Shown in pieces: positions 1-64,000 of a DNA stretch of 64,000 nucleotides (position 1 is the first letter of the stretch; every line of letters starts with the position of its first letter). The stretch spans positions 5,351,501 through 5,415,500 of the forward strand of contig NZ_CP107811.1 in assembly GCF_036346105.1 (NCBI RefSeq), read 5' to 3'. Source of the stretch: Streptomyces sp. NBC_00539 (lineage in GTDB: Bacteria > Actinomycetota > Actinomycetes > Streptomycetales > Streptomycetaceae). The position numbers and the translations under genes are program-made. The notes under the pieces were generated by a model, which did no database searches, was not told the DNA's origin, and saw nothing but the letters and a program-made list of their open reading frames with translations.

Positions 1-55
1 TCAAGGGCGACCGACGGCACCAGATGACCTGAGCGACCCGGCTCCCTCCGCGGAC
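1..55 (+). other. Left edge, possible 3' end of a plus-strand gene
   Basis: The third forward frame reads nine codons and then TGA at 30-32. This could be the tail of a gene that enters from the left and converges on tyrS. Too little is present to identify a product, and the assignment rests only on the convergent terminator that follows. Confidence 0.2.
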
Positions 56-60
56 GTGAC

Positions 61-100
61 GAAGGGGCCGGTACGGACGTCCGTCCGTACCGGCCCCTTC
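61..100. terminator. Bidirectional hairpin terminator 3' of tyrS
   Basis: Two perfect 17-base arms (61-77 and 84-100) flank a 6-base loop. The hairpin starts 16 bases beyond the tyrS stop codon and lacks a clear U-tract, as is common in streptomycetes. The symmetry would also let it stop transcription entering from the left edge. Confidence 0.8.
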
Positions 101-115
101 GCGCGCGGGGGCTCG

Positions 116-1381
116 TCAGCCCGTGATCTCGACCGCGGCCAGGTTCTTCTTGCCGCGGCGCAGTACGAGCCAGCGCCCGTGCAGCAGGTCCTCCGCGGCC
201 GGCACCGCGTCCTCGGCGGTCACCTTCACGTTGTTCACGTAGGCGCCGCCCTCCTTCACGGTCCTGCGGCCCGCGGACTTGCTCGCGACCAGGCCCGTCT
301 CCGCGAAGAGGTCCACGACCGGGGCGAGCTCCGCGACCCGGGCGTGCGGCAGCTCCGACAGGGCCGCGGCCAGTGTCGCCCGGTCCAGGTCGGCCAGCTC
401 GCCCTGGCCGAACAGCGCCTTCGAGGCGGCGATCACGGCGGCGCACTGGCCGGCTCCGTGCACCAGCGTCGTCAGCTCCTCCGCCAGCGCCCGCTGGGCG
501 GCGCGCGCCTGCGGCCGCTCGGCGGTCTGCTTCTCCAGCTCCTCCAGTTCCTCGCGGGACTTGAAGGACAGGATCCGCATGTAGCCCGAGATGTCCCGGT
601 CGTCCACGTTCAGCCAGAACTGGTAGAACGCGTACGGGGTGGTCATCTCCGGGTCGAGCCAGACGGCCCCGCCCTCGGTCTTGCCGAACTTCGTACCGTC
701 CGACTTGACCATCAGCGGCGTCGCCAGCGCGTGCACCTGGGCCTGCGGCTCCATGCGGTGGATCAGGTCCAGGCCGGCCGTCAGGTTGCCCCACTGGTCC
801 GAGCCGCCCTGCTGGAGGGTGCAGCCGTAGCGGCGGTACAGCTCCAGGAAGTCCATGCCCTGGAGCAACTGGTAGCTGAACTCGGTGTAGCTGATGCCCT
901 GGTCGGATTCCAGCCGCTTGGCGACCGAGTCCTTCGTGAGCATCTTGTTGACGCGGAAGTGCTTGCCGATGTCCCGCAGGAACTCGATGGCGGACATCCC
1001 CGCCGTCCAGTCCAGGTTGTTGACCATGACCGCCGCGTTCTCGCCCTCGAAGGACAGGAACGGCTCGATCTGCGTACGCAGCCGCGTCACCCAGTTCGCG
1101 ACCGTCTCCGGGTCGTTCAGGGTGCGCTCGGCGGTCGGTCGCGGGTCACCGATCTGCCCGGTGGCCCCGCCGACCAGCGCCAGCGGCCGGTGACCGGCCT
1201 GCTGGAGCCGGCGCACCGTGAGGACCTGCACCAGGTGCCCCACGTGCAGCGAGGCCGCCGTCGGGTCGAATCCGCAATAGAACGTGACAGGACCGTCCGC
1301 GAACGCCTTGCGCAGCGCTTCTTCGTCGGTGGACTGGGCGAACAGCCCGCGCCACTTCAGTTCGTCGACGATGTCCGTCAC
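116..1381 (-). CDS. tyrS: Tyrosyl-tRNA synthetase
   Basis: Class I aminoacyl-tRNA synthetase that charges tRNA-Tyr in the cytoplasm. The 421-residue length is normal for bacterial TyrS. The HIGH-type signature HVGHL lies at residues 46-50 and the KMSKS-equivalent KFGKT at 231-235. The C-terminus carries an S4-like RNA-binding segment ([14 protein letters not shown]). The GTG start at 1381 is chosen because AAGGAGAG precedes it at good spacing; the open frame continues upstream through the antisense of the next gene and is not coding there. It lies downstream of pmbA on the same strand with a short gap, so readthrough is possible. The T-box or leader control seen in other bacteria is not visible in the 77-base gap. 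Confidence 0.97.
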
Positions 1382-1458
1382 GGTCGTGACTCTCCTTGAA
1401 CGAGATGAACCAGATGAAGAGGGTTTCCCCGCCAGTCTAGGCGGGCGGGGAGGGCCCC

Positions 1459-2859
1459 TCAGACGCCCTTGCTGACTGAGCTCATGTTGAAGTCCGGGAT
1501 CCGCAGGGCCGGCATCGCGGTGCGGGTGAACCAGTCGCTCCACTCGCGCGGCAGGGTCTTCTCGGTCCGGCCGGCCTCCGTGGCCCGCGACAGCAGGTCC
1601 ACGGGGGACTCGTTGAACCGGAAGTTGTTGACCTCGCCGATGACCTCGCCGTTCTCCACGAGGTACACGCCGTCCCGGGTCAGGCCCGTGAGCAGCAGCG
1701 TCGCCGGGTCGACCTCGCGGATGTACCAGAGGCAGGTCAGCAGCAGGCCGCGCCCCTGGTGGCCGGTGCCCGCCACCATCTCCTCCAGCGACTTCTCCCC
1801 GCCCCCGTCCAGGATCAGGTTCCCGAAGCCGGGGGAGAGCGGGAGCCCGGTCAGGTCCGCGCTGTGCCGGGTCGTCGTCAGCCGGGTGAGCTCGCCGCCG
1901 CTCATCCACTCCGTGGCCGGGACCGGAAGGCCGTTGTCGAACACCGAGGCGTCGTCGCCGGAGCTGTGTGCGATCACGAACGGCGCGGACTCCAGGCCCG
2001 CCGCGTTCGGGTCGCTGCGCAGCGTCAGCGGCAGCCGGGACAGCCGCTCACCGATCCGGGTGCCGCCGCCGGGCTTGGAGAACACCGTCCGGCCCTCCAC
2101 CGCGTCCCGGGCCGCCGCCGACCACATCTGATAGATCAGCAGGTCCGCCACGGCCGTCGGCGGCAGCAGGGTCTCGTACCGCCCGGCCGGCAGGTCGAAG
2201 CGGCGCTCCGCCCATCCCAGGCGTACGGCGAGCTCCGCGTCCAGCGCGGTCGGGTCGACGTCCTTGAAGTCCCGCGTGGCGCGGCCGGCCCACGCCGAGC
2301 GCTGGCGGTCCGGTGACTTCGCGTTCAGCTCCAGCGTGCCGTTCGGCTGGTCGTGGCGCAGCCGCAGCCCCGTCGAGGTGCCGACGTAGGTGGAGACCAG
2401 CTCGTGATTGGCGAAGCCGTACAGCTCCCGGCCGCCCGCGCGGGCCCGGGCGAAGGCCTCGCCGAGGGCCGGGGCGAAGTCCGTGAACACCGCCGAGGAG
2501 GTCTCGGCCGGGGCGTCGGTGAAGTCCGGCGAGGCCGGGGTGCCGGTGACCAGGGGCTGGGCGTCCTCCGCCGGTGCCGCGTTCCGCGCGGCCGCCTCGG
2601 CTGCGCGCACCAGCGGCTCCAGGTCGGCCGCGGTGACGGCGGAGCGCGACACGACCCCCGAGGCCGTGCCCTCCTTGCCGTCGACGGTGGCGATGACCGT
2701 CAGGGTCCGGCCGCGGGTGACGCCGTTGGTGGTGAGCGCGTTGCCCGCCCAGCGCAGGTTGGCCGTCGACTCCTCGTCGGCGATGACGACGCAGCCGTCG
2801 GCGGTGGACAGCTCCAGGGCCCGCTCGACGATCTCGTGGGGCTTGGTACGAACCGACAT
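1459..2859 (-). CDS. pmbA: TldE/PmbA-family metalloprotease partner subunit
   Basis: A 466-residue TldE (PmbA)-like protein, the non-catalytic partner of TldD in a heteromeric zinc protease. In E. coli this pair trims leader peptides such as that of microcin B17 and degrades unfolded peptides. The family signature regions are present across the whole length, but there is no HExxxH zinc motif, as expected for the E subunit. The ATG at 2859 overlaps the TGA of tldD by one base (TGATG), implying translational coupling and equal stoichiometry. No RiPP precursor gene is evident nearby, so the substrate is unknown. Cytoplasmic; no signal peptide. Confidence 0.9.
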
Positions 2860-4382
2860 CAGCGTCCGGCCTCCTGGGTCGTGTTCAAGATGTTCACGTC
2901 ACGGAACAGCGCCGACGGGCAGCCGTGGGACACGGACGCGACCTGGCCCGGCTGTGCCTTGCCGCAGTTGAAGGCGCCGCCCAGCACGTACGTCTGCGGG
3001 CCGCCCACCTTCTCCATCGAGCCCCAGAACTCGGTGGTCGTCGCCTGGTAGGCCACGTCGCGCAGCTGCCCGGCCAGCCTGCCGTTCTCGATCCGGAAGA
3101 ACCGCTGCCCGGTGAACTGGAAGTTGTAGCGCTGCATGTCGATCGACCAGGAGCGGTCGCCGACCACGTAGATCCCGCGCTCCACCCCGCCGATCAGGTC
3201 CTCCGTGGACAGGCCGCCCGGATCGGGCTGGAGCGAGACGTTCGCCATCCGCTGCACCGGCACGTGGCCCGGCGAGTCCGCGAACGCACAGCCGTTGGAG
3301 CGCCCCAGCCCGGTCAGCTTCGCGATCCGCCGGTCCAGCTGGTAGCCGACCAGGGTGCCGTCCTTGACCAGGTCCCAGCTCTGCGCCTCGACGCCCTCGT
3401 CGTCGTAACCGATCGTTGCCAGGCCGTGCTCCGCCGTGCGGTCACCGGTCACGTTCATGATCGAGGAGCCGTACTTGAGCTCGCCCAGCTGGTCGAAGGT
3501 GGCGAAGGAGGTCCCCGCGTACGCCGCCTCGTACCCGAGCGCCCGGTCCAGCTCGGTGGCGTGCCCGATGGACTCGTGGATGGTCAGCCACAGGTTGGAC
3601 GGGTCCACGACCAGGTCGTAGCGTCCGGCCTCCACGCCGGGCGCCCGCATCTTCTCGGCGAGCAGGCCGGGGATCTGCTCCAGCTCGGAGTCCCAGTCCC
3701 AGCCGGTGCCCGTCAGGTACTCCCAGCCGCGCCCGGCCGGCGGGGCGATGGTGCGCATCGAGTCGAACTCGCCGGTGGAGGCGTTGACGGCGACCGCGGT
3801 GAGCTGGGGGTGGATCCGTACCCGCTGCTGGGTGGTGGAGGTGCCGGAGGTGTCGGCGTAGAACTTGTTCTCGTGGACGGCCAGCAGCGACGCGTCGACG
3901 TGTGTCACGCCGTCGGCCGCCAGGAGCCGCGCGCTCCACTCGGCCAGCAGGGCCGCCTTCTCCGCGTCCGGCACCTCGAACGGGTTCACGTCGTAGGCGG
4001 AGATCCAGGTCCGCTCGGCGTGCACCGGCTCCTCGGCGAGCTCCACCCGCTCCGTCGAACCCGCGGCCTTGAGCACCTGCGCCGACAGCTTGGCCATGGC
4101 CACGGCCTGCGAGGCCACCTTCGCCGCGCCGTCCATGGTCAGGTCGACGCCGGAGGCGAAGCCCCAGCTGCCGCCGTGCACCACGCGCACCGCGTAGCCG
4201 AGGTCGGTGGTGTCCGAACTGCCGGAGGGCTTGGCGTCGCGCAGCCGCCAGGAGGCGCTGCGGATCCGCTCCAGCCGGAAGTCGGCGTGGTCGGAGCCCA
4301 GCGCGCGCGCCCGCGCGAGCGCCGCGTCGGCGAGCGCCCGCAAGGGCAGCGCGGTGAAAGCCGCGTCGATGGAATGGGGCAC
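2859..4382 (-). CDS. tldD: TldD-family zinc metalloprotease
   Basis: The 507-residue catalytic subunit of the TldD/TldE protease. The diagnostic HExxxH zinc motif (HESIGH) is at residues 269-274, and a C-terminal Cys in the FNCGKA segment matches the third zinc ligand of the family. The GTG start at 4382 is supported by a GGGAGGAA ribosome-binding site seven to eight bases upstream. It is the first gene of a pair with pmbA, and probably of a run reaching tyrS. It diverges from fabG, with 186 bases between them holding an inverted repeat (4454-4472). Role from family knowledge: proteolysis of unstructured or leader peptides. Confidence 0.93.
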   Translation of the reverse strand: MPHSIDAAFTALPLRALADAALARARALGSDHADFRLERIRSASWRLRDAKPSGSSDTTDLGYAVRVVHGGSWGFASGVDLTMDGAAKVASQAVAMAKLSAQVLKAAGSTERVELAEEPVHAERTWISAYDVNPFEVPDAEKAALLAEWSARLLAADGVTHVDASLLAVHENKFYADTSGTSTTQQRVRIHPQLTAVAVNASTGEFDSMRTIAPPAGRGWEYLTGTGWDWDSELEQIPGLLAEKMRAPGVEAGRYDLVVDPSNLWLTIHESIGHATELDRALGYEAAYAGTSFATFDQLGELKYGSSIMNVTGDRTAEHGLATIGYDDEGVEAQSWDLVKDGTLVGYQLDRRIAKLTGLGRSNGCAFADSPGHVPVQRMANVSLQPDPGGLSTEDLIGGVERGIYVVGDRSWSIDMQRYNFQFTGQRFFRIENGRLAGQLRDVAYQATTTEFWGSMEKVGGPQTYVLGGAFNCGKAQPGQVASVSHGCPSALFRDVNILNTTQEAGR

Positions 4383-4453
4383 GTCAATTCCTCCCGGGGT
4401 CGGGGCCGGTCGCCCCGATCATGTCGCGCCCGGGGCCGTTGTGCACACTTCTT

Positions 4454-4472
4454 TCTGTAGAGACTCCACAGA
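4454..4472. promoter_or_regulatory. Imperfect palindrome between tldD and fabG
   Basis: Sixteen of 19 positions of TCTGTAGAGACTCCACAGA are symmetric. It lies in the shared divergent promoter region, about 70 bases from tldD and 97 from fabG. It looks like a dimeric regulator site, but I do not recognise the regulator. Confidence 0.4.
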
Positions 4473-4568
4473 GGCTGCGGCAAGGCCCTGTCGGGCCCCG
4501 ATTCTCCTTATCCAGGGCGGGACCGATAGGTTTTTGTTCATCACACAGCTAAGCGAAAGGGTGATCCG

Positions 4569-5288
4569 TTGAGCCGCTCGGTTCTCGTCACCGGAGGAAA
4601 CCGGGGCATCGGCCTCGCCATCGCCCGAGTCTTCGCGGAGGCGGGCGACAAGGTCGCGATCACGTACCGGTCCGGCGAGCCGCCGCAGGAGCTCGCCTCG
4701 CTGGGTGTCCTGGCGGTCCGCTGCGACATCACCGACTCGGAGCAGGTGGAGCAGGCCTACAAGGAGATCGAGGACAAGCACGGCGCGGTCGAGGTGCTGG
4801 TGGCCAACGCCGGCATCACCAAGGACACGCTGCTCATGCGGATGTCCGAGGAGGACTTCGCGTCCGTCGTCGACACCAACCTCACCGGCACGTTCCGGGT
4901 CGTCAAGCGGGCCAACCGCGGGATGCTGCGCGCCAAGAAGGGCCGCGTCGTCCTGATCTCCTCGGTCGTCGGTCTCCTCGGAGCGGCCGGCCAGGCCAAC
5001 TACGCCGCCTCGAAGGCCGCCCTCGTGGGCTTCGCCCGCTCGCTCGCCCGTGAGCTCGGATCCCGCAACATCACCTTCAACGTCGTCGCCCCCGGTTTCG
5101 TGGACACCGACATGACGAAGGTGCTCACCGACGAGCAGCGCGCGGCCATCGTGGGCCAGGTGCCCCTGGGCCGCTACGCGCAGCCCGAGGAGGTCGCGGC
5201 GGCCGTGAGCTTCCTGGCGTCCGACAACGCCGCGTACATCACCGGAGCCGTCATTCCCGTAGACGGCGGATTGGGCATGGGTCACTGA
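4569..5288 (+). CDS. fabG: 3-oxoacyl-ACP reductase
   Basis: NADPH-dependent reduction of 3-ketoacyl-ACP in type II fatty acid synthesis. The 239-residue protein is a classical SDR: TGGNRGIG nucleotide motif at residues 8-15, NAG motif, catalytic Ser in the ISSVVG segment, and catalytic YAASK. The start is TTG at 4569, preceded by AAAGGGTG; an ATG start would lose the nucleotide-binding motif. It is followed by fabI after five bases, so the two elongation-cycle reductases are almost certainly co-transcribed. The final residues form the typical GG-terminated tetramer tail. Confidence 0.95.
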   Translation: MSRSVLVTGGNRGIGLAIARVFAEAGDKVAITYRSGEPPQELASLGVLAVRCDITDSEQVEQAYKEIEDKHGAVEVLVANAGITKDTLLMRMSEEDFASVVDTNLTGTFRVVKRANRGMLRAKKGRVVLISSVVGLLGAAGQANYAASKAALVGFARSLARELGSRNITFNVVAPGFVDTDMTKVLTDEQRAAIVGQVPLGRYAQPEEVAAAVSFLASDNAAYITGAVIPVDGGLGMGH

Positions 5289-5293
5289 TCACC

Positions 5294-6064
5294 ATGAGTG
5301 GAATTCTCGAAGGCAAGCGCATCCTCATCACGGGGGTGCTGATGGAGTCGTCCATCGCCTTCCATGCCGCCAAGCTGGCCCAGGAGCAGGGCGCCGAAGT
5401 CATCCTCACGGCGTGGCCGCGCCCCTCGCTGACCGAGCGCATCGCCAAGAAGCTGCCCAAGCCGGTCAAGGTGATCGAGCTCGACGTCACCAACGAGGAG
5501 CACCTGGCCCGCCTGGAGCAGCTCGTCCGCGACGAGCTCGGCGGCCTGGACGGGGTCGTCCACTCCATCGGCTTCGCGCCGCAGGACGCCCTGGGCGGCA
5601 ACTTCCTGAACACCCCGTTCGAGTCGGTCGCCACCGCCATGCACGTCTCGGCGTTCTCGCTGAAGTCGCTCACCATGGCCTGCAAGCCGCTGTTCCCGCA
5701 CGAGGGCGCGGCCGTCGTCGGCCTGACCTTCGACGCGCAGTTCGCCTGGCCGCAGTACGACTGGATGGGCCCGGCGAAGGCCGCGCTGGAGGCCACGAGC
5801 CGCTACCTCGCCCGTGACCTGGGCAAGGAGAACATCCGCTGCAACCTGGTCTCGGCCGGTCCGCTCGGCTCGATGGCCGCGAAGTCCATCCCGGGCTTCT
5901 CCGACCTGGCCGACGTGTGGAACTCCCGCTCCATGCTGGAGTGGGACATGAGCGACCCGGAGCCGACGGGCCGGGCCATCGTGGCCCTGCTCTCCGACTG
6001 GTTCCCGAAGACCACGGGCGAGATCGTCCACGTGGACGGCGGCCTGCACGCCATGGGCGCCTGA
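5294..6064 (+). CDS. fabI: Enoyl-ACP reductase (FabI/InhA type)
   Basis: NADH-dependent enoyl-ACP reductase catalysing the last step of each fatty-acid elongation cycle, and the actinobacterial counterpart of InhA. It has 256 residues. The atypical glycine-rich segment ITGVLMESSIA replaces the usual TGxxxGIG, as in InhA. The catalytic Y-x6-K pair is present (YDWMGPAK). The ATG at 5294 follows the fabG stop by five bases. In mycobacteria the equivalent pair (mabA-inhA) is an operon and isoniazid/triclosan target; only the family match is visible here. A perfect hairpin terminator follows. Confidence 0.95.
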   Translation: MSGILEGKRILITGVLMESSIAFHAAKLAQEQGAEVILTAWPRPSLTERIAKKLPKPVKVIELDVTNEEHLARLEQLVRDELGGLDGVVHSIGFAPQDALGGNFLNTPFESVATAMHVSAFSLKSLTMACKPLFPHEGAAVVGLTFDAQFAWPQYDWMGPAKAALEATSRYLARDLGKENIRCNLVSAGPLGSMAAKSIPGFSDLADVWNSRSMLEWDMSDPEPTGRAIVALLSDWFPKTTGEIVHVDGGLHAMGA

Positions 6065-6085
6065 CCTCCGCCCCCTTACGTCCGT

Positions 6086-6131
6086 ACGGCGGTGGCCGCG
6101 CTTCCCCCCGGGGAGGCGCGGCCACCGCCGT
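6086..6131 (+). terminator. Hairpin terminator of fabG-fabI
   Basis: Perfect 16-base arms at 6086-6101 and 6116-6131 enclose a C/G-rich loop. The hairpin begins 22 bases after the fabI stop and is followed by TTTCGC. Confidence 0.85.
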
Positions 6132-6277
6132 TTCGCGCCTGGCGGGCACGGTTTCGCGGGGCGCTCGATCGGATGTTCGTCGTCTGACCGGATCTTCCCG
6201 AGTCGTAAACCGGGACATGTGCCTGCAAACTGACCGGGCCGGGATCTTCCCGGGTCCTTCGGGGAGGAGGTACGGGC

Positions 6278-6814
6278 GTGGGCGCGAGGCCGAGCCGAGC
6301 GGTATCACTGCTGGTCACCTCGGTGGCCCTGGCCGCCCTCCTGATCCCGGGAGCCGTCGCGCAGCCGGTCCCGGCCGCCGGGGAACAGGGAGTGGGGAGC
6401 CAGGGCATCGGGGGGCGGCCTCCCGAGGCCGTCGAGGGACAGGCCGTCGAAGGCCAGACCGTCGGGGGACAGACCGCCGGGGGACAGGCCCTCGAGGACG
6501 CGGGCCTCGTGGACCTGGCCGCCGTGGACCTGGACGAGATCCCCGCCGAGCCGCCCGTGCCGTCAAAACCGCCCGCCCGTGAGCTGTTCGGCGCCGACTG
6601 CGACACCGTGATCGAGGCCTCGCAGGTGACGGCGTACTGCCACAACAGCTTCCCGCGGACCGACCTGGTGCGGCTGCACGTGGAGTGCGACCGGTGGTGG
6701 GACATCGACGGGGACGGCGCGGCCGTCGCCGTGGGACCCGCCGGCCGGGCCGAGCTCACCGGCCGGTGCTGGAAGGAGGTCCGCTCGGCGTGGGTGAGCC
6801 ACGAGCCGGGCTGA
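6278..6814 (+). CDS. Secreted cysteine-containing protein of unknown function
   Basis: 178 residues with a GTG start at 6278 behind a strong GGGGAGGAGG. An N-terminal Sec signal peptide (hydrophobic core LLVTSVALAALLIPGAVA) appears to end near AQ-P at about residue 28. Residues about 35-70 are a low-complexity run built from degenerate VEGQ/VGGQ units of six to seven residues. The C-terminal domain (from about residue 100) has four cysteines and a compact acidic CDRWWDIDGDG segment, consistent with two disulfides outside the membrane. I do not recognise the family. It is monocistronic and converges on the GntR gene with only eight bases between stops. Confidence 0.72.
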   Translation: MGARPSRAVSLLVTSVALAALLIPGAVAQPVPAAGEQGVGSQGIGGRPPEAVEGQAVEGQTVGGQTAGGQALEDAGLVDLAAVDLDEIPAEPPVPSKPPARELFGADCDTVIEASQVTAYCHNSFPRTDLVRLHVECDRWWDIDGDGAAVAVGPAGRAELTGRCWKEVRSAWVSHEPG

Positions 6815-6822
6815 CCTGACGG

Positions 6823-7494
6823 CTACTGCCCCCGCAGGCAGGCGAACGGATAGCCCGCCGCCTCCGACGCGGCCGTGTCCGCGTCCCCGCGCCGGATCGC
6901 CTCGATCAGCCGGGCGTGGTCCATGTGCGTCTGGGGGGTCAGCTCCGGCCCGACGTCCGCCCGCAGCCAGTCCGCCACCAGGTCGCCCAGGTCCGCGTAC
7001 AGGCCCACCAGCACCTCGTTGTGCGAGGCCGTCACCACCGCCATGTGCAGGCTGACGTCCGCCGCCACGAACAGCTCCGCGTCCCCGCTGCGCCAGGCCT
7101 CCTCGCGCCGGGCCAGCAGCGCGTCCAGCTGGTCGAGGTCCCGTTCGGTGCGGCGCTCCGCCGCCAGCCGGGCCGCCGAGGACTCCAGCGTGGAGCGCAG
7201 CTCGGCGATGTGCCGGGGGTCGGCGCCCGCGAAGCGGCGGTGCATCACCCCGGCCAGCTCGCTGGTGGCGAGGACGTAGGTGCCCGAGCCCTGGCGGATG
7301 TCGAGGAGGCCGTTGTGGGCGAGGGCCCGGACGGCCTCCCGCACCGTGTTGCGGGCGACGCCCAGTAGCTCGACCAGCTCGGGTTCGGTGGGGATCCGGG
7401 CGCCCACGGGCCACTCACCGGAGGTGATCTGGTTCCTGAGCTGGGCGATCACCTGGTCGACGAGCGCGGATCGCCGGGGCGAGGTCAGCGGCAT
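6823..7494 (-). CDS. GntR/FadR-family transcriptional regulator
   Basis: 223-residue regulator with an N-terminal winged helix-turn-helix (about residues 8-70, motif LGVARNTVREAVRALAHNGL) and a C-terminal all-helical FCD ligand-binding domain of the FadR subfamily. The His of SLHMAVV and later acidic residues match the FCD metal site. The ATG at 7494 is chosen for the preceding GGAGAGGA. It is divergent from the MFS gene; a perfect inverted repeat (7557-7571) in the 90-base gap is probably its operator, so it likely represses the transporter and itself until an unknown carboxylate-type ligand binds. Confidence 0.9.
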   Translation of the reverse strand: MPLTSPRRSALVDQVIAQLRNQITSGEWPVGARIPTEPELVELLGVARNTVREAVRALAHNGLLDIRQGSGTYVLATSELAGVMHRRFAGADPRHIAELRSTLESSAARLAAERRTERDLDQLDALLARREEAWRSGDAELFVAADVSLHMAVVTASHNEVLVGLYADLGDLVADWLRADVGPELTPQTHMDHARLIEAIRRGDADTAASEAAGYPFACLRGQ

Positions 7495-7547
7495 GCGGTC
7501 GGGGTCCTCTCCGGACGTGGATGCGGAAGACGAGCGGTCCAGGAGAC

Positions 7548-7578
7548 TGGACAACCAATCATCCCATGATTCTATGAT
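7548..7578 (+). promoter_or_regulatory. MFS promoter with embedded GntR-type operator
   Basis: A perfect 6-3-6 inverted repeat, AATCATCCCATGATT at 7557-7571, lies between a TGGACA -35-like element (7548-7553) and a TATGAT -10 element (7573-7578). The spacer is 19 bases. The predicted transcription start falls at or next to the ATG at 7585, so the transporter mRNA may be leaderless. Binding at the repeat would occlude RNA polymerase. Confidence 0.65.
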
Positions 7579-7584
7579 GGAGCA

Positions 7585-8871
7585 ATGTCCGAGGATGAAG
7601 TCCAGACCGTGATCCGGCCCCAGACCGCCCGCACGGCGCCCCAGCAGCCGTCGGCCGCCTCCGCGAACGCCGAGCCGGCGTGGCTGGGACCCGTGCTCAT
7701 CGCCGGCATCGTCATCGCCGCCCTGAACCTGCGGCCCGCCATCACCAGCCTCGGAGCCCTGTTCGAAGAGACCCGCACCGGTCTGGGCATGAGCGGCACG
7801 GTCGCCGGGCTCATCACCTCGGTCCCCGCCCTCTGCTTCGCCGTCTTCGGCGTCACCGCACCGCGCCTCTCCCGGCGCTTCGGGCCGGCCGCCGTCGTCT
7901 GCGCGGGCATGGCCGCGGTCGCCGCCGGCCTGCTGATCCGGCCCTTCGCGACCGACGCCGCCGGGTTCCTCGCGGCCAGCGCCCTGTCCCTGGCCGGCAT
8001 AGCCCTGACCAACGTGCTGCTCCCGGTGATCATCAAGCGCTGGTTCCCGGACCGCGTCGGCACCATGACCGGCGTCTACTCGATGGCACTGGCGGCCGGC
8101 ACCTCCCTCGCCGCCGCCTCGACCGTCCCGCTCACCTCCGCCCTGGGCGGCAGCTGGCGCACCGGCCTGCTCGTCTGGGCCTTCCTCGCCGTCGCCGCCG
8201 TGCTGCCCTGGCTGCCCATCGCCGCCGCAGGCCGCAGGGCCAGGGGGGCCGCCCCCGCCGGGGCGGCCGCCGACACCGGCCCGCGCGTCGTGCGCAGCCG
8301 TACCGCCTGGGCCCTGGCCTGCTACTTCGGCCTCCAGGCCACCGGCGCCTACGTCACCATGGGCTGGCTCGCGCAGATCTTCCGCGACTCCGGGGTCTCC
8401 GCCTCCACGGCCGGCGTGCTGCTCGCCGTCACCATGTTCATGGGCGTCCCGCTCGCCTTCGTCATCCCCCGCCTCGCCGGCCGGATGCGCCACCAGGGCC
8501 CCATCGCCGTCACCCTCGGCCTCTTCGGGTTCCTCGGGTACGCCGGCCTCTGGCTCGCCCCCGCCGCCGGGGCCTGGGCCTGGGCGCTCCTGCTCGGCGT
8601 CTCCAACTGTGCCTTCCCGCTGGTCATCACCATGATCGGGCTGCGGGCCAAGTCGCCGGCCGGGGTCGTCAAGCTCTCCGCCTTCGCCCAGAGCGCCGGC
8701 TACCTCATCTCCCTCCCCGGCCCGCTGCTCATCGGCGCGCTCTACCAGCACAGCGGCGGCTGGGACCTGCCCCTGGCCCTCATGGCCGGGCTGCTGGTCC
8801 CGCAGATCGTGCTCGGCGTACTCGCCGGACGGGACCGGACGATCGAGGACGAATGCGGCATGGGACACTGA
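7585..8871 (+). CDS. CynX/NimT-type MFS transporter
   Basis: A 428-residue integral membrane protein of the major facilitator superfamily with about twelve hydrophobic segments and a polar N-terminal tail of about 35 residues. The LNLRPAITSLGAL sequence in TM1 and the RRFGP loop resemble the CynX/NimT (cyanate/2-nitroimidazole-like) subfamily. Substrate is not predictable. The ATG at 7585 follows GGAG very closely and may instead be the 5' end of a leaderless message. It is controlled by the divergent GntR regulator. A 39-codon membrane-protein gene starts six bases after the stop and is probably co-transcribed. Confidence 0.88.
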   Translation: MSEDEVQTVIRPQTARTAPQQPSAASANAEPAWLGPVLIAGIVIAALNLRPAITSLGALFEETRTGLGMSGTVAGLITSVPALCFAVFGVTAPRLSRRFGPAAVVCAGMAAVAAGLLIRPFATDAAGFLAASALSLAGIALTNVLLPVIIKRWFPDRVGTMTGVYSMALAAGTSLAAASTVPLTSALGGSWRTGLLVWAFLAVAAVLPWLPIAAAGRRARGAAPAGAAADTGPRVVRSRTAWALACYFGLQATGAYVTMGWLAQIFRDSGVSASTAGVLLAVTMFMGVPLAFVIPRLAGRMRHQGPIAVTLGLFGFLGYAGLWLAPAAGAWAWALLLGVSNCAFPLVITMIGLRAKSPAGVVKLSAFAQSAGYLISLPGPLLIGALYQHSGGWDLPLALMAGLLVPQIVLGVLAGRDRTIEDECGMGH

Positions 8872-8876
8872 GCGGC

Positions 8877-8996
8877 ATGTCGCCCGTACTCGAACCGAAC
8901 CCCCAGAACGGCCACAAGAAGCTCGGCCTCGTGCTGGGCGCGATGCTCGTCGTGACCGTCATCATCTCCGTGATCGCCACGCTCGCCTCCCCCTGA
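8877..8996 (+). CDS. Small single-pass membrane protein (39 aa)
   Basis: Starts at ATG 8877, five bases after the MFS stop codon, and ends at 8996. The product has a polar N-terminus (SPVLEPNPQNGHKKLG) and one C-terminal hydrophobic helix of about 20 residues, so it should sit in the membrane with a short cytoplasmic head. Proteins of this shape starting SGM- or MSP- are common small streptomycete membrane proteins as far as I recall. It may be an accessory peptide for the transporter or simply co-transcribed. Function unknown. Confidence 0.6.
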   Translation: MSPVLEPNPQNGHKKLGLVLGAMLVVTVIISVIATLASP

Positions 8997-9036
8997 CACC
9001 CGCCCCCGGCAGGTGCGGGGTGGGGAAAGCCCCCGT

Positions 9037-9049
9037 ACCCCTAGGGGGT
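9037..9049. promoter_or_regulatory. CCCCTAGGGG palindrome upstream of a small membrane protein
   Basis: A perfect 10-base palindrome, extended to ACCCC-TA-GGGGGT, lies 105 bases upstream of the next start codon. G/C-tract palindromes of this form resemble copper-sensor CsoR sites, but the similarity is loose and no copper gene is adjacent. Confidence 0.3.
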
Positions 9050-9153
9050 CAGGCTCAGGGTGAACTGGGGTGTGCCCCGGATGGGAGCCGCGGAGCCGGA
9101 TCAATAGATTCGACACCGCGAGCCAGACCACCAGCACACCCCCGGAGGCGGCC

Positions 9154-9375
9154 ATGTCGGCCCCCACGCACACCCCGTCCGTCACCCGCCGTCGCGCCTC
9201 CGCGCCCGGTACGGGCGCCGACGCCCGGCTGCACTGGTGGGCGCTGGCCCTGCCCGCGCTCGCCTTCTGCCTCCTGCTGCTGCTCCTGGCGGGATCCGGC
9301 GAGGCACACGCCGCGAGCGGCGAGGGCTCCTCACTGGTCCACGTCACGGCACAGCTGCTGCGTGCGGTCGGCTGA
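9154..9375 (+). CDS. Small membrane or exported protein (73 aa)
   Basis: ATG at 9154 is preceded by GGAGG at six-base spacing. The first 32 residues are polar and basic (RRRASAPGTGADARLH). A leucine-rich hydrophobic helix follows (WWALALPALAFCLLLLLLAG), then HAASGEGSSLVHVTAQLLRAVG. The AHAA sequence could be a signal-peptidase site, giving a short secreted peptide, or the helix may remain as an anchor. No recognised domain. It stands alone before sixA. Confidence 0.6.
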   Translation: MSAPTHTPSVTRRRASAPGTGADARLHWWALALPALAFCLLLLLLAGSGEAHAASGEGSSLVHVTAQLLRAVG

Positions 9376-9482
9376 CCGGCGCACGCCGGGGCGCACCGGG
9401 GGCGCATGAAGACGCCGCAACCCGGCGGCGAACCCCTCAACACCCCGCGCCCCATGGCTCCTTTCATGCGAAGCTGGGATCC

Positions 9483-10004
9483 ATGAGCGCCGACACACCC
9501 CGCAGGATCGTCCTCCTCCGGCACGCCAAGGCCGAATGGTCGGACGGCACGGACCACGAACGCCCACTGGCGGAACGCGGCCGCCAGGACGCCCCGGCCG
9601 CCGGCCGGAAACTGGCGCAGACCGGCATCGGCTTCGACCTGGCCCTCTGCTCGACCGCCGCCCGCACCCGCGAGACCTGGAAGCTCGCCGTCCAGGAACT
9701 CCCGCACCGGCCGAGGACCACGTACGAGGAGCGGCTCTACGACGCCTCGCTGGGCGAGCTCATCGCCCTGCTGAACGAGACCTCCGACGAGGTGGCCGAC
9801 CTCCTGGTCATCGGCCACAACCCGGGGATGCACGCCCTCGCCGACGCCCTGTCCGGGACGGCCCAGGGGGACACGCTCCAGCGGATGAGCCGCAGCGGCT
9901 TCCCGACCTCGGCCCTCGCCGTCGTCTCCTTCACCGGCGGCTGGAAGTCCCTGGAGCACGGCGTCGGCACCCTGCTGGACTTCTGGACCCCGTCGGACCA
10001 CTGA
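9483..10004 (+). CDS. sixA: SixA-type phosphohistidine phosphatase
   Basis: 173-residue histidine phosphatase superfamily protein. The catalytic RHG-type motif is LLRHAKAEWS near residue 12, and the second catalytic His is in VIGHNPGMHAL. Family members dephosphorylate phosphohistidine in phosphotransfer proteins (SixA of E. coli acts on ArcB/PtsN-type HPt domains). The ATG at 9483 has only a weak GGGA upstream. The ORF could be opened upstream, but homology begins at this Met. It converges on the TDO operon and is separated from it by a hairpin terminator. Confidence 0.88.
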   Translation: MSADTPRRIVLLRHAKAEWSDGTDHERPLAERGRQDAPAAGRKLAQTGIGFDLALCSTAARTRETWKLAVQELPHRPRTTYEERLYDASLGELIALLNETSDEVADLLVIGHNPGMHALADALSGTAQGDTLQRMSRSGFPTSALAVVSFTGGWKSLEHGVGTLLDFWTPSDH

Positions 10005-10020
10005 CACCTGCCGCCCCGCC

Positions 10021-10056
10021 GCGGAGCCGGGCCACCTCCGTGTGGCCGGGCTCCGC
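10021..10056. terminator. Bidirectional terminator between sixA and the TDO operon
   Basis: Arms of 15 bases with one mismatch (10021-10035 and 10042-10056) and a 6-base loop lie between the convergent stop codons. Confidence 0.8.
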
Positions 10057-10078
10057 GTCCTGGCTCCGCGTCCTGCTC

Positions 10079-10939
10079 TCAGCGCCCGTACGCCACCTCG
10101 GGCAGCGCCGCGTCCCGCGCCCGCCACAGCTCGGGGTAGAACCGACGGTGCACCGACGCCCGCAGATGGGCGACGCCGGTGCTGCCGCCCGACCCCGGGC
10201 CACTGCCGATCTGGCGCTCCACGAGGAGCGCGTGGCAGGCCCGCCACTCGGTCCAGGCCTCGTCCAGGTCGACCAGCGCCTCCACCAGCTCGCTCAACTC
10301 CGCGAACTGCGCGGGAGCCCCCTCGGCCCAGGGGCCCGCCAGCCGCTCGTACGCCGCCCGCCGGCCCTCCTCGTCCGCCACAGCGAAACCCGCCTTGCCC
10401 AGGAGCGCCACGAACGCGTCCCACACCGTGGGCTGCGCGAGGCGCTCGCGCAGCCGCTCCTGCTCCGGCCCGCTCAGCCCCGCGATGACCCGGTCCCCGT
10501 ACGCGCCGCGCACCCAGTCGGCGCCGCACAGCACGGCGATCTCGACGTACTGCGCCGACTGCGCGCCACTGCTGCTGCCCAGCACCCCCCGGAAGGCGTG
10601 GAACTCCCGGGGCGGCATCCCGCGCAGCGGCCGGATCCCCGCGATCAGCACCCGGGTGATCCCGACGCACCGTACGAGCCGTACCCGGGCCGTGCGGGCG
10701 TCCCCGTCGAGCATCCGCCCGCGGGCGTCGGCCAGTTCGGCGAGCAGCTGGCCGAACCACAGTTCCTGCACCTGGTGGACGGTGATGAACAGCCGCTCGT
10801 CGTGTGCCCCGTCGGCCAGCGGAACCTGGAGCGACAGCAGTTCGGGCAGCCGCAGGTAGTTCGCGTAGGTGACGCCCTCCGGCTCCGCCGCCCGCTCCGG
10901 GTGGGCCGCCCGCTCCGACGTCCCCACTGCCTCAGTCAT
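10079..10939 (-). CDS. Tryptophan 2,3-dioxygenase family haem protein
   Basis: 286 residues. It shows the TDO pattern: FITVHQVQELWF (Phe51, His55), EFHAFRGVLGSSSG (Phe113, Arg117) and WRACHALLVERQIG, whose His236 corresponds to the proximal haem ligand; a GSGGSTG loop follows. From memory of Xanthomonas TDO (F51, H55, Y113, R117, H240), the substrate pocket is largely kept, with Tyr113 replaced by Phe. The expected reaction is oxidative opening of L-tryptophan to N-formylkynurenine, but related haem enzymes hydroxylate tyrosine derivatives, so substrate is uncertain. The start overlaps the end of the diiron-oxygenase gene by eight bases. It is last in a four-gene operon; no formamidase or kynureninase is in the window. 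Confidence 0.85.
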   Translation of the reverse strand: MTEAVGTSERAAHPERAAEPEGVTYANYLRLPELLSLQVPLADGAHDERLFITVHQVQELWFGQLLAELADARGRMLDGDARTARVRLVRCVGITRVLIAGIRPLRGMPPREFHAFRGVLGSSSGAQSAQYVEIAVLCGADWVRGAYGDRVIAGLSGPEQERLRERLAQPTVWDAFVALLGKAGFAVADEEGRRAAYERLAGPWAEGAPAQFAELSELVEALVDLDEAWTEWRACHALLVERQIGSGPGSGGSTGVAHLRASVHRRFYPELWRARDAALPEVAYGR

Positions 10940-11879
10940 CGCAGTCCTCCGGTGCGCGCAGCCCGTACGCCGCGAACGCCTCGGTGACGCCCGGCAGGTC
11001 GAACGCGTCGACCTGGGCGCACAGCCGCAACGTCGAGCGGGAGATGCTCTGGATGCGGTCCGCGCCCGCGCCGCCGCCGTAACTGTCCTCCAGGACCGCC
11101 TCGACACGGTCGTCGTCCAGGCCCGCCAGCCGCAGGGATGCGCGGACCGGCTCCAGGTCCCAGTCGAGCGCCGCACGGATCATGGCCGGCAGGGCCCGCG
11201 CCGCCGCGATCCGCCGGCCCGGGTCGAGCCGCGCCCACAGTTCCAGGAAGAACGCGGAGAAGAAGCGGTGGTGGCGGCCCTCGTCCTTGGCGTGGTCCCG
11301 CATCAGTTCGCGGACGGTGCTCACCACGGTCGGGTCCTGCGGCACCTCGTTCAACACCGCCGTGATCAGCGTCTCGAAGACCACCGCCTGCAACTGGCCG
11401 GCCAGCACCGGATCGTCGGGCAGCAGGCGCCGCCCGCTGTCCTGGAGGGCGGTGACGAAGCCGCCGTAGTCGACGTCCGGGACCGGGATGCCGGTGACGG
11501 CGGCGACCTGGTCGGCGAGGTCGAGGCTGTACAGGGCGTGGTAGCCCTCGTCGCAGTACACCTTGAAGGCGTCCATCCGCAGCGCCGTGGGGAAGTGCAG
11601 CCCGGAGATGCCGTTGGCGACGGGCTCGGCCGCCCCGTTGACCACCCGGGTCTCCAGGTGCGTCGTGGAGTGCAGGAACTGGTAGAGGTGCCGTACGGAG
11701 ATCTCCCGGATCCGCTCCGGGGCCAGTGCCTTCACCTCCGGATGGGCCAGGTGCGGCACCAGCGCGTCGGGGAAGAAGACCCGCCCCTGCTCGGCCTCGG
11801 CGTGGAAGATCCGCCGTACGCCGCCGCGTACGCCGGCGATCTCGTACCAGCGGTCGAGGGGACCGGGCGCGGCGCTCAT
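10932..11879 (-). CDS. AurF-type diiron N-oxygenase homologue
   Basis: 315 residues, predicted all-helical. Seven potential iron ligands are visible: Glu76, Glu111, His114, Glu169, His196, Glu200 and His203. Their spacing (35, 3, 55, 27, 4, 3) nearly copies that of AurF (E101, E136, H139, E196, H223, E227, H230). AurF oxidises p-aminobenzoate to p-nitrobenzoate, so an amine-oxidising role is plausible; the substrate here is unknown. The ATG at 11879 overlaps the aminotransferase stop (ATGA). The gene sits between an aminotransferase and a TDO homologue, suggesting a small specialised-metabolite pathway. Confidence 0.85.
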   Translation of the reverse strand: MSAAPGPLDRWYEIAGVRGGVRRIFHAEAEQGRVFFPDALVPHLAHPEVKALAPERIREISVRHLYQFLHSTTHLETRVVNGAAEPVANGISGLHFPTALRMDAFKVYCDEGYHALYSLDLADQVAAVTGIPVPDVDYGGFVTALQDSGRRLLPDDPVLAGQLQAVVFETLITAVLNEVPQDPTVVSTVRELMRDHAKDEGRHHRFFSAFFLELWARLDPGRRIAAARALPAMIRAALDWDLEPVRASLRLAGLDDDRVEAVLEDSYGGGAGADRIQSISRSTLRLCAQVDAFDLPGVTEAFAAYGLRAPEDCDD

Positions 11880-13138
11880 GAGGGACCTCCGTTCGCGGGG
11901 GTGTACGGGACAGGGCCCAGGTGGGCGGCGATCCGCCGGACCGCCTCGGCGACCAGCGGCGCGTCGACGGTGTGGCACAGCCGGAACCAGCCGGGCTGCG
12001 GCGACCGGAACGCCCCGCCGGGCAGGATGCTGACCTTCGCGGAGTCCAGCAGCCCCCGCCACAGCCGTTCCTCGGCGTCGAAACCGGTACCGGGCAGCCA
12101 GCGGCGCAGGTCCAGCCACACGGAGAACCCCGCCTCGGCAGGCGCGTACGGGAGGCCGTGCGCCTCCAGCAGGGCGACGAGGTGGCCGTACGAGGCGGCG
12201 AGCCGCTCCCGGCCGGCCTTGAGGAAGCCGGCCGCCCACTCCTGATCGGCCAGCAGGGCGGCCAGCGTCTCCTGCGTGGCCGTGGAGACGGGTGCGAAGT
12301 AGGCCATCGCGCGGGCCGCTGCCAGGACCTGCGGGGCGCGGGTGTGCAGGACACCGGTCTTCAAGCCGGGCAACCCGAAGTCCTTGGCGAAGCCCCATAC
12401 GACGTGGGTGCGCCCGGCCCAGTGCGGGTTCACGGCCGGGTCGGCGGCGCTGGTGAAGCCCCGGGCGCCGAAGACGGCGTGCGCGTAGATCTCGTCGGAG
12501 ATCAGGTCCACGTCGTGCGCGCGCACCACCCGCAGCAGCTCGGCGAGCACCTGCGGCGGGTGCACCTCCCCGATGGGGTTGGAGGGGGAGGACAGGGCGA
12601 CCGCGCGGACCGTCGTACCGGCGGACCGTGCCTCGCGCAGTGCCCTGTCGACGGCCGCGGCGCTCAGCCGGAAGCCGTCGCCGGGGGAGAGCGGCGCGGG
12701 CAGGATCCGGGCGCCGGAGCGCCCGCCGAGATCGGTGTCGAAGGCCCCGTAGTAGGGGGCGGGCACCACGATCGCCTCGCCCGGATCGCACAGGACGGAG
12801 GCGATCGCGTCCAGTGCCCCGGTCGCCCCGCTGATCACCACCAGGTCCTGGGCGTCCAGCGGCGTACCGAAGGTCCCGGACAGTAGGGCGGCGACCCGCT
12901 CGCGCAGTTCGTCGGTGCCGTGCAGCGGGGCGTAGCGGGCCGCGCCCTCCCGCATCGTCGGCAGCCCGGCCAGCCGGGCTTCGAGCAGGTCCCACAGCAG
13001 GCGGTTCTCGGCGGTACCCAGGTTGAGGTAGCCGTCCGGGCGCAGGCGGGCGTCGTACGGCTCGGCCTCGGCGCGGAAGTGCGCCTCGGCGATGGCGGGG
13101 GTGTCGGCGAGGAGCCGGGCGGCCTGGCGGGAAACCAT
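11876..13138 (-). CDS. PLP-dependent class I/II aminotransferase (ACC-synthase-like)
   Basis: 420 residues, fold type I. The N-terminal LNLGTAENRL resembles the GLAEN motif of 1-aminocyclopropane-1-carboxylate synthases. PAPYYGAF, NPIG and SDEIYA (Asp215, Tyr218) contact PLP, and AKDFGLPG carries the Schiff-base Lys252. The family's GFR after the lysine reads GLKTG here. It could act as an aminotransferase, a beta/gamma-lyase-type enzyme or an ACC synthase; sequence alone does not decide. The ATG start overlaps the SDR stop by one base, and its stop overlaps the next start, so the operon is tightly coupled. Confidence 0.88.
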   Translation of the reverse strand: MVSRQAARLLADTPAIAEAHFRAEAEPYDARLRPDGYLNLGTAENRLLWDLLEARLAGLPTMREGAARYAPLHGTDELRERVAALLSGTFGTPLDAQDLVVISGATGALDAIASVLCDPGEAIVVPAPYYGAFDTDLGGRSGARILPAPLSPGDGFRLSAAAVDRALREARSAGTTVRAVALSSPSNPIGEVHPPQVLAELLRVVRAHDVDLISDEIYAHAVFGARGFTSAADPAVNPHWAGRTHVVWGFAKDFGLPGLKTGVLHTRAPQVLAAARAMAYFAPVSTATQETLAALLADQEWAAGFLKAGRERLAASYGHLVALLEAHGLPYAPAEAGFSVWLDLRRWLPGTGFDAEERLWRGLLDSAKVSILPGGAFRSPQPGWFRLCHTVDAPLVAEAVRRIAAHLGPVPYTPANGGPS

Positions 13139-13944
13139 CAGGCCCTCCCGCTGTCGACACCGGCGGCGGTCAGCAGGCCGGGATTGACGCCGAGGCCCAT
13201 GGAGGCGTCGATGACGGCGCCGTGCAGGGCGGCGGACTGGTCACCGGCCAGCCACCACACGAACTCCGCTATCTCCTCGGGGCGGATCATGCGCGAGCCG
13301 GGCAGTCGTGCGGTGAGCGCGGCGCGCTCCTCGGGCGTCAGCTTGTCCAGGGTGCTGGCGTGGAACATGTGGGTCTCGACCACGCCCGGGCACAGGGCGA
13401 AGACGTGGACCGGGGCGTGCACCAGTTCGGCGGCGAGGTGGCGGGTCAGATAGGTCAGCGCGGCCTTGCTCATCCCGTCGGCGGGGTGGAAGCCCGGGAA
13501 CTGGAAGATCCCGCCGCCCACGCTGGAAATGTTGACGATCTTCCCGAACCCGCGCTCCAGCATGCCCGGGAGCAGCCCGTCGACGAGCCACAGCGGGCCC
13601 ACCGCGTTGATCTGGAAGAAGGCCGACGCCTTGGTGTGCCGGGGGCCGTCGGTGTGCTGCTCGATGGTCTTGGAGCCGACGGCCGCGTTGTTCACCAGGA
13701 CGTCGACGGGGCCGGGCAGCCGGTCCAGCAGCCGCTCGTGATCCTCCCAGTCGCCCTGGGCGAAGGGGAACGCCTCCACCTTGGCCCGGCCGGTGAGGGC
13801 CAGCTCCTGTACGAGTTCCTCGGCCCGGTCCCGCCCATGACGGTAGGTGAACCAGACCGTCCAGTCTTCTTCGCGGGCGAACCTCTCCACGCAGGACCGG
13901 CCGATACCGCCCGACCCCCCTGTGATGAGCACGCTTCGAGTCAT
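13138..13944 (-). CDS. SDR-fold protein lacking the catalytic tyrosine
   Basis: 268-residue short-chain dehydrogenase/reductase, first gene of the operon. The ATG at 13944 follows AAGGGGAG. The N-terminal TGGSGGIG (residues 8-15), the NNAAVG segment and the serine of NISSVGG are present. At the position of the catalytic Tyr in Y-x3-K the sequence reads D-G-M-S-K, so Tyr is replaced by Asp while Lys remains. Either it is a non-canonical oxidoreductase, or it binds NAD(P) without classical catalysis. An 18-base-spaced inverted repeat lies just upstream (13980-14015). Confidence 0.85.
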   Translation of the reverse strand: MTRSVLITGGSGGIGRSCVERFAREEDWTVWFTYRHGRDRAEELVQELALTGRAKVEAFPFAQGDWEDHERLLDRLPGPVDVLVNNAAVGSKTIEQHTDGPRHTKASAFFQINAVGPLWLVDGLLPGMLERGFGKIVNISSVGGGIFQFPGFHPADGMSKAALTYLTRHLAAELVHAPVHVFALCPGVVETHMFHASTLDKLTPEERAALTARLPGSRMIRPEEIAEFVWWLAGDQSAALHGAVIDASMGLGVNPGLLTAAGVDSGRA

Positions 13945-13979
13945 TGGCTCCCCTTGAACGACTTGGCCGGTTAGCGCCT

Positions 13980-14015
13980 TTCTAGCGAAGGCCGCTTGAG
14001 AACGGCTCGCTAGAA
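13980..14015. promoter_or_regulatory. Inverted repeat upstream of the SDR-TDO operon
   Basis: TTCTAGCGA (13980-13988) and TCGCTAGAA (14007-14015) are perfect 9-base arms 18 bases apart; an inner GGCCG/CGGCT pair extends the symmetry. A related TTAGCGC lies at 13971. It is 36-71 bases upstream of the SDR start, a usual place for an operator, but it could also form an RNA hairpin. Confidence 0.5.
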
Positions 14016-14160
14016 GGCCCGTCGAGGGCGGCTCAAAGGGGATGTGGGGGGATCGACGCGAGCGGGCCGGAACGTCCGGCCGGGACGCCTGGAGAACAGA
14101 CCGTCCGGTATGGGCTGGGGCGGGTAATGGCGCCGGTCCGCGCCCGCGCAGGCCGGCCCC

Positions 14161-14212
14161 CCTCAAGGCGGCCCCTCAAGGCGGCCCTCAAGGCGGCCCT
14201 CAAGGCCGGCCG
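14161..14212. repeat. Short tandem repeat 3' of serB
   Basis: Four copies of a CTCAAGGCGGCC unit, 12-13 bases each with one-base indels, lie 25 bases beyond the serB stop. The indels break any reading frame. Confidence 0.75.
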
Positions 14213-14236
14213 GGGCCGTCGGCGCGGGCCGGGCCG

Positions 14237-15436
14237 TCAGGCCAGATCGGCGGCTTCCACCTCTTCGCGCGTGATGCCGAGCAGGTACAGCACCGCGTCC
14301 AGGAACGGCACGTTCACCGCCGTGTGCGCGGCCTCGCGGACCACCGGCTTGGCGTTGAAGGCCACGCCCAGCCCGGCCGCGTTCAGCATGTCCAGGTCGT
14401 TGGCGCCGTCACCGATCGCCACGGTCTGGGCCAGCGGCACACCCGCCTCCGCCGCGAAGCGGCGCAGCAGCCGGGCCTTGCCCGCCCGGTCCACGATCTC
14501 GCCCGTGACCCGGCCGGTCAGCTTCCCGTCGACGATCTCCAGCGTGTTCGCCGAGGCGAAGTCCAGGCCGAGCCGCTCCCGGAGGTCGTCCGTGACCTGC
14601 GTGAACCCGCCCGAGACCACCCCGACCTGGTAGCCGAGCATCTTGAGCGTCCGGATCAAGGTCCGGGCGCCGGGGGTGAGCCGCACCTCGGAACGCACCT
14701 TGTCCACGACGGAGGCGTCCAGCCCCGCGAGCAGCGCGACCCGGGCGTGCAGCGACTGCTCGAAGTCGAGCTCCCCGCGCATCGCCCGCTCGGTGACCTC
14801 CGCGACCTCGGCCTCACAGCCGGCGTGCGCCGCGAACAGCTCGATGACCTCGTCCTGGATCAGCGTCGAGTCCACGTCCATCACGACCAGGCGCTGCGCC
14901 CGGCGGTGCAGTCCCGCCGACACCACGGCCACGTCGACGCCGATCTGCGCGGCGGCGGTCGCCAGCGCGGTCCGCAGCGGCTCCGTCTCCGCGCCGGAGA
15001 CGGCGAATTCCACGGCCGTCACCGGATACTTCGCCAGGCGGAAGATGCGGTCGATGTTGCCGCCCGTCCCGGTGATCCTGGCCGCTATGGCCGCCGTCGA
15101 CTCGGCGGTCAGGGGGTGCCCGAGCACGGTCACGTGCGAGCGGCCGCTGCCGCGCGGCCGGTTGTCGCCGGTTCCGGAAAGGATCTCGGCCTGCATCTTG
15201 AGCGACTCGGCCCAGCTGTGGACGGTGGCCCGCAGCTCGCCCTCGGTGCCGCCCACGGGCATGGTGACGAGGGCGCACAGGACGATGCGGCCGCGGGTGA
15301 CGACCTGCTCGATGTCGACCACGTCGACGGAGTAGGCGGCGAGGGTGTCGAACAGCCCGGCGGTGATCCCGGGACGGTCCTTGCCGAAGATCTTGACGAG
15401 GAGGGTGGGGACGTCGGAGGTCTGCGAAGCGCTCAT
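14237..15436 (-). CDS. serB: Phosphoserine phosphatase with ACT domains
   Basis: Final step of L-serine synthesis: dephosphorylation of O-phosphoserine. The 399-residue actinobacterial form has two N-terminal ACT-like domains (about residues 8-85 and 100-175) that probably sense serine. A C-terminal HAD phosphatase follows with the nucleophile motif DVDST, the conserved Ser in VVSGGF and the acidic GDGANDL motif. The ATG at 15436 begins MSASQTSD. It is monocistronic; tandem repeats follow it, and its promoter must lie in the 314-base gap shared with the divergent FHA-ABC gene. Confidence 0.95.
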   Translation of the reverse strand: MSASQTSDVPTLLVKIFGKDRPGITAGLFDTLAAYSVDVVDIEQVVTRGRIVLCALVTMPVGGTEGELRATVHSWAESLKMQAEILSGTGDNRPRGSGRSHVTVLGHPLTAESTAAIAARITGTGGNIDRIFRLAKYPVTAVEFAVSGAETEPLRTALATAAAQIGVDVAVVSAGLHRRAQRLVVMDVDSTLIQDEVIELFAAHAGCEAEVAEVTERAMRGELDFEQSLHARVALLAGLDASVVDKVRSEVRLTPGARTLIRTLKMLGYQVGVVSGGFTQVTDDLRERLGLDFASANTLEIVDGKLTGRVTGEIVDRAGKARLLRRFAAEAGVPLAQTVAIGDGANDLDMLNAAGLGVAFNAKPVVREAAHTAVNVPFLDAVLYLLGITREEVEAADLA

Positions 15437-15750
15437 GGTCCTCTCACCGTATCTTGACCACTCCCGGACCAGGACCCCCGTCCCACCCAGCGGTCACAAC
15501 CTTCCCCCGGTGTTTGCCCGCACGCCATCCGGACGTGGCGGCGGAGTGACGCCGGGGGAGTGCTCCCCCCGTGCCCTCCCGGTGGCTTTCGACCGGGTCT
15601 GCGCCGCTACGCGGACCCCCGGCGAGGCCCCGATTCCACATGTGGGCCCGGGCCTGAAATAGTTCCCCCGGATGTTCGCCATCCCTAGACTCCCTGACGT
15701 CGGACTCCCTGACGCCAGGGGGATTCTCGGGGGACTTAAGTGGGGCTGGA
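15437..15750. other. Divergent promoter region, serB / FHA-ABC
   Basis: 314 bases without a gene. It contains a 12-base direct repeat (15688-15714) whose first copy overlaps a TAGACT -10-like box at 15686-15691. No other element could be assigned. Confidence 0.4.
15688..15714 (+). repeat. Direct repeat near the FHA-ABC promoter
   Basis: GACTCCCTGACG occurs at 15688-15699 and 15703-15714, a 15-base period. It overlaps or follows a TAGACT -10-like box about 60 bases before the GTG start, so it may bind a regulator immediately downstream of the promoter. Confidence 0.45.
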
Positions 15751-18276
15751 GTGCCGGAACTCGTACTGGAATTGAATGGCAGGACCTGGACGCTCGATCC
15801 GTCCAGGTCGTACTCGCTGGGGCGCGACCCCCAGGGAGACGTGGTGATCGACGACGCCCGGGTGTCGTGGCGGCACGCCACCATCACCTGGAACGGCCGT
15901 GGTTGGGGTCTCGAGGACCACGGCAGCACCAACGGCACCTATGTGCACGGGAGTCGGGTCCAGCAGACCGAACTCGTGCCCGGTACGCCGGTCCACCTCG
16001 GCAACGCGACCGACGGGCCGAGGCTGAACCTGAGCGCCGCCGTCGCGGCGGCTGCGCCCGCCTACCAGGGGCAGGCCCCCGCGTACGAGGCCCCGCCCCA
16101 GCAGCAGGCCCCCGCGTACGAGGCCCCGCCCCAGCAGCAGGCCTGGCAGCAGCAGGCACCGCCCCAACAGCACCAGCACCCCCAGCACCAGGCCCAGCCG
16201 CACTTCCCGCAGCAGCAGGGCGGCGGCGCCCAGCCCGCGCAGGGAGCGACACCCGGCTACAGCGACCGCAGCCCGACGACGTTCCACCAGATCGCCGTCG
16301 GCCGCGTCATGCGCATCGGCCGTGCCCTGGAGAACGAGCTCGTCGTCTCCGACCTGCAGGTCTCGCGCCACCACGCGGAGTTCCGCTCCACCGGCGGCCG
16401 CTTCGAGATCCACGACCTGGGCAGCCACAACGGCACCTACGTCAACGGCCAGCCGCTGCCCAAGTCCGGAACCGCGCTCCTCGGCCCCAACGACATCGTC
16501 GGCGTCGGCCACTCCACGTTCCGGATCGTCGGGGACCGGCTGGAGGAGTTCGTCGACACCGGCGACGTCTCCTTCTCGGCCCGCCACCTCACCGTCACCG
16601 TCGACGGCGGCAAGCAGATCCTCAAGGACGTCACCTTCGGCGTCCCGGAGAAGTCGCTCATCGGCGTCATCGGCCCCTCCGGCTCCGGAAAGTCGACCCT
16701 GCTCAAGGCGCTGACCGGCTACCGGCCCGCCAACCAGGGCGACGTCCTCTACGACAACCGCAACCTGTACAAGCAGTTCGCGGAGCTCCGCCAGCGCATC
16801 GGCCTGGTCCCGCAGGACGACATCCTGCACAAGGAACTCAAGGTCAGCACCGCCCTCAAGTACGCGGCCAAGCTCCGCTTCCCCGGCGACACCGCCGAGT
16901 CCGAGCGCGCCGCCCGCATCGACGAGGTGCTGCGCGAGCTCAAGCTCGACATCCACAAGGACAAGAAGATCACCTCGCTCTCGGGCGGTCAGCGCAAGCG
17001 CGTGTCCGTCGCCCTGGAGCTGCTCACCAAGCCCTCCCTGATCTTCCTCGACGAGCCCACCTCCGGCCTCGACCCGGGCATGGACCGCGACGTCATGCAG
17101 CTGCTGCGCGGCCTCGCCGACGACGGCCGCACGGTCCTCGTCGTCACCCACTCCGTCGCGGAGCTGTCCATCTGCGACAAGCTGCTGGTCATGGCCCCGG
17201 GCGGGTCGGTCGCCTACTTCGGCCCGCCGGCCGAGGCGCTGAACTTCTTCGGCTACTCCACGTGGGCCGACGTGTTCTCCGCCTTCGAGAACTTCCGCGA
17301 CTACGACTGGGCCGGCCGCTGGAAGGGCTCGCAGCACTACCAGCTGTACGCCGCCGACATCGACGCGGTGGCCCCGCAGTCCGTCGCGCTGCCGCCCGCG
17401 CAGCAGATGCGCCCGCCCAAGCCGCAGGGCTGGGGCTCGCAGCTGTGGACGCTGATCCGCCGCTACCTCGCGGTGATCGCGTCCGACAAGGGCTTCATCG
17501 GGCTGATGCTGATCCTGCCGGCGGTGCTGGGCGTGGTCTCCACGGTCATCCCCGCCACCTTCGGCCTCGCGCCGCCCAAGGCGCCGTCGCGCTTCAACGG
17601 CGACGCGGGCACGATCATGCTGATCCTCTGCGTCGGCATGTGCTTCTCCGGCGCCGCGAACTCGGTCCGCGAGCTGATCAAGGAACGCGTCATCTACGAG
17701 CGTGAACGCGCGACCGGCCTGTCCCGGTCCGCGTACCTCATGTCGAAGGTGATCGTCCTCGGTGTCATCACGGCCGTCCAGGGCGTGATCATCTGCGTGA
17801 TCGGCTTCACCCCGCGCGACCTGCCCACCGAGGGCCTGCTCATGCCGCCGGCCGTCGAGCTGTGCCTGTCCGTCACCGCACTCGGCTTCACCTCGATGAT
17901 GTTCGGCCTCGTGATCTCCTCGCTGGTGAAGACCGCCGAGAAGACCATGCCGCTGCTGGTGATGTTCGCGATCGTCCAGGTCGTCTTCACCGGCATCCTG
18001 TTCAAGGTCTACGACTCCATCGGCCTGGAGCAGGTCGCCTGGCTGATGCCGTCCCGCTGGGCCATCGCCGCCGCGGGCACGACGCTGAACCTCGGCCAGC
18101 TCATGCCGCCGTGGGACCACGACAACCCGTCGAACACCGACCCGCTGTGGGACCACTCGATCGGCCAGTGGAGCCTGGACATCACCATCCTGCTGCTGAT
18201 CGGCGTCGCCTGCGGCTTCGTGGTACAGCGCCTGCTGCGCCGCCACGAGCCCGAGGTCATGCGCGCCGGCAACTAG
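15751..18276 (+). CDS. FHA-FHA-ABC ATPase/permease fusion exporter
   Basis: 841 residues with a four-part layout. FHA domain 1 is at about 1-95 (LGRDPQGDVVID), followed by a Gln/Pro-rich linker of about 95-165 with QAPAYEAPPQQ repeats. FHA domain 2 is about 170-270 (RIGRALENELVVSD). The ABC ATPase is about 285-510, with Walker A GPSGSGKST from residue 308, signature LSGGQ at 410 and Walker B LIFLDEP at 430. An ABC-2 permease of six helices is at about 570-835. Mycobacterial Rv1747 shares this design: its FHA domains are phosphorylated by a Ser/Thr kinase and it exports cell-envelope material. Kinase-controlled export is inferred here. GTG start at 15751. Confidence 0.93.
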   Translation: MPELVLELNGRTWTLDPSRSYSLGRDPQGDVVIDDARVSWRHATITWNGRGWGLEDHGSTNGTYVHGSRVQQTELVPGTPVHLGNATDGPRLNLSAAVAAAAPAYQGQAPAYEAPPQQQAPAYEAPPQQQAWQQQAPPQQHQHPQHQAQPHFPQQQGGGAQPAQGATPGYSDRSPTTFHQIAVGRVMRIGRALENELVVSDLQVSRHHAEFRSTGGRFEIHDLGSHNGTYVNGQPLPKSGTALLGPNDIVGVGHSTFRIVGDRLEEFVDTGDVSFSARHLTVTVDGGKQILKDVTFGVPEKSLIGVIGPSGSGKSTLLKALTGYRPANQGDVLYDNRNLYKQFAELRQRIGLVPQDDILHKELKVSTALKYAAKLRFPGDTAESERAARIDEVLRELKLDIHKDKKITSLSGGQRKRVSVALELLTKPSLIFLDEPTSGLDPGMDRDVMQLLRGLADDGRTVLVVTHSVAELSICDKLLVMAPGGSVAYFGPPAEALNFFGYSTWADVFSAFENFRDYDWAGRWKGSQHYQLYAADIDAVAPQSVALPPAQQMRPPKPQGWGSQLWTLIRRYLAVIASDKGFIGLMLILPAVLGVVSTVIPATFGLAPPKAPSRFNGDAGTIMLILCVGMCFSGAANSVRELIKERVIYERERATGLSRSAYLMSKVIVLGVITAVQGVIICVIGFTPRDLPTEGLLMPPAVELCLSVTALGFTSMMFGLVISSLVKTAEKTMPLLVMFAIVQVVFTGILFKVYDSIGLEQVAWLMPSRWAIAAAGTTLNLGQLMPPWDHDNPSNTDPLWDHSIGQWSLDITILLLIGVACGFVVQRLLRRHEPEVMRAGN

Positions 18277-18320
18277 GCCCGGGCCCGGACAGGACGCATC
18301 CTCTCGGCAAGCGCGCGAAA

Positions 18321-18364
18321 CGCCTCAGGGCGGCACCCGGAACACCGGGGGCCGCCCTGAGGCG
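18321..18364. terminator. Bidirectional terminator between FHA-ABC and transglycosylase genes
   Basis: Perfect 14-base arms (18321-18334, 18351-18364) with a further ACCCGG/CCGGG pairing inside lie between two convergent stop codons. Confidence 0.85.
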
Positions 18365-18390
18365 CATGGGGGTTGCTCCGCCGCCAGGCC

Positions 18391-19062
18391 TCAGTAGGCG
18401 CTGTTGACGTTGTCCATCGAGCCGTAGCGGTCGGCCGCGTAGTTGCAGGCGGCGACGATGTTCGCGACGGGGTCGTACAGGTCGAACTTCGTGCCCTTGA
18501 CGTGGTAGGCGGCGAAGGTCGGCTGGATGACCTGGAGGAGACCCTTGGACGGGATGCCGTTCTGGGCGTTGATGTCCCAGTTGTTGATCGCCCGGGGGTT
18601 GCCGCTGGACTCACGCATGATGTTGCGGTGGATGCCGGCGTAGGTGCCCGGGATGCCCTCGCGCTTCATGATGGACAGGGCTTCCTTGATCCAGCCGTCC
18701 AGGTTGTTCGCGAAGACCGGGGCGCGGACCGCGGAACGGCTGGCGGCGGCCTTCTGCTCGCGCGCCTTCTTCGCATCGGCCTCGGCCTTCGCCTTGGCCT
18801 TCGCGTCGGCCGCGGCCTTGGTCTTGGCTATGGCGAGCTGCGTGCCGAGGTGCGCCTGCACGGTCTTCGTCTGGGCGCCGTCCACGACCTTCGTCCACGC
18901 CACGGGGGCGAGGGCGACCGTCGTCCCGCTCGTCTCGGCGGCGTTGGCCGGAACGAGGGAGAAGGCGAGCGCGGCGGCACCGAGGGTGGCGATGCCGGCG
19001 AAGGAGAGCTTCTGGGCCTTGGTCGGACGAAGACTGTGGCCGGGGGTGCTGGTCTCGGACAT
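18391..19062 (-). CDS. Secreted SLT-type lytic transglycosylase
   Basis: 223 residues. A signal peptide (hydrophobic LSFAGIATLGAAALAFSLVPANA) is followed by an Ala/Lys-rich helical spacer (about residues 75-105). The C-terminal goose-lysozyme/SLT-like domain has the catalytic Glu in IMRESSGNP and the downstream GLLQVIQPTFAAY motif. It cleaves peptidoglycan between MurNAc and GlcNAc outside the membrane, probably during growth or spore germination. The start is ATG 19062, with GAGG eleven bases upstream; the frame is open further upstream, but that stretch lacks homology. The leader holds a 9-bp hairpin (19101-19130), and the upstream region has two inverted repeats. Confidence 0.9.
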   Translation of the reverse strand: MSETSTPGHSLRPTKAQKLSFAGIATLGAAALAFSLVPANAAETSGTTVALAPVAWTKVVDGAQTKTVQAHLGTQLAIAKTKAAADAKAKAKAEADAKKAREQKAAASRSAVRAPVFANNLDGWIKEALSIMKREGIPGTYAGIHRNIMRESSGNPRAINNWDINAQNGIPSKGLLQVIQPTFAAYHVKGTKFDLYDPVANIVAACNYAADRYGSMDNVNSAY

Positions 19063-19100
19063 GCGTGAGCAACCTCTTCGAATAGCGGGGGCCGCAGGAA

Positions 19101-19130
19101 AGCGCCGCGGGATCCGGAGATCGCGGCGCT
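19101..19130 (-). promoter_or_regulatory. Leader hairpin of the transglycosylase gene
   Basis: AGCGCCGCG and CGCGGCGCT are perfect arms around a 12-base loop, 39-68 bases upstream of the start codon. It could be an mRNA stability or regulatory hairpin. The conserved blocks of the c-di-AMP (ydaO) riboswitch, common ahead of streptomycete wall hydrolases, are absent. Confidence 0.45.
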
Positions 19131-19184
19131 GTGCGACGTCGACATTCTTAGCGGTGGCAAAAAGGCATGGCAAAGGTGTGACGT

Positions 19185-19212
19185 ACGATCCCGCTTAGTG
19201 GATCAGGATCGT
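19185..19212. promoter_or_regulatory. Inverted repeat ACGATCC-N14-GGATCGT
   Basis: Perfect 7-base arms (19185-19191, 19206-19212) lie in the divergent region about 125 bases upstream of the transglycosylase start. Possible operator; regulator unknown. Confidence 0.35.
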
Positions 19213-19270
19213 CCGCTGAGGCTTGATTGCAGGCATCGCGGCAAGGCGCAGCAGTGCTGACGGTGCCTTT

Positions 19271-19297
19271 ACTTACGTACTACGCAGCTTCGTAAGT
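19271..19297. promoter_or_regulatory. Inverted repeat ACTTACG-N13-CGTAAGT
   Basis: Perfect 7-base arms at 19271-19277 and 19291-19297 in the middle of the long divergent region. Possible operator; regulator unknown. Confidence 0.35.
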
Positions 19298-19613
19298 GAC
19301 CTGCGTCCTATGCCGGGGCTCACATCGGGCAGGTAACGGTTTCACCGTAAGTTGCCGGTGCAATGCAATCCGTGAACGGTGTCATCCTCAGGTCGCAGGC
19401 GAAGGTCCCGAGCCTCGTCCCGCAGACCGAGCCGGCCGCCGCCCCGCCGCCCCTGCGGCCGACCCGGACGCCCGTACCCCCGTACCGGCCCCGTATGCGG
19501 GACCTGCCCGTGCGCGAACGCCGCGACCGTCCCCGCGTCCCCTCCCGCCCGGGTCCCCAGCCCTACGCCCGCAGACCGATCCCGCAGGTCAGGGCCGCCG
19601 GTACGGTGAGCCC

Positions 19614-20765
19614 ATGCACCGCAACGGACCCTGCACCGGACTGGCCGCCGTCAGTACCGCGCTGCTGGCCATGAGCCGCCGCCTGGAGGTCCACGACGTC
19701 CTGCGGACGATCGTCGTCTCCGCGCGGGAGCTCCTGGACGCCGAGTACGCGGCCCTGGGCGTCCCCGACGACCACGGCGGCTTCGCCCAGTTCGTCGTGG
19801 ACGGCGTCAGCGAGGAGCAGTGGAGGAGCATCGGCCCCCTGCCCCGCCAGCACGGCATCCTCGCCGCGATGCTCCACGACGAGGGCCCCCAGCGGCTCAC
19901 CGACGTACGCGAGGACCCCCGCTTCGGCGGCTGGCCCGCCGCGCACCCCGACATGGCCGACTTCCTCGGCATGCCCATCCGGGACGGCGAGGAGACCCTC
20001 GGCGCCCTCTTCCTCGCGAACAAGCGCGACACCGGCGGCCGGCCCGGCACCCGGGGCTTCTGCGACGAGGACGAGGAACTCCTCTCCCTCCTCGCCCAGC
20101 ACGCCGCGATCGCCCTCACCAACGCCCGCCTCTACGAACGCAGCCGCGAGCTCACCATCGCCGAGGAGCGCTCCCGCCTCGCCCACGAGCTGCACGACGC
20201 CGTCAGCCAGAAGCTGTTCTCCCTGCGCCTGACCGCCCAGGCCGCCGCCGCCCTCGTGGACCGCGACCCGGCCCGGGCCAAGGACGAACTCCAGCAGGTC
20301 GCCGCCCTGGCCGCCGGGGCCGCCGACGAACTGCGCGCCGCCGTGACCGAGCTGCGCCCCGCGGCCCTGGACGAGGACGGACTCGTCGCGACCCTGCGCG
20401 ACCACGTCCGCGTCCTGGACCGCGCCCACACCGCGCACGTCACCTTCGTCTGCGACGGCGTACGGGCCCTCCCCGCGACCCAGGAGGAAGCCCTCCTGCG
20501 CGTCGCCCAGGAGGCCCTCCACAACGCCCTGCGCCACTCCGGCGGCGACCGGGTCGAGGTCACCCTCGTCCGCCGGGCCGCGGGAGCCGCCTTGACCGTC
20601 ACGGACAACGGAAGCGGCTTCTCCCCTTCCACCATCCGCGCGGCCGGCCGCCACCTGGGCCTCGTCTCCATGCGGGACCGGGCCGGCGGCGTCGGGGGCC
20701 GGCTCGAAGTCCGCTCGCAGCCCGGTGGGGGCACCACGATCGAGATGGAGGTCCCCGGTGGCTGA
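19614..20765 (+). CDS. GAF-domain sensor histidine kinase (NarL-type system)
   Basis: 383 residues, no membrane segment, so a cytoplasmic sensor. An N-terminal GAF domain (about 15-170) precedes a HisKA_3 dimerisation domain with the phospho-acceptor His in RLAHELHDAVSQ. The HATPase domain has an N-box (EALHNALRHS) and G-box (VTDNGSGF). The ATG at 19614 is chosen for the preceding GGTGAG and because homology begins there. Its last eight bases overlap the response-regulator start, so the pair is translationally coupled. The GAF ligand (small molecule, haem or redox centre) cannot be told from sequence. The next gene downstream is chpE, which raises a developmental link. Confidence 0.9.
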   Translation: MHRNGPCTGLAAVSTALLAMSRRLEVHDVLRTIVVSARELLDAEYAALGVPDDHGGFAQFVVDGVSEEQWRSIGPLPRQHGILAAMLHDEGPQRLTDVREDPRFGGWPAAHPDMADFLGMPIRDGEETLGALFLANKRDTGGRPGTRGFCDEDEELLSLLAQHAAIALTNARLYERSRELTIAEERSRLAHELHDAVSQKLFSLRLTAQAAAALVDRDPARAKDELQQVAALAAGAADELRAAVTELRPAALDEDGLVATLRDHVRVLDRAHTAHVTFVCDGVRALPATQEEALLRVAQEALHNALRHSGGDRVEVTLVRRAAGAALTVTDNGSGFSPSTIRAAGRHLGLVSMRDRAGGVGGRLEVRSQPGGGTTIEMEVPGG

Positions 20766-21405
20766 CACACCCATCCGCGTCCTGCTGGTCGACGACCACC
20801 AGGTGGTCCGGCGCGGCCTGCGCACCTTCCTGGAAGTACAGGAGGACATCGAGGTCGTCGGCGAGGCCGCGGACGGCGAGGAGGGCATCGCCCGCGCCGG
20901 GGAACTGCGCCCCGACGTGATCCTCATGGACGTCAAGATGCCCGGTACCGACGGCATCGAGGCACTGCGGCGGCTGCGCGAACTGGAGAACCCGGCGCGG
21001 GTCCTGGTCGTCACCAGCTTCACCGAACAGCGGACGGTGGTCCCCGCCCTGCGGGCCGGGGCCGCCGGATACGTCTACAAGGACATCGACCCCGACGCCC
21101 TGGCGGGAGCCATCCGCTCGGTCCACGCGGGCCACGTCCTGCTCCAGCCGGAGGTGGCCCGCGCCCTGCTCGCCCAGGAGGACCAGCCGTCGTCCTCACC
21201 GCGCGCGGGCGCGCTGACCGACCGGGAACGCGAGGTCCTCTCCCTCATCGCGGACGGCCGGGCAAACCGGGAGATCGCCCGGGCGCTGGTCCTGTCCGAG
21301 AAGACGGTCAAGACGCACGTCTCGAACATCCTGATGAAACTGGACCTCTCCGACCGCACGCAGGCCGCCCTGTGGGCGGTCCGCCACGGCATCGTGGAGG
21401 CTTGA
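20758..21405 (+). CDS. LuxR/NarL-family response regulator
   Basis: 215 residues. The N-terminal receiver domain has the acidic DD pair (LLVDDH), phospho-acceptor Asp in VILMDVKMPG, and the conserved Thr/Ser and Lys (VVTSF, YKDI). The C-terminal LuxR helix-turn-helix covers about 150-212 (LTDREREVLSLIADG and VLSEKTVKTHVSNILMKL). The GTG at 20758 has GGAGG six bases upstream, inside the kinase gene. It is the cognate regulator of the GAF kinase. Targets are unknown; chpE lies 117 bases downstream in the same direction. Confidence 0.95.
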   Translation: MADTPIRVLLVDDHQVVRRGLRTFLEVQEDIEVVGEAADGEEGIARAGELRPDVILMDVKMPGTDGIEALRRLRELENPARVLVVTSFTEQRTVVPALRAGAAGYVYKDIDPDALAGAIRSVHAGHVLLQPEVARALLAQEDQPSSSPRAGALTDREREVLSLIADGRANREIARALVLSEKTVKTHVSNILMKLDLSDRTQAALWAVRHGIVEA

Positions 21406-21522
21406 GCCCTCTTCATACGATCGGGTGTATGTCGCCCACACGGCGTATCCGGGCACGCGTGTGGCCGTTCTCCATGCACGCCGCGACGGCTGGTCGCGGC
21501 GGACGTATGGAGGAAGAAGAAC

Positions 21523-21768
21523 GTGAAGAACTTCAAGAAGGCCACCGCCGTCACCATGATCGCGGGCGGCCTCATCGCCGCCGGCGCGGGTGTCTCCTCG
21601 GCGCACGGTGGTGCGTCGGCGGAGGGCGCGGCCCAGAACTCGCCGGGCGTGGCCTCGGGGAACCTGGTCCAGGCCCCCGTGAACGTCCCCGTCAACGTGG
21701 TGGGCAACTCGGTCAACGTGATCGGCCTCCTGAACCCCGCCTTCGGCAACTCGGGCATCAACGCCTGA
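21523..21768 (+). CDS. chpE: Short chaplin ChpE
   Basis: 81 residues: signal peptide (KKATAVTMIAGGLIAAGAG, cleavage near SSA-H) plus one chaplin domain (SPGVASGNLVQAPVNVPVNV, then GNSVNVIGLLNPAFGN). Chaplins are secreted amphipathic amyloid proteins that coat aerial hyphae and lower surface tension. This one has no cysteine; from memory that is the hallmark of ChpE among the short chaplins, which otherwise have a Cys pair. GTG start at 21523 behind GGAGGAAG. A terminator follows immediately. Confidence 0.93.
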   Translation: MKNFKKATAVTMIAGGLIAAGAGVSSAHGGASAEGAAQNSPGVASGNLVQAPVNVPVNVVGNSVNVIGLLNPAFGNSGINA

Positions 21769-21780
21769 CCCCTCCCCACC

Positions 21781-21816
21781 CGGCCCCGCTTCCCCCTCTC
21801 CCCGGAAGCGGGGCCG
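21781..21816 (+). terminator. Terminator of chpE
   Basis: Perfect 13-base arms (21781-21793, 21804-21816) and a C-rich 10-base loop, 12 bases after the chpE stop. Confidence 0.85.
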
Positions 21817-21876
21817 TCCCCGCCGCCGGGCCGGCGCATCCCCCGCCGCCGTTTTCCAGCGCCCGGCCGGCACGTC

Positions 21877-21920
21877 CAGCCCCGTCGGCGTTGGAGGCGC
21901 GGGGCGTGGGGCGGAGCCCC
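21877..21920. repeat. Dispersed 44-bp intergenic repeat, copy 1
   Basis: Matches 48665-48708 at 39 of 44 positions over the same length. It lies in the 275-base gap between chpE and the convergent gene, which otherwise holds two GCACCGGAGCACCCC-like repeats near 22005-22035 and nothing coding. Confidence 0.75.
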
Positions 21921-22043
21921 ACCAGGCCCGGCGCAGCCGGGGGCCGCTTGCGCGACGGCGCCGCACCCGAGGGTCCGCAGCGGACTCCGGTCGCAGTCGC
22001 AGCGCCGGAGCACCCCCGCACCGGAGCACCCCGCAGGGGCCCC

Positions 22044-22820
22044 TCAGCCCCGCTGTTCGACTGCCGCGTTGTACGCCGCCACCAGCGCCCGCCGGGCCAC
22101 CCGCTCAACGGGCCGCAAGGCCTCCGCCCGCGCCGCCATCTCCGACGCGGCCACCGCACCCCCGTGCCCGTTCTCGTACGCCAGCGACACCAGCAGGTCC
22201 ACCCGCTGCGCCAGCGCCAGCACCCGCACCGCCCGCGCCGGATACCCCGGCGCCAGCACCTCCCCGCCGGACTCCGCCCGCGCCCGGTACGCCGACAGTG
22301 CCGCCTCCGCCACCGGCCCCGACCCCGCCACGTCCAGCCGCGTCAGCACCACCGTCGCCTCGCGCAGCGCCTCCGCCAGCTCCCGCTCCGCCTCGCCGAG
22401 CGACGGCACGTCCGCCGGCGGCGCCTCCCGCACCGGCAGGCAGTGCCACGTCACCGAGACGTGCACGTCCCCCTCCGGCCCCGCCTCGGCGACCTCCGGC
22501 ACCAGACCCAGCGCCGCCCCCACCGCGATCACCGCCTCCTCGGCCTCCAGCGCCCGCGCGTTGAACTCCGGCGGCCCGCTGAGCCCCAGCGGATGCCCCG
22601 GCGCCGGCAGGGCCACCCGCAGCCCGGTCACCCCCAGCGCCCGCATCCGGCCCAGCGCCAGCGTCAGCCCCACCGGACCCGTCTCCCCGGGCAGTCCCTC
22701 CACCCGGTGCACGGCGTCCTCACCCACGATCGACAGCACGGCCTCGTCGGGCGAGACGAGACCGGCCAGCAGCGCGTTCCCCCAGGCGGCAAGCCGCCCT
22801 GAACGTGGTTCGAAAAGCAT
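22044..22820 (-). CDS. Conserved hypothetical actinobacterial protein
   Basis: 258 residues, soluble, Ala/Leu/Val rich, no signal peptide, no metal or nucleotide motif visible. The N-terminus MLFEPRSGRLAAWGNALLAG and the absence of frame interruptions support a real gene. I recognise it only as a streptomycete conserved hypothetical next to chpE. The ATG at 22820 is directly preceded by GGGGGG with no spacer, so either translation uses an unusual context or the message is leaderless. It is divergent from the ABC ATPase gene. Confidence 0.75.
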   Translation of the reverse strand: MLFEPRSGRLAAWGNALLAGLVSPDEAVLSIVGEDAVHRVEGLPGETGPVGLTLALGRMRALGVTGLRVALPAPGHPLGLSGPPEFNARALEAEEAVIAVGAALGLVPEVAEAGPEGDVHVSVTWHCLPVREAPPADVPSLGEAERELAEALREATVVLTRLDVAGSGPVAEAALSAYRARAESGGEVLAPGYPARAVRVLALAQRVDLLVSLAYENGHGGAVAASEMAARAEALRPVERVARRALVAAYNAAVEQRG

Positions 22821-22954
22821 CCCCCCACTTTACGGATCGGCCCGCGGGACCGGCCTGGCGCCCGTACCCCTCCGCCAGTGGCGTAGGTTTTCCCCTGGGG
22901 CTGCGCCTACCGGTGCACAGACGAACCGAGACTGCAAGGGGAGACAACACGCTC

Positions 22955-23749
22955 ATGAGCGATGTTCTGGAGCTGGTGGACGTATCCGTGGTCCGCGAGG
23001 GCCGGGCGCTGGTGGACCAGGTCTCCTGGTCGGTGAAGGAGGGGGAGCGCTGGGTGATCCTCGGCCCCAACGGCGCCGGGAAGACCACCCTGCTCAATGT
23101 CGCCTCCAGCTACCTCTTCCCCACCGCGGGCGGGGCCACCATCCTCGGCAGCACCCTCGGCAAGGTGAACGTCTTCGACCTGCGCCCCCGCATCGGAGTC
23201 GCCGGCATCGCGATGGCCGACAAGCTCCCCAAGCGGCAGACCGTCCTGGAGACCGTCCTCACCGCCGCCTACGGCATGACGGCGACCTGGCAGGAGGAGT
23301 ACGAGGACATCGACGAGCAGCGCGCCCGCGCGTTCCTCGACCGCCTCGGCATGACGGACTACCTCGACCGGAAGTTCGGCACCCTCTCCGAGGGCGAACG
23401 CAAGCGCACCCTGATCGCCCGCGCCCTGATGACCGACCCCGAGCTGCTGCTCCTCGACGAGCCCGCCGCCGGTCTCGACCTCGGCGGCCGCGAGGACCTC
23501 GTACGGCGCCTCGGCCGTCTCGCCCGCGACCCCCTCGCACCCTCCATGATCATGGTCACGCACCACGTCGAGGAGATCGCCCCCGGCTTCACGCACGTCC
23601 TGATGATCCGCCAGGGCAAGGTCGTCACCGCCGGCCCCATCGATCTGGAACTGACCTCCCGCAACCTCTCGCTGTGCTTCGGCCTCCCGCTCGTCGTGGA
23701 GCGCAACGACAGCGACCGCTGGACCGCCCAGGGCCTCCCGCTGCGCTAG
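22955..23749 (+). CDS. Stand-alone ABC transporter ATP-binding protein
   Basis: 264 residues. Walker A GPNGAGKTT, signature LSEGERKRTLIARAL, Walker B LLLLDEPAAGLDLGG and the switch His in VTHHVEEI are all present, so it should hydrolyse ATP. No permease or binding protein is adjacent, and the family resembles YhaQ/ModF-like single ATPases. It may serve a permease elsewhere or have a non-transport role. The ATG at 22955 has AAGGGGAG eleven bases upstream. It is followed by the nfeD-slipin pair but separated by 54 bases. Confidence 0.9.
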   Translation: MSDVLELVDVSVVREGRALVDQVSWSVKEGERWVILGPNGAGKTTLLNVASSYLFPTAGGATILGSTLGKVNVFDLRPRIGVAGIAMADKLPKRQTVLETVLTAAYGMTATWQEEYEDIDEQRARAFLDRLGMTDYLDRKFGTLSEGERKRTLIARALMTDPELLLLDEPAAGLDLGGREDLVRRLGRLARDPLAPSMIMVTHHVEEIAPGFTHVLMIRQGKVVTAGPIDLELTSRNLSLCFGLPLVVERNDSDRWTAQGLPLR

Positions 23750-23803
23750 CGGGTCCGCACCGCACCCTGTCCCGACCGCGCCCGCCAGACCTACCATGAC
23801 CAT

Positions 23804-24235
23804 GTGACCAACATCGACGCATGGGTGTGGTGGCTCATCGGCGCGGTCGGACTGGGCATCCCCCTGGTCATCACCGCGATGCCGGAGTTCGGCATGTTCG
23901 CCGTCGGCGCGGCCCTCGCCGCCGTGACGGCCGCGCTCGGCGGGGGAGTGGTGGCCCAGGTCCTGGTGTTCGTGACCGTGTCGGTCGCGCTCATCGCCGT
24001 CGTCCGCCCCCTCGCCAACCGCCACCGCGACCAACGCCCCCAACACCGCAGCGGCATCGAGGCGTTGAAGGGCAGGAGCGCCCTCGTCCTGGAACGCGTC
24101 GACGGCAGCGGCGGCCGCATCAAGCTCGCCGGCGAGATCTGGTCCGCGCGCACCCTCGACTCGGACACCAGTTTCGAACCCGGCCAGTCCGTCGACGTCG
24201 TCGACATCGACGGGGCGACCGCGGTCGTCATGTGA
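23804..24235 (+). CDS. NfeD-family membrane protein
   Basis: 143 residues. Two or three N-terminal transmembrane helices (about 8-75, GAVGLGIPLVITAMPEFGMF) are followed by a C-terminal OB-fold NfeD domain (about 85-143, GIEALKGRSALVLE to GATAVVM). NfeD proteins partner with SPFH/slipin proteins in membrane microdomain assembly, and a slipin gene follows 84 bases downstream. The GTG start at 23804 has no good ribosome-binding site, suggesting weak or leaderless translation. Confidence 0.9.
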   Translation: MTNIDAWVWWLIGAVGLGIPLVITAMPEFGMFAVGAALAAVTAALGGGVVAQVLVFVTVSVALIAVVRPLANRHRDQRPQHRSGIEALKGRSALVLERVDGSGGRIKLAGEIWSARTLDSDTSFEPGQSVDVVDIDGATAVVM

Positions 24236-24319
24236 GAACCACCCGACTCGCGACCCCAGGGTCTGCGAGACTCCGATCAACGGGGCAGCACAGACAGCCG
24301 GAAGGGCACGGGGAACCGC

Positions 24320-25297
24320 ATGCAACCGATCATCATCGTCCTGATCATTCTGGTGGTTCTGGTCTTCATCGCACTGGTCAAGACGATCCAGGTGATCCCG
24401 CAGGCCAGCGCCGCCATCGTCGAGCGGTTCGGCCGCTACACCCGCACCCTCAACGCGGGCCTTAACATCGTCGTCCCGTTCATCGACTCGATCCGCAACC
24501 GGATCGACCTCCGCGAACAGGTCGTCCCCTTCCCGCCGCAGCCGGTCATCACCCAGGACAACCTGGTGGTCAACATCGACACGGTCATCTACTACCAGGT
24601 GACCGACGCCCGGGCCGCGACGTACGAAGTCGCCAGCTACATCCAGGCCATCGAGCAGCTCACCGTCACCACCCTGCGCAACATCATCGGCGGCATGGAC
24701 CTGGAACGCACCCTCACCTCCCGCGAGGAGATCAACGCGGCCCTGCGCGGCGTACTCGACGAGGCAACCGGCAAGTGGGGCATCCGCGTCAACCGCGTCG
24801 AGCTCAAGGCCATCGAGCCGCCGACCTCCATCCAGGACTCGATGGAGAAGCAGATGCGCGCCGACCGCGACAAGCGCGCCGCGATCCTCCAGGCCGAAGG
24901 TGTCCGCCAGTCCGAGATCCTGCGCGCCGAGGGTGAGAAGCAGTCGTCCATCCTGCGCGCCGAAGGTGACGCCAAGGCGGCCGCCCTGCGCGCCGAGGGC
25001 GAGGCCCAGGCCATCCGTACGGTCTTCGAGTCCATCCACGCCGGCGACGCCGACCAGAAGCTCCTCGCCTACCAGTACCTCCAGATGCTCCCGAAGATCG
25101 CAGAAGGCGACGCCAACAAGCTCTGGATCGTGCCCAGCGAGATCGGCGACGCCCTCAAGGGCCTCTCCGGCGCCATGGGCAACTTCGGTCCCATGGGCGG
25201 CGGTTCGGGCTTCAACCCGGCCGGCTCCGGCAAGGACGGCGCGAGCGCGGCCGACAAGGCCGCCGCGGACCGCCGCGAACAGCCCCCCATCGACTGA
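24320..25297 (+). CDS. SPFH/Band 7 slipin (stomatin-like protein)
   Basis: 325 residues. One N-terminal membrane anchor (IIIVLIILVVLVFIALV) is followed by a Band 7/PHB domain (about 28-190). A long helical region with AEGVRQSEILRAEGEKQ repeats comes next, typical of oligomerising stomatins. The C-terminus is Gly/Ser rich and probably disordered. Slipins form membrane scaffolds and act with NfeD partners, encoded just upstream. Start ATG 24320 after a weak GGGG. Molecular partners beyond NfeD are not apparent. Confidence 0.92.
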   Translation: MQPIIIVLIILVVLVFIALVKTIQVIPQASAAIVERFGRYTRTLNAGLNIVVPFIDSIRNRIDLREQVVPFPPQPVITQDNLVVNIDTVIYYQVTDARAATYEVASYIQAIEQLTVTTLRNIIGGMDLERTLTSREEINAALRGVLDEATGKWGIRVNRVELKAIEPPTSIQDSMEKQMRADRDKRAAILQAEGVRQSEILRAEGEKQSSILRAEGDAKAAALRAEGEAQAIRTVFESIHAGDADQKLLAYQYLQMLPKIAEGDANKLWIVPSEIGDALKGLSGAMGNFGPMGGGSGFNPAGSGKDGASAADKAAADRREQPPID

Positions 25298-25386
25298 CCG
25301 GCCGCCGCCTGTTGCATGATCAGTGAGGCCCCTCGACCTTCACGGCGGGGAGGCGACTCACTCATGCGAAGGGGATGGCAGCGTCC

Positions 25387-26157
25387 ATGTCCATCTGGGA
25401 ATCACTCGCGGTCTTCGCCGCAGGCGTCGGAGCCGGCACCATCAACACCATCGTCGGCTCCGGCACCCTCATCACCTTCCCCGTCCTGCTCGCCACAGGA
25501 CTGCCGCCGGTCACCGCCAACGTGTCCAACACCCTCGGTCTCGTGCCCGGCTCGATCAGCGGCGCCATCGGCTACCGCAAGGAACTCAAGGGCCAGCGCG
25601 CCCGCATCCTGCGGCTCGGCGCCGTCTCCCTCGTCGGCGGACTCGGCGGCGCGATCCTGCTCCTCACCCTGCCGTCGGACTCCTTCAACACGATCGTGCC
25701 CGTCCTCATCGGACTGGCCCTCGTCCTCGTCGTCCTCCAGCCGCGCCTCGCCGCCGCCCTGCGCGCCCGCCAGGAAGCCGCGGGCGGCGACACCGGACAC
25801 CCCGACGGCGGCCCCGCCCTGCTGACCGGAATGCTGCTCTCCAGCGCCTACGGCGGCTACTTCGGCGCCGCCCAAGGAGTGCTCTACCTCGGTCTGATGG
25901 GGCTGCTGCTCCACGATGACCTGCAACGGATCAACGCCGTCAAGAACGTCGTCGCCGCCCTCGTCAACGGCATCGCGGCCGTCTTCTTCCTCTTCGTCGC
26001 CGACTTCGACTGGACGGCCGTGGTCCTCATCGCCCTCGGCTCCACCCTCGGCGGCCAGATCGGCGCGAAGGTCGGCCGCCGACTGCCCCCGACGGTGCTG
26101 CGCGCCGTCATCGTCGCAGTCGGGATCATCGCCATCGTCCAACTGCTCCTGCGCTGA
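25387..26157 (+). CDS. TauE/SafE-family sulfite exporter-like permease
   Basis: About 256 residues, seven to eight hydrophobic helices. The duplicated family motif is visible as GAGTINTIVGSGTLITFPVLL near the N-terminus and GGYFGAAQGVLYLGLMGLL in the second half. Members move sulfite, sulfoacetate or related anions; the substrate is unknown here. Two in-frame ATGs exist, at 25375 and 25387. The AAGGGG abuts the first with no spacer, so I prefer the second at 12-base spacing. It stands alone between a slipin gene and a convergent HNH gene. Confidence 0.87.
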   Translation: MSIWESLAVFAAGVGAGTINTIVGSGTLITFPVLLATGLPPVTANVSNTLGLVPGSISGAIGYRKELKGQRARILRLGAVSLVGGLGGAILLLTLPSDSFNTIVPVLIGLALVLVVLQPRLAAALRARQEAAGGDTGHPDGGPALLTGMLLSSAYGGYFGAAQGVLYLGLMGLLLHDDLQRINAVKNVVAALVNGIAAVFFLFVADFDWTAVVLIALGSTLGGQIGAKVGRRLPPTVLRAVIVAVGIIAIVQLLLR

Positions 26158-26206
26158 ACGGCGTAGTGCGCCTACGCAGCCCAGCGCAGCCGCGTGCCTC
26201 GACGGA

Positions 26207-26710
26207 CTAGGCGGTACGCGCCAGCCACTCGGGCAATACCTCGCGCCCGCCGGAACCCAGCGCGAGCAGCATCGCGTCCGCCGGCGACGGAACGAACGGC
26301 TTGCGGAGCAACGGCATCCCCGCCTCCTCCGGAGTGCGGGCCGCCTTGCGGTGGTTGTCCTCCGCACAGGACGCCACCGTGTTCAGCCAGGTGTCGCCAC
26401 CCCCCTGGGCCCGCGGAAGCACGTGGTCCACGGTCGTCGCACGCTTCCCGCAGTACGCGCACCGGTGCTGGTCACGGGCCAGCACGCCCCGCCGCGACCA
26501 AGGAGCGTGTCTTCGGAACGGCACCCGAACGTACCGGCAGAGCCTGATCACCCGCGGCATCGGTAGCTCCATCGTGGCCGCCCGGACACGCAGCTCGGGA
26601 TGCGACTGTTCGACCACGGCCTTGTCCTGGAGCACCAGTACCACAGCCCGGTTCAACGTCACCGTCGACAGCGGCTCGAAGCTCGCATTCAGCACCAGCG
26701 TGTCCCGCAT
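26207..26710 (-). CDS. HNH endonuclease-family protein
   Basis: 167 residues. The C-terminal half has an HNH fold: a CxxC zinc knuckle (CAYCGK), DHVLPRAQGG, and the asparagine and histidine of TWLNTVASCAEDNHRK. The N-terminus (LVLNASFEPLSTVTLNRAVV) is characteristic of a widespread actinobacterial HNH family of unknown role. ATG 26710 is chosen because GGGAGGTG lies seven bases upstream; the frame is open beyond it without homology. It is monocistronic. No methylase or other restriction partner is nearby. Confidence 0.9.
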   Translation of the reverse strand: MRDTLVLNASFEPLSTVTLNRAVVLVLQDKAVVEQSHPELRVRAATMELPMPRVIRLCRYVRVPFRRHAPWSRRGVLARDQHRCAYCGKRATTVDHVLPRAQGGGDTWLNTVASCAEDNHRKAARTPEEAGMPLLRKPFVPSPADAMLLALGSGGREVLPEWLARTA

Positions 26711-26806
26711 CTCGCCCACCTCCCGTGTGCAGGCCCGCGACCTCCCTGGCGGCAAGGCCCGGAACCACTCTGGCCGCGCGCGCCACGCGGGACAACGCAA
26801 TAAAAA

Positions 26807-26843
26807 TGCCCGGTCCTGGCCGTCTTTAGACCAGGACCGGGCA
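26807..26843 (-). terminator. Intrinsic terminator of the PEBP gene
   Basis: Perfect 13-base arms (26807-26819, 26831-26843) with an 11-base loop. In the minus-strand direction the stem is followed by TTTTTATTG, giving a real U-tract, unusual among the other terminators here. Confidence 0.9.
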
Positions 26844-26859
26844 AACGCTCGGGAAACGA

Positions 26860-27393
26860 TCAGCTCGCCGGAGCCTCGTACTCACCGATCAGCTGCGCAC
26901 GGCCCAACGTGTGGAACCTCAGGTTGAACCCGACGACCGCCGGCGAGACGTCCGAGCCGGGCCCGAGCTTCTCCTGGTCCACCGCGTACACGGTGAACAC
27001 GTACCGGTGGCGCTCCCCGGCAGGCGGGGCGGCCCCGCCGAAGTCCTTCGTCCCGTAGTCGTTGCGCACGTGCACGGCCCCGGCCGGCAACCCCTCGAAC
27101 TTCCCGCCGCCCGCCCCGGCCGGCAACTCCGTCACCGAGGCCGGGATGTCGAAGAGCACCCAGTGCCAGAACCCGCTGCCCGTCGGCGCGTCCGGGTCGA
27201 AGCACGTCACGGCGAAGCTCTTCGTCCCCTCCGGGAACCCCTCCCACCGCAGGTGCGGCGAGCGGTTCCCGGCCGACTGGACCTGGGCCTCCCCGAGATC
27301 CGCGCCGGGTGCCAGGTCGTCACTCACCACGGAGAAGGAATCGACCTCCGGGTGGAAGTCGTGCGGAAGAGGCGCCCTGCTCTGCTCGGCCAC
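26860..27393 (-). CDS. YbhB/YbcL-family PEBP-like protein
   Basis: 177 residues of the phosphatidylethanolamine-binding/Raf-kinase-inhibitor-like fold. The ligand-site motifs are [19 protein letters not shown] and the later [19 protein letters not shown]. No signal peptide, so cytoplasmic. Bacterial functions are poorly known; a small anion-binding pocket is the conserved feature. GTG start at 27393 with AGGAGG eight bases upstream. It lies downstream of the spo0M homologue on the same strand, 51 bases away, with its own strong terminator. Confidence 0.92.
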
Positions 27394-27444
27394 TGCTGAA
27401 CCTCCTGATCGCTTAACCAGTACCGCCCCGAGCCTAAACAGCCC

Positions 27445-28227
27445 TCAGAACCAGTTGCGGTGCGAACCCACGGAGGCGATCCACTGGTTCAGATACGCCG
27501 CCCAGTCGGTCCCCTCGTACGACTGCAGACCCACCTGGAAGCAGCGGTAGGTGTCGCTGCCCTCGGAGAAGAGGCCCGGCTTCTTGTCCATCTCCAGGAC
27601 GACGTCCATCTCACGGCCGTCCGAGACGAACGTCAGCTCCACCTGGTTCAGCCCCCGGTACTGCGACGGCGGAAGGAACTCGATCTCCTGGTAGAACGGC
27701 AGCGTCTGCCGCGTCCCGCGGATGTGCCCGCGCTCCATGTCCGCCGAGCGGAACGAGAAACCGAGCCGACGGAACGCGTCCAAGATCGCCTGCTGCGCCG
27801 GAACCGGGTGCACGTTGATCGGGTCCAGGTCACCCGCGTCCACCGCCCGGGCGATCTCCAGCTCCGTGCTCACCCCGATGTTCATGCCCCGCAGGTGCTG
27901 GCCCTCGAAATGGGTGATCGGCGTCTCCCACGGGATCTCCAGCCCGAACGGCACCACGTGCAGCGCACCCGGCTGGACCTGGAACGCACCGCCCAGCCGC
28001 TGCTTCGCGAAGACGATGTCCTGCTTGTGCTCCTGGTCGCCGCCCTCCACCTCCACCCGCGCCTGGAGCCCGACCGACAACCCCTCGATCTGCTGCTCGA
28101 CGGAACCGCCCTGGATGCGGACCTCGCCCTGGACGATGCCGCCCGGAACGACGTTCGGTTCGGTGATGACGGTGTCCACCGAGGCACCACCGGCACCCAG
28201 CGCCGCGAACAGCTTCCTGAACCCCAT
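27445..28227 (-). CDS. Sporulation-control protein Spo0M homologue
   Basis: 260 residues across the complete Spo0M family: N-terminal [20 protein letters not shown], an arrestin-like beta-sandwich region, and a C-terminal YRCFQVG. In Bacillus, Spo0M influences sporulation and cell shape; in Streptomyces it is conserved but little studied. No transmembrane segment. ATG 28227 preceded by AAAGGGGAG. It is probably the first gene of a pair with the PEBP-like gene and diverges from mpg. Confidence 0.9.
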
Positions 28228-28337
28228 GCTCTGACTCCCCTTTGAAGCTCTGTGACGTAAAGGCTGGTGACTACCCCTACAAACGCGGAACCCTAGGCCC
28301 CGGTTGCAAGCGCACGACCTCCAGTACGCTCGACTGG

Positions 28338-28979
28338 ATGAGCGCGCGACCCGACCGTACGCCCCTGCCCCGGTCCTTCTTCGACCGCCCGGTCCTCACC
28401 GTGGCCCCCGACCTGCTCGGCCGCACCCTGGTCCGGCGGACCGCCGAGGGCCCCCTCGAACTACGCATCACGGAAGTGGAGGCGTACGAGGGCGAGGCCG
28501 ACCCCGGCTCCCACGCCTACCGCGGCCGCACCCGGCGCAACGCGTCGATGTTCGGACCGCCCGGACACGCGTACGTCTACTTCATCTACGGCATGTGGTT
28601 CAGCCTCAACCTGGTGTGCGGGCCGCCCGACCACGCGAGCGGTGTCCTCATCCGTGCCGGCGAGATCACCCTGGGCGCCGAACTGGCCCGCAAACGTCGA
28701 GTTTCCGCCAGAAACGACCGAGAACTCGCCAAAGGTCCGGCCCGTCTGGCCACGGCACTCGACATCGACCGCTCCCTGGACGGCACCGACCTCTGTGACG
28801 GCCCCGACTCACCCTTGTCCCTGCTCATCGGCACACCCACCACCCCCGACCAGGTGAGCAGCGGCCCCCGCACGGGTGTGGGCGGAGCCGGAGCGGACCA
28901 CCCGTACCGCTTCTGGATCACCCACGACCCGACGGTCAGCCCTTATCGCGCCCATGCGCCACGCCGCCGCTCAACTTGA
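28338..28979 (+). CDS. mpg: 3-methyladenine DNA glycosylase (AAG/Mpg family)
   Basis: 213 residues. It removes alkylated purines in base-excision repair. Family motifs: LLGRTLVRR, catalytic-region [20 protein letters not shown] with the general-base Glu, and [23 protein letters not shown] 28338 is not preceded by a ribosome-binding site. A TACGCT -10-like box at 28325-28330 would place the transcript start at the ATG, so the mRNA may be leaderless. The stop codon TGA lies inside the -35 element of the first rRNA promoter. Confidence 0.92.
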
Positions 28980-29004
28980 CTCGCCCCTGGCGGACGCCTA
29001 ACGT
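28976..29004 (+). promoter_or_regulatory. rRNA promoter P1
   Basis: TTGACT (28976-28981) and TAACGT (28999-29004) are separated by exactly 17 bases, near consensus for the principal sigma factor. It lies about 500 bases ahead of 16S and its -35 box shares the mpg stop codon. Confidence 0.75.
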
Positions 29005-29126
29005 AGCCCGAGCCGCTTGAACGGGGCACTGCCATCAGCAGACCCCGGGGCGGCCAACCCACCACCTACGACGCACCCCTGACGGGGTCGATTTCGGCAT
29101 GCCCGAATTCGAATCCAACGGCCCGA

Positions 29127-29156
29127 TTATGAGCCGCAAGGGATAAGCGCTAAAGT
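29127..29156 (+). promoter_or_regulatory. Candidate rRNA promoter P2
   Basis: TAAAGT at 29151-29156 with TTATGA at 29127-29132, an 18-base spacer. The -10 is good and the -35 weak (three of six). Confidence 0.45.
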
Positions 29157-29212
29157 GGTGGAAAGCCGAAAGGCAAAGGCCTCCAACGGCCATCGGAATC
29201 AAATCAGAGTCG

Positions 29213-29241
29213 GAAACGACAACGAAATGATCTGGTAGAGT
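29213..29241 (+). promoter_or_regulatory. Candidate rRNA promoter P3
   Basis: TAGAGT at 29236-29241, a common streptomycete -10, with a non-consensus GAAACG 17 bases upstream. Multiple promoters ahead of rrn operons are known in Streptomyces; this is the most 3' candidate. Confidence 0.4.
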
Positions 29242-29510
29242 TGGAAACGAAGAACACAGGAAGCGCCCGGAGGAAAACCCGCGAGGGTGAGTACGAAGGA
29301 AGCGTCCGTTCCTTGAGAACTCAACAGCGTGCCAAAAATCAACGCCAGAAGTTGATACCCCGTCCACTCCGGTGGATGAGGTTCCTTTGAAAAAGTCCTG
29401 CCTTTCGGGGCAGGCAATGAACACAGCGAGGACGTTGTGGTCAGCCGGTCTTATTCCGACCTTGGCTGGCCCGCTCTAAGTGTGTGTTTCACCCGATTAC
29501 GGGTAAACAT

Positions 29511-34443
<4,933 letters not shown>

Positions 34444-34445
34444 GT

Positions 34446-34479
34446 TGCTCGCGTCCACTGTGTTAGTTCTGAAGCAACG
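34446..34479 (+). other. 3' arm of the 23S processing stem
   Basis: The reverse complement of 31283-31315 with only one mismatch and one bulge over about 33 bases. In the transcript the two would pair to enclose 23S for RNase III cleavage. Confidence 0.8.
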
Positions 34480-34546
34480 AACAGTTGCTGGTTTCTTGAG
34501 CTGGAACACAACTACAAAGTGTGCTTGTTCGCTCGAAACCGATAGG

Positions 34547-34667
34547 GTTTCGGTGGTCATAGCGTTAGGGAAACGCCCGGTTACATTCCGAACCCGGAAG
34601 CTAAGCCTTTCAGCGCCGATGGTACTGCAGGGGGGACCCTGTGGGAGAGTAGGACACCGCCGAACAA
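34547..34667 (+). rRNA. rrf: 5S ribosomal RNA
   Basis: About 121 bases from GTTTCGGTGGTCATAGCG to CACCGCCGAACAA. The terminal helix (TTCGGTGGT with CACCGCCGAA) and the CCGAACCCGG loop are recognisable. It lies about 100 bases after 23S and is followed by the operon terminator. Confidence 0.96.
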
Positions 34668-34677
34668 TCTTTCAAAG

Positions 34678-34719
34678 GACCCTTGGTCCAGCGTTCAACG
34701 CTGGACCAAGGGTCTTTTT
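34678..34719 (+). terminator. rRNA operon terminator
   Basis: A perfect 17-base stem (34678-34694 with 34698-34714) with a 3-base loop, followed by TTTTTGTTTTTC. The strongest intrinsic terminator in the window. Confidence 0.95.
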
Positions 34720-34806
34720 GTTTTTCTACCTCTTTACGCCGAAGCGCGGCCATGGGTTGGTTGCGCGAGAATGACTAGCGGTACCCCGAAGACAGGAGTC
34801 ACACCC

Positions 34807-37149
34807 ATGTCCAACTCTCCCGACGATCGTCCGGAGCGCGAGCCTCGTCGCAACGACGGCGGTGACAGGGGCGGCTACCGCGGGGGCCGTGACGACCGTG
34901 GCGGTGACCGTGGTGGTTTCCGTCGCGATGACCGCGGTGGCCGTCCGACCGGTGGTGGCGGCGGCTTCCGCCGCGACGACCGTGGCGGGCGTCCCGCCGC
35001 CGGCGGTGACCGGCCCAGCGGTGGTGGCTACCCGCGCCGCGATGACCGTGGTGGGGACCGTCCCTCGTTCCGTCGCGATGACCGTGGTGAGCGTCCGAGC
35101 TACCCGCGTCGTGATGACCGTGGTGACCGTCCGACCGGTGGTGGTTTCCAGCGCCGTGACGACCGCGGTGGCGACCGTCCCAGCTACCCGCGTCGTGACG
35201 ACCGGGGTGACCGTCCCACCGGTGGTGGCTTCCAGCGTCGTGATGACCGTGGTGACCGTCCGACCGGTGGTGGTTTCCAGCGCCGCGATGACCGCGGCGG
35301 GGACCGTCCCAGCTACCCGCGTCGCGACGACCGTGGTGACCGTCCCACCGGTGGTGGCTTCCAGCGTCGTGATGACCGTGGTGACCGTCCGACCGGTGGT
35401 GGTTTCCAGCGCCGCGATGACCGCGGCGGGGACCGTCCCAGCTACCCCCGTCGTGACGACCGTGGTGACCGTCCCACCGGTGGTGGCTTCCAGCGTCGTG
35501 ACGACGACCGTGGTGGGTTCCGCGGTGGTCGTGACGACCGCGGCGGGGACCGCCCGAGCTACCCGCGCCGCGATGACCGCGGTGGGGACCGTCCCTCGTT
35601 CCGTCGTGACGACCGTGGTGAGCGTCCCAGCTACCCGCGCCGTGACGACCGTGGTGACCGTCCGACCGGTGGTGGCTTCCAGCGCCGCGATGACCGCGGC
35701 GACCGCCCCAGCTACCCCCGTCGTGACGACCGTGGTGACCGTCCCACCGGTGGTGGCTTCCAGCGTCGTGACGACGACCGTGGTGGGTTCCGCGGTGGTC
35801 GTGACGACCGCGGCGGGGACCGCCCGAGCTACCCGCGCCGCGATGACCGCGGCGGGGACCGCCCCAGCTACCCCCGTCGTGACGACCGCGGCGACCGTCC
35901 CAGCTACCCGCGTCGTGATGACCGTGGTGACCGTCCGACCGGTGGTGGCTTCCAGCGTCGTGACGACCGCGGCGGGGACCGTCCCAGCTACCCCCGTCGT
36001 GATGACCGTGGTGAGCGTCCGAGCTACCCGCGTCGCGACGACCGTGGTGACCGCCCCACCGGTGGTGGCTTCCAGCGCCGTGACGACCGCGGTGGCGACC
36101 GCCCCAGCTACCCCCGTCGTGACGACCGCGGCGACCGCGGCGGCGACCGTGGTGGGTTCCGTGGTGGCCGCGATGACCGCGGTGGTTACCGTGGCCGCGA
36201 CGACCGCGGCGGTGACCGCGACTTCCGCGCCGACCGCGACCGTGACCCGGTCAAGCGGCTTCCGATCGACGAGGACATCACCGGTCACGAGATCGACGCC
36301 GATGTGCGTCAGGAGCTCCTGAGCCTGCCCAAGGGCCTGGCCGAGGAGGTCTCGCGCAACCTGGTCATGGTGGCCCGGCTGATCGACGAGGACCCCGAGC
36401 AGGCGTACGCGTATGCCCGCATCGCCCTGCGGCTCGCCTCCCGCGTCGCCGCCGTCCGTGAGGCCGCCGGCTTCGCCGCGTACGCCACGCAGAAGTACAG
36501 CGAGGCGCTCGCGGAGTTCCGCGCCGCCAAGCGGATGACCGGTTCCGTCGAGCTGTGGCCCGTCATGGCCGACTGCGAGCGCGGCCTCGGCCGCCCGGAG
36601 CGGGCCCTCGCCATGGCCGGCGAGCCCGAGGTGCAGAAGCTGGACAAGGCCGGTCAGGTCGAGATGCGTCTCGTCGCCGCTGGTGCCCGCCGCGACATGG
36701 GCGAGCTGGACGCCGCGATCGTGACCCTGCAGAGCCCGGAGCTGGCGTCGAACTCCGTGCAGCCGTGGACCGCGCGTCTGCGGTACGCCTACGCCGACGC
36801 CCTGCTGGCGGCCGGCCGTGAGGACGAGGCCCGCGAGTGGTTCGCCAAGACCGCCGAGGCCGACAAGGACCAGGCGACCGACGCCTCCGACCGGCTCGCC
36901 GAGCTGGACGGGGTGGAGTTCGTGGACGCGTCCCTGCCGGACGACGAGGATGACGTCGAGGGCCTCGAAGCCGCCGACGACCTCGACCTCGACGAGGACG
37001 CGGACGAGGACGACGCCGAGGTGGCGGCCGCCGAGCGTGCCGCCGACCAGGCCGAGTACTACGACGAGGACGACGAGGAGTACGAACCCCTCGACGAAGC
37101 CGACGCCGCCGGCGACGGGGAGCGGACCGAGGGCCGCGACAAGGCCTGA
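34807..37149 (+). CDS. TPR protein with a giant Arg/Asp/Gly-rich repeat domain
   Basis: 780 residues in three parts. Residues about 10-482 are a disordered repeat domain with about 33 DDRG units, alternating DRPTGGGFQRR and DRPSYPRR spacers plus RGG-like FRGGR and YRGR patches. Residues about 483-700 are helical TPR-like repeats (SLPKGLAEEVSRNLVMVAR onward). The last 80 residues are strongly acidic. There are almost no cysteines and no signal peptide. ATG 34807 has AGGAG at eight-base spacing; an upstream in-frame ATG (34771) lacks one. TPR proteins with RGG-like tails often bind RNA and condense; function here is inferred only. It starts 88 bases after the rRNA terminator's U-tract and ends at its own terminator. 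Confidence 0.88.
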   Translation: MSNSPDDRPEREPRRNDGGDRGGYRGGRDDRGGDRGGFRRDDRGGRPTGGGGGFRRDDRGGRPAAGGDRPSGGGYPRRDDRGGDRPSFRRDDRGERPSYPRRDDRGDRPTGGGFQRRDDRGGDRPSYPRRDDRGDRPTGGGFQRRDDRGDRPTGGGFQRRDDRGGDRPSYPRRDDRGDRPTGGGFQRRDDRGDRPTGGGFQRRDDRGGDRPSYPRRDDRGDRPTGGGFQRRDDDRGGFRGGRDDRGGDRPSYPRRDDRGGDRPSFRRDDRGERPSYPRRDDRGDRPTGGGFQRRDDRGDRPSYPRRDDRGDRPTGGGFQRRDDDRGGFRGGRDDRGGDRPSYPRRDDRGGDRPSYPRRDDRGDRPSYPRRDDRGDRPTGGGFQRRDDRGGDRPSYPRRDDRGERPSYPRRDDRGDRPTGGGFQRRDDRGGDRPSYPRRDDRGDRGGDRGGFRGGRDDRGGYRGRDDRGGDRDFRADRDRDPVKRLPIDEDITGHEIDADVRQELLSLPKGLAEEVSRNLVMVARLIDEDPEQAYAYARIALRLASRVAAVREAAGFAAYATQKYSEALAEFRAAKRMTGSVELWPVMADCERGLGRPERALAMAGEPEVQKLDKAGQVEMRLVAAGARRDMGELDAAIVTLQSPELASNSVQPWTARLRYAYADALLAAGREDEAREWFAKTAEADKDQATDASDRLAELDGVEFVDASLPDDEDDVEGLEAADDLDLDEDADEDDAEVAAAERAADQAEYYDEDDEEYEPLDEADAAGDGERTEGRDKA
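34855..36240 (+). repeat. Coding repeat tract of the TPR protein
   Basis: About 1.39 kb of degenerate tandem repeats encoding DDRG(D/G/E)RP units of roughly 11-15 residues. Larger blocks of about 28 codons (one PTGGGFQ unit plus one PSYPR unit) recur almost identically, implying expansion by unequal crossing-over or slippage. It is a likely site of copy-number variation and of assembly error. Confidence 0.9.
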
Positions 37150-37159
37150 CGGCTGAACT

Positions 37160-37198
37160 GAAAGGGCGGTACCCCCTTCCCGGGTGTACCGCCCTTTC
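37160..37198. terminator. Bidirectional terminator after the TPR gene
   Basis: Perfect 13-base arms (37160-37172, 37186-37198). The stem ends in AAAG/CTTTC, giving short U-runs in both directions between two convergent genes. Confidence 0.88.
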
Positions 37199-37272
37199 GC
37201 ATGTCCGCAGCCTGTCGCAGCCGCTGTCCGCAGTCTGTCGCAGCCGCTCTTCCGCGGTGGCGCGGCGCGGGT

Positions 37273-38544
37273 TCAGTCCAGGCTGCGCAGTACCAGGCCG
37301 GTCGCCGGCTTGGGGCCGAAGGACGTGGACTTGCGGGGCATCGTGACGCCCTGGCGGGCCAGGTCCCGGACCACGTCCTCACGCACGGGGTGCAGCAGCA
37401 CCGCCGTGCCGCCGTGGCGTTCGGCCATCTCCACGGTGGCGGCGGCGTCGTGGATGTAGGAGATGTGCTCCGGCTCGTCGGGGATCCGCCACAGGGTGTC
37501 GAGGAGGGCCGCGTGCAGGACCGTCGCGTCCAGTCGGCGCCAGGCCTCGGGGCGGTCGTGGCGGACGGTGCGCTCGATGAGGTCCGGGTCCGGGTCGGTG
37601 ACCAGGTGGAAGGTGCCGTCGCCGGCGAGCAGGAAGGCGTTGCCGCGTTCCGACGCGTCGGTGAGGGCTTCCAGCGCGAGCGGGAGCGGGCCTTCCACCC
37701 CACGGATCCGGAACGATCCGCCGAGCGCGTCCAGCGCCTGCGCCTTCGGCAGCCGGCGCAGCATCCGGTGGATGGCACGGACCTGGAGCGGGTAGCGCGC
37801 GGTGTCCACGAGCAGGACCAGGCCGAAGTCCCAGGCGGTGGGCGAAGGGTGCTCCTGCTGGAGGCGCAGGTACGTCGCCCAGCGGTGGTGTCCGTCGGCG
37901 ATCAGGGCCTGGCGGTGGCCGAGGTCGGCGGTGACGGCGGCCAGGTCGGCCGGGTCGGTGATGGCCCACAGGCTGTGCCGGAACCCGTCCTCGGTGACGG
38001 TGGAGAGCAGCGGCTCCCGCCGGGCGGTCCGTTCGATGACGGCGGCCGCGCCCGTGGCCGGGTCGCCGCCGCGGTACGTGAGGAGGAGGGGTTCGAGGTT
38101 GGCGGAGGTCGCGCGCATCAGGCCGGCGCGGTCGGTGACCACGTGCGGCATGACGTCCTCGTGCGGCAGGACGATCCCGTCGTCGGCGCTGGTCAGGGCC
38201 AGGGCGCCGATGACACCGCGCTGGAGGACCCCGGGCTTTCGCTGCTCGTAGACGTAAAGGGCGGGCTCGGGGTCGGCGCTGAGGACGCCTTCGGCGAGCC
38301 AGTGGCGCATGGTGCGCGCGGCCTGTTCGTTGCGGGCGGTGGGGGTGTCGGCCTGGGGCAGGATCAGGCGGACGATGTTGTGCGGGTCGGCGGATTCGAG
38401 GTAGTCGACTCCGTCGGGTCGTACGACCACGTCGTAGGGCGGTGAGGTGACGGCGGCCAGGCTGCCGACGCGCTCGGGGTCATAGCGCAGTCCGTGGAAG
38501 GGGATCAGGCGCAGCCCTCGGTCCGCGATACCAGGTGTGGTCAT
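37273..38544 (-). CDS. DUF1015-family protein
   Basis: 423 residues covering the full DUF1015 family: N-terminal SPPYDVV, central HPHNIVRL-like ADPHNIVRLILP, and ADGHHRWATYLR with paired histidines. Members occur in many bacteria, sometimes near phosphoglycerate dehydrogenase or serine metabolism genes, and have been proposed as kinases or transferases; activity here is not assignable. Soluble. ATG 38544. It is divergent from the HAD hydrolase gene, 120 bases apart. Confidence 0.88.
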   Translation of the reverse strand: MTTPGIADRGLRLIPFHGLRYDPERVGSLAAVTSPPYDVVVRPDGVDYLESADPHNIVRLILPQADTPTARNEQAARTMRHWLAEGVLSADPEPALYVYEQRKPGVLQRGVIGALALTSADDGIVLPHEDVMPHVVTDRAGLMRATSANLEPLLLTYRGGDPATGAAAVIERTARREPLLSTVTEDGFRHSLWAITDPADLAAVTADLGHRQALIADGHHRWATYLRLQQEHPSPTAWDFGLVLLVDTARYPLQVRAIHRMLRRLPKAQALDALGGSFRIRGVEGPLPLALEALTDASERGNAFLLAGDGTFHLVTDPDPDLIERTVRHDRPEAWRRLDATVLHAALLDTLWRIPDEPEHISYIHDAAATVEMAERHGGTAVLLHPVREDVVRDLARQGVTMPRKSTSFGPKPATGLVLRSLD

Positions 38545-38664
38545 TGGTGCATGGTAAGACGCGTCTCACGGTGCGGGATGATCGGGGGAGCGACTGAGCA
38601 GGGCAGAGCAGGGCACGTAGGGACAGAACCGATCGAAGACCGAGCGGACGAGGGAGCGGACACG

Positions 38665-39699
38665 ATGACCCGGCAGAGCAGGACCAGTCCCGCGGGCAGT
38701 GAGCGGAGTCTGCACCAGGCGTACGACACGGCCCTGCTGGACCTGGACGGGGTGGTGTACGCGGGCGGGAGGGCCATCGCGCACGCGGTGGAGTCGCTGG
38801 GGACCGCCCGGGCGCAGGGCATGCACCTCGCGTACGTCACCAACAACGCGCTGAGGACCCCGGACGCGGTGGCGGAGCACCTGTGCGAGCTGGGCATTCC
38901 GACGGAGGCGGGGGAAGTGATCACCTCGGCGCAGGCGGTGGCCCGGCTGATCGCCGATCAGGTGGCGCCGGGGTCGAAGGTGCTGGTGATCGGTGGCGAA
39001 GGACTGCGGGTCGCGCTGCGGGAGCGCGGGCTGGTGCCGGTGGAGTCGGCCGACGAGGAGGACCTGGCGGCGGTCGTGCAGGGGTACGGGGGCCCGGACC
39101 TGGCGTGGGGCCGGTTCGCGGAGGCTTCGTACGCCATCAACCGGGGGGTGCCCTGGTACGCGTCGAACACGGACCTGACGATCCCGGGGGCGCGCGGGAT
39201 CGCGCCGGGCAACGGGGCCGCCGTGGAGGTGGTGCGGATCGCCACGGGCGCGGAGCCGCAGGTGGCGGGCAAGCCGCTGCCGCCGATGCACCGGGAGACG
39301 GTGCTGCGGACGGGGGCGGAGCGGCCGCTGGTGGTGGGGGACCGCCTGGACACCGACATCGAGGGCGCGTTCAACGGGGAGGTGGACTCGCTGCTGGTGC
39401 TCACCGGGGTGACGGACGCGGCGCAGCTGCTGCGGGCCGAGCCCAAGCACCGGCCGACGTACGTGGACCGGGACCTGCGCGGGCTGTTGACCGGGCAGCC
39501 GGAGGTCGTGGCGGCCGGCGACGGGTTCCGCTGCGGTGCGTGGACGGCGGTCGCGCTGGACGACGTACTCACTCTGCGGGGCGAGGACGGTGACCCGCTG
39601 GACGGGCTCCGGGCGCTGTGCGCGGCGGCCTGGACGGCGGCGGGGGACGGTTCTTCGGCACTGGACGCGCAGAAGGCGCTGGCGCGGCTGGGGTGGTAG
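38665..39699 (+). CDS. HAD-superfamily (IIA, NagD-like) phosphatase
   Basis: 344 residues. HAD motif I is LLDLDGVVYAGG, motif II VTNNA, motif III lysine in the AGKPLPPMHRETV segment, and motif IV VGDRLDTDIEGA. A C2-type cap domain lies between motifs II and III. NagD-like enzymes dephosphorylate sugar phosphates, nucleotides or glycerol phosphate/phosphoglycolate. The C-terminal 75 residues are extra relative to NagD. ATG 38665 with GAGGGAG upstream. It is near but not coupled to the iron-transport operon. Confidence 0.9.
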   Translation: MTRQSRTSPAGSERSLHQAYDTALLDLDGVVYAGGRAIAHAVESLGTARAQGMHLAYVTNNALRTPDAVAEHLCELGIPTEAGEVITSAQAVARLIADQVAPGSKVLVIGGEGLRVALRERGLVPVESADEEDLAAVVQGYGGPDLAWGRFAEASYAINRGVPWYASNTDLTIPGARGIAPGNGAAVEVVRIATGAEPQVAGKPLPPMHRETVLRTGAERPLVVGDRLDTDIEGAFNGEVDSLLVLTGVTDAAQLLRAEPKHRPTYVDRDLRGLLTGQPEVVAAGDGFRCGAWTAVALDDVLTLRGEDGDPLDGLRALCAAAWTAAGDGSSALDAQKALARLGW

Positions 39700-39735
39700 A
39701 CCGTTCCCGGGCCTGACCGCCGGGTTCCCGCTCGT

Positions 39736-39754
39736 GCAGGATAGGCTAACCTAA
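39736..39754. promoter_or_regulatory. Iron box (DmdR/IdeR-type operator)
   Basis: On the minus strand it reads TTAGGTTAGCCTATCCTGC, matching about 15 of 19 positions of the actinobacterial iron-repressor site. It overlaps a CAGGAT -10-like element (39737-39742) whose -35 would be CTGACC (39713-39718, 18-base spacer). Iron-loaded DmdR1 would block transcription. Confidence 0.8.
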
Positions 39755-39759
39755 CTTGC

Positions 39760-40803
39760 GTGTTGGTCGAGAGTCCCCCCGAAGTGAGCGCCGCGCCCGT
39801 CGCCACCCGCGCCCGCCAAGGCGCCCGTGCCGCCGGTCTGTTGGCCGCGCTCGTGGTGCTGGCCGTGGTCGCGGTGGCGAGCATCGCCGTAGGCGCCAAG
39901 CAGATGCCCCTCGACCAGGTCTGGCACGGCCTGTTCCACTACGCGGGCACCCCGGGCGATGTGGTGGTGCGCGACCTGAGGGTCCCGCGGACCCTGCTCG
40001 GTGTGCTCGTGGGCCTCGGTCTCGGGCTGTCGGGCGCGGTGATGCAGGCGCTGACCCGCAACCCGCTCGCCGAACCCGGCATCCTCGGCGTCAACGCGGG
40101 CGCCGCGGCCGCCGTCGTCTCGGCGATCAGCTTCTTCGGCGCCTCCTCGCTCGGCGAGTTCGTGTGGTGGGCCTTCCTCGGAGCGGCCGTCGTCTCGGTC
40201 GTGGTGTACGTGCTCGGCGGCAGCCGCAGCGCGACGCCGGTGCGCCTCGCGCTCGCCGGTACGGCGGCCAGCGCCGCCCTGGTCGGCTACATCAACGCCG
40301 TGCAGCTGATGGACAGCAAGGCCCTGGACAAGCTCCGCTTCTGGACGGTCGGTTCACTGGCGTCGGCCACCATGGACACCGTCCGGCAAGTCGCCCCCTT
40401 CCTGCTGGTCGGGGCGGTGATGGCGCTTACGCTCGGCCGGCCGCTCAACGCCATGGCCATGGGCGACGACACCGCTCGGGCGCTCGGCGCGAACCTGACG
40501 CGGACCCGGATCGCCGCGATGGCCGCCATCACCCTGCTGTGCGGGGCGGCGACCGCCGCATGCGGGCCGATCACCTTCATCGGGCTGATGATCCCGCACC
40601 TGGTGCGGCTCATCACCGGCCCGGACATGCGCTGGGTCCTCGCCTACTCCGCGGTGCTGTCCCCCGCACTGCTGCTGGGCGCCGACGTCATCGGACGGGT
40701 CGTCACCCGCCCCGCCGAGCTGCAGGTCGGCATCGTCACCGCGCTCGTCGGCGGCCCGGTCTTCATCTACCTCGTCCGGCGCAAGAGGATGGCCCAGCTG
40801 TGA
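39760..40803 (+). CDS. FecCD-family iron-siderophore permease, subunit 1
   Basis: 347 residues with about ten transmembrane helices and a polar N-terminus. Family motifs LRVPRTLLGVLVGLGLGLSGAV, the AMGDDTARALG coupling loop that contacts the ATPase, and FIGLMIPHLVRL are present. It imports a ferric siderophore together with the next two gene products. GTG start at 39760; no ribosome-binding site, and the iron box ends only five bases upstream, so the message is leaderless or nearly so. The stop overlaps the next start (TGATG). Confidence 0.93.
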   Translation: MLVESPPEVSAAPVATRARQGARAAGLLAALVVLAVVAVASIAVGAKQMPLDQVWHGLFHYAGTPGDVVVRDLRVPRTLLGVLVGLGLGLSGAVMQALTRNPLAEPGILGVNAGAAAAVVSAISFFGASSLGEFVWWAFLGAAVVSVVVYVLGGSRSATPVRLALAGTAASAALVGYINAVQLMDSKALDKLRFWTVGSLASATMDTVRQVAPFLLVGAVMALTLGRPLNAMAMGDDTARALGANLTRTRIAAMAAITLLCGAATAACGPITFIGLMIPHLVRLITGPDMRWVLAYSAVLSPALLLGADVIGRVVTRPAELQVGIVTALVGGPVFIYLVRRKRMAQL

Positions 40804-41876
40804 TGCGGACGGGCGACCCGAAGCCGCGCGAGGCCGCGAAGAGCCGGTCGCGGGTGCTGCGCGGACCCGGCAGGTCGGCGCTGCGGCTGGAGCCGCGCGC
40901 CCTGGCCGCCGGACTGCTGCTGGCGGCCGTCGCGCTGGTCATGGCGATCGTGCTGATCGGCACCGGCGACTTCGAGATCGCGCCCTGGGACGTGGTGCGG
41001 ACCCTGCTGGGGGAGGGCAGCCCCGCAGACGACTTCATCGTCAACGACCTGCGGCTGCCGCGGGTTCTCGTCGCGGTGCTCGTCGGGGCGGCGCTCGGGA
41101 CGGCCGGCGCCGTCTTCCAGTCCGTGTCCCGCAACCCGCTGGGTTCCCCGGACCTGCTGGGCTTCAGCTACGGGTCGGCGGTCGGCGCGCTCGCCGTCAT
41201 CACCCTCTTCCAGGGCGGCTCCGCCGCGGTGGCGGCGGGGGCGGTGGCCGGCGGCCTGCTGACGGGCGCGGCCGTGTACCTGGTCGCCTACAAGCAGGGC
41301 GTCCACGGCTACCGGCTCGTGCTCGTCGGCATCGGGGCCAGCGCCATGCTCCTCGCCCTCATCCAGTACCTGCTGACCAAGGCGAAGCTCGTCGACGCCA
41401 CCCGGGCGATGGTGTGGCTGACCGGCTCGCTGGCCGGCCGGGACTGGTCGCAGGTGTGGCCGCTGCTGGCGACCTGCGCGGTGGTGTTCCCGCTCGTCCT
41501 CGGGCAGGGCAGGGCGCTGCGGATGATGGAGATGGGCGACGACGCCGCGTACGCCCTCGGCGTCAGGGTCGAACGGACCCGCATGCTGCTGATGGCGGCG
41601 GCGATCGTCTTGACCACGGCGGCCTCCGCCGCGGCCGGCCCGATCAGCTTCGTCGCGCTGGCGGCGCCCCAACTGGCCCGGCGCCTGACCCGCTCCAGCG
41701 GGCCGAACCTGCTCGCCGGAGCGCTGATGGGCTCCGTGCTGCTGCTGGTGTCGGACTGGGCCTCGCAGCGGGCCTTCGGGGCGGACCAGCTGCCGGTGGG
41801 TGTGGTGACCGGTCTGGTCGGCGGGGTGTACCTGCTCTGGCTGCTCGTCAGCGAACGCAGAGCAGGACGTATATGA
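40803..41876 (+). CDS. FecCD-family iron-siderophore permease, subunit 2
   Basis: 357 residues, about ten helices. The same motifs are diverged: LRLPRVLVAVLVGAALGTAGAV, coupling loop EMGDDAAYALG, and FVALAAPQLARRL. It forms a heterodimeric channel with subunit 1, the FepD/FepG arrangement. ATG 40803 overlaps the previous stop by one base, and its stop overlaps the ATPase start (ATGA). No binding-protein gene lies in the operon. Confidence 0.93.
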   Translation: MRTGDPKPREAAKSRSRVLRGPGRSALRLEPRALAAGLLLAAVALVMAIVLIGTGDFEIAPWDVVRTLLGEGSPADDFIVNDLRLPRVLVAVLVGAALGTAGAVFQSVSRNPLGSPDLLGFSYGSAVGALAVITLFQGGSAAVAAGAVAGGLLTGAAVYLVAYKQGVHGYRLVLVGIGASAMLLALIQYLLTKAKLVDATRAMVWLTGSLAGRDWSQVWPLLATCAVVFPLVLGQGRALRMMEMGDDAAYALGVRVERTRMLLMAAAIVLTTAASAAAGPISFVALAAPQLARRLTRSSGPNLLAGALMGSVLLLVSDWASQRAFGADQLPVGVVTGLVGGVYLLWLLVSERRAGRI

Positions 41877-42703
41877 GCGACTCGAGGAGTGGGCAAGTGC
41901 AGCAGCGGCTGACCGCGCGGAACGTGACGCTCGGCTACGACCAGCGGGTCATCGCCGAGGACCTCTCGGTGGAGATCCCCGACAACTCCTTCACGGTGAT
42001 CGTCGGACCCAACGCCTGCGGCAAGTCCACGCTGCTGCGCGCCCTGTCGCGGATGCTGAAACCGTCGGCCGGGCAGGTCCTGCTGGACGGCCAGGCCATC
42101 GCCTCGATGCCGGCGAAGAAGGTGGCCAAGACGCTGGGGCTGCTCCCGCAGTCCTCGATCGCGCCCGACGGGATCACCGTCGCCGACCTCGTCTCGCGCG
42201 GCCGCTACCCGCACCAGGGGCTGCTGCGGCAGTGGTCGCAGCAGGACGAGCAGGTCGTCGCCGAGTCGATGGCCGCGACCGGTGTCGCGGAGCTGGCCGG
42301 CCGGGCGGTGGACGAGCTGTCGGGCGGGCAGCGGCAGCGCGTGTGGATCGCGATGGCACTGGCCCAGCAGACCCCCCTGCTGTTGCTGGACGAGCCGACC
42401 ACCTACCTGGACATCCAGCACCAGCTGGACGTCCTGGACCTGTGCGCCGAACTGCACGAGAACCAGGGGCGGACCCTGGTCGCGGTGCTGCACGACCTCA
42501 ATCACGCCGCCCGCTACGCCACGCACCTGATCGCGCTGCGCGGAGGGGTCGTCGTGGCCGAGGGACCGCCCGCCGAGGTGGTCACCGCCGCGCTGGTGGA
42601 GGAGGTGTTCGGGCTGCGCTGCCAGATCATCGAAGACCCGCAGACCGGTACGCCGCTGGTGATCCCGGCGGCCCGGAAGGCCCGGGCGCGACTGGCAGCC
42701 TGA
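41873..42703 (+). CDS. Iron-siderophore ABC transporter ATPase (FepC-like)
   Basis: 276 residues. Walker A GPNACGKST, signature LSGGQRQRVWIAMALAQQT, Walker B LLLLDEPTTYLDI and switch His in AVLHDLNHA match the FepC/FhuC/FecE family, including the characteristic TTYLDIQHQ. It powers the two FecCD permeases. ATG 41873 overlaps the permease stop by four bases. The operon is iron-repressed by the site at 39736-39754. Confidence 0.95.
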   Translation: MSDSRSGQVQQRLTARNVTLGYDQRVIAEDLSVEIPDNSFTVIVGPNACGKSTLLRALSRMLKPSAGQVLLDGQAIASMPAKKVAKTLGLLPQSSIAPDGITVADLVSRGRYPHQGLLRQWSQQDEQVVAESMAATGVAELAGRAVDELSGGQRQRVWIAMALAQQTPLLLLDEPTTYLDIQHQLDVLDLCAELHENQGRTLVAVLHDLNHAARYATHLIALRGGVVVAEGPPAEVVTAALVEEVFGLRCQIIEDPQTGTPLVIPAARKARARLAA

Positions 42704-42782
42704 ACCCGGCTCCCGGACCCCGGACCCGGCTCCGGGCCCCTGAACCGTGCTCCGGGCCTGCCCCTGAACCCTGCTCCGGGAC
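42704..42782. repeat. Short GC-rich repeats after the siderophore operon
   Basis: Four imperfect copies of a CCTGAACC-TGCTCCGGG-type unit of about 20-25 bases fill the gap between convergent stop codons. They can fold into several small hairpins and may terminate transcription. Confidence 0.6.
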
Positions 42783-43130
42783 TCAGAGCAGGCGCTTGAG
42801 GCGGATCAGGTCGCGGAAACCGGCCTCCAGCCTGACCCGGCCCGAGGCCCAGGCCCGGGCGAACCGCAGCTCGCCCGCGACCAGCGCGACCAGGTCGTCG
42901 CCCGTCATCGCGAGCCGGATCTCCGCCTTGGTGGCGGGCGGCCCGGGAGTGAGGGCGTCGACCCGGATCCGGCCCCCGTCGAGGCGACCGGTGAAGGTCT
43001 GGTCCAGGTCGGTGATGTGGCAGCTGAGGGAGCGGTCGAGCGCGACCGCGCCGCGCACGTCGCCCTCGGCGCCGGCCAGGTTGTCTGAGAGTCGGTCGAG
43101 TGCCTCGCGGCACTCCTCGGTGGTAGCCAT
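42783..43130 (-). CDS. SCP2 sterol-binding-domain-like small protein
   Basis: 115 residues covering a compact SCP2-like fold: LDRSLSCHITDLDQTFTGRLDGG in the N-terminal strand region and an RLAMTGDDLVALVAGELRFA helix, ending ASGRVRLEAGFRDLIRLKRLL. The SGR-x-RLEG-like C-terminal segment and the two-residue turn are family hallmarks. It probably binds a hydrophobic small molecule. Start ATG 43130; ribosome-binding site weak. It is divergent from the tlyA cluster. Confidence 0.8.
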   Translation of the reverse strand: MATTEECREALDRLSDNLAGAEGDVRGAVALDRSLSCHITDLDQTFTGRLDGGRIRVDALTPGPPATKAEIRLAMTGDDLVALVAGELRFARAWASGRVRLEAGFRDLIRLKRLL

Positions 43131-43194
43131 CGTGACCACGACGCTACCGCAGAGCCGTACGTGGTCGCGGCGCGCTTCGCGGTAGCGTCGGAGC

Positions 43195-43455
43195 ATGACC
43201 GACCAAGCACCGGAAGCCGCCGCGGAGGCACCCGAGGCCCCCGCCGAGCCCGCCGGTCCCGCGCCGCTGGGCGTCGTACGCACCCCCACCGGCCACTCGG
43301 GGGTGGACGGTCTGCTGGAGCGGCTGGCGGCCGTCGACCACCTCACGGCCGACGGACACGCCGGGGTGTACGAGGATGTGCACAGGGGGTTGCGCGACGC
43401 GCTGACCGCGCTGGACGCACCGCCCGTCCCCGGACCGTACGAAAACAGGAGCTGA
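43195..43455 (+). CDS. Small conserved actinobacterial protein upstream of tlyA
   Basis: 86 residues. The N-terminal third is Ala/Pro/Glu rich and likely disordered. The C-terminal part (GVVRTPTGHSGVDGLLERLA onward) is a short helical domain of a type often found directly 5' of tlyA in actinobacteria. The stop is seven bases before the tlyA GTG, so co-expression is likely. Function unknown; no catalytic motif. Confidence 0.75.
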   Translation: MTDQAPEAAAEAPEAPAEPAGPAPLGVVRTPTGHSGVDGLLERLAAVDHLTADGHAGVYEDVHRGLRDALTALDAPPVPGPYENRS

Positions 43456-43462
43456 ACCGAAC

Positions 43463-44278
43463 GTGGCAGGAGTGGCACGCCGCCGCCTGGACGCCGAACT
43501 GGTACGCCGCAGCATGGCCCGCTCGCGGGAGCACGCGGCCCAGCTGATCGCCGCGGGCCGGGTGACCGTGGGCGGCACCACCGCCACCAAGGCGGCCACC
43601 CAGGTCGAGACCAGCGCGGCCCTCGTCGTCCTCAAGGACGACAGCGACCCCGACTACGTCTCGCGGGGCGGCCACAAACTGGCCGGCGCCCTCGCGGCCT
43701 TCCAGCCGCGGGGCCTGGTGGTCGAGGGCCGCCGGGCGCTGGACGCCGGCGCCTCGACCGGCGGTTTCACCGACGTGCTGCTGCGCGCCGGAGTCGCCCA
43801 CGTCATGGCGGTGGACGTCGGCTACGGGCAGCTCGCCTGGTCCCTGCAGAGCGACGACCGGGTCACCGTCAAGGACCGCACCAACGTCCGCGAGCTGACC
43901 GTCGAGCTGCTCGACGGGGTTCCGGTGGACCTGGTCGTCGGGGACCTGTCCTTCATCTCCATCGGCCTGGTGCTGCCCGCGCTCGTACGCTGCTGCGCGC
44001 CCGGCGCGGACCTGGTGCTGATGGTCAAGCCGCAGTTCGAGGTCGGCAAGGACCGGCTCGGCAGCGGCGGAGTGGTGCGCAGCCCCGAGCTGCGCGCGGA
44101 GGCCGTACGGGACGTCGCGGCGCAGGCCTGGAAGCTGGGGCTGGGGGTGCTCGGGGTGACCGCGAGCCCGCTGCCCGGGCCGTCGGGCAACGTCGAGTAC
44201 TTTCTGTGGCTGCGGGCGGGCGCACCGGCACTCGACCCGGGGGATGTCGATCGTGCAGTGGCGGAGGGGCCGCAGTGA
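43463..44278 (+). CDS. tlyA: TlyA-family rRNA 2'-O-methyltransferase
   Basis: 271 residues. An N-terminal S4 RNA-binding domain (about 6-65, RRRLDAELVRRSMARSRE) is followed by a FtsJ-like Rossmann methyltransferase with SAM motif DAGASTGGFTDVLL and the K-D-K-E catalytic set (including DLSFIS and MVKPQFE). In mycobacteria TlyA methylates 16S C1409 and 23S C1920 and its loss gives capreomycin resistance. GTG start 43463 with AGGAG about twelve bases upstream. The stop overlaps the nadK start (GTGA). Confidence 0.95.
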   Translation: MAGVARRRLDAELVRRSMARSREHAAQLIAAGRVTVGGTTATKAATQVETSAALVVLKDDSDPDYVSRGGHKLAGALAAFQPRGLVVEGRRALDAGASTGGFTDVLLRAGVAHVMAVDVGYGQLAWSLQSDDRVTVKDRTNVRELTVELLDGVPVDLVVGDLSFISIGLVLPALVRCCAPGADLVLMVKPQFEVGKDRLGSGGVVRSPELRAEAVRDVAAQAWKLGLGVLGVTASPLPGPSGNVEYFLWLRAGAPALDPGDVDRAVAEGPQ

Positions 44279-45240
44279 CCGATGCAGCGGGAACATCAGG
44301 AGCGGGAACGTCAGGAGCGGACGGGGCGGAGGTCGCGGGTTCGACGGCGGGACGGACCGTTTTCCTCGTCGCGCACACCGGGCGGCCGGCGGCCATCCGC
44401 AGCGCCGAACTCGTCGTGCGGGGCCTGCTGAGGTCGGGGCTGGGCGTACGGGTCCTCGCCGACGAGGCGGTGGACCTGCCGCTGGCGCCCGGGGTGGAGC
44501 TGGTCGCCGAGGCCACGCCCGAGGCACTGGAGGGGTGCGAGCTGCTCATCGTGCTGGGCGGTGACGGGACCCTGCTGCGCGGCGCGGAGTTCGCCCGCGG
44601 CTCGGGGGTGCCGATGCTGGGGGTGAACCTGGGCCGGGTGGGCTTCCTCGCCGAGGCGGAGCGGGACGACCTGGACAAGGTCGTGGACCGGGTGGTGACG
44701 CGCGCGTACGAGGTCGAGGAGCGGATGACCCTCGACGTGCTCGTGCGGACCAACGGTGACGTGGTCCACCGCGACTGGGCGCTGAACGAGGCCGCCGTCC
44801 AGAAGGTGTCCCCGGAGCGGATGCTGGAGGTGGTCCTGGAGATCGACGGGCGCCCGGTGTCCGGCTTCGGCTGCGACGGGATCGTCTGCGCGACGCCGAC
44901 GGGCTCGACCGCGTACGCCTTCTCGGCGGGCGGGCCGGTGGTCTGGCCGGAGGTGGAGGCGCTGCTGATGGTGCCGATCAGTGCGCACGCGCTGTTCGCG
45001 AAGCCGCTGGTGACCTCGCCGGACTCGGTGCTGGCGGTGGAGGTGCAGACCGGGACCCCGCACGGGGTCCTGTGGTGTGACGGACGGCGCACGCTGGAGC
45101 TGCCGTCCGGGGCGCGGGTGGAGGTCCGGCGCGGGACGGTGCCGGTGCGGCTCGCCCGGCTGCACCACGCGTCCTTCACCGACCGGCTCGTGGCGAAGTT
45201 CGCCCTGCCCGTTTCGGGCTGGCGCGGTGCGCCGCATTAG
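44275..45240 (+). CDS. nadK: NAD kinase
   Basis: 321 residues; phosphorylates NAD to NADP. GGDG motif at residues 95-98, then NLGRVGFLAE, ALNEAAVQK, and DGIVCATPTGSTAYAFSAGGP. The first 25 residues are a Gly/Ala/Ser-rich extension. GTG 44275 overlaps the tlyA stop by four bases. The tlyA-nadK-recN order is conserved in many actinobacteria and firmicutes as I recall, linking rRNA modification, NADP supply and DNA repair in one transcript. Confidence 0.95.
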   Translation: MTDAAGTSGAGTSGADGAEVAGSTAGRTVFLVAHTGRPAAIRSAELVVRGLLRSGLGVRVLADEAVDLPLAPGVELVAEATPEALEGCELLIVLGGDGTLLRGAEFARGSGVPMLGVNLGRVGFLAEAERDDLDKVVDRVVTRAYEVEERMTLDVLVRTNGDVVHRDWALNEAAVQKVSPERMLEVVLEIDGRPVSGFGCDGIVCATPTGSTAYAFSAGGPVVWPEVEALLMVPISAHALFAKPLVTSPDSVLAVEVQTGTPHGVLWCDGRRTLELPSGARVEVRRGTVPVRLARLHHASFTDRLVAKFALPVSGWRGAPH

Positions 45241-45289
45241 TGCCGCTATTAGCACATCCGTTCGGGAACCTCTCGAAGGGTGACGTCGC

Positions 45290-47053
45290 ATGGCACCGCT
45301 GAAACCTCGGTATCGTCGTCCCGTGCTTGAGGAGATGCGGATACGGTCGCTCGGGGTTATCGACGACGCGGTGGTCGAGCTGTCGCCCGGTTTCACCGCG
45401 GTGACCGGCGAGACCGGCGCGGGCAAGACGATGGTCGTCACCAGCCTCGGGCTGCTGCTCGGCGGTCGCGCCGACCCGGCCCTGGTGCGGATCGGCTCCA
45501 AGGCCGCCGTGGTCGAGGGCCGCGTCGTGCTGCCGCCCGGCGCCTCCGCGGCCCTGCGCGCCGAGGAGGCCGGCGCCGAGCTCGACGACGGCGCCCTGCT
45601 GATCAGCCGGACCATCTCCGCCGAAGGGCGGTCCCGCGCCCACGTCGGCGGCCGCTCCGTACCCGTCGGGCTGCTCGCCGAACTCGCCGACGACCTCGTC
45701 GCCGTCCACGGACAGACCGACCAGCAAGGACTGCTGCGCCCGGCCCGCCAGCGGCAGGCGCTCGACCGGTACGCGGGGAACGCGGTCGCCGTCCCCCTGG
45801 AGAAGTACACCGGCGCCTACCGGCGGCTGCGCGCCGTCGCCGCCGAGCTGGAGGAGATCACCACCCGGGCCCGGGAACGCGCCCAGGAGGCGGACCTGCT
45901 GCGGTTCGGGCTGGACGAGATCGCGGCCGTCGAACCGCTGCCCGGCGAGGACACGGAACTGGCGGCCGAGGCCGAGCGGCTGGGCCACGCCGAATCCCTC
46001 GCCTCCGCCGCGCAGGCCGCGCACGCCGCCCTCGCGGGCAACCCGGAGGACCCGGAGGGCATCGACGCCAACACGCTCGTCGCGGGCGCGCACCGGGCGC
46101 TGGAGTCCGTACGGGCCCACGACCCGGCGCTGGGCGCGCTCGCGGAGCGCATCGGGGAGCTGGGCATCCTGCTGGCCGACGTGGCCGGGGAACTCGCCGG
46201 GTACGCCGACGACCTCGACGCCGACCCGCTGCGGCTGGCCGCGGTGGAGGAACGCCGGGCGGCCCTCACCCAGCTCACCCGCAAGTACGGGGACTCCATC
46301 GACTCCGTCCTCCAGTGGGCCCAGCAGGGATCCGCGCGACTGCTGGAACTGGACGGCGACGACGAGCGGATCGCGGAACTGACCGCCGAGCGGGACGGGC
46401 TGCGGTCCGAACTCTCGCAGCTGGCACAGGCGCTGACGGACGCCCGGGTGGAGGCGGCCTCGCGGTTCGCCTCCGACGTCACGGCCGAGCTGGCCTCGCT
46501 GGCGATGCCGCACGCCCGCGTCACCTTCGACATCCGCCAGACCGAGGACCCCGAGGGGGTGGAGGTCCACGGCAGGCCCGTCGCGTACGGTCCCGCGGGC
46601 GCGGACGAGGTGGAGCTGCTGCTGGCCCCGCACCCCGGCGCGCAGCCCAGGCCGATCGCCAAGGGTGCCTCGGGCGGTGAGCTGTCGCGGGTCATGCTGG
46701 CGGTGGAGGTCGTCTTCGCCGGGTCCGACCCGGTGCCGACGTACCTCTTCGACGAGGTCGACGCGGGCGTCGGCGGCAAGGCGGCCGTGGAGGTGGGGCG
46801 CCGGCTCGCGAAGCTGGCCCGCTCGGCGCAGGTCGTCGTCGTCACCCACCTGCCGCAGGTCGCGGCCTTCGCGGACCGGCAGCTGCTGGTGGAGAAGACG
46901 GTCGACGGATCGGTGACGCGCAGCGGGGTCACGGTGCTGGAGGGCGAGGACCGGGTCCGCGAACTGTCGCGGATGCTGGCCGGCCAGGAGGACTCCGAGA
47001 CGGCGCGCGCGCACGCCGAGGAACTGCTGGCGGCGGCCCGCGCGGACGGCTGA
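45290..47053 (+). CDS. recN: DNA repair ATPase RecN
   Basis: 587 residues, an SMC-like protein for double-strand-break repair. Walker A GETGAGKT at residues 40-47; long coiled coils (about 150-230 and 290-370); C-terminal signature SGGELSRVMLAVE, Walker B TYLFDEVDAGVGG and the D-loop/switch VVVVTHLPQVAAFAD. Two possible starts: ATG 45290 with GAAGGG at nine bases (chosen), or GTG 45323, which removes an unusual basic leader of eleven residues. It lies 49 bases after nadK. No LexA box is evident in that gap. Confidence 0.95.
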   Translation: MAPLKPRYRRPVLEEMRIRSLGVIDDAVVELSPGFTAVTGETGAGKTMVVTSLGLLLGGRADPALVRIGSKAAVVEGRVVLPPGASAALRAEEAGAELDDGALLISRTISAEGRSRAHVGGRSVPVGLLAELADDLVAVHGQTDQQGLLRPARQRQALDRYAGNAVAVPLEKYTGAYRRLRAVAAELEEITTRARERAQEADLLRFGLDEIAAVEPLPGEDTELAAEAERLGHAESLASAAQAAHAALAGNPEDPEGIDANTLVAGAHRALESVRAHDPALGALAERIGELGILLADVAGELAGYADDLDADPLRLAAVEERRAALTQLTRKYGDSIDSVLQWAQQGSARLLELDGDDERIAELTAERDGLRSELSQLAQALTDARVEAASRFASDVTAELASLAMPHARVTFDIRQTEDPEGVEVHGRPVAYGPAGADEVELLLAPHPGAQPRPIAKGASGGELSRVMLAVEVVFAGSDPVPTYLFDEVDAGVGGKAAVEVGRRLAKLARSAQVVVVTHLPQVAAFADRQLLVEKTVDGSVTRSGVTVLEGEDRVRELSRMLAGQEDSETARAHAEELLAAARADG

Positions 47054-47200
47054 CGCCCGGCGCCGTAGCCCGTGTGGGTGAGGCCGGAGGGAGTTCGGCG
47101 CCATCTCCCGCGGGATACGCGCCCGTATGGGCCCGGAACGCGCGTGCGGACTGGCATCCTGGGCGACGTCTCTGACTCCCACACCCTGGAGCTTCGGCCC

Positions 47201-48331
47201 GTGAGCAGCTCCCCGGTCCCGCCGCCCGTGCCCGCGCAGCCGTACGGGCGCGAACCGCTGCGCACCGTCCAGGTCCTCGGCGGCGCCGGAGCGGGGAGCT
47301 GTGCGCACGTGCGCTCCCTCGCGACCGGGCTCGCCGCGCGGGGCGTACGGGTCACGGTGTGCGCCCCCGTCGAGGCGGAGGGCGCGTACGACTTCACCGG
47401 CGCCGGGGCCGAGTTCACCCCCGACGCGGCAGCCGCCCTGCGGGCCGCCTGCGCGGGGGCCGACCTGGTGCACGCCCACGGGGTACGGGCCGGGATGCGG
47501 GCCGCGCTGGCGCTGCGCGGGGACCGGCGCGGGCGGCGGGCGCCGCTGGTGGTGACCTGGCACGGCGGAGCCCCGGAAACGGCGGGCGCGCTCGGGCAGA
47601 TGAGCCGGCTGCTGGAACGGCACGTGGCGCGGGCGGCGTCGGTGGTGCTGGGGGCCTCTTCCGACCAGGTCGACCTGGCACGGCTGCGCGGGGCGCGGGA
47701 CGCCCGGCTGGCGGCGGTGGCCTTACCGGTGGCGGCGGGGCCGGAGCCGGCGGTGGAGCCGGAAAAGGTGCGGGCGGAACTGGGCGCGGTGGAACGGCCG
47801 TTGCTGATCACGGTGGGCAGTCTGGTGGCGCGGCGGGGGTACGGGCTGCTGCTGGAGGCGGCGCGGGAGTGGCGGGCGCTGGACCCCGTACCGCTGCTGG
47901 TGATCGCGGGGGAGGGGCCGCTACGGGCGGAGCTGACCCGGCGCATCGAGGCGGAGGGCCTGCCGGTACGGCTGCTGGGGCGGCGCCGGGACGCGTACCG
48001 GCTGTTGGCGGCGGCGGACGTGGCGGTGCTGCCGAGCCGCTGGGAGGGCCGGTCGCTGCTGGCGCAGGAGGCCCTGCGGGCCGGGGTGGCGCTGGTGGCC
48101 ACGCGGGTGGGGGGCGTGCCGGAACTGGTGGGGGAGGCGGCGGTGCTGGTGCCGTACGGGGACGCGGGGGCGATGGCGGCCGCGGTGACTGCCCTGCTCG
48201 CGGACCCGGCCCGGCGGGCGGCGCTCGCCGCGGCGGGGCGCGCGCAGGCGGCGACGTGGCCGTCGGAGGACGACACGGTGGCGCAGGTCCTGTCGGTCTA
48301 CGACGAACTGACGGCCCCCCGCCGCCTCTGA
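47201..48331 (+). CDS. Family 4 glycosyltransferase
   Basis: 376 residues, GT-B fold. The N-terminal domain starts TVQVLGGAGAGSCAHVRSLA; the C-terminal donor-binding domain has LITVGSLVARRGYGLLLEAA, the E-x7-E motif region PSRWEGRSLLAQEALRAGVA and VGGVPELVG. Cytoplasmic or peripheral membrane; sugar donor unknown. GTG 47201 is preferred because GGAG lies ten bases upstream and homology begins there; the frame is open back to about 47072. No linked sugar pathway genes. A gene-free repeat block follows. Confidence 0.88.
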   Translation: MSSSPVPPPVPAQPYGREPLRTVQVLGGAGAGSCAHVRSLATGLAARGVRVTVCAPVEAEGAYDFTGAGAEFTPDAAAALRAACAGADLVHAHGVRAGMRAALALRGDRRGRRAPLVVTWHGGAPETAGALGQMSRLLERHVARAASVVLGASSDQVDLARLRGARDARLAAVALPVAAGPEPAVEPEKVRAELGAVERPLLITVGSLVARRGYGLLLEAAREWRALDPVPLLVIAGEGPLRAELTRRIEAEGLPVRLLGRRRDAYRLLAAADVAVLPSRWEGRSLLAQEALRAGVALVATRVGGVPELVGEAAVLVPYGDAGAMAAAVTALLADPARRAALAAAGRAQAATWPSEDDTVAQVLSVYDELTAPRRL

Positions 48332-48490
48332 GCAACCGCCGCGCCCCGGGCTGCGCCCACCCTTACCCGAGCCGTCCCGGCCCCGGGCTCCTACCCGAGC
48401 CGTCCCGGCCCCCGGGAGCGGTGCCCGCCTCGCCGGCGGCTCGACGGCCCCCTGCGGGGCTGTTCCCCTACCCGCCCTTCCCCCGTTCCC

Positions 48491-48582
48491 CGGGCTCCGC
48501 CCGGACCCGCGCCTCAATCGCCGGGGCTGGAGGCACCCCGGGCTCCGCCCGGACCCGCGCCTCAATCGCCGGCGGGGCTGGA
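48491..48582. repeat. Dispersed element, two direct copies
   Basis: CGGGCTCCGCCCGGACCCGC followed by GCCTCAATCGCCGG occurs at 48491-48530 and 48539-48582. The second copy is the inverse of 48665-48708, so the two could pair into a hairpin of about 40 base pairs with an 82-base loop, possibly serving as a terminator for both convergent genes. Confidence 0.8.
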
Positions 48583-48664
48583 ACAACCCTGGGCCTGCGC
48601 CGATCGTCGGCGGGGCGCTTTGGGGTGAGCCCCCGGGGGCTGGGGGGTCCGGGCCGGGGAAACT

Positions 48665-48708
48665 CAGCCCCGCCGGCGATTGAGGCGCGGGGTCTGGGGC
48701 GGAGCCCC
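48665..48708. repeat. Dispersed 44-bp intergenic repeat, copy 2
   Basis: Same 44-base element as 21877-21920 (five mismatches), and the inverse of the copies at 48491-48582. Contains the core GGCGATTGAGGCGCGGGG and ends in GGGGCGGAGCCCC, itself self-complementary. Confidence 0.8.
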
Positions 48709-48796
48709 AGGACGACGGCCCGTTCGTGTCCGTCGGCCGCACCCCGCCCCGGCTCCGCCGGACGGAGTCCGGCGCAGCGGCGCGAAGCCGACAAGG

Positions 48797-48934
48797 CCCG
48801 CCGGGGCCGGGCCGTGCGAGCGGCGCGTCGAGAAGGGCGTGGCCCGCCGGGGCCGAGCCGTGCGAGCGGTGCGTCGAGAAGGGCGTGCCCCGCCGGGGCC
48901 GGGCCGTGCGGGCGGCGCGTCAAGAAGGGGTAGG
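48797..48934. repeat. Three tandem copies of a 46-bp unit
   Basis: Copies begin CCCGCCGGGGCC at 48797, 48843 and 48889 with an exact 46-base period and only a few substitutions. 46 is not a multiple of three, so the array is not a coding repeat. The last copy runs 15 bases into the 3' end of the PucR gene. Confidence 0.9.
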
Positions 48935-50551
48935 GCTCGGGACGTGGCGGCGGGCGCGCAGGGCGAGGCTGAGGGAGAGGACCGTTTCGGGGTCGTCCAG
49001 GTCCGTGCCCAGGAGCTCCGAGATGCGGGCCAGGCGGTTGTACAGCGTCTGGCGGTTCAGGTGGAGCTCACGGGCCGTCTCCGCCTTGCGGCCCGCGTGG
49101 GCCAGGTACGTCTCCAGCGTGGGCAGCAGAGGCGGACGGGACGCGGCGTCGTGTACGCGCAGCGCCCCGATCGCGCGGTCCACGAACGCCGCCAGGTCGG
49201 GGTGCTCACGCAGCCGCCACAGCAGCAGGTCGATGTCCAGGCGGCGCGCGTCGTACCAGGGCCGGGCCGGCAGACCATGGGCCGCCGTCGCCGTCTCCGC
49301 CGCGTGGCGCAGGCCCGCCGAGGCCGCCGCCCAGCTGCCGGAGACGCCGACGACCACCGCCGGCGGCGCCCCCGCCCGGTCCAGGCCCGCACGTTCCACC
49401 CCCGCCCGCAGCGCGGCCGCCACCCGGTCCGCCACCGTCGTGCGCTCCGATTCCGAGCGGAGGGAGACCAGGAGGGGGACCCTCCCCTCCACCGGGCGGA
49501 CCCCCAGGAGGACCGGGACGCCCACCGCGCTCAGTTCCTCCAGCACCGCCCGGGCCAGCACCGCCCAGTTCCCCGACGGGCCCAGGTCGGAGGACAGCCG
49601 CATGACCACCGGCAGGAGCGGCCCCGCCCCGGGCTTGAAGCCGAGGACGCGCGCCTGCGCCGGGGCGTCCTCCGCCGAGATGCGCCCCTCGGCCAGGTCC
49701 GTGAGGAAGTCGCCCCGGCCGCGCGCGGCCAGCTCGTCCTCCTGGCGGGCCTGCATCAGCACCACCGCCAGCACGCCCGCCGTCCGCTCCGCCGCCATCC
49801 GGTGCACCGGCAGCAGCGGCGACGAGACGCCCAGCAGGACGACCCGCGCGCGGACCGAGCCCGTGCCGTGGCCGCCGCCCGGGACATCGATGACCACGGT
49901 GTTGGCGGACGGCTCGGCCTCCCGCTGGCCCCGCAGGCCCTCCCACACCTGGAGCGGGTCCGCCGCGGCGTCGCCGCCCGCGGGACCGGCCGCGTACAGC
50001 AGCTGCCCGTCGGGGGTCTCCAGGAAGACCGGGTTCGCCGCGAAGTCGGCCACGATGCGCAGCACCTGCGGGATCCCGCCACCGCCCAGCAGCGCCTCCG
50101 TGCACCGCCGGTGGACTTCCTCGGCGCGCTGGAGCAGCGCGTAGTGACCGTTGACGATCTCGGTGTGGACCTCCTCCGTGACCGTGACGAAGGGGACTTC
50201 ACGGTGCAGCTGGACGAGCGGCAGCCCGGCGGCGCGGGCGGTCTCGACGATGGTCGCGGGCAGCCGGGTGAAGCGGGGCCCGAGCTCGACGACGAGCGCG
50301 GCGATCCCCCGGTCGGCGAGCCGCCGTACGAAGGCCCGCTGTTCGGCGGGGCGGGTGCCCAGACCCAGCCCGGTGGTCAGCAGCAGTTCCCCGCCCTTGA
50401 GCAGCGACGCGATGTTGGGCACCTCGCCCGCGTGCACCCAGCGCACCGTGCGGCCCAGGCGGTCGGCGCAGGCCACCACCTCCGGCAGCCCGCTGCGCAG
50501 TCCCGGCAGTTCCAGCGCCCGCTGAACCGTGATGCCGCCCTGATTGTCCAT
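48920..50551 (-). CDS. PucR-family transcriptional regulator
   Basis: 543 residues. N-terminal PucR sensory domain (about 5-125, TVQRALELPGLRSGLPEVVA), a GGDEF-like central region, and a C-terminal CdaR/HTH_30 DNA-binding domain (about 480-535, ARELHLNRQTLYNRLARI). Such proteins activate purine, amine or aromatic catabolism. Divergent from an APC permease and amine oxidase, so it probably controls amine uptake and oxidation in response to the substrate. ATG 50551 lacks a clear ribosome-binding site. The final codons overlap a 46-bp tandem repeat, which sets the Pro/Ser-rich C-terminus. Confidence 0.9.
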   Translation of the reverse strand: MDNQGGITVQRALELPGLRSGLPEVVACADRLGRTVRWVHAGEVPNIASLLKGGELLLTTGLGLGTRPAEQRAFVRRLADRGIAALVVELGPRFTRLPATIVETARAAGLPLVQLHREVPFVTVTEEVHTEIVNGHYALLQRAEEVHRRCTEALLGGGGIPQVLRIVADFAANPVFLETPDGQLLYAAGPAGGDAAADPLQVWEGLRGQREAEPSANTVVIDVPGGGHGTGSVRARVVLLGVSSPLLPVHRMAAERTAGVLAVVLMQARQEDELAARGRGDFLTDLAEGRISAEDAPAQARVLGFKPGAGPLLPVVMRLSSDLGPSGNWAVLARAVLEELSAVGVPVLLGVRPVEGRVPLLVSLRSESERTTVADRVAAALRAGVERAGLDRAGAPPAVVVGVSGSWAAASAGLRHAAETATAAHGLPARPWYDARRLDIDLLLWRLREHPDLAAFVDRAIGALRVHDAASRPPLLPTLETYLAHAGRKAETARELHLNRQTLYNRLARISELLGTDLDDPETVLSLSLALRARRHVPSPTPS

Positions 50552-50734
50552 ATCGCGGGACGGTACCGCCCGTCGTGTTCCCCACACGTCACCGGACGGT
50601 CGCGAAGCCCGAACTGTCCTCTTCCGGCCCGACAACTCGTATGACACGCAAGGAGATTATCGGACTGCCTGCCGATTGTGGTGTGCGTCACCCGCCGACA
50701 GAGTGGCGCCCCATCCGACAGGAACGAGGACGGC

Positions 50735-52273
50735 ATGAGCACAGACGTCACCGGCACCCCGCCCACGGCGACCGGAGCACCCCAGGTCCAGCGACTCAAG
50801 GCCAATTCCGTCGGCCTGGTCGGGGTGGTCTTCATGGCGGTCGCCACCGCCGCGCCGATCACCGCGATGACCGGCAACCTCCCCATCGCGGTCGGTTTCG
50901 GCAACGGCGTCGGAGCCCCCGCCGGCTACCTCTTCGCGACCGCCGTGCTCACCGTCTTCGCCGTCGGCTACGTCGCCATGGCCAAGCGGATCACCGCCGC
51001 CGGCGCGTTCTACGGGTACATCTCGCACGGTCTCGGCCGGATCGCCGGCATGGCCTCCGGCATGCTCGCCGTCCTCGCCTACATCGTCTTCGAGGCCTCG
51101 ATCGTCGGCGTGTTCTCCTACTTCGCCAAGACCACCGTCCACGACCAGCTCGGCGTCGACCTGCCCTGGGTCCTCTACGCCGCCGCGATGCTCGCCGTCA
51201 CCGCCGTCCTCGCCCACTTCGACATCAACCTGACCGCCAAGGCCCTCGGGGTGATGCTCGTCGCCGAGATCGCCGTGCTCTTCGCCGTCGCCACCGCCGT
51301 CCTGATCGCGGGCGGCGGCCCCGACGGCATCCCCGTCGAGCCGGTCAACCCGAAGAACGCCTTCACCGGCGCCTCCGCGGGGCTCGGCCTCTTCTTCGCC
51401 TTCTGGTCCTGGGTGGGCTTCGAGTCCACCGCGATGTACGGGGAGGAGTCCCGCGACCCCAAGCGGGTGATCCCCAAGGCGACCCTGATCTCCGTCGTCG
51501 GCGTAGGCCTCTTCTACATCTACGTCTCCTGGATGACCATCGCCGGCAACGGCCTGGCCGAGTCGGTGGAACTCTCGGCCTCCGCGAACCCGCTCGACCT
51601 GTTCTTCGCGCCCACCGAGACCTTCATCGGCGGCTGGGCCGTGAACGCCTTCCAATGGCTGCTGCTCACCGGCTCCTTCGCCTGCGGCATGGCCTTCCAC
51701 CAGTGCGCCGCCCGCTACCTGTACGCCATCGGCCGCGAGGGCTTCCTGCACCCCGCGCTCGGCCGCACCCACGTCAAGCACGGCTCGCCCTACGTCTCCT
51801 CGGTGGTGCAGACCGCCATCGCCACCGCCCTGGTCGCGCTGTTCTGGCTCACCGGCCAGGACCCGTACATCCACCTCTACACGCTGCTCGCGATCCTCGG
51901 CACGATGGCGATCCTCATCGTCCAGACCCTGTGCTCCTTCGCGGTGATCGGCTACTTCCGCAAGAACCACCCCGAGGACCGGCACTGGTTCAAGACGTTC
52001 ACGGCCCCGCTGATCGGGGGGATCGCCATGGCCGCCGTGGTCGTCCTGCTGGTGGTCAACATGGAGACCGCAGCCGGTCTCGCCGCCGACTCCTTCTTCT
52101 TCACCCTCATCCCGTGGATCGTCGGCGTCGTCTTCTTCGGCGGCCTGGGCCTGGGCCTGTGGCTCAAGCTCAAGGCCCCCGAGCGCTACGAGATCATCGG
52201 CCGCGTCGTGCTGGAGGACGCCGCCGAACGCGCCGAGGAGCCCGTGCCGTCCGCCGCGTCCACCCTCCGCTGA
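50735..52273 (+). CDS. APC-superfamily amino acid/polyamine permease
   Basis: 512 residues with about twelve transmembrane helices. The TM1 motif VGVVFMAVATAAPITAMTGN and GFESTAMYGEESRDPKRVIP in TM6 identify the APC family; they resemble putrescine/ethanolamine-type members. ATG 50735 with GAGGA upstream. It is co-oriented with the amine oxidase 35 bases downstream, suggesting that the permease imports the amine, or its product, under PucR control. Confidence 0.9.
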   Translation: MSTDVTGTPPTATGAPQVQRLKANSVGLVGVVFMAVATAAPITAMTGNLPIAVGFGNGVGAPAGYLFATAVLTVFAVGYVAMAKRITAAGAFYGYISHGLGRIAGMASGMLAVLAYIVFEASIVGVFSYFAKTTVHDQLGVDLPWVLYAAAMLAVTAVLAHFDINLTAKALGVMLVAEIAVLFAVATAVLIAGGGPDGIPVEPVNPKNAFTGASAGLGLFFAFWSWVGFESTAMYGEESRDPKRVIPKATLISVVGVGLFYIYVSWMTIAGNGLAESVELSASANPLDLFFAPTETFIGGWAVNAFQWLLLTGSFACGMAFHQCAARYLYAIGREGFLHPALGRTHVKHGSPYVSSVVQTAIATALVALFWLTGQDPYIHLYTLLAILGTMAILIVQTLCSFAVIGYFRKNHPEDRHWFKTFTAPLIGGIAMAAVVVLLVVNMETAAGLAADSFFFTLIPWIVGVVFFGGLGLGLWLKLKAPERYEIIGRVVLEDAAERAEEPVPSAASTLR

Positions 52274-52308
52274 CCGACAGAGCCGCCCACCGACAAGGAG
52301 CCCCCGCC

Positions 52309-53937
52309 ATGGCACGTACGCCCCAGATGCACGCGCTCCGCCGGCTCGCCGCCGAACACGCCGCGGCCCGCCGCCTCGGCCTGCCCGTCGACGAGGTCCG
52401 CGGCCTCGGCCGCCGCGAACTGCTCGGCCGCGCCGCCGCCCTCGGTCTCGGGACCGTCCTCGCCTCCTCCGCCGGCGCCTCCGCCGCCGAGTCCGCCCCC
52501 GCCCCCAAGCCGCCCGTCGCACCCGCCCGCGTCGCCGTCGTCGGAGCCGGGATATCGGGACTGACCGCCGCGCTCACCCTCAAGGACGCGGGCGTCGGCT
52601 GCACGCTCTACGAAGCCAACCCCAGCCGGGTCGGCGGCCGCATGTACAGCCAGCGCACGCACTGGGCGTACGGCCAGACCTCCGAGATCGGCGGCGAACT
52701 GATCGACACCAGCCACAAGAAGATCCTGGAGCTGTGCCGGCGCTTCAACCTCCCCGTCGAGGACTTCCTGGGCGGCGGACCGAACGGTGCCGAGGAAGTC
52801 CTCTGGTTCAACGGCGCCTACTACCCCCGCAGCCAGGCGGACGAGGACTTCAAGGCCGTCTACCAGGCGCTGCACCGCGATCTCCAGGACGCCGGCGAGG
52901 TCTCCTGGAACTCCACCACCCCCGCCGGCACCGCCCTCGACGAGATGACCCTGTACGAGTGGATCGAGACCCGCGTCCCCGGCGGCCACGGCTCGCGGCT
53001 CGGCAGCTTCATCGACGTCGCCTACAACGTCGAGTACGGGGCCGACACCGACCGGCAGTCCGCCCTCGCCCTGGTCCTGCTGATGGGCTACCAACCCAAC
53101 CCCGGCAACTTCAACGTCTGGGGCCTGTCCAACGAGCGCTACCACGTCGTCGGCGGCAACGACCGGCTCCCCAACGCCATCGCCCAGGCCCTCCCGGCCG
53201 GTTCGCTGGTGATGGGCCGCGAGCTGACCGCCGTGCGCGTCTCCGCCGACGGCACCCAGACCCTGGCCTTCAACGACTCGGGATCGGTGCGCACCGTCGT
53301 CGCCGACCACACCGTCCTGTGCCTGCCCCTGCCGATCCTCCAGCGGATCGACCTGTCGGGGGCCGGCTTCGACCCGCTGATGAAGAACCTGCTGCGCGAC
53401 GCCCGCATGGGCTACTGCACCAAGCTCAACATGCAGTTCACCTCCCGGCCCTGGCGCGGCACCGGCCCCTGGCCGGGCGTCTCGGCCGGCGACTGCTTCA
53501 CCGACTCGCCGGTCCAGCAGGTCTGGGACACCACCAAGGTCCAGCCGGGCACGGGCGGCATCCTGCTCCAGTACGGCGGCGGCAGCCTCGCCGGGGCGCT
53601 CACCCCCGGCTCGCCCTTCGCCACCGAGACCGACCCCTACGTGGGCGACCTCGCGCGCCGGGTCCTCACGGGCGTCGACGCCTTCTTCCCCGGCACCAAG
53701 GCCGCGTGGAACGGGCGGGCCCAGCTTTCGGCCTGGCACAAGAACCCGTACTCGCTGGGCGCGTACTCGTACTGGCCCACCGGCTACCTGCACCGGTACG
53801 CCAAGTACGAGGGCACCGCCCAGGGCCGGATCCACATCGGCGGCGAGCACTGCAGCTACGACTTCCAGGGGTTCATGGAAGGCGGCGCCACCGAGGGCGA
53901 GCGGGCGGCGCGGGAGGTGATCGCCGCCCTGACGTGA
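52309..53937 (+). CDS. Tat-exported flavin monoamine oxidase
   Basis: 542 residues. The N-terminus carries a twin-arginine signal, RGLGRRELLG (Arg35-Arg36), then a hydrophobic stretch ending ASAAES; the upstream n-region is unusually long. The FAD-binding Rossmann motif VAVVGAGISGLTAA is at about residue 76. The GGRM and GGELIDTS segments and the C-terminal flavin motif HIGGEHCSYDFQGFMEGG match amine/L-amino-acid oxidases. It oxidatively deaminates an amine outside the membrane, releasing aldehyde, ammonia and H2O2. ATG 52309 with AAGGAG at eight bases. Probably co-transcribed with the permease. Confidence 0.92.
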   Translation: MARTPQMHALRRLAAEHAAARRLGLPVDEVRGLGRRELLGRAAALGLGTVLASSAGASAAESAPAPKPPVAPARVAVVGAGISGLTAALTLKDAGVGCTLYEANPSRVGGRMYSQRTHWAYGQTSEIGGELIDTSHKKILELCRRFNLPVEDFLGGGPNGAEEVLWFNGAYYPRSQADEDFKAVYQALHRDLQDAGEVSWNSTTPAGTALDEMTLYEWIETRVPGGHGSRLGSFIDVAYNVEYGADTDRQSALALVLLMGYQPNPGNFNVWGLSNERYHVVGGNDRLPNAIAQALPAGSLVMGRELTAVRVSADGTQTLAFNDSGSVRTVVADHTVLCLPLPILQRIDLSGAGFDPLMKNLLRDARMGYCTKLNMQFTSRPWRGTGPWPGVSAGDCFTDSPVQQVWDTTKVQPGTGGILLQYGGGSLAGALTPGSPFATETDPYVGDLARRVLTGVDAFFPGTKAAWNGRAQLSAWHKNPYSLGAYSYWPTGYLHRYAKYEGTAQGRIHIGGEHCSYDFQGFMEGGATEGERAAREVIAALT

Positions 53938-53940
53938 CCC

Positions 53941-55323
53941 TCACAGCGGCTTGACGTTGTGGTTGAAGCGGAACACGTTGTCCGGGTCGTACCGGCGCTT
54001 GACCGTGCCCAGCCGCGCCAGGTTCTCGGCGCCGAGCCCCGCGGCCACCCGCTCGGCCCCCTCGTCGCCGGTGAAGTTCAGGTACACCGCGCCGGTGCTC
54101 CACGGCCGGGCGTCGGCGCGGACGTCCTTGACCCACTGCCGGCACCGCTCGTCGTCCGCCGGGTCCTCCCAGATGCCGAAGGGGTGCACCACCCAGGGCG
54201 CGTCGCGGTACGGCACCGGCCACTGCCGGGGACCGGCCGCGATCGCGCCGCCCTGGGGCATGACCAGGTGCTGGGTGCCCGTGGGTACCGGCATGGCCTC
54301 GCCCCGGGCGCAGAAGAGGTCCACGAACTCGTCCGGCAGCCCGGTCAGGTACTCGGCGGACCAGTAGTTCCGCATGTCGGGAGGGTCGTCGAGCATGCAT
54401 TGGAGATCGGCGTAGGGGATGCCCGTCACCATCTCCACCTCGTGGGGGATCGCCAGGAGCGGCCCCGCGAGCTTGCGGACCTCGTCCTCGGGACCGGCGT
54501 AGGTCACCAGCGCGCCCGCCATCAGCTTCCCCACCAGGTGGGGCGGGACGAACTCCTCGGGCGGCCCGGTCAGGTAGAGCGAGGCGCCGCTCACCTCGGG
54601 CGGTCCGGCTTCCACGACCTCCCGGAACGCACGGATCACGTCGGGTCCGTGCTCGGGGAGGTAGAGCAGGAACGCGATGGACATGGCCGGCAGGTCGTGC
54701 AGGCGCAGGGTCAGCGAGGTGGCCACGCCGAAGTTGCCGCCGCCGCCGTGCAGGGCCCAGAACAGTTCCGGGTTCTCGTCGGCGGTGGCCTCCACCACGC
54801 TGCCGTCCGCGGTGACCAGTTCCGCGCCCAGCAGGTTGTCCACGGCCAGCCCGAACTTGCGGTCCAGCCAGCCGGTTCCGCCGCCGAGGACGAAGCCGCC
54901 CACACCCGTCGTGGAGGCCCGGCCGCCGGTGGTCGCCAAACCGTACGGCTGGCAGGCACGGTCCAGGTGGCTCATCGTGGCCCCGCCCTCGACCCGGACG
55001 GCCTTCGCCGCCGGATGGACGGTCACCTCGTGCATCCGGCGCAGGTCGATGACCAAGCCGCCGTCGTTGACGGACATCCCGGCGACGCTGTGGCCGCCGC
55101 CGCGCACCGCGACGTGCAGGTCCAGGTCCCGCGCGAAACGCACGGCGGTGACGACGTCGGAGACGCTCTCGCACCGGGCGATGACGGCCGGCCTGCGGTC
55201 GATCATCGCGTTGAAGACGGTGCGGGCCCCGTCGTAACCCGGGTCACCGGGTGCGAAGACCTCACCGGCCAGGTCCTCACGGAGCGCGGCGAGTGCGTCG
55301 GCCGCCTTGGAGAAGGGTGCCAT
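53941..55323 (-). CDS. FAD-linked oxidoreductase (berberine-bridge-enzyme type)
   Basis: 460 residues. FAD-binding PCMH domain (about 40-215) with RGGGHSVAG, whose His is the usual covalent flavin attachment site, and GVGGFVLGGGTGWLDRKFG. There is no Cys at the second attachment position, so at most one covalent bond. The C-terminal BBE motif is RYDPDNVFRFNHNV. Such enzymes oxidise sugars, alkaloids or polyketides. No signal peptide. ATG 55323 with GGAGG upstream. It converges on the amine oxidase with three bases between stops; no terminator fits in between. Confidence 0.92.
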   Translation of the reverse strand: MAPFSKAADALAALREDLAGEVFAPGDPGYDGARTVFNAMIDRRPAVIARCESVSDVVTAVRFARDLDLHVAVRGGGHSVAGMSVNDGGLVIDLRRMHEVTVHPAAKAVRVEGGATMSHLDRACQPYGLATTGGRASTTGVGGFVLGGGTGWLDRKFGLAVDNLLGAELVTADGSVVEATADENPELFWALHGGGGNFGVATSLTLRLHDLPAMSIAFLLYLPEHGPDVIRAFREVVEAGPPEVSGASLYLTGPPEEFVPPHLVGKLMAGALVTYAGPEDEVRKLAGPLLAIPHEVEMVTGIPYADLQCMLDDPPDMRNYWSAEYLTGLPDEFVDLFCARGEAMPVPTGTQHLVMPQGGAIAAGPRQWPVPYRDAPWVVHPFGIWEDPADDERCRQWVKDVRADARPWSTGAVYLNFTGDEGAERVAAGLGAENLARLGTVKRRYDPDNVFRFNHNVKPL

Positions 55324-55414
55324 GACCCACCCCTCCTTCCCTGGAGGGCGAAGAACCCCTCCAGCGTAGGCGGGGGCCACCTTCCCGGCGCGGCGGAGCG
55401 CGCCGGGAGCGGCG

Positions 55415-57220
55415 TCAGCCTCCGTAGGCCCCACTGGCCGTCAGCCGCAGCGCGGTGTCGATCAGCGGGACGTGGCTGAACGCCTGGGGGAAGTTGCCCA
55501 CCTGCCGCTGGAGCTTGGGGTCCCACTCCTCGGCGAGCAGTCCCAGGTCGTTGCGCAGCGACAGCAGCTTCTCGAAGAGCCGGCGGGCCTCGTCGACGCG
55601 GCCGATCATCGCGAGGTCGTCGGCCATCCAGAACGAGCAGGCCAAGAAGGCCCCCTCGTCGCCCTCCAGGCCGTCGACACCGGCCTCCTCACCTGCCGTC
55701 GGGTAGCGCAGGATGAAGCCGTCGGGGGTGGACAGTTCGCGCTGGATCGCCTCGATGGTGCCGATGACCCGCTTGTCGTCCGGCGGCAGGAACCCCATCT
55801 GCGGGATCAGCAGCAGGGAGGCGTCCAGTTCCCTGGATCCGTAGGACTGGGTGAAGGTGTTGCGCTCCTTGTCGTAGCCCTTTTCGCAGACGTCGGCGTG
55901 GATCTCGTCGCGCAGCTCGCGCCAGCGCTCCAGCGGGCCGTCCACGTCCCCGCTCTCGATCAGCTTGACCGTGCGGTCCACCGCGACCCAGGCCATCACC
56001 TTCGAGTGCACGAAGTGGCGGCGCGGCCCGCGCACCTCCCAGATGCCCTCGTCGGGCTCGTTCCAGTGCGTCTCGAGGTAGCGGATCAGCTTGAGCTGGA
56101 GCACCGACGCGTAGTCGTTGCGGGCCAGGCCCGTCATGTGACCCAGGTGCAGGGCCTCGGTGACCTCGCCGTACACGTCGAGCTGGAGCTGGTGGGCGGC
56201 GCCGTTGCCGACGCGGACCGGGCGGGAGTTCTCGTAGCCCGGCAGCCAGTCCAGCTCGGTCTCGCCCAGCTCCCGTTCGCCCGCGATCCCGTACATGATC
56301 TGGAGGTTCTCCGGGTCGCCGGCGACCGCCCGCAGCAGCCAGTCCCGCCAGGCCGAGGCCTCGTCGCGGTAGCCGGTGCGCAGCAGCGACGACAGGGTGA
56401 TCGCCGCGTCACGCAGCCAGGTGTAGCGGTAGTCCCAGTTCCGTACGCCGCCGATCTCCTCCGGCAGGGAGGTGGTCGGCGCGGCGACGATCCCGCCCGT
56501 GGGGCCGTACGTCAGCGCCTTGAGGGTGATCAGGGAGCGGACCACCGCCTCCCGGTAGGGGCCGTGGTACGTGCAGTGCTCGACCCAGTCCCGCCAGAAG
56601 TCGGTGGTGGCCTCCAGGGCCGCCTCGGCGTCCGGGTTGTCCGGGGCGCCCTTGTGGGAGGGCTGCCAGCTGATGGCGAAGGTCACGCGGTCGCCGGGCC
56701 CGACGGTGAAGTCGGAGTACGTCGTCAGGTCCTTGCCGTAGGTCTGCGCGTCGGTGTCCAGCCAGACCGAGTCCGGACCGGCGACGGCCACGGTGCGCCC
56801 GTCCACCTTGTGGACCCAGGGCACGATCCGCCCGTAGGAGAAGCGCATCCGCAGCGCGGAGCGCATGGGGACACGGCCGCTGACCCCCTCGACGATGCGG
56901 ATCAGCTGCGGGGCGTGGTCCTCACGGGGAGGCATGAAGTCGATGACGCGCACGGTCCCCCGCGGCGTGTCCCACTCCGATTCCAGCACGAGCGAGTCAC
57001 CGCGATAGCGCCGGCGGTCGGCCCGGGGGGCCGGGGTGCCGGACGGGACCGCGGGTGCCACCCGCCAGAACCCGTGTTCCTCGGTGCCGAGAATGCTCGC
57101 GAAGACAGCATGGGAGTCGAAGCGTGGAAGGCATGCCCAGTCCACGGCTCCGTCCCGGCAGACCAAAGCCGCGGTCTGCATGTCGCCGATCAGTGCGTAA
57201 TCCTCGATGCGCCCGGACAC
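55415..57220 (-). CDS. Glycoside hydrolase family 15 (trehalase/glucoamylase-like)
   Basis: 601 residues. N-terminal beta-sandwich (about 1-215, IEDYALIGDMQTAALVCRDG) followed by an (alpha/alpha)6 barrel with RNWDYRYTWLRDA near residue 260 and the acidic EEWDP near 560 as catalytic regions. Mycobacterial proteins of this layout are trehalases; in streptomycetes the substrate has not been recalled with certainty, and glucan or trehalose are both possible. Cytoplasmic. The GTG at 57220 is used because GGAG lies seven bases upstream. A TAGGCT -10-like box on the minus strand sits at 57313-57318. Confidence 0.9.
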   Translation of the reverse strand: MSGRIEDYALIGDMQTAALVCRDGAVDWACLPRFDSHAVFASILGTEEHGFWRVAPAVPSGTPAPRADRRRYRGDSLVLESEWDTPRGTVRVIDFMPPREDHAPQLIRIVEGVSGRVPMRSALRMRFSYGRIVPWVHKVDGRTVAVAGPDSVWLDTDAQTYGKDLTTYSDFTVGPGDRVTFAISWQPSHKGAPDNPDAEAALEATTDFWRDWVEHCTYHGPYREAVVRSLITLKALTYGPTGGIVAAPTTSLPEEIGGVRNWDYRYTWLRDAAITLSSLLRTGYRDEASAWRDWLLRAVAGDPENLQIMYGIAGERELGETELDWLPGYENSRPVRVGNGAAHQLQLDVYGEVTEALHLGHMTGLARNDYASVLQLKLIRYLETHWNEPDEGIWEVRGPRRHFVHSKVMAWVAVDRTVKLIESGDVDGPLERWRELRDEIHADVCEKGYDKERNTFTQSYGSRELDASLLLIPQMGFLPPDDKRVIGTIEAIQRELSTPDGFILRYPTAGEEAGVDGLEGDEGAFLACSFWMADDLAMIGRVDEARRLFEKLLSLRNDLGLLAEEWDPKLQRQVGNFPQAFSHVPLIDTALRLTASGAYGG

Positions 57221-57687
57221 GTTGCATCTCCAGTCGAACAGCCACGTCCGCCCCTGAGGGCGCTTGCAATGCGCGGATGCGCGGTCTCTTGTGTGTAGGG
57301 ATCCCCGCGTCGAGCCTAGATTGCCGGACGTGGCGTGGTTACACCGTAGGCCGGGCTGCTCGGCGCGGTTGTGCAGCGATATTCGAGCAGGATATGACGG
57401 CACACTAGTGATCCCCTTAAGCCCCGGGACAATGTGACTCGTCCGAACGGGTGACCAGGACGGATACCCCGCGCGGACGGGCCCCAACCCGGTCCCGCGA
57501 GGTTCGGGGGAGCGTGGCCGGAGGCGGACGGGTCCGGGCGCTGATAGGCTGGTACCCCGTGGACCGGTGGTCTGCCTGTGCGAATCAGGAGCCCCGAAAC
57601 CGCAGCTTCGGCGCCCCCAGAGACCCTTCCGGATCTCCGCGGAAGGGCGTCGGACGCACCTCACCTCGCGACCACGGGAGCCCCCTC
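57221..57687. other. Divergent region GH15 / pyrG with long pyrG leader
   Basis: 467 bases. Minus strand: TAGGCT at 57313-57318. Plus strand: TAGGCT at 57545-57550, implying a pyrG leader of about 130 bases. A hairpin CCCTTCC/GGAAGGG lies at 57624-57647. No coding sequence is supported, although one frame is open from 57451 into pyrG. Confidence 0.5.
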
Positions 57688-57693
57688 TTGGCG

Positions 57694-59355
<1,662 letters not shown>

Positions 59356-59370
59356 TCGCGTAAGCGCATA

Positions 59371-59413
59371 ACGTAGGCAGCCGGGGCACGGATCGTGCCC
59401 CGGCTGCCTACGT
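59371..59413 (+). terminator. Terminator between pyrG and the Nudix gene
   Basis: A perfect 20-base stem (59371-59390 with 59394-59413) and a 3-base loop, then TTCTCGG. The Nudix start is only 21 bases beyond, so this gene needs readthrough or a promoter within the stem region. Confidence 0.88.
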
Positions 59414-59433
59414 TTCTCGGGAAGGTATTGGGC

Positions 59434-60105
59434 ATGGGCAAGGACGAGGCCACCGACATCGCCACCGACATCGCCGCAGACATCGCGGACACCCCGGAGA
59501 CCTGGGAGGTCGTCGCCTCCCGCACCCCGTTCCAGGGCGCGAAGACGGCGGTCCGCTCGGAGCAGGTACGGATGCCCGACCGGGCCGTGGTGCGCCGCGA
59601 CTACCAGGTGCACCCCGGTTCCGTGTGCGTGCTCGCGCTCGACGGGGAACAGCGCGTCCTGGTCATCAACCAGTACCGGCACCCCGTGCGGCACAAGCTG
59701 TGGGAACTGCCCGCCGGCCTGCTGGACGTGCCCGGGGAGAACCCGCTGCACGCCGCGCAGCGGGAGCTGTACGAGGAGGCGCACGTCGAGGCCCGCGACT
59801 GGCGGGTGCTGGCCGACTTCTTCTCCACCCCCGGCGGCTCGGACGAAGCGGTCCGGATCTTCCTCGCGCGGGACCTCGCACCCGCGCCGGGGGAGCGCTT
59901 CGCGGTGTCCGAGGAGGAGGCCGACATGCTGCTGGCCCGGGTCCCGCTCCAGGAGCTGGTGCGCGGCGTACTCGCGGGTGAACTCGGCAACCCCGGCCTG
60001 GTGACCGGGGTCCTCGCACTGTCCGCGGCGCTCGCCCGCGAAGGCGGCGTGGACTGCCTGCGCCCGGCCCTCGCTCCCTGGCCGGCCCGCCCGTTCGAGG
60101 CGTAG
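59434..60105 (+). CDS. Nudix hydrolase (ADP-ribose pyrophosphatase-like)
   Basis: 223 residues. The Nudix box is at about 95-118, GENPLHAAQRELYEEAHV, which keeps the REL-x-EE core but has Ala at the usual glycine after EE. Flanking LWELPAGLLD and the N-terminal extension fit ADP-ribose pyrophosphatases. The N-terminus contains a short ATDIATDIAADIADT repeat. ATG 59434 with GGAAGG upstream. Neighbouring pyrG is separated by a strong terminator. Substrate is inferred from family similarity only. Confidence 0.9.
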   Translation: MGKDEATDIATDIAADIADTPETWEVVASRTPFQGAKTAVRSEQVRMPDRAVVRRDYQVHPGSVCVLALDGEQRVLVINQYRHPVRHKLWELPAGLLDVPGENPLHAAQRELYEEAHVEARDWRVLADFFSTPGGSDEAVRIFLARDLAPAPGERFAVSEEEADMLLARVPLQELVRGVLAGELGNPGLVTGVLALSAALAREGGVDCLRPALAPWPARPFEA

Positions 60106-60255
60106 CAGCCGCAGGAAGCGGCTGTGGGGCCGGATGGGCTGCTGATGTGACGATCGGCTGATCCGATCGGGCGACGCACCAGCCGCGCTCCACATGGACC
60201 GTCGCTCTGCGTGAACTACGCTCGGCAACCCTAAGGCAGGGAGAGGAGCGGATCC

Positions 60256-62220
60256 GTGACGGATTTCGTCGGGCGGCGGCGTGAGCTCAAGGAGCTGCGC
60301 GAGGACATCGCGCGGACCGGACTCGACACCCTCTCGGGCCGCAAGGCCAAGGCCCCCCGCGCGCGGGTGCTCCTCATCGCCGGACGTCCGGGATCGGGAC
60401 GCACGGCGCTGGCCGAGGAACTCGTACGGGAAGTCCGCGAGGACTACCCCGACGCGCTTCTCCGCGTACGGCTCACCCACCCCGGCGGAGGGACAGTCGC
60501 CACCGAGCGGGCGGTGCGGACCCTGCTGGAGGGGCTGGGGCGGCCCACCCCTCCCGGCGCCGGCGAGGACGACCTCAGTTCGGCCCTGCGCGCCGCCCTC
60601 AAGGGCAAGCGCGCCGTCCTGCTCGTGGACGACGCCGCCGATCCGCACCAGGTCGACGCGCTGCTGCCCGACACCCCCGAATGCCTGGTCGTCGTCACCG
60701 CCGAGGGACCCCTCACCGGGATTCCGGATGTGCGTCCCTGCACCCTCGGCGGGCTCGACACCCCCTCGGCGGTCAAGATGCTCGCCGGGGGCATCCGGGA
60801 CACCCGGATCACGGTCGACCCGCTCGCCGCCGAAGCCCTCGCGCAGGAGTGCGGGGGGCAGCCCGCCGCGCTCTGCCTGGCCGGAGGCTGGCTCGCCGCC
60901 CACCCCCAGGCTTCCGTCGCCGACCTGGCCAAGCAGCTCCACGACATGCCGCCCGGCACCGACGGACCGCTCGGGCGCGCCTTCCGGCTCGTCTACGAGT
61001 CCCTGCCGCAGCCCGCCCAGCGCACCCTGCGGCTGCTTCCGCTCGCGCCCGCCGGGATCGTCGACTCGCACACCGCGTCCGCCCTCGCCGGCTGCTCCGT
61101 CGCCGCCGCCCAGTCCGTCCTGGAGGACTTCGCCGGGCTCGGCCTCGTACGGCACGCGCAGGACGGGCTGTTCCTGTTGCCCGGCTGCCTCGCGCCACTG
61201 CTGCGGGCGCTGCTGGAGACCAAGGAACGGCCGGCCGAGGTGCAGCTGGCCCGGGCCCGGATGCTGGAGCGGACCGTACGGCTGCTGGGCTCCTGCCGCG
61301 CCATGGCCGCGGACGACGAGGAACACGTGCGGGAGCGGCTGGACGGGCTGCCGCGGGCGCTGCGCTTCCCCGACCGGCGCGCGGCGGCCACCTGGCTCGA
61401 CACCCGGCTGCCCGCCCTGACCGCCTCGGCCTCCCTCGCGGTGGCGGACGGCGAGCTGGACACCCTCGCCCGCCGCCTGGTCGCCGCCCTCGTACGGGCC
61501 CTGGCCGAGCACCGCGGTACCAGCGCCGCCGCGCCCGAGCTGTACGGGCTGCACCGCCTGGTCCTCGACGTCGCCGAGCGCCGCGGCCTGCACCGGGAGC
61601 GGGCCGCGGCGCTGCTGAACCTGGCCGACCTGGACGCCGAGACGGGCCGTACGCACGAGGCACTGGAGCGCTACCGGGCCGCGCTGGACGCCGGAAAGGC
61701 GGCGAACGACCCGTACGCGACGGGCCGCGCGATGGAATCCGTAGGCGGTGCGTACCAGGAGCTGGCCGACTGGCACCGGGCCTGCGACTGGTTCGGCCGG
61801 GCCCTGTCCCAGGCACTCGCCCGGGGGGAGCGCGCGGACGAGGCGCGGCTGTACGGACGGCTGGGCAACGTGCACACGTACGCGGGCCGGTACGGGGACG
61901 CGCTGCGCAGCTGGCGCGCGGCCGCCGCGGGGTACCGGAAGCTGGCCGATGTCCCGGGTCAGGCAAAGGCGTTGAGCGAGATGGCGCGCATTCAGGAGTA
62001 CGCCGGCAGGCCCGCGGAATCCCTGCACACCTGCCGCCAGGCCGTCGAGCTCGCGCGCAGGGCCGGGGACCTGCGACTTCAAGCCGCCCTCCAGGTGCGG
62101 CTGGCCGACACGCTCGACAGGCTGGGCGACCCGGCGGCGGCCCGACTGCACAGGTCGGCGGCCGACAGATTGCTGGGAGACGACCCCGCAGCCTGCGAAA
62201 TCCGCAGTGATTCCGACTGA
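60256..62220 (+). CDS. STAND-type NTPase with TPR repeats and altered P-loop
   Basis: 654 residues. An NB-ARC/AAA-like domain (about 1-270) begins DFVGRRREL. Its Walker A reads GRPGSGRT (residues 43-50), with Arg49 in place of the invariant Lys. Walker B is AVLLVDDAAD. A winged-helix-like segment follows, then C-terminal TPR repeats (about 430-640, EALERYRAALDAGKAA, GRYGDALRSWRAAAAGYR). No DNA-binding domain is recognised, unlike SARP or LuxR relatives. It may be a scaffold or a weak NTPase. GTG 60256 with GGGAGAGGAG upstream. Confidence 0.85.
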   Translation: MTDFVGRRRELKELREDIARTGLDTLSGRKAKAPRARVLLIAGRPGSGRTALAEELVREVREDYPDALLRVRLTHPGGGTVATERAVRTLLEGLGRPTPPGAGEDDLSSALRAALKGKRAVLLVDDAADPHQVDALLPDTPECLVVVTAEGPLTGIPDVRPCTLGGLDTPSAVKMLAGGIRDTRITVDPLAAEALAQECGGQPAALCLAGGWLAAHPQASVADLAKQLHDMPPGTDGPLGRAFRLVYESLPQPAQRTLRLLPLAPAGIVDSHTASALAGCSVAAAQSVLEDFAGLGLVRHAQDGLFLLPGCLAPLLRALLETKERPAEVQLARARMLERTVRLLGSCRAMAADDEEHVRERLDGLPRALRFPDRRAAATWLDTRLPALTASASLAVADGELDTLARRLVAALVRALAEHRGTSAAAPELYGLHRLVLDVAERRGLHRERAAALLNLADLDAETGRTHEALERYRAALDAGKAANDPYATGRAMESVGGAYQELADWHRACDWFGRALSQALARGERADEARLYGRLGNVHTYAGRYGDALRSWRAAAAGYRKLADVPGQAKALSEMARIQEYAGRPAESLHTCRQAVELARRAGDLRLQAALQVRLADTLDRLGDPAAARLHRSAADRLLGDDPAACEIRSDSD

Positions 62221-62239
62221 GATTATTTGTTTGCAAGGC

Positions 62240-62267
62240 TAGACAGCGCCTCATCCTTCATTAGACT
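62240..62267 (+). promoter_or_regulatory. Promoter of ald
   Basis: TAGACA (62240-62245) and TAGACT (62262-62267) with a 16-base spacer, 105 bases upstream of the ald ATG. The leader contains a small CCACG/CGTGG hairpin at 62275-62290. Confidence 0.55.
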
Positions 62268-62372
62268 GGCTTCACCACGTCATCTCGTGGTGCATCCCGT
62301 TGCGCGTTCTTGTGGGCGGGTATGTATGGAAGTGCCCCGTAATATCCCCTGAGCCAAGGACCGTGATCGACG

Positions 62373-63488
62373 ATGAAGGTCGGCATCCCCCGCGAGGTCA
62401 AGAACAACGAGTTCCGGGTCGCCATCACGCCCGCCGGCGTGCATGAGCTGGTCCGTAACGGCCACCAGGTCTTCATCGAGCAGAACGCCGGTGTCGGCTC
62501 CTCGATCACGGACGCCGAGTACGTCGCCGCGGGCGGCGAGATCCTCGGTACGGCCGACGAGGTCTGGCAGACCGCCGACCTGCTGCTGAAGGTCAAGGAG
62601 CCGATCGCGGAGGAGTACCACCGTCTCCGCAAGGACCAGACCCTCTTCACCTACCTGCACCTGGCGGCCTCCCGCGAGTGCACGGACGCCCTGCTGGAGT
62701 CCGGCACCACCGCCATCGCGTACGAGACGGTCGAGCTCGCGGGCCGCGCGCTCCCGTTGCTCGCCCCGATGTCCGAGGTCGCGGGCCGTCTGGCCCCGCA
62801 GGTCGGCGCCTACCACCTGATGCGCTCGGCCGGCGGCCGCGGCGTGCTCCCCGGCGGCGTCCCCGGTACCCACGCCGGCGAGTGCGTGGTCATCGGCGGC
62901 GGCGTGTCCGGCTGGAACGCCGCGCAGATCGCCATCGGCATGGGCTTCCACGTGACCCTGCTCGACAAGGACATCAACAAGCTCCGCGAGGCCGACAAGG
63001 TCTTCGGCACGAAGATCAAGACGATCGTCTCCAACGCCTTCGAGCTGGAGAAGGCCGTCATCGAGGCCGACCTGGTCATCGGCGCGGTCCTCATCCCGGG
63101 TGCGAAGGCCCCCAAGCTGGTCACCAACGAGCTCGTCGCGAAGATGAAGCCCGGAAGTGTCCTTGTCGACATTGCGATCGACCAGGGCGGCTGCTTCGAG
63201 GACTCCCGTCCGACCACCCACGCCGAGCCGACCTTCCAGGTCCACAACTCGGTCTTCTACTGCGTCGCCAACATGCCGGGCGCCGTGCCGAACACCTCCA
63301 CCTACGCCCTCACGAACGCGACCCTGCCGTACATCGTGCAGCTCGCGAACCTCGGCTGGGCCGAGGCGCTGCGCCGTGACCCGGCGCTCGCGCTGGGCCT
63401 CAACACCCATGACGGCAAGGTCGTTTACGGTCCGGTCGCCGAGGCCCACGGCCTCGAGGTCCTGCCGCTGAACACGCTGCTCGGCTGA
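62373..63488 (+). CDS. ald: Alanine dehydrogenase
   Basis: 371 residues, the full family length. Catalyses reversible NAD-dependent oxidative deamination of L-alanine to pyruvate. MKVGIPREVKNNEFRVA at the N-terminus includes the pyruvate-binding Arg; Lys of LLKVKEP and His of YLHLAAS are the catalytic residues; the NAD motif is VIGGGVSGWNAAQ. ATG 62373 lacks a strong ribosome-binding site (GGACCG). In actinobacteria ald is induced by alanine or hypoxia; nothing in the leader shows the regulator. Monocistronic, with a terminator after it. Confidence 0.96.
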   Translation: MKVGIPREVKNNEFRVAITPAGVHELVRNGHQVFIEQNAGVGSSITDAEYVAAGGEILGTADEVWQTADLLLKVKEPIAEEYHRLRKDQTLFTYLHLAASRECTDALLESGTTAIAYETVELAGRALPLLAPMSEVAGRLAPQVGAYHLMRSAGGRGVLPGGVPGTHAGECVVIGGGVSGWNAAQIAIGMGFHVTLLDKDINKLREADKVFGTKIKTIVSNAFELEKAVIEADLVIGAVLIPGAKAPKLVTNELVAKMKPGSVLVDIAIDQGGCFEDSRPTTHAEPTFQVHNSVFYCVANMPGAVPNTSTYALTNATLPYIVQLANLGWAEALRRDPALALGLNTHDGKVVYGPVAEAHGLEVLPLNTLLG

Positions 63489-63518
63489 CCCGTCAACGAC
63501 TGACGTCAATCTCACGTC

Positions 63519-63552
63519 TCCGGCCGGACCTTGCCCGCAAGGTCCGGCCGGA
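63519..63552 (+). terminator. Terminator of ald
   Basis: Perfect 16-base arms (63519-63534, 63537-63552), tight loop, 30 bases after the ald stop. Confidence 0.85.
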
Positions 63553-63709
63553 CGTGTTTGCGCGGTGCGCCGGGAGCCCGCTCAACTCGCCTCGAACGTA
63601 ACCCTTTAACCCTTTCGCACACCCGCGAAACTTCGTAGTGACAGCTCGTACGCCCTTGACAGAGTGGTGTTCGCTTGCCGACACAACGCGGCGGGTCCGG
63701 TGGATTGTG

Positions 63710-63739
63710 TTGCCGCTGAGTGGTGACACGCCATAGAGT
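63710..63739 (+). promoter_or_regulatory. Promoter of the parA-like gene
   Basis: TTGCCG (63710-63715), 18-base spacer, TAGAGT (63734-63739), 75 bases ahead of the GTG start. Confidence 0.5.
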
Positions 63740-63814
63740 CGCCAACCGTCGGCATGGTGCCACGCTGACCTATCGATAAGTGTCCTGGTCACGTCCGAGG
63801 AGGTAAGACGACTT

Positions 63815-64000
63815 GTGAATGAGTCGACATTTGCTCCTGGGGGTGGTCGAGCAGGAACGCCAGAGCGGGGCCGAGGTCCCGCCGGGGCCGAGGCTGTCGG
63901 CTCCGTCGCAGTCCGCACCTTCGCAAACCACCAGCACATGACGACGCCCCGAAAGAGCATGGACGGCCTAGACGTGAACTCCAGGGCCGGCGACCCGAGC
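63815..64000 (+). CDS. ParA/Soj-like ATPase, N-terminal fragment
   Basis: Sixty-two codons from GTG 63815, open to the right edge. GAGGAGGT lies about ten bases upstream. The sequence begins MNESTFAPGGG, Gly/Arg-rich and disordered, with VAVRTFANHQHMTT, which I recall as the N-terminal extension of the streptomycete ParA-like protein encoded just after ald and before scpA-scpB. The Walker A motif would lie beyond the window, so identity rests on this extension and gene order. If correct it is a chromosome-segregation-type ATPase acting with condensin genes. Confidence 0.6.
   Translation, partial: MNESTFAPGGGRAGTPERGRGPAGAEAVGSVAVRTFANHQHMTTPRKSMDGLDVNSRAGDPS

Follow-up and report, generated by a model that had tools for sequence, protein, structure and literature searches.

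Four overlapping genes on the minus strand, at positions 10079-13944 of a 64,000-nucleotide stretch of the Streptomyces sp. NBC_00539 genome (hereafter the window), raise the question of what a short-chain dehydrogenase/reductase (SDR) fold protein, an ACC-synthase-like PLP enzyme, an AurF-type diiron enzyme and a tryptophan 2,3-dioxygenase (TDO) homologue could make together. The answer favoured here, at somewhat better than even odds (roughly 55 %), is a dedicated specialised-metabolism set that would first make kynurenine and then modify it; the product would be small and N-oxygenated, either an amino acid or a heterocycle.

The individual features are collected in Table 1. The junctions, as read from the letters, were TGATG between the SDR and PLP genes, ATGA between the PLP and AurF genes and an overlap of eight bases between the AurF and TDO genes. 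A codon-usage gene caller recovered all four, placing the starts of SDR and TDO later. Reading frames, letters and gene caller thus confirmed the overlapping layout given in the first-pass annotation, and Pfam and structure matches agreed with its four family labels. In the gene list a SixA-like phosphatase gene lies on one side of the operon and a serB-like gene on the other; fabG/fabI-like genes are close by. These SixA-like and serB-like neighbours therefore place it in ordinary chromosome here, outside any large synthase cluster. The inverted repeat upstream of the SDR start is a possible operator: aligned upstream regions displayed an exact copy of TTCTAGCGA/TCGCTAGAA in the window genome only and a variant form in locus L043, and none was found in L031, L044 and L046.

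Table 1. Features of the operon region (window positions) and residues assigned by alignment
Feature	Position	Strand	Size	Pfam match	Key residues or motifs
SDR-fold protein (first gene)	13138..13944	-	268 aa	PF00106, 114.8 bits	NAD(P) motif TGGSGGIG; N113, S141, D156, K160; catalytic Tyr replaced by Asp156
ACC-synthase-like fold-type-I PLP enzyme	11876..13138	-	420 aa	PF00155, 210.4 bits	K252 (PLP lysine), R386, D215, Y218
AurF-family ferritin-like diiron enzyme	10932..11879	-	315 aa	PF11583, 63.1 bits	Metal ligands E76, E111, H114, E169, H196, E200, H203
Tryptophan 2,3-dioxygenase (TDO) homologue	10079..10939	-	286 aa	PF03301, 141 bits	F51, H55, R117, haem ligand H236; loops SSSG and GSGGS
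Inverted repeat TTCTAGCGA-N18-TCGCTAGAA	13980..14015	not assigned	9-base arms		

Distribution and linkage of the four genes

A search of 296 Streptomyces genomes with the AurF-type protein (E 1e-10 or better) detected homologues in 32 of them, of which only five, the window genome included, displayed at least 68 % identity. PLP and TDO genes adjoined in all five and the SDR gene in four; in the fifth its place lay past the contig end. An AurF-anchored scan at species level, with one genome per species, gathered 24 loci, which were not independent of the genus set (L032 is the same place as L048, and L033 the same as L052). Their hosts belonged to Streptomyces, Kitasatospora, Allonocardiopsis, Kutzneria, Actinokineospora, Sphaerisporangium, Amycolatopsis, Actinophytocola, Catellatospora and Actinoplanes, with one Thermomonosporaceae MAG. 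All four genes were encountered on one strand in 20 of these loci, representing nine actinobacterial genera. Three of the four exceptions (L045, L052 and L057) were cut by contig ends, and the last was L061.

Locus L061 displayed an AurF gene and a partial PLP gene, no TDO in 5.6 kb and an apparent carrier-domain fragment alongside. It may be a real exception, a decayed copy or a MAG error.

Because the species-level scan had been anchored on AurF, the search was repeated with the PLP enzyme, against the 296 genus genomes at E 1e-50 and against 394 genomes of the class at E 1e-80. The genus search returned the same five genomes as AurF had, with AurF and TDO genes adjoining in each and the SDR gene as well, except for one contig-end cut. 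In the class search five out of 394 genomes matched: the window genome and four more, each of which displayed the full SDR-PLP-AurF-TDO order followed by a hydrolase gene. Among 41 relatives, some of them shared with the 296-genome search, the window genome was the sole match. At the thresholds used, the PLP enzyme was not found outside the four-gene set in the genus and class genomes. Distance matrices of the four proteins correlated at 0.83-0.93 over 22 loci, a range to which host kinship contributes; L034, L052, L061 and loci without one of the genes were left out of this comparison.

The four genes are a conserved unit. Being neighbours by chance, without joint function, is a reading to which L061 lends its AurF gene without TDO, but it is extremely improbable. 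When loci were grouped by eye into chromosomal settings, SDR, PLP and AurF genes were linked in 14 out of 15, and in L063 and L066 the order had changed to AurF-TDO-SDR-PLP with the genes still together, so that linkage outlives order. The same four genes stand together in relatives, which is therefore not chance, and the idea was rejected with both the AurF- and the PLP-anchored searches recovering the linked set. The co-occurrence proposed in the first-pass annotation was thereby borne out, and the scattered, unlinked arrangement that it had named as evidence to the contrary was looked for in relatives, where the genes were linked (20/24 loci and 4/4 class genomes).

TDO homologue and formamidase-like hydrolases

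The TDO homologue exceeded the PF03301 cut-off of 34.9 bits. With 169.9 bits it remained below the 390.7 of the NCBIfam equivalog TIGR03036 and was not filed as TDO proper. Residue positions were set by alignment to the Xanthomonas TDO chain, and the roles of the tryptophan-pocket residues are in part our assumption. F51 and R117 were kept in all 25 rows, H55 in 24 out of 25 and the haem ligand H236 in all 24 readable rows, while S124 was kept in 20 rows and replaced by Asn in five; the four class genomes kept all five residues. L057 (contig end) and L061 gave no row, and L045 gave no residue at H236. One stop each in the rows of L034, L049, L052 and L053 was read as a natural stop overrun by the alignment close to its end, since gene calls at those loci are shorter. 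Given the score under the equivalog cut-off and the Asn at S124 in five rows, the predicted substrate may possibly be an indole other than tryptophan.

Maremycin biosynthesis provides another TDO homologue of secondary metabolism, MarE, which is described as a monooxygenase carrying DATG and SLGGR loops (PMC11904535). The operon proteins keep loops of the dioxygenase type, unlike MarE: DATG was absent from 25 out of 25 rows and SLGGR from all 24 readable ones. MarE-type monooxygenation was set aside as first choice on account of these TDO-type loops. Alternatively, the TDO homologue could, like MarE, mono-oxygenate an analogue of tryptophan or act on some other substrate, and the diiron enzyme could oxidise an amine that is not the aniline of kynurenine. 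This would agree with the score under the equivalog cut-off, and MarE documents functional change among TDO homologues (PMC11904535). Loop composition and the formamidase linkage described below both speak against this explanation, which is considered unlikely. A third TDO homologue of the window genome (L072, G000:C1:6935342-6936136) belongs neither to the catabolic genes nor to this operon; SDR, PLP and AurF genes of this set were absent from the 20 kb read around it.

An alpha/beta hydrolase of two subtypes recurred beside the operon in nine settings, and a transporter family in three. Kynurenine-formamidase-like hydrolase genes were located within 10 kb in 11 of the 24 loci, in ten of them as direct neighbour. 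The hydrolase was the fifth gene, directly after TDO, in all four class genomes, with an overlap of four bases in L084 and L085 (starts from scripted gene calls). In the other 13 loci and in the window, the search covered 10 kb or, where shorter, the sequence as far as the contig end, and no formamidase-like gene was found. Subtype one was 48 % identical to a hydrolase of the window genome and matched one place in that whole genome; there the hydrolase follows TDO and kynureninase in a separate run, of which the kynureninase scored above its cut-off. Subtype two matched a lipase, a putative esterase and, third, the kynurenine formamidase 4e11 in the PDB, with weaker esterases below; a 90-residue query from it gave no match in the window genome. 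As Pfam and NCBIfam attributed only broad hydrolase or lipase family names, the formamidase assignment is drawn from the genomic context together with the 4e11 match. In a control, the hydrolase queries matched two out of nine other loci, in the family of the first subtype and at 31-38 % identity; the hydrolase family is therefore not exclusive to the operon.

Linkage of the hydrolase in relatives and its presence in trans in the window genome make kynurenine the likely intermediate. The route probably runs through kynurenine, judging from the genes present, and the window genome would borrow the formamidase from its catabolic genes. With the start of the kynurenine pathway the operon shares a TDO homologue with tryptophan-pocket residues, and many of its relatives have a formamidase-like hydrolase linked to it; the operon differs in having no kynureninase and in adding an N-oxygenase-type enzyme, an ACC-synthase-like PLP enzyme and an SDR without its tyrosine. 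Across 30 operon loci and the whole 64 kb of the window, the only kynureninase match was a weak partial one (29 %) in L061. The first-pass annotation had argued from missing formamidase and kynureninase genes against simple tryptophan catabolism. Its formamidase argument fell with the hydrolase linked in 11/24 loci, fifth in 4/4 class genomes and available in trans in the window genome, while the lack of kynureninase that it noted held. Also supported were a conserved operon, the absence of a described cluster among the literature matches listed, and N-oxygenation of an aromatic amino acid as the chemistry that fits best.

An accessory degradation route for tryptophan or kynurenine would begin with just these activities, TDO and formamidase, and a catabolic TDO-kynureninase-hydrolase run was indeed seen. 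The window genome, however, already possesses that run, and the operon has no kynureninase to match it. The set is moreover rare (5/296 and 5/394 genomes), and an N-oxygenase is superfluous for tryptophan or kynurenine degradation. This explanation is accordingly improbable.

AurF-type, PLP and SDR enzymes

The AurF-type enzyme scored above the PF11583 cut-off of 29.6 bits and far below that of the 4-aminobenzoate N-oxygenase model NF045603 (26.3 versus 620). All seven metal ligands were kept in 27 out of 27 rows and in the four class genomes; the seventh, a histidine, is characteristic of N-oxygenases of this fold, as stated in PMC13061610. In a tree of 56 rows all 27 operon members fell on one side of a branch with support of 100/100. 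The operon enzyme thus has the fold family and the complete ligand set of the diiron oxygenases AurF, CmlI and Dob3, but lies far under the cut-off for AurF proper and on a separate branch. It is predicted to be an amine N-oxygenase of the ferritin-like diiron kind.

Cousins of this enzyme, 48-51 % identical, were encountered in the same genus (L035-L041) adjoining SbnA-like and carbamoyltransferase-like genes. SbnB-like genes were near them in L035-L038 and, under looser grouping, in L039 and L040. Models were checked for L035 only, where SbnA- and SbnB-family genes were above cut-off, with a carbamoyltransferase-like gene. These cousins are similar diiron enzymes that stand beside enzymes for a free diamino acid; TDO or SDR of the present set was absent from L035-L042, and only a 26 % identical aminotransferase was found, in L035 and L036. 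Their cluster possibly encodes an N-oxygenated carbamoyl-diaminopropionate pathway. A link to alanosine was rejected, as the cluster of L035 has SbnA/SbnB families and the alanosine enzymes named in PMC11705231 are others. A second AurF homologue was located 12-17 kb away in G007, G014, G097 and G281.

Of known systems, GntC and plant ACC synthases came nearest to the PLP enzyme. GntC was the best NCBIfam match (NF041364, 141.4 bits, under the cut-off of 415), a model named for a gamma-hydroxy amino acid substrate (gamma-hydroxyarginine cyclodehydratase). ACC synthases were the best solved structures, with 233.7 bits for 1iax (PDB). The predicted active-site residues K252, D215, Y218 and the carboxylate arginine R386 were kept in 24 out of 24 rows and in the four class genomes, the partial genes of L052 and L061 being left out. 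In the column that we take to hold the SAM-pocket active-site tyrosine of ACC synthase, 22 out of 24 rows displayed leucine (Leu72) and two proline, with leucine in 4/4 class genomes. A further difference was Lys260, where the aligned ACC synthase has arginine.

Should the PLP enzyme be a plain kynurenine aminotransferase, N-hydroxykynurenine would undergo transamination and ring closure to 1-hydroxy-4-quinolone-2-carboxylate (N-hydroxykynurenic acid), and the SDR would have a later or other role. Membership of aminotransferase class I/II, with PLP lysine and carboxylate arginine kept throughout, is consistent with this, and no ketone reduction would be required, which fits an SDR without its tyrosine. 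The enzyme is, however, far closer to ACC synthases than to kynurenine aminotransferases in the PDB (233.7 versus 44.5-52.4 bits), and no clear role would be left for the SDR, present in 20/24 loci and off the contig in some others. We regard this alternative as rather unlikely.

In the SDR, aspartate occupied the place of the catalytic tyrosine (YxxxK to DxxxK) in 28 out of 28 rows, from the window and 27 relatives (24/24 and, for the class genomes, 4/4). The TGxxxGxG cofactor motif was displayed by 23 out of 24 rows, that of L034 being unreadable there. The best 50 fold matches listed for the predicted structure were ordinary SDRs; SimC7 was not among these 50, which excludes nothing. SimC7 is another SDR ketoreductase without the catalytic tyrosine, and aspartate put at the tyrosine site abolished its activity, according to PMC5039031. 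Since the tyrosine is missing and aspartate kills SimC7 activity, ketone reduction by the operon SDR is doubtful.

Proposed route, product and setting

The kynurenine-modifying route favoured here can be laid out in four steps. As supported by sequence, the TDO homologue would open tryptophan to N-formylkynurenine. As supported by linkage, a formamidase would then release kynurenine; for the window genome this enzyme would be supplied in trans by the catabolic operon. The AurF-type enzyme would N-oxygenate the freed ring amine to a hydroxylamine, nitroso or nitro group. In the weakest step, which could precede or follow N-oxygenation, SDR and PLP enzyme would jointly modify the side chain. In its simplest form the C4 ketone would be reduced to a gamma-hydroxyl, subsequently eliminated from the PLP adduct; this gamma-chemistry is proposed because the PLP enzyme resembles GntC and ACC synthases. 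The end product might be quinoline-2-carboxylate N-oxide, for example, with the hydroxylamine closing the ring on C2.

Tentatively, and with a clearly smaller share of belief, the operon may edit the tryptophan skeleton itself: the indole would be opened, its nitrogen hydroxylated and the ring re-closed to give another heterocycle. Ring closure of an o-hydroxylaminophenyl ketone to 2,1-benzisoxazole is a ready reaction. The product could accordingly be 3-(2,1-benzisoxazol-3-yl)alanine, a close tryptophan mimic, or, via C2, a chelator of the quinoline N-oxide type. In that case the side chain would be handled in a new way by two enzymes, the Asp-Lys SDR without its tyrosine and the ACC-synthase-like protein.

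If the kynurenine route is correct, a compact set of about five enzymes would lead from tryptophan to an N-oxygenated kynurenine product across several actinobacterial families. There being no large synthase as flag, such a route could escape cluster finders built around these synthases. It offers a small, self-contained gene set, a diiron enzyme whose substrate is predicted to be an amino acid, and a family of SDRs with aspartate for the catalytic tyrosine in every copy examined. The enzyme families are all known ones; what is new to us is their combination, together with the formamidase linked to it and an SDR that has Asp for Tyr. No description of the gene set or its chemistry was found among the literature matches listed, in line with the first-pass annotation, which knew of no described pathway with this combination. 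Since these matches covered only a minority of subscription journals, the lack of a published description among them is a weak sign of novelty.

In Actinokineospora inagensis (L057, positions 1651-7065) the operon was preceded by genes for an AMP-binding enzyme and a carrier-like protein, together with small genes, a hint that in this species a carrier may take up the product.
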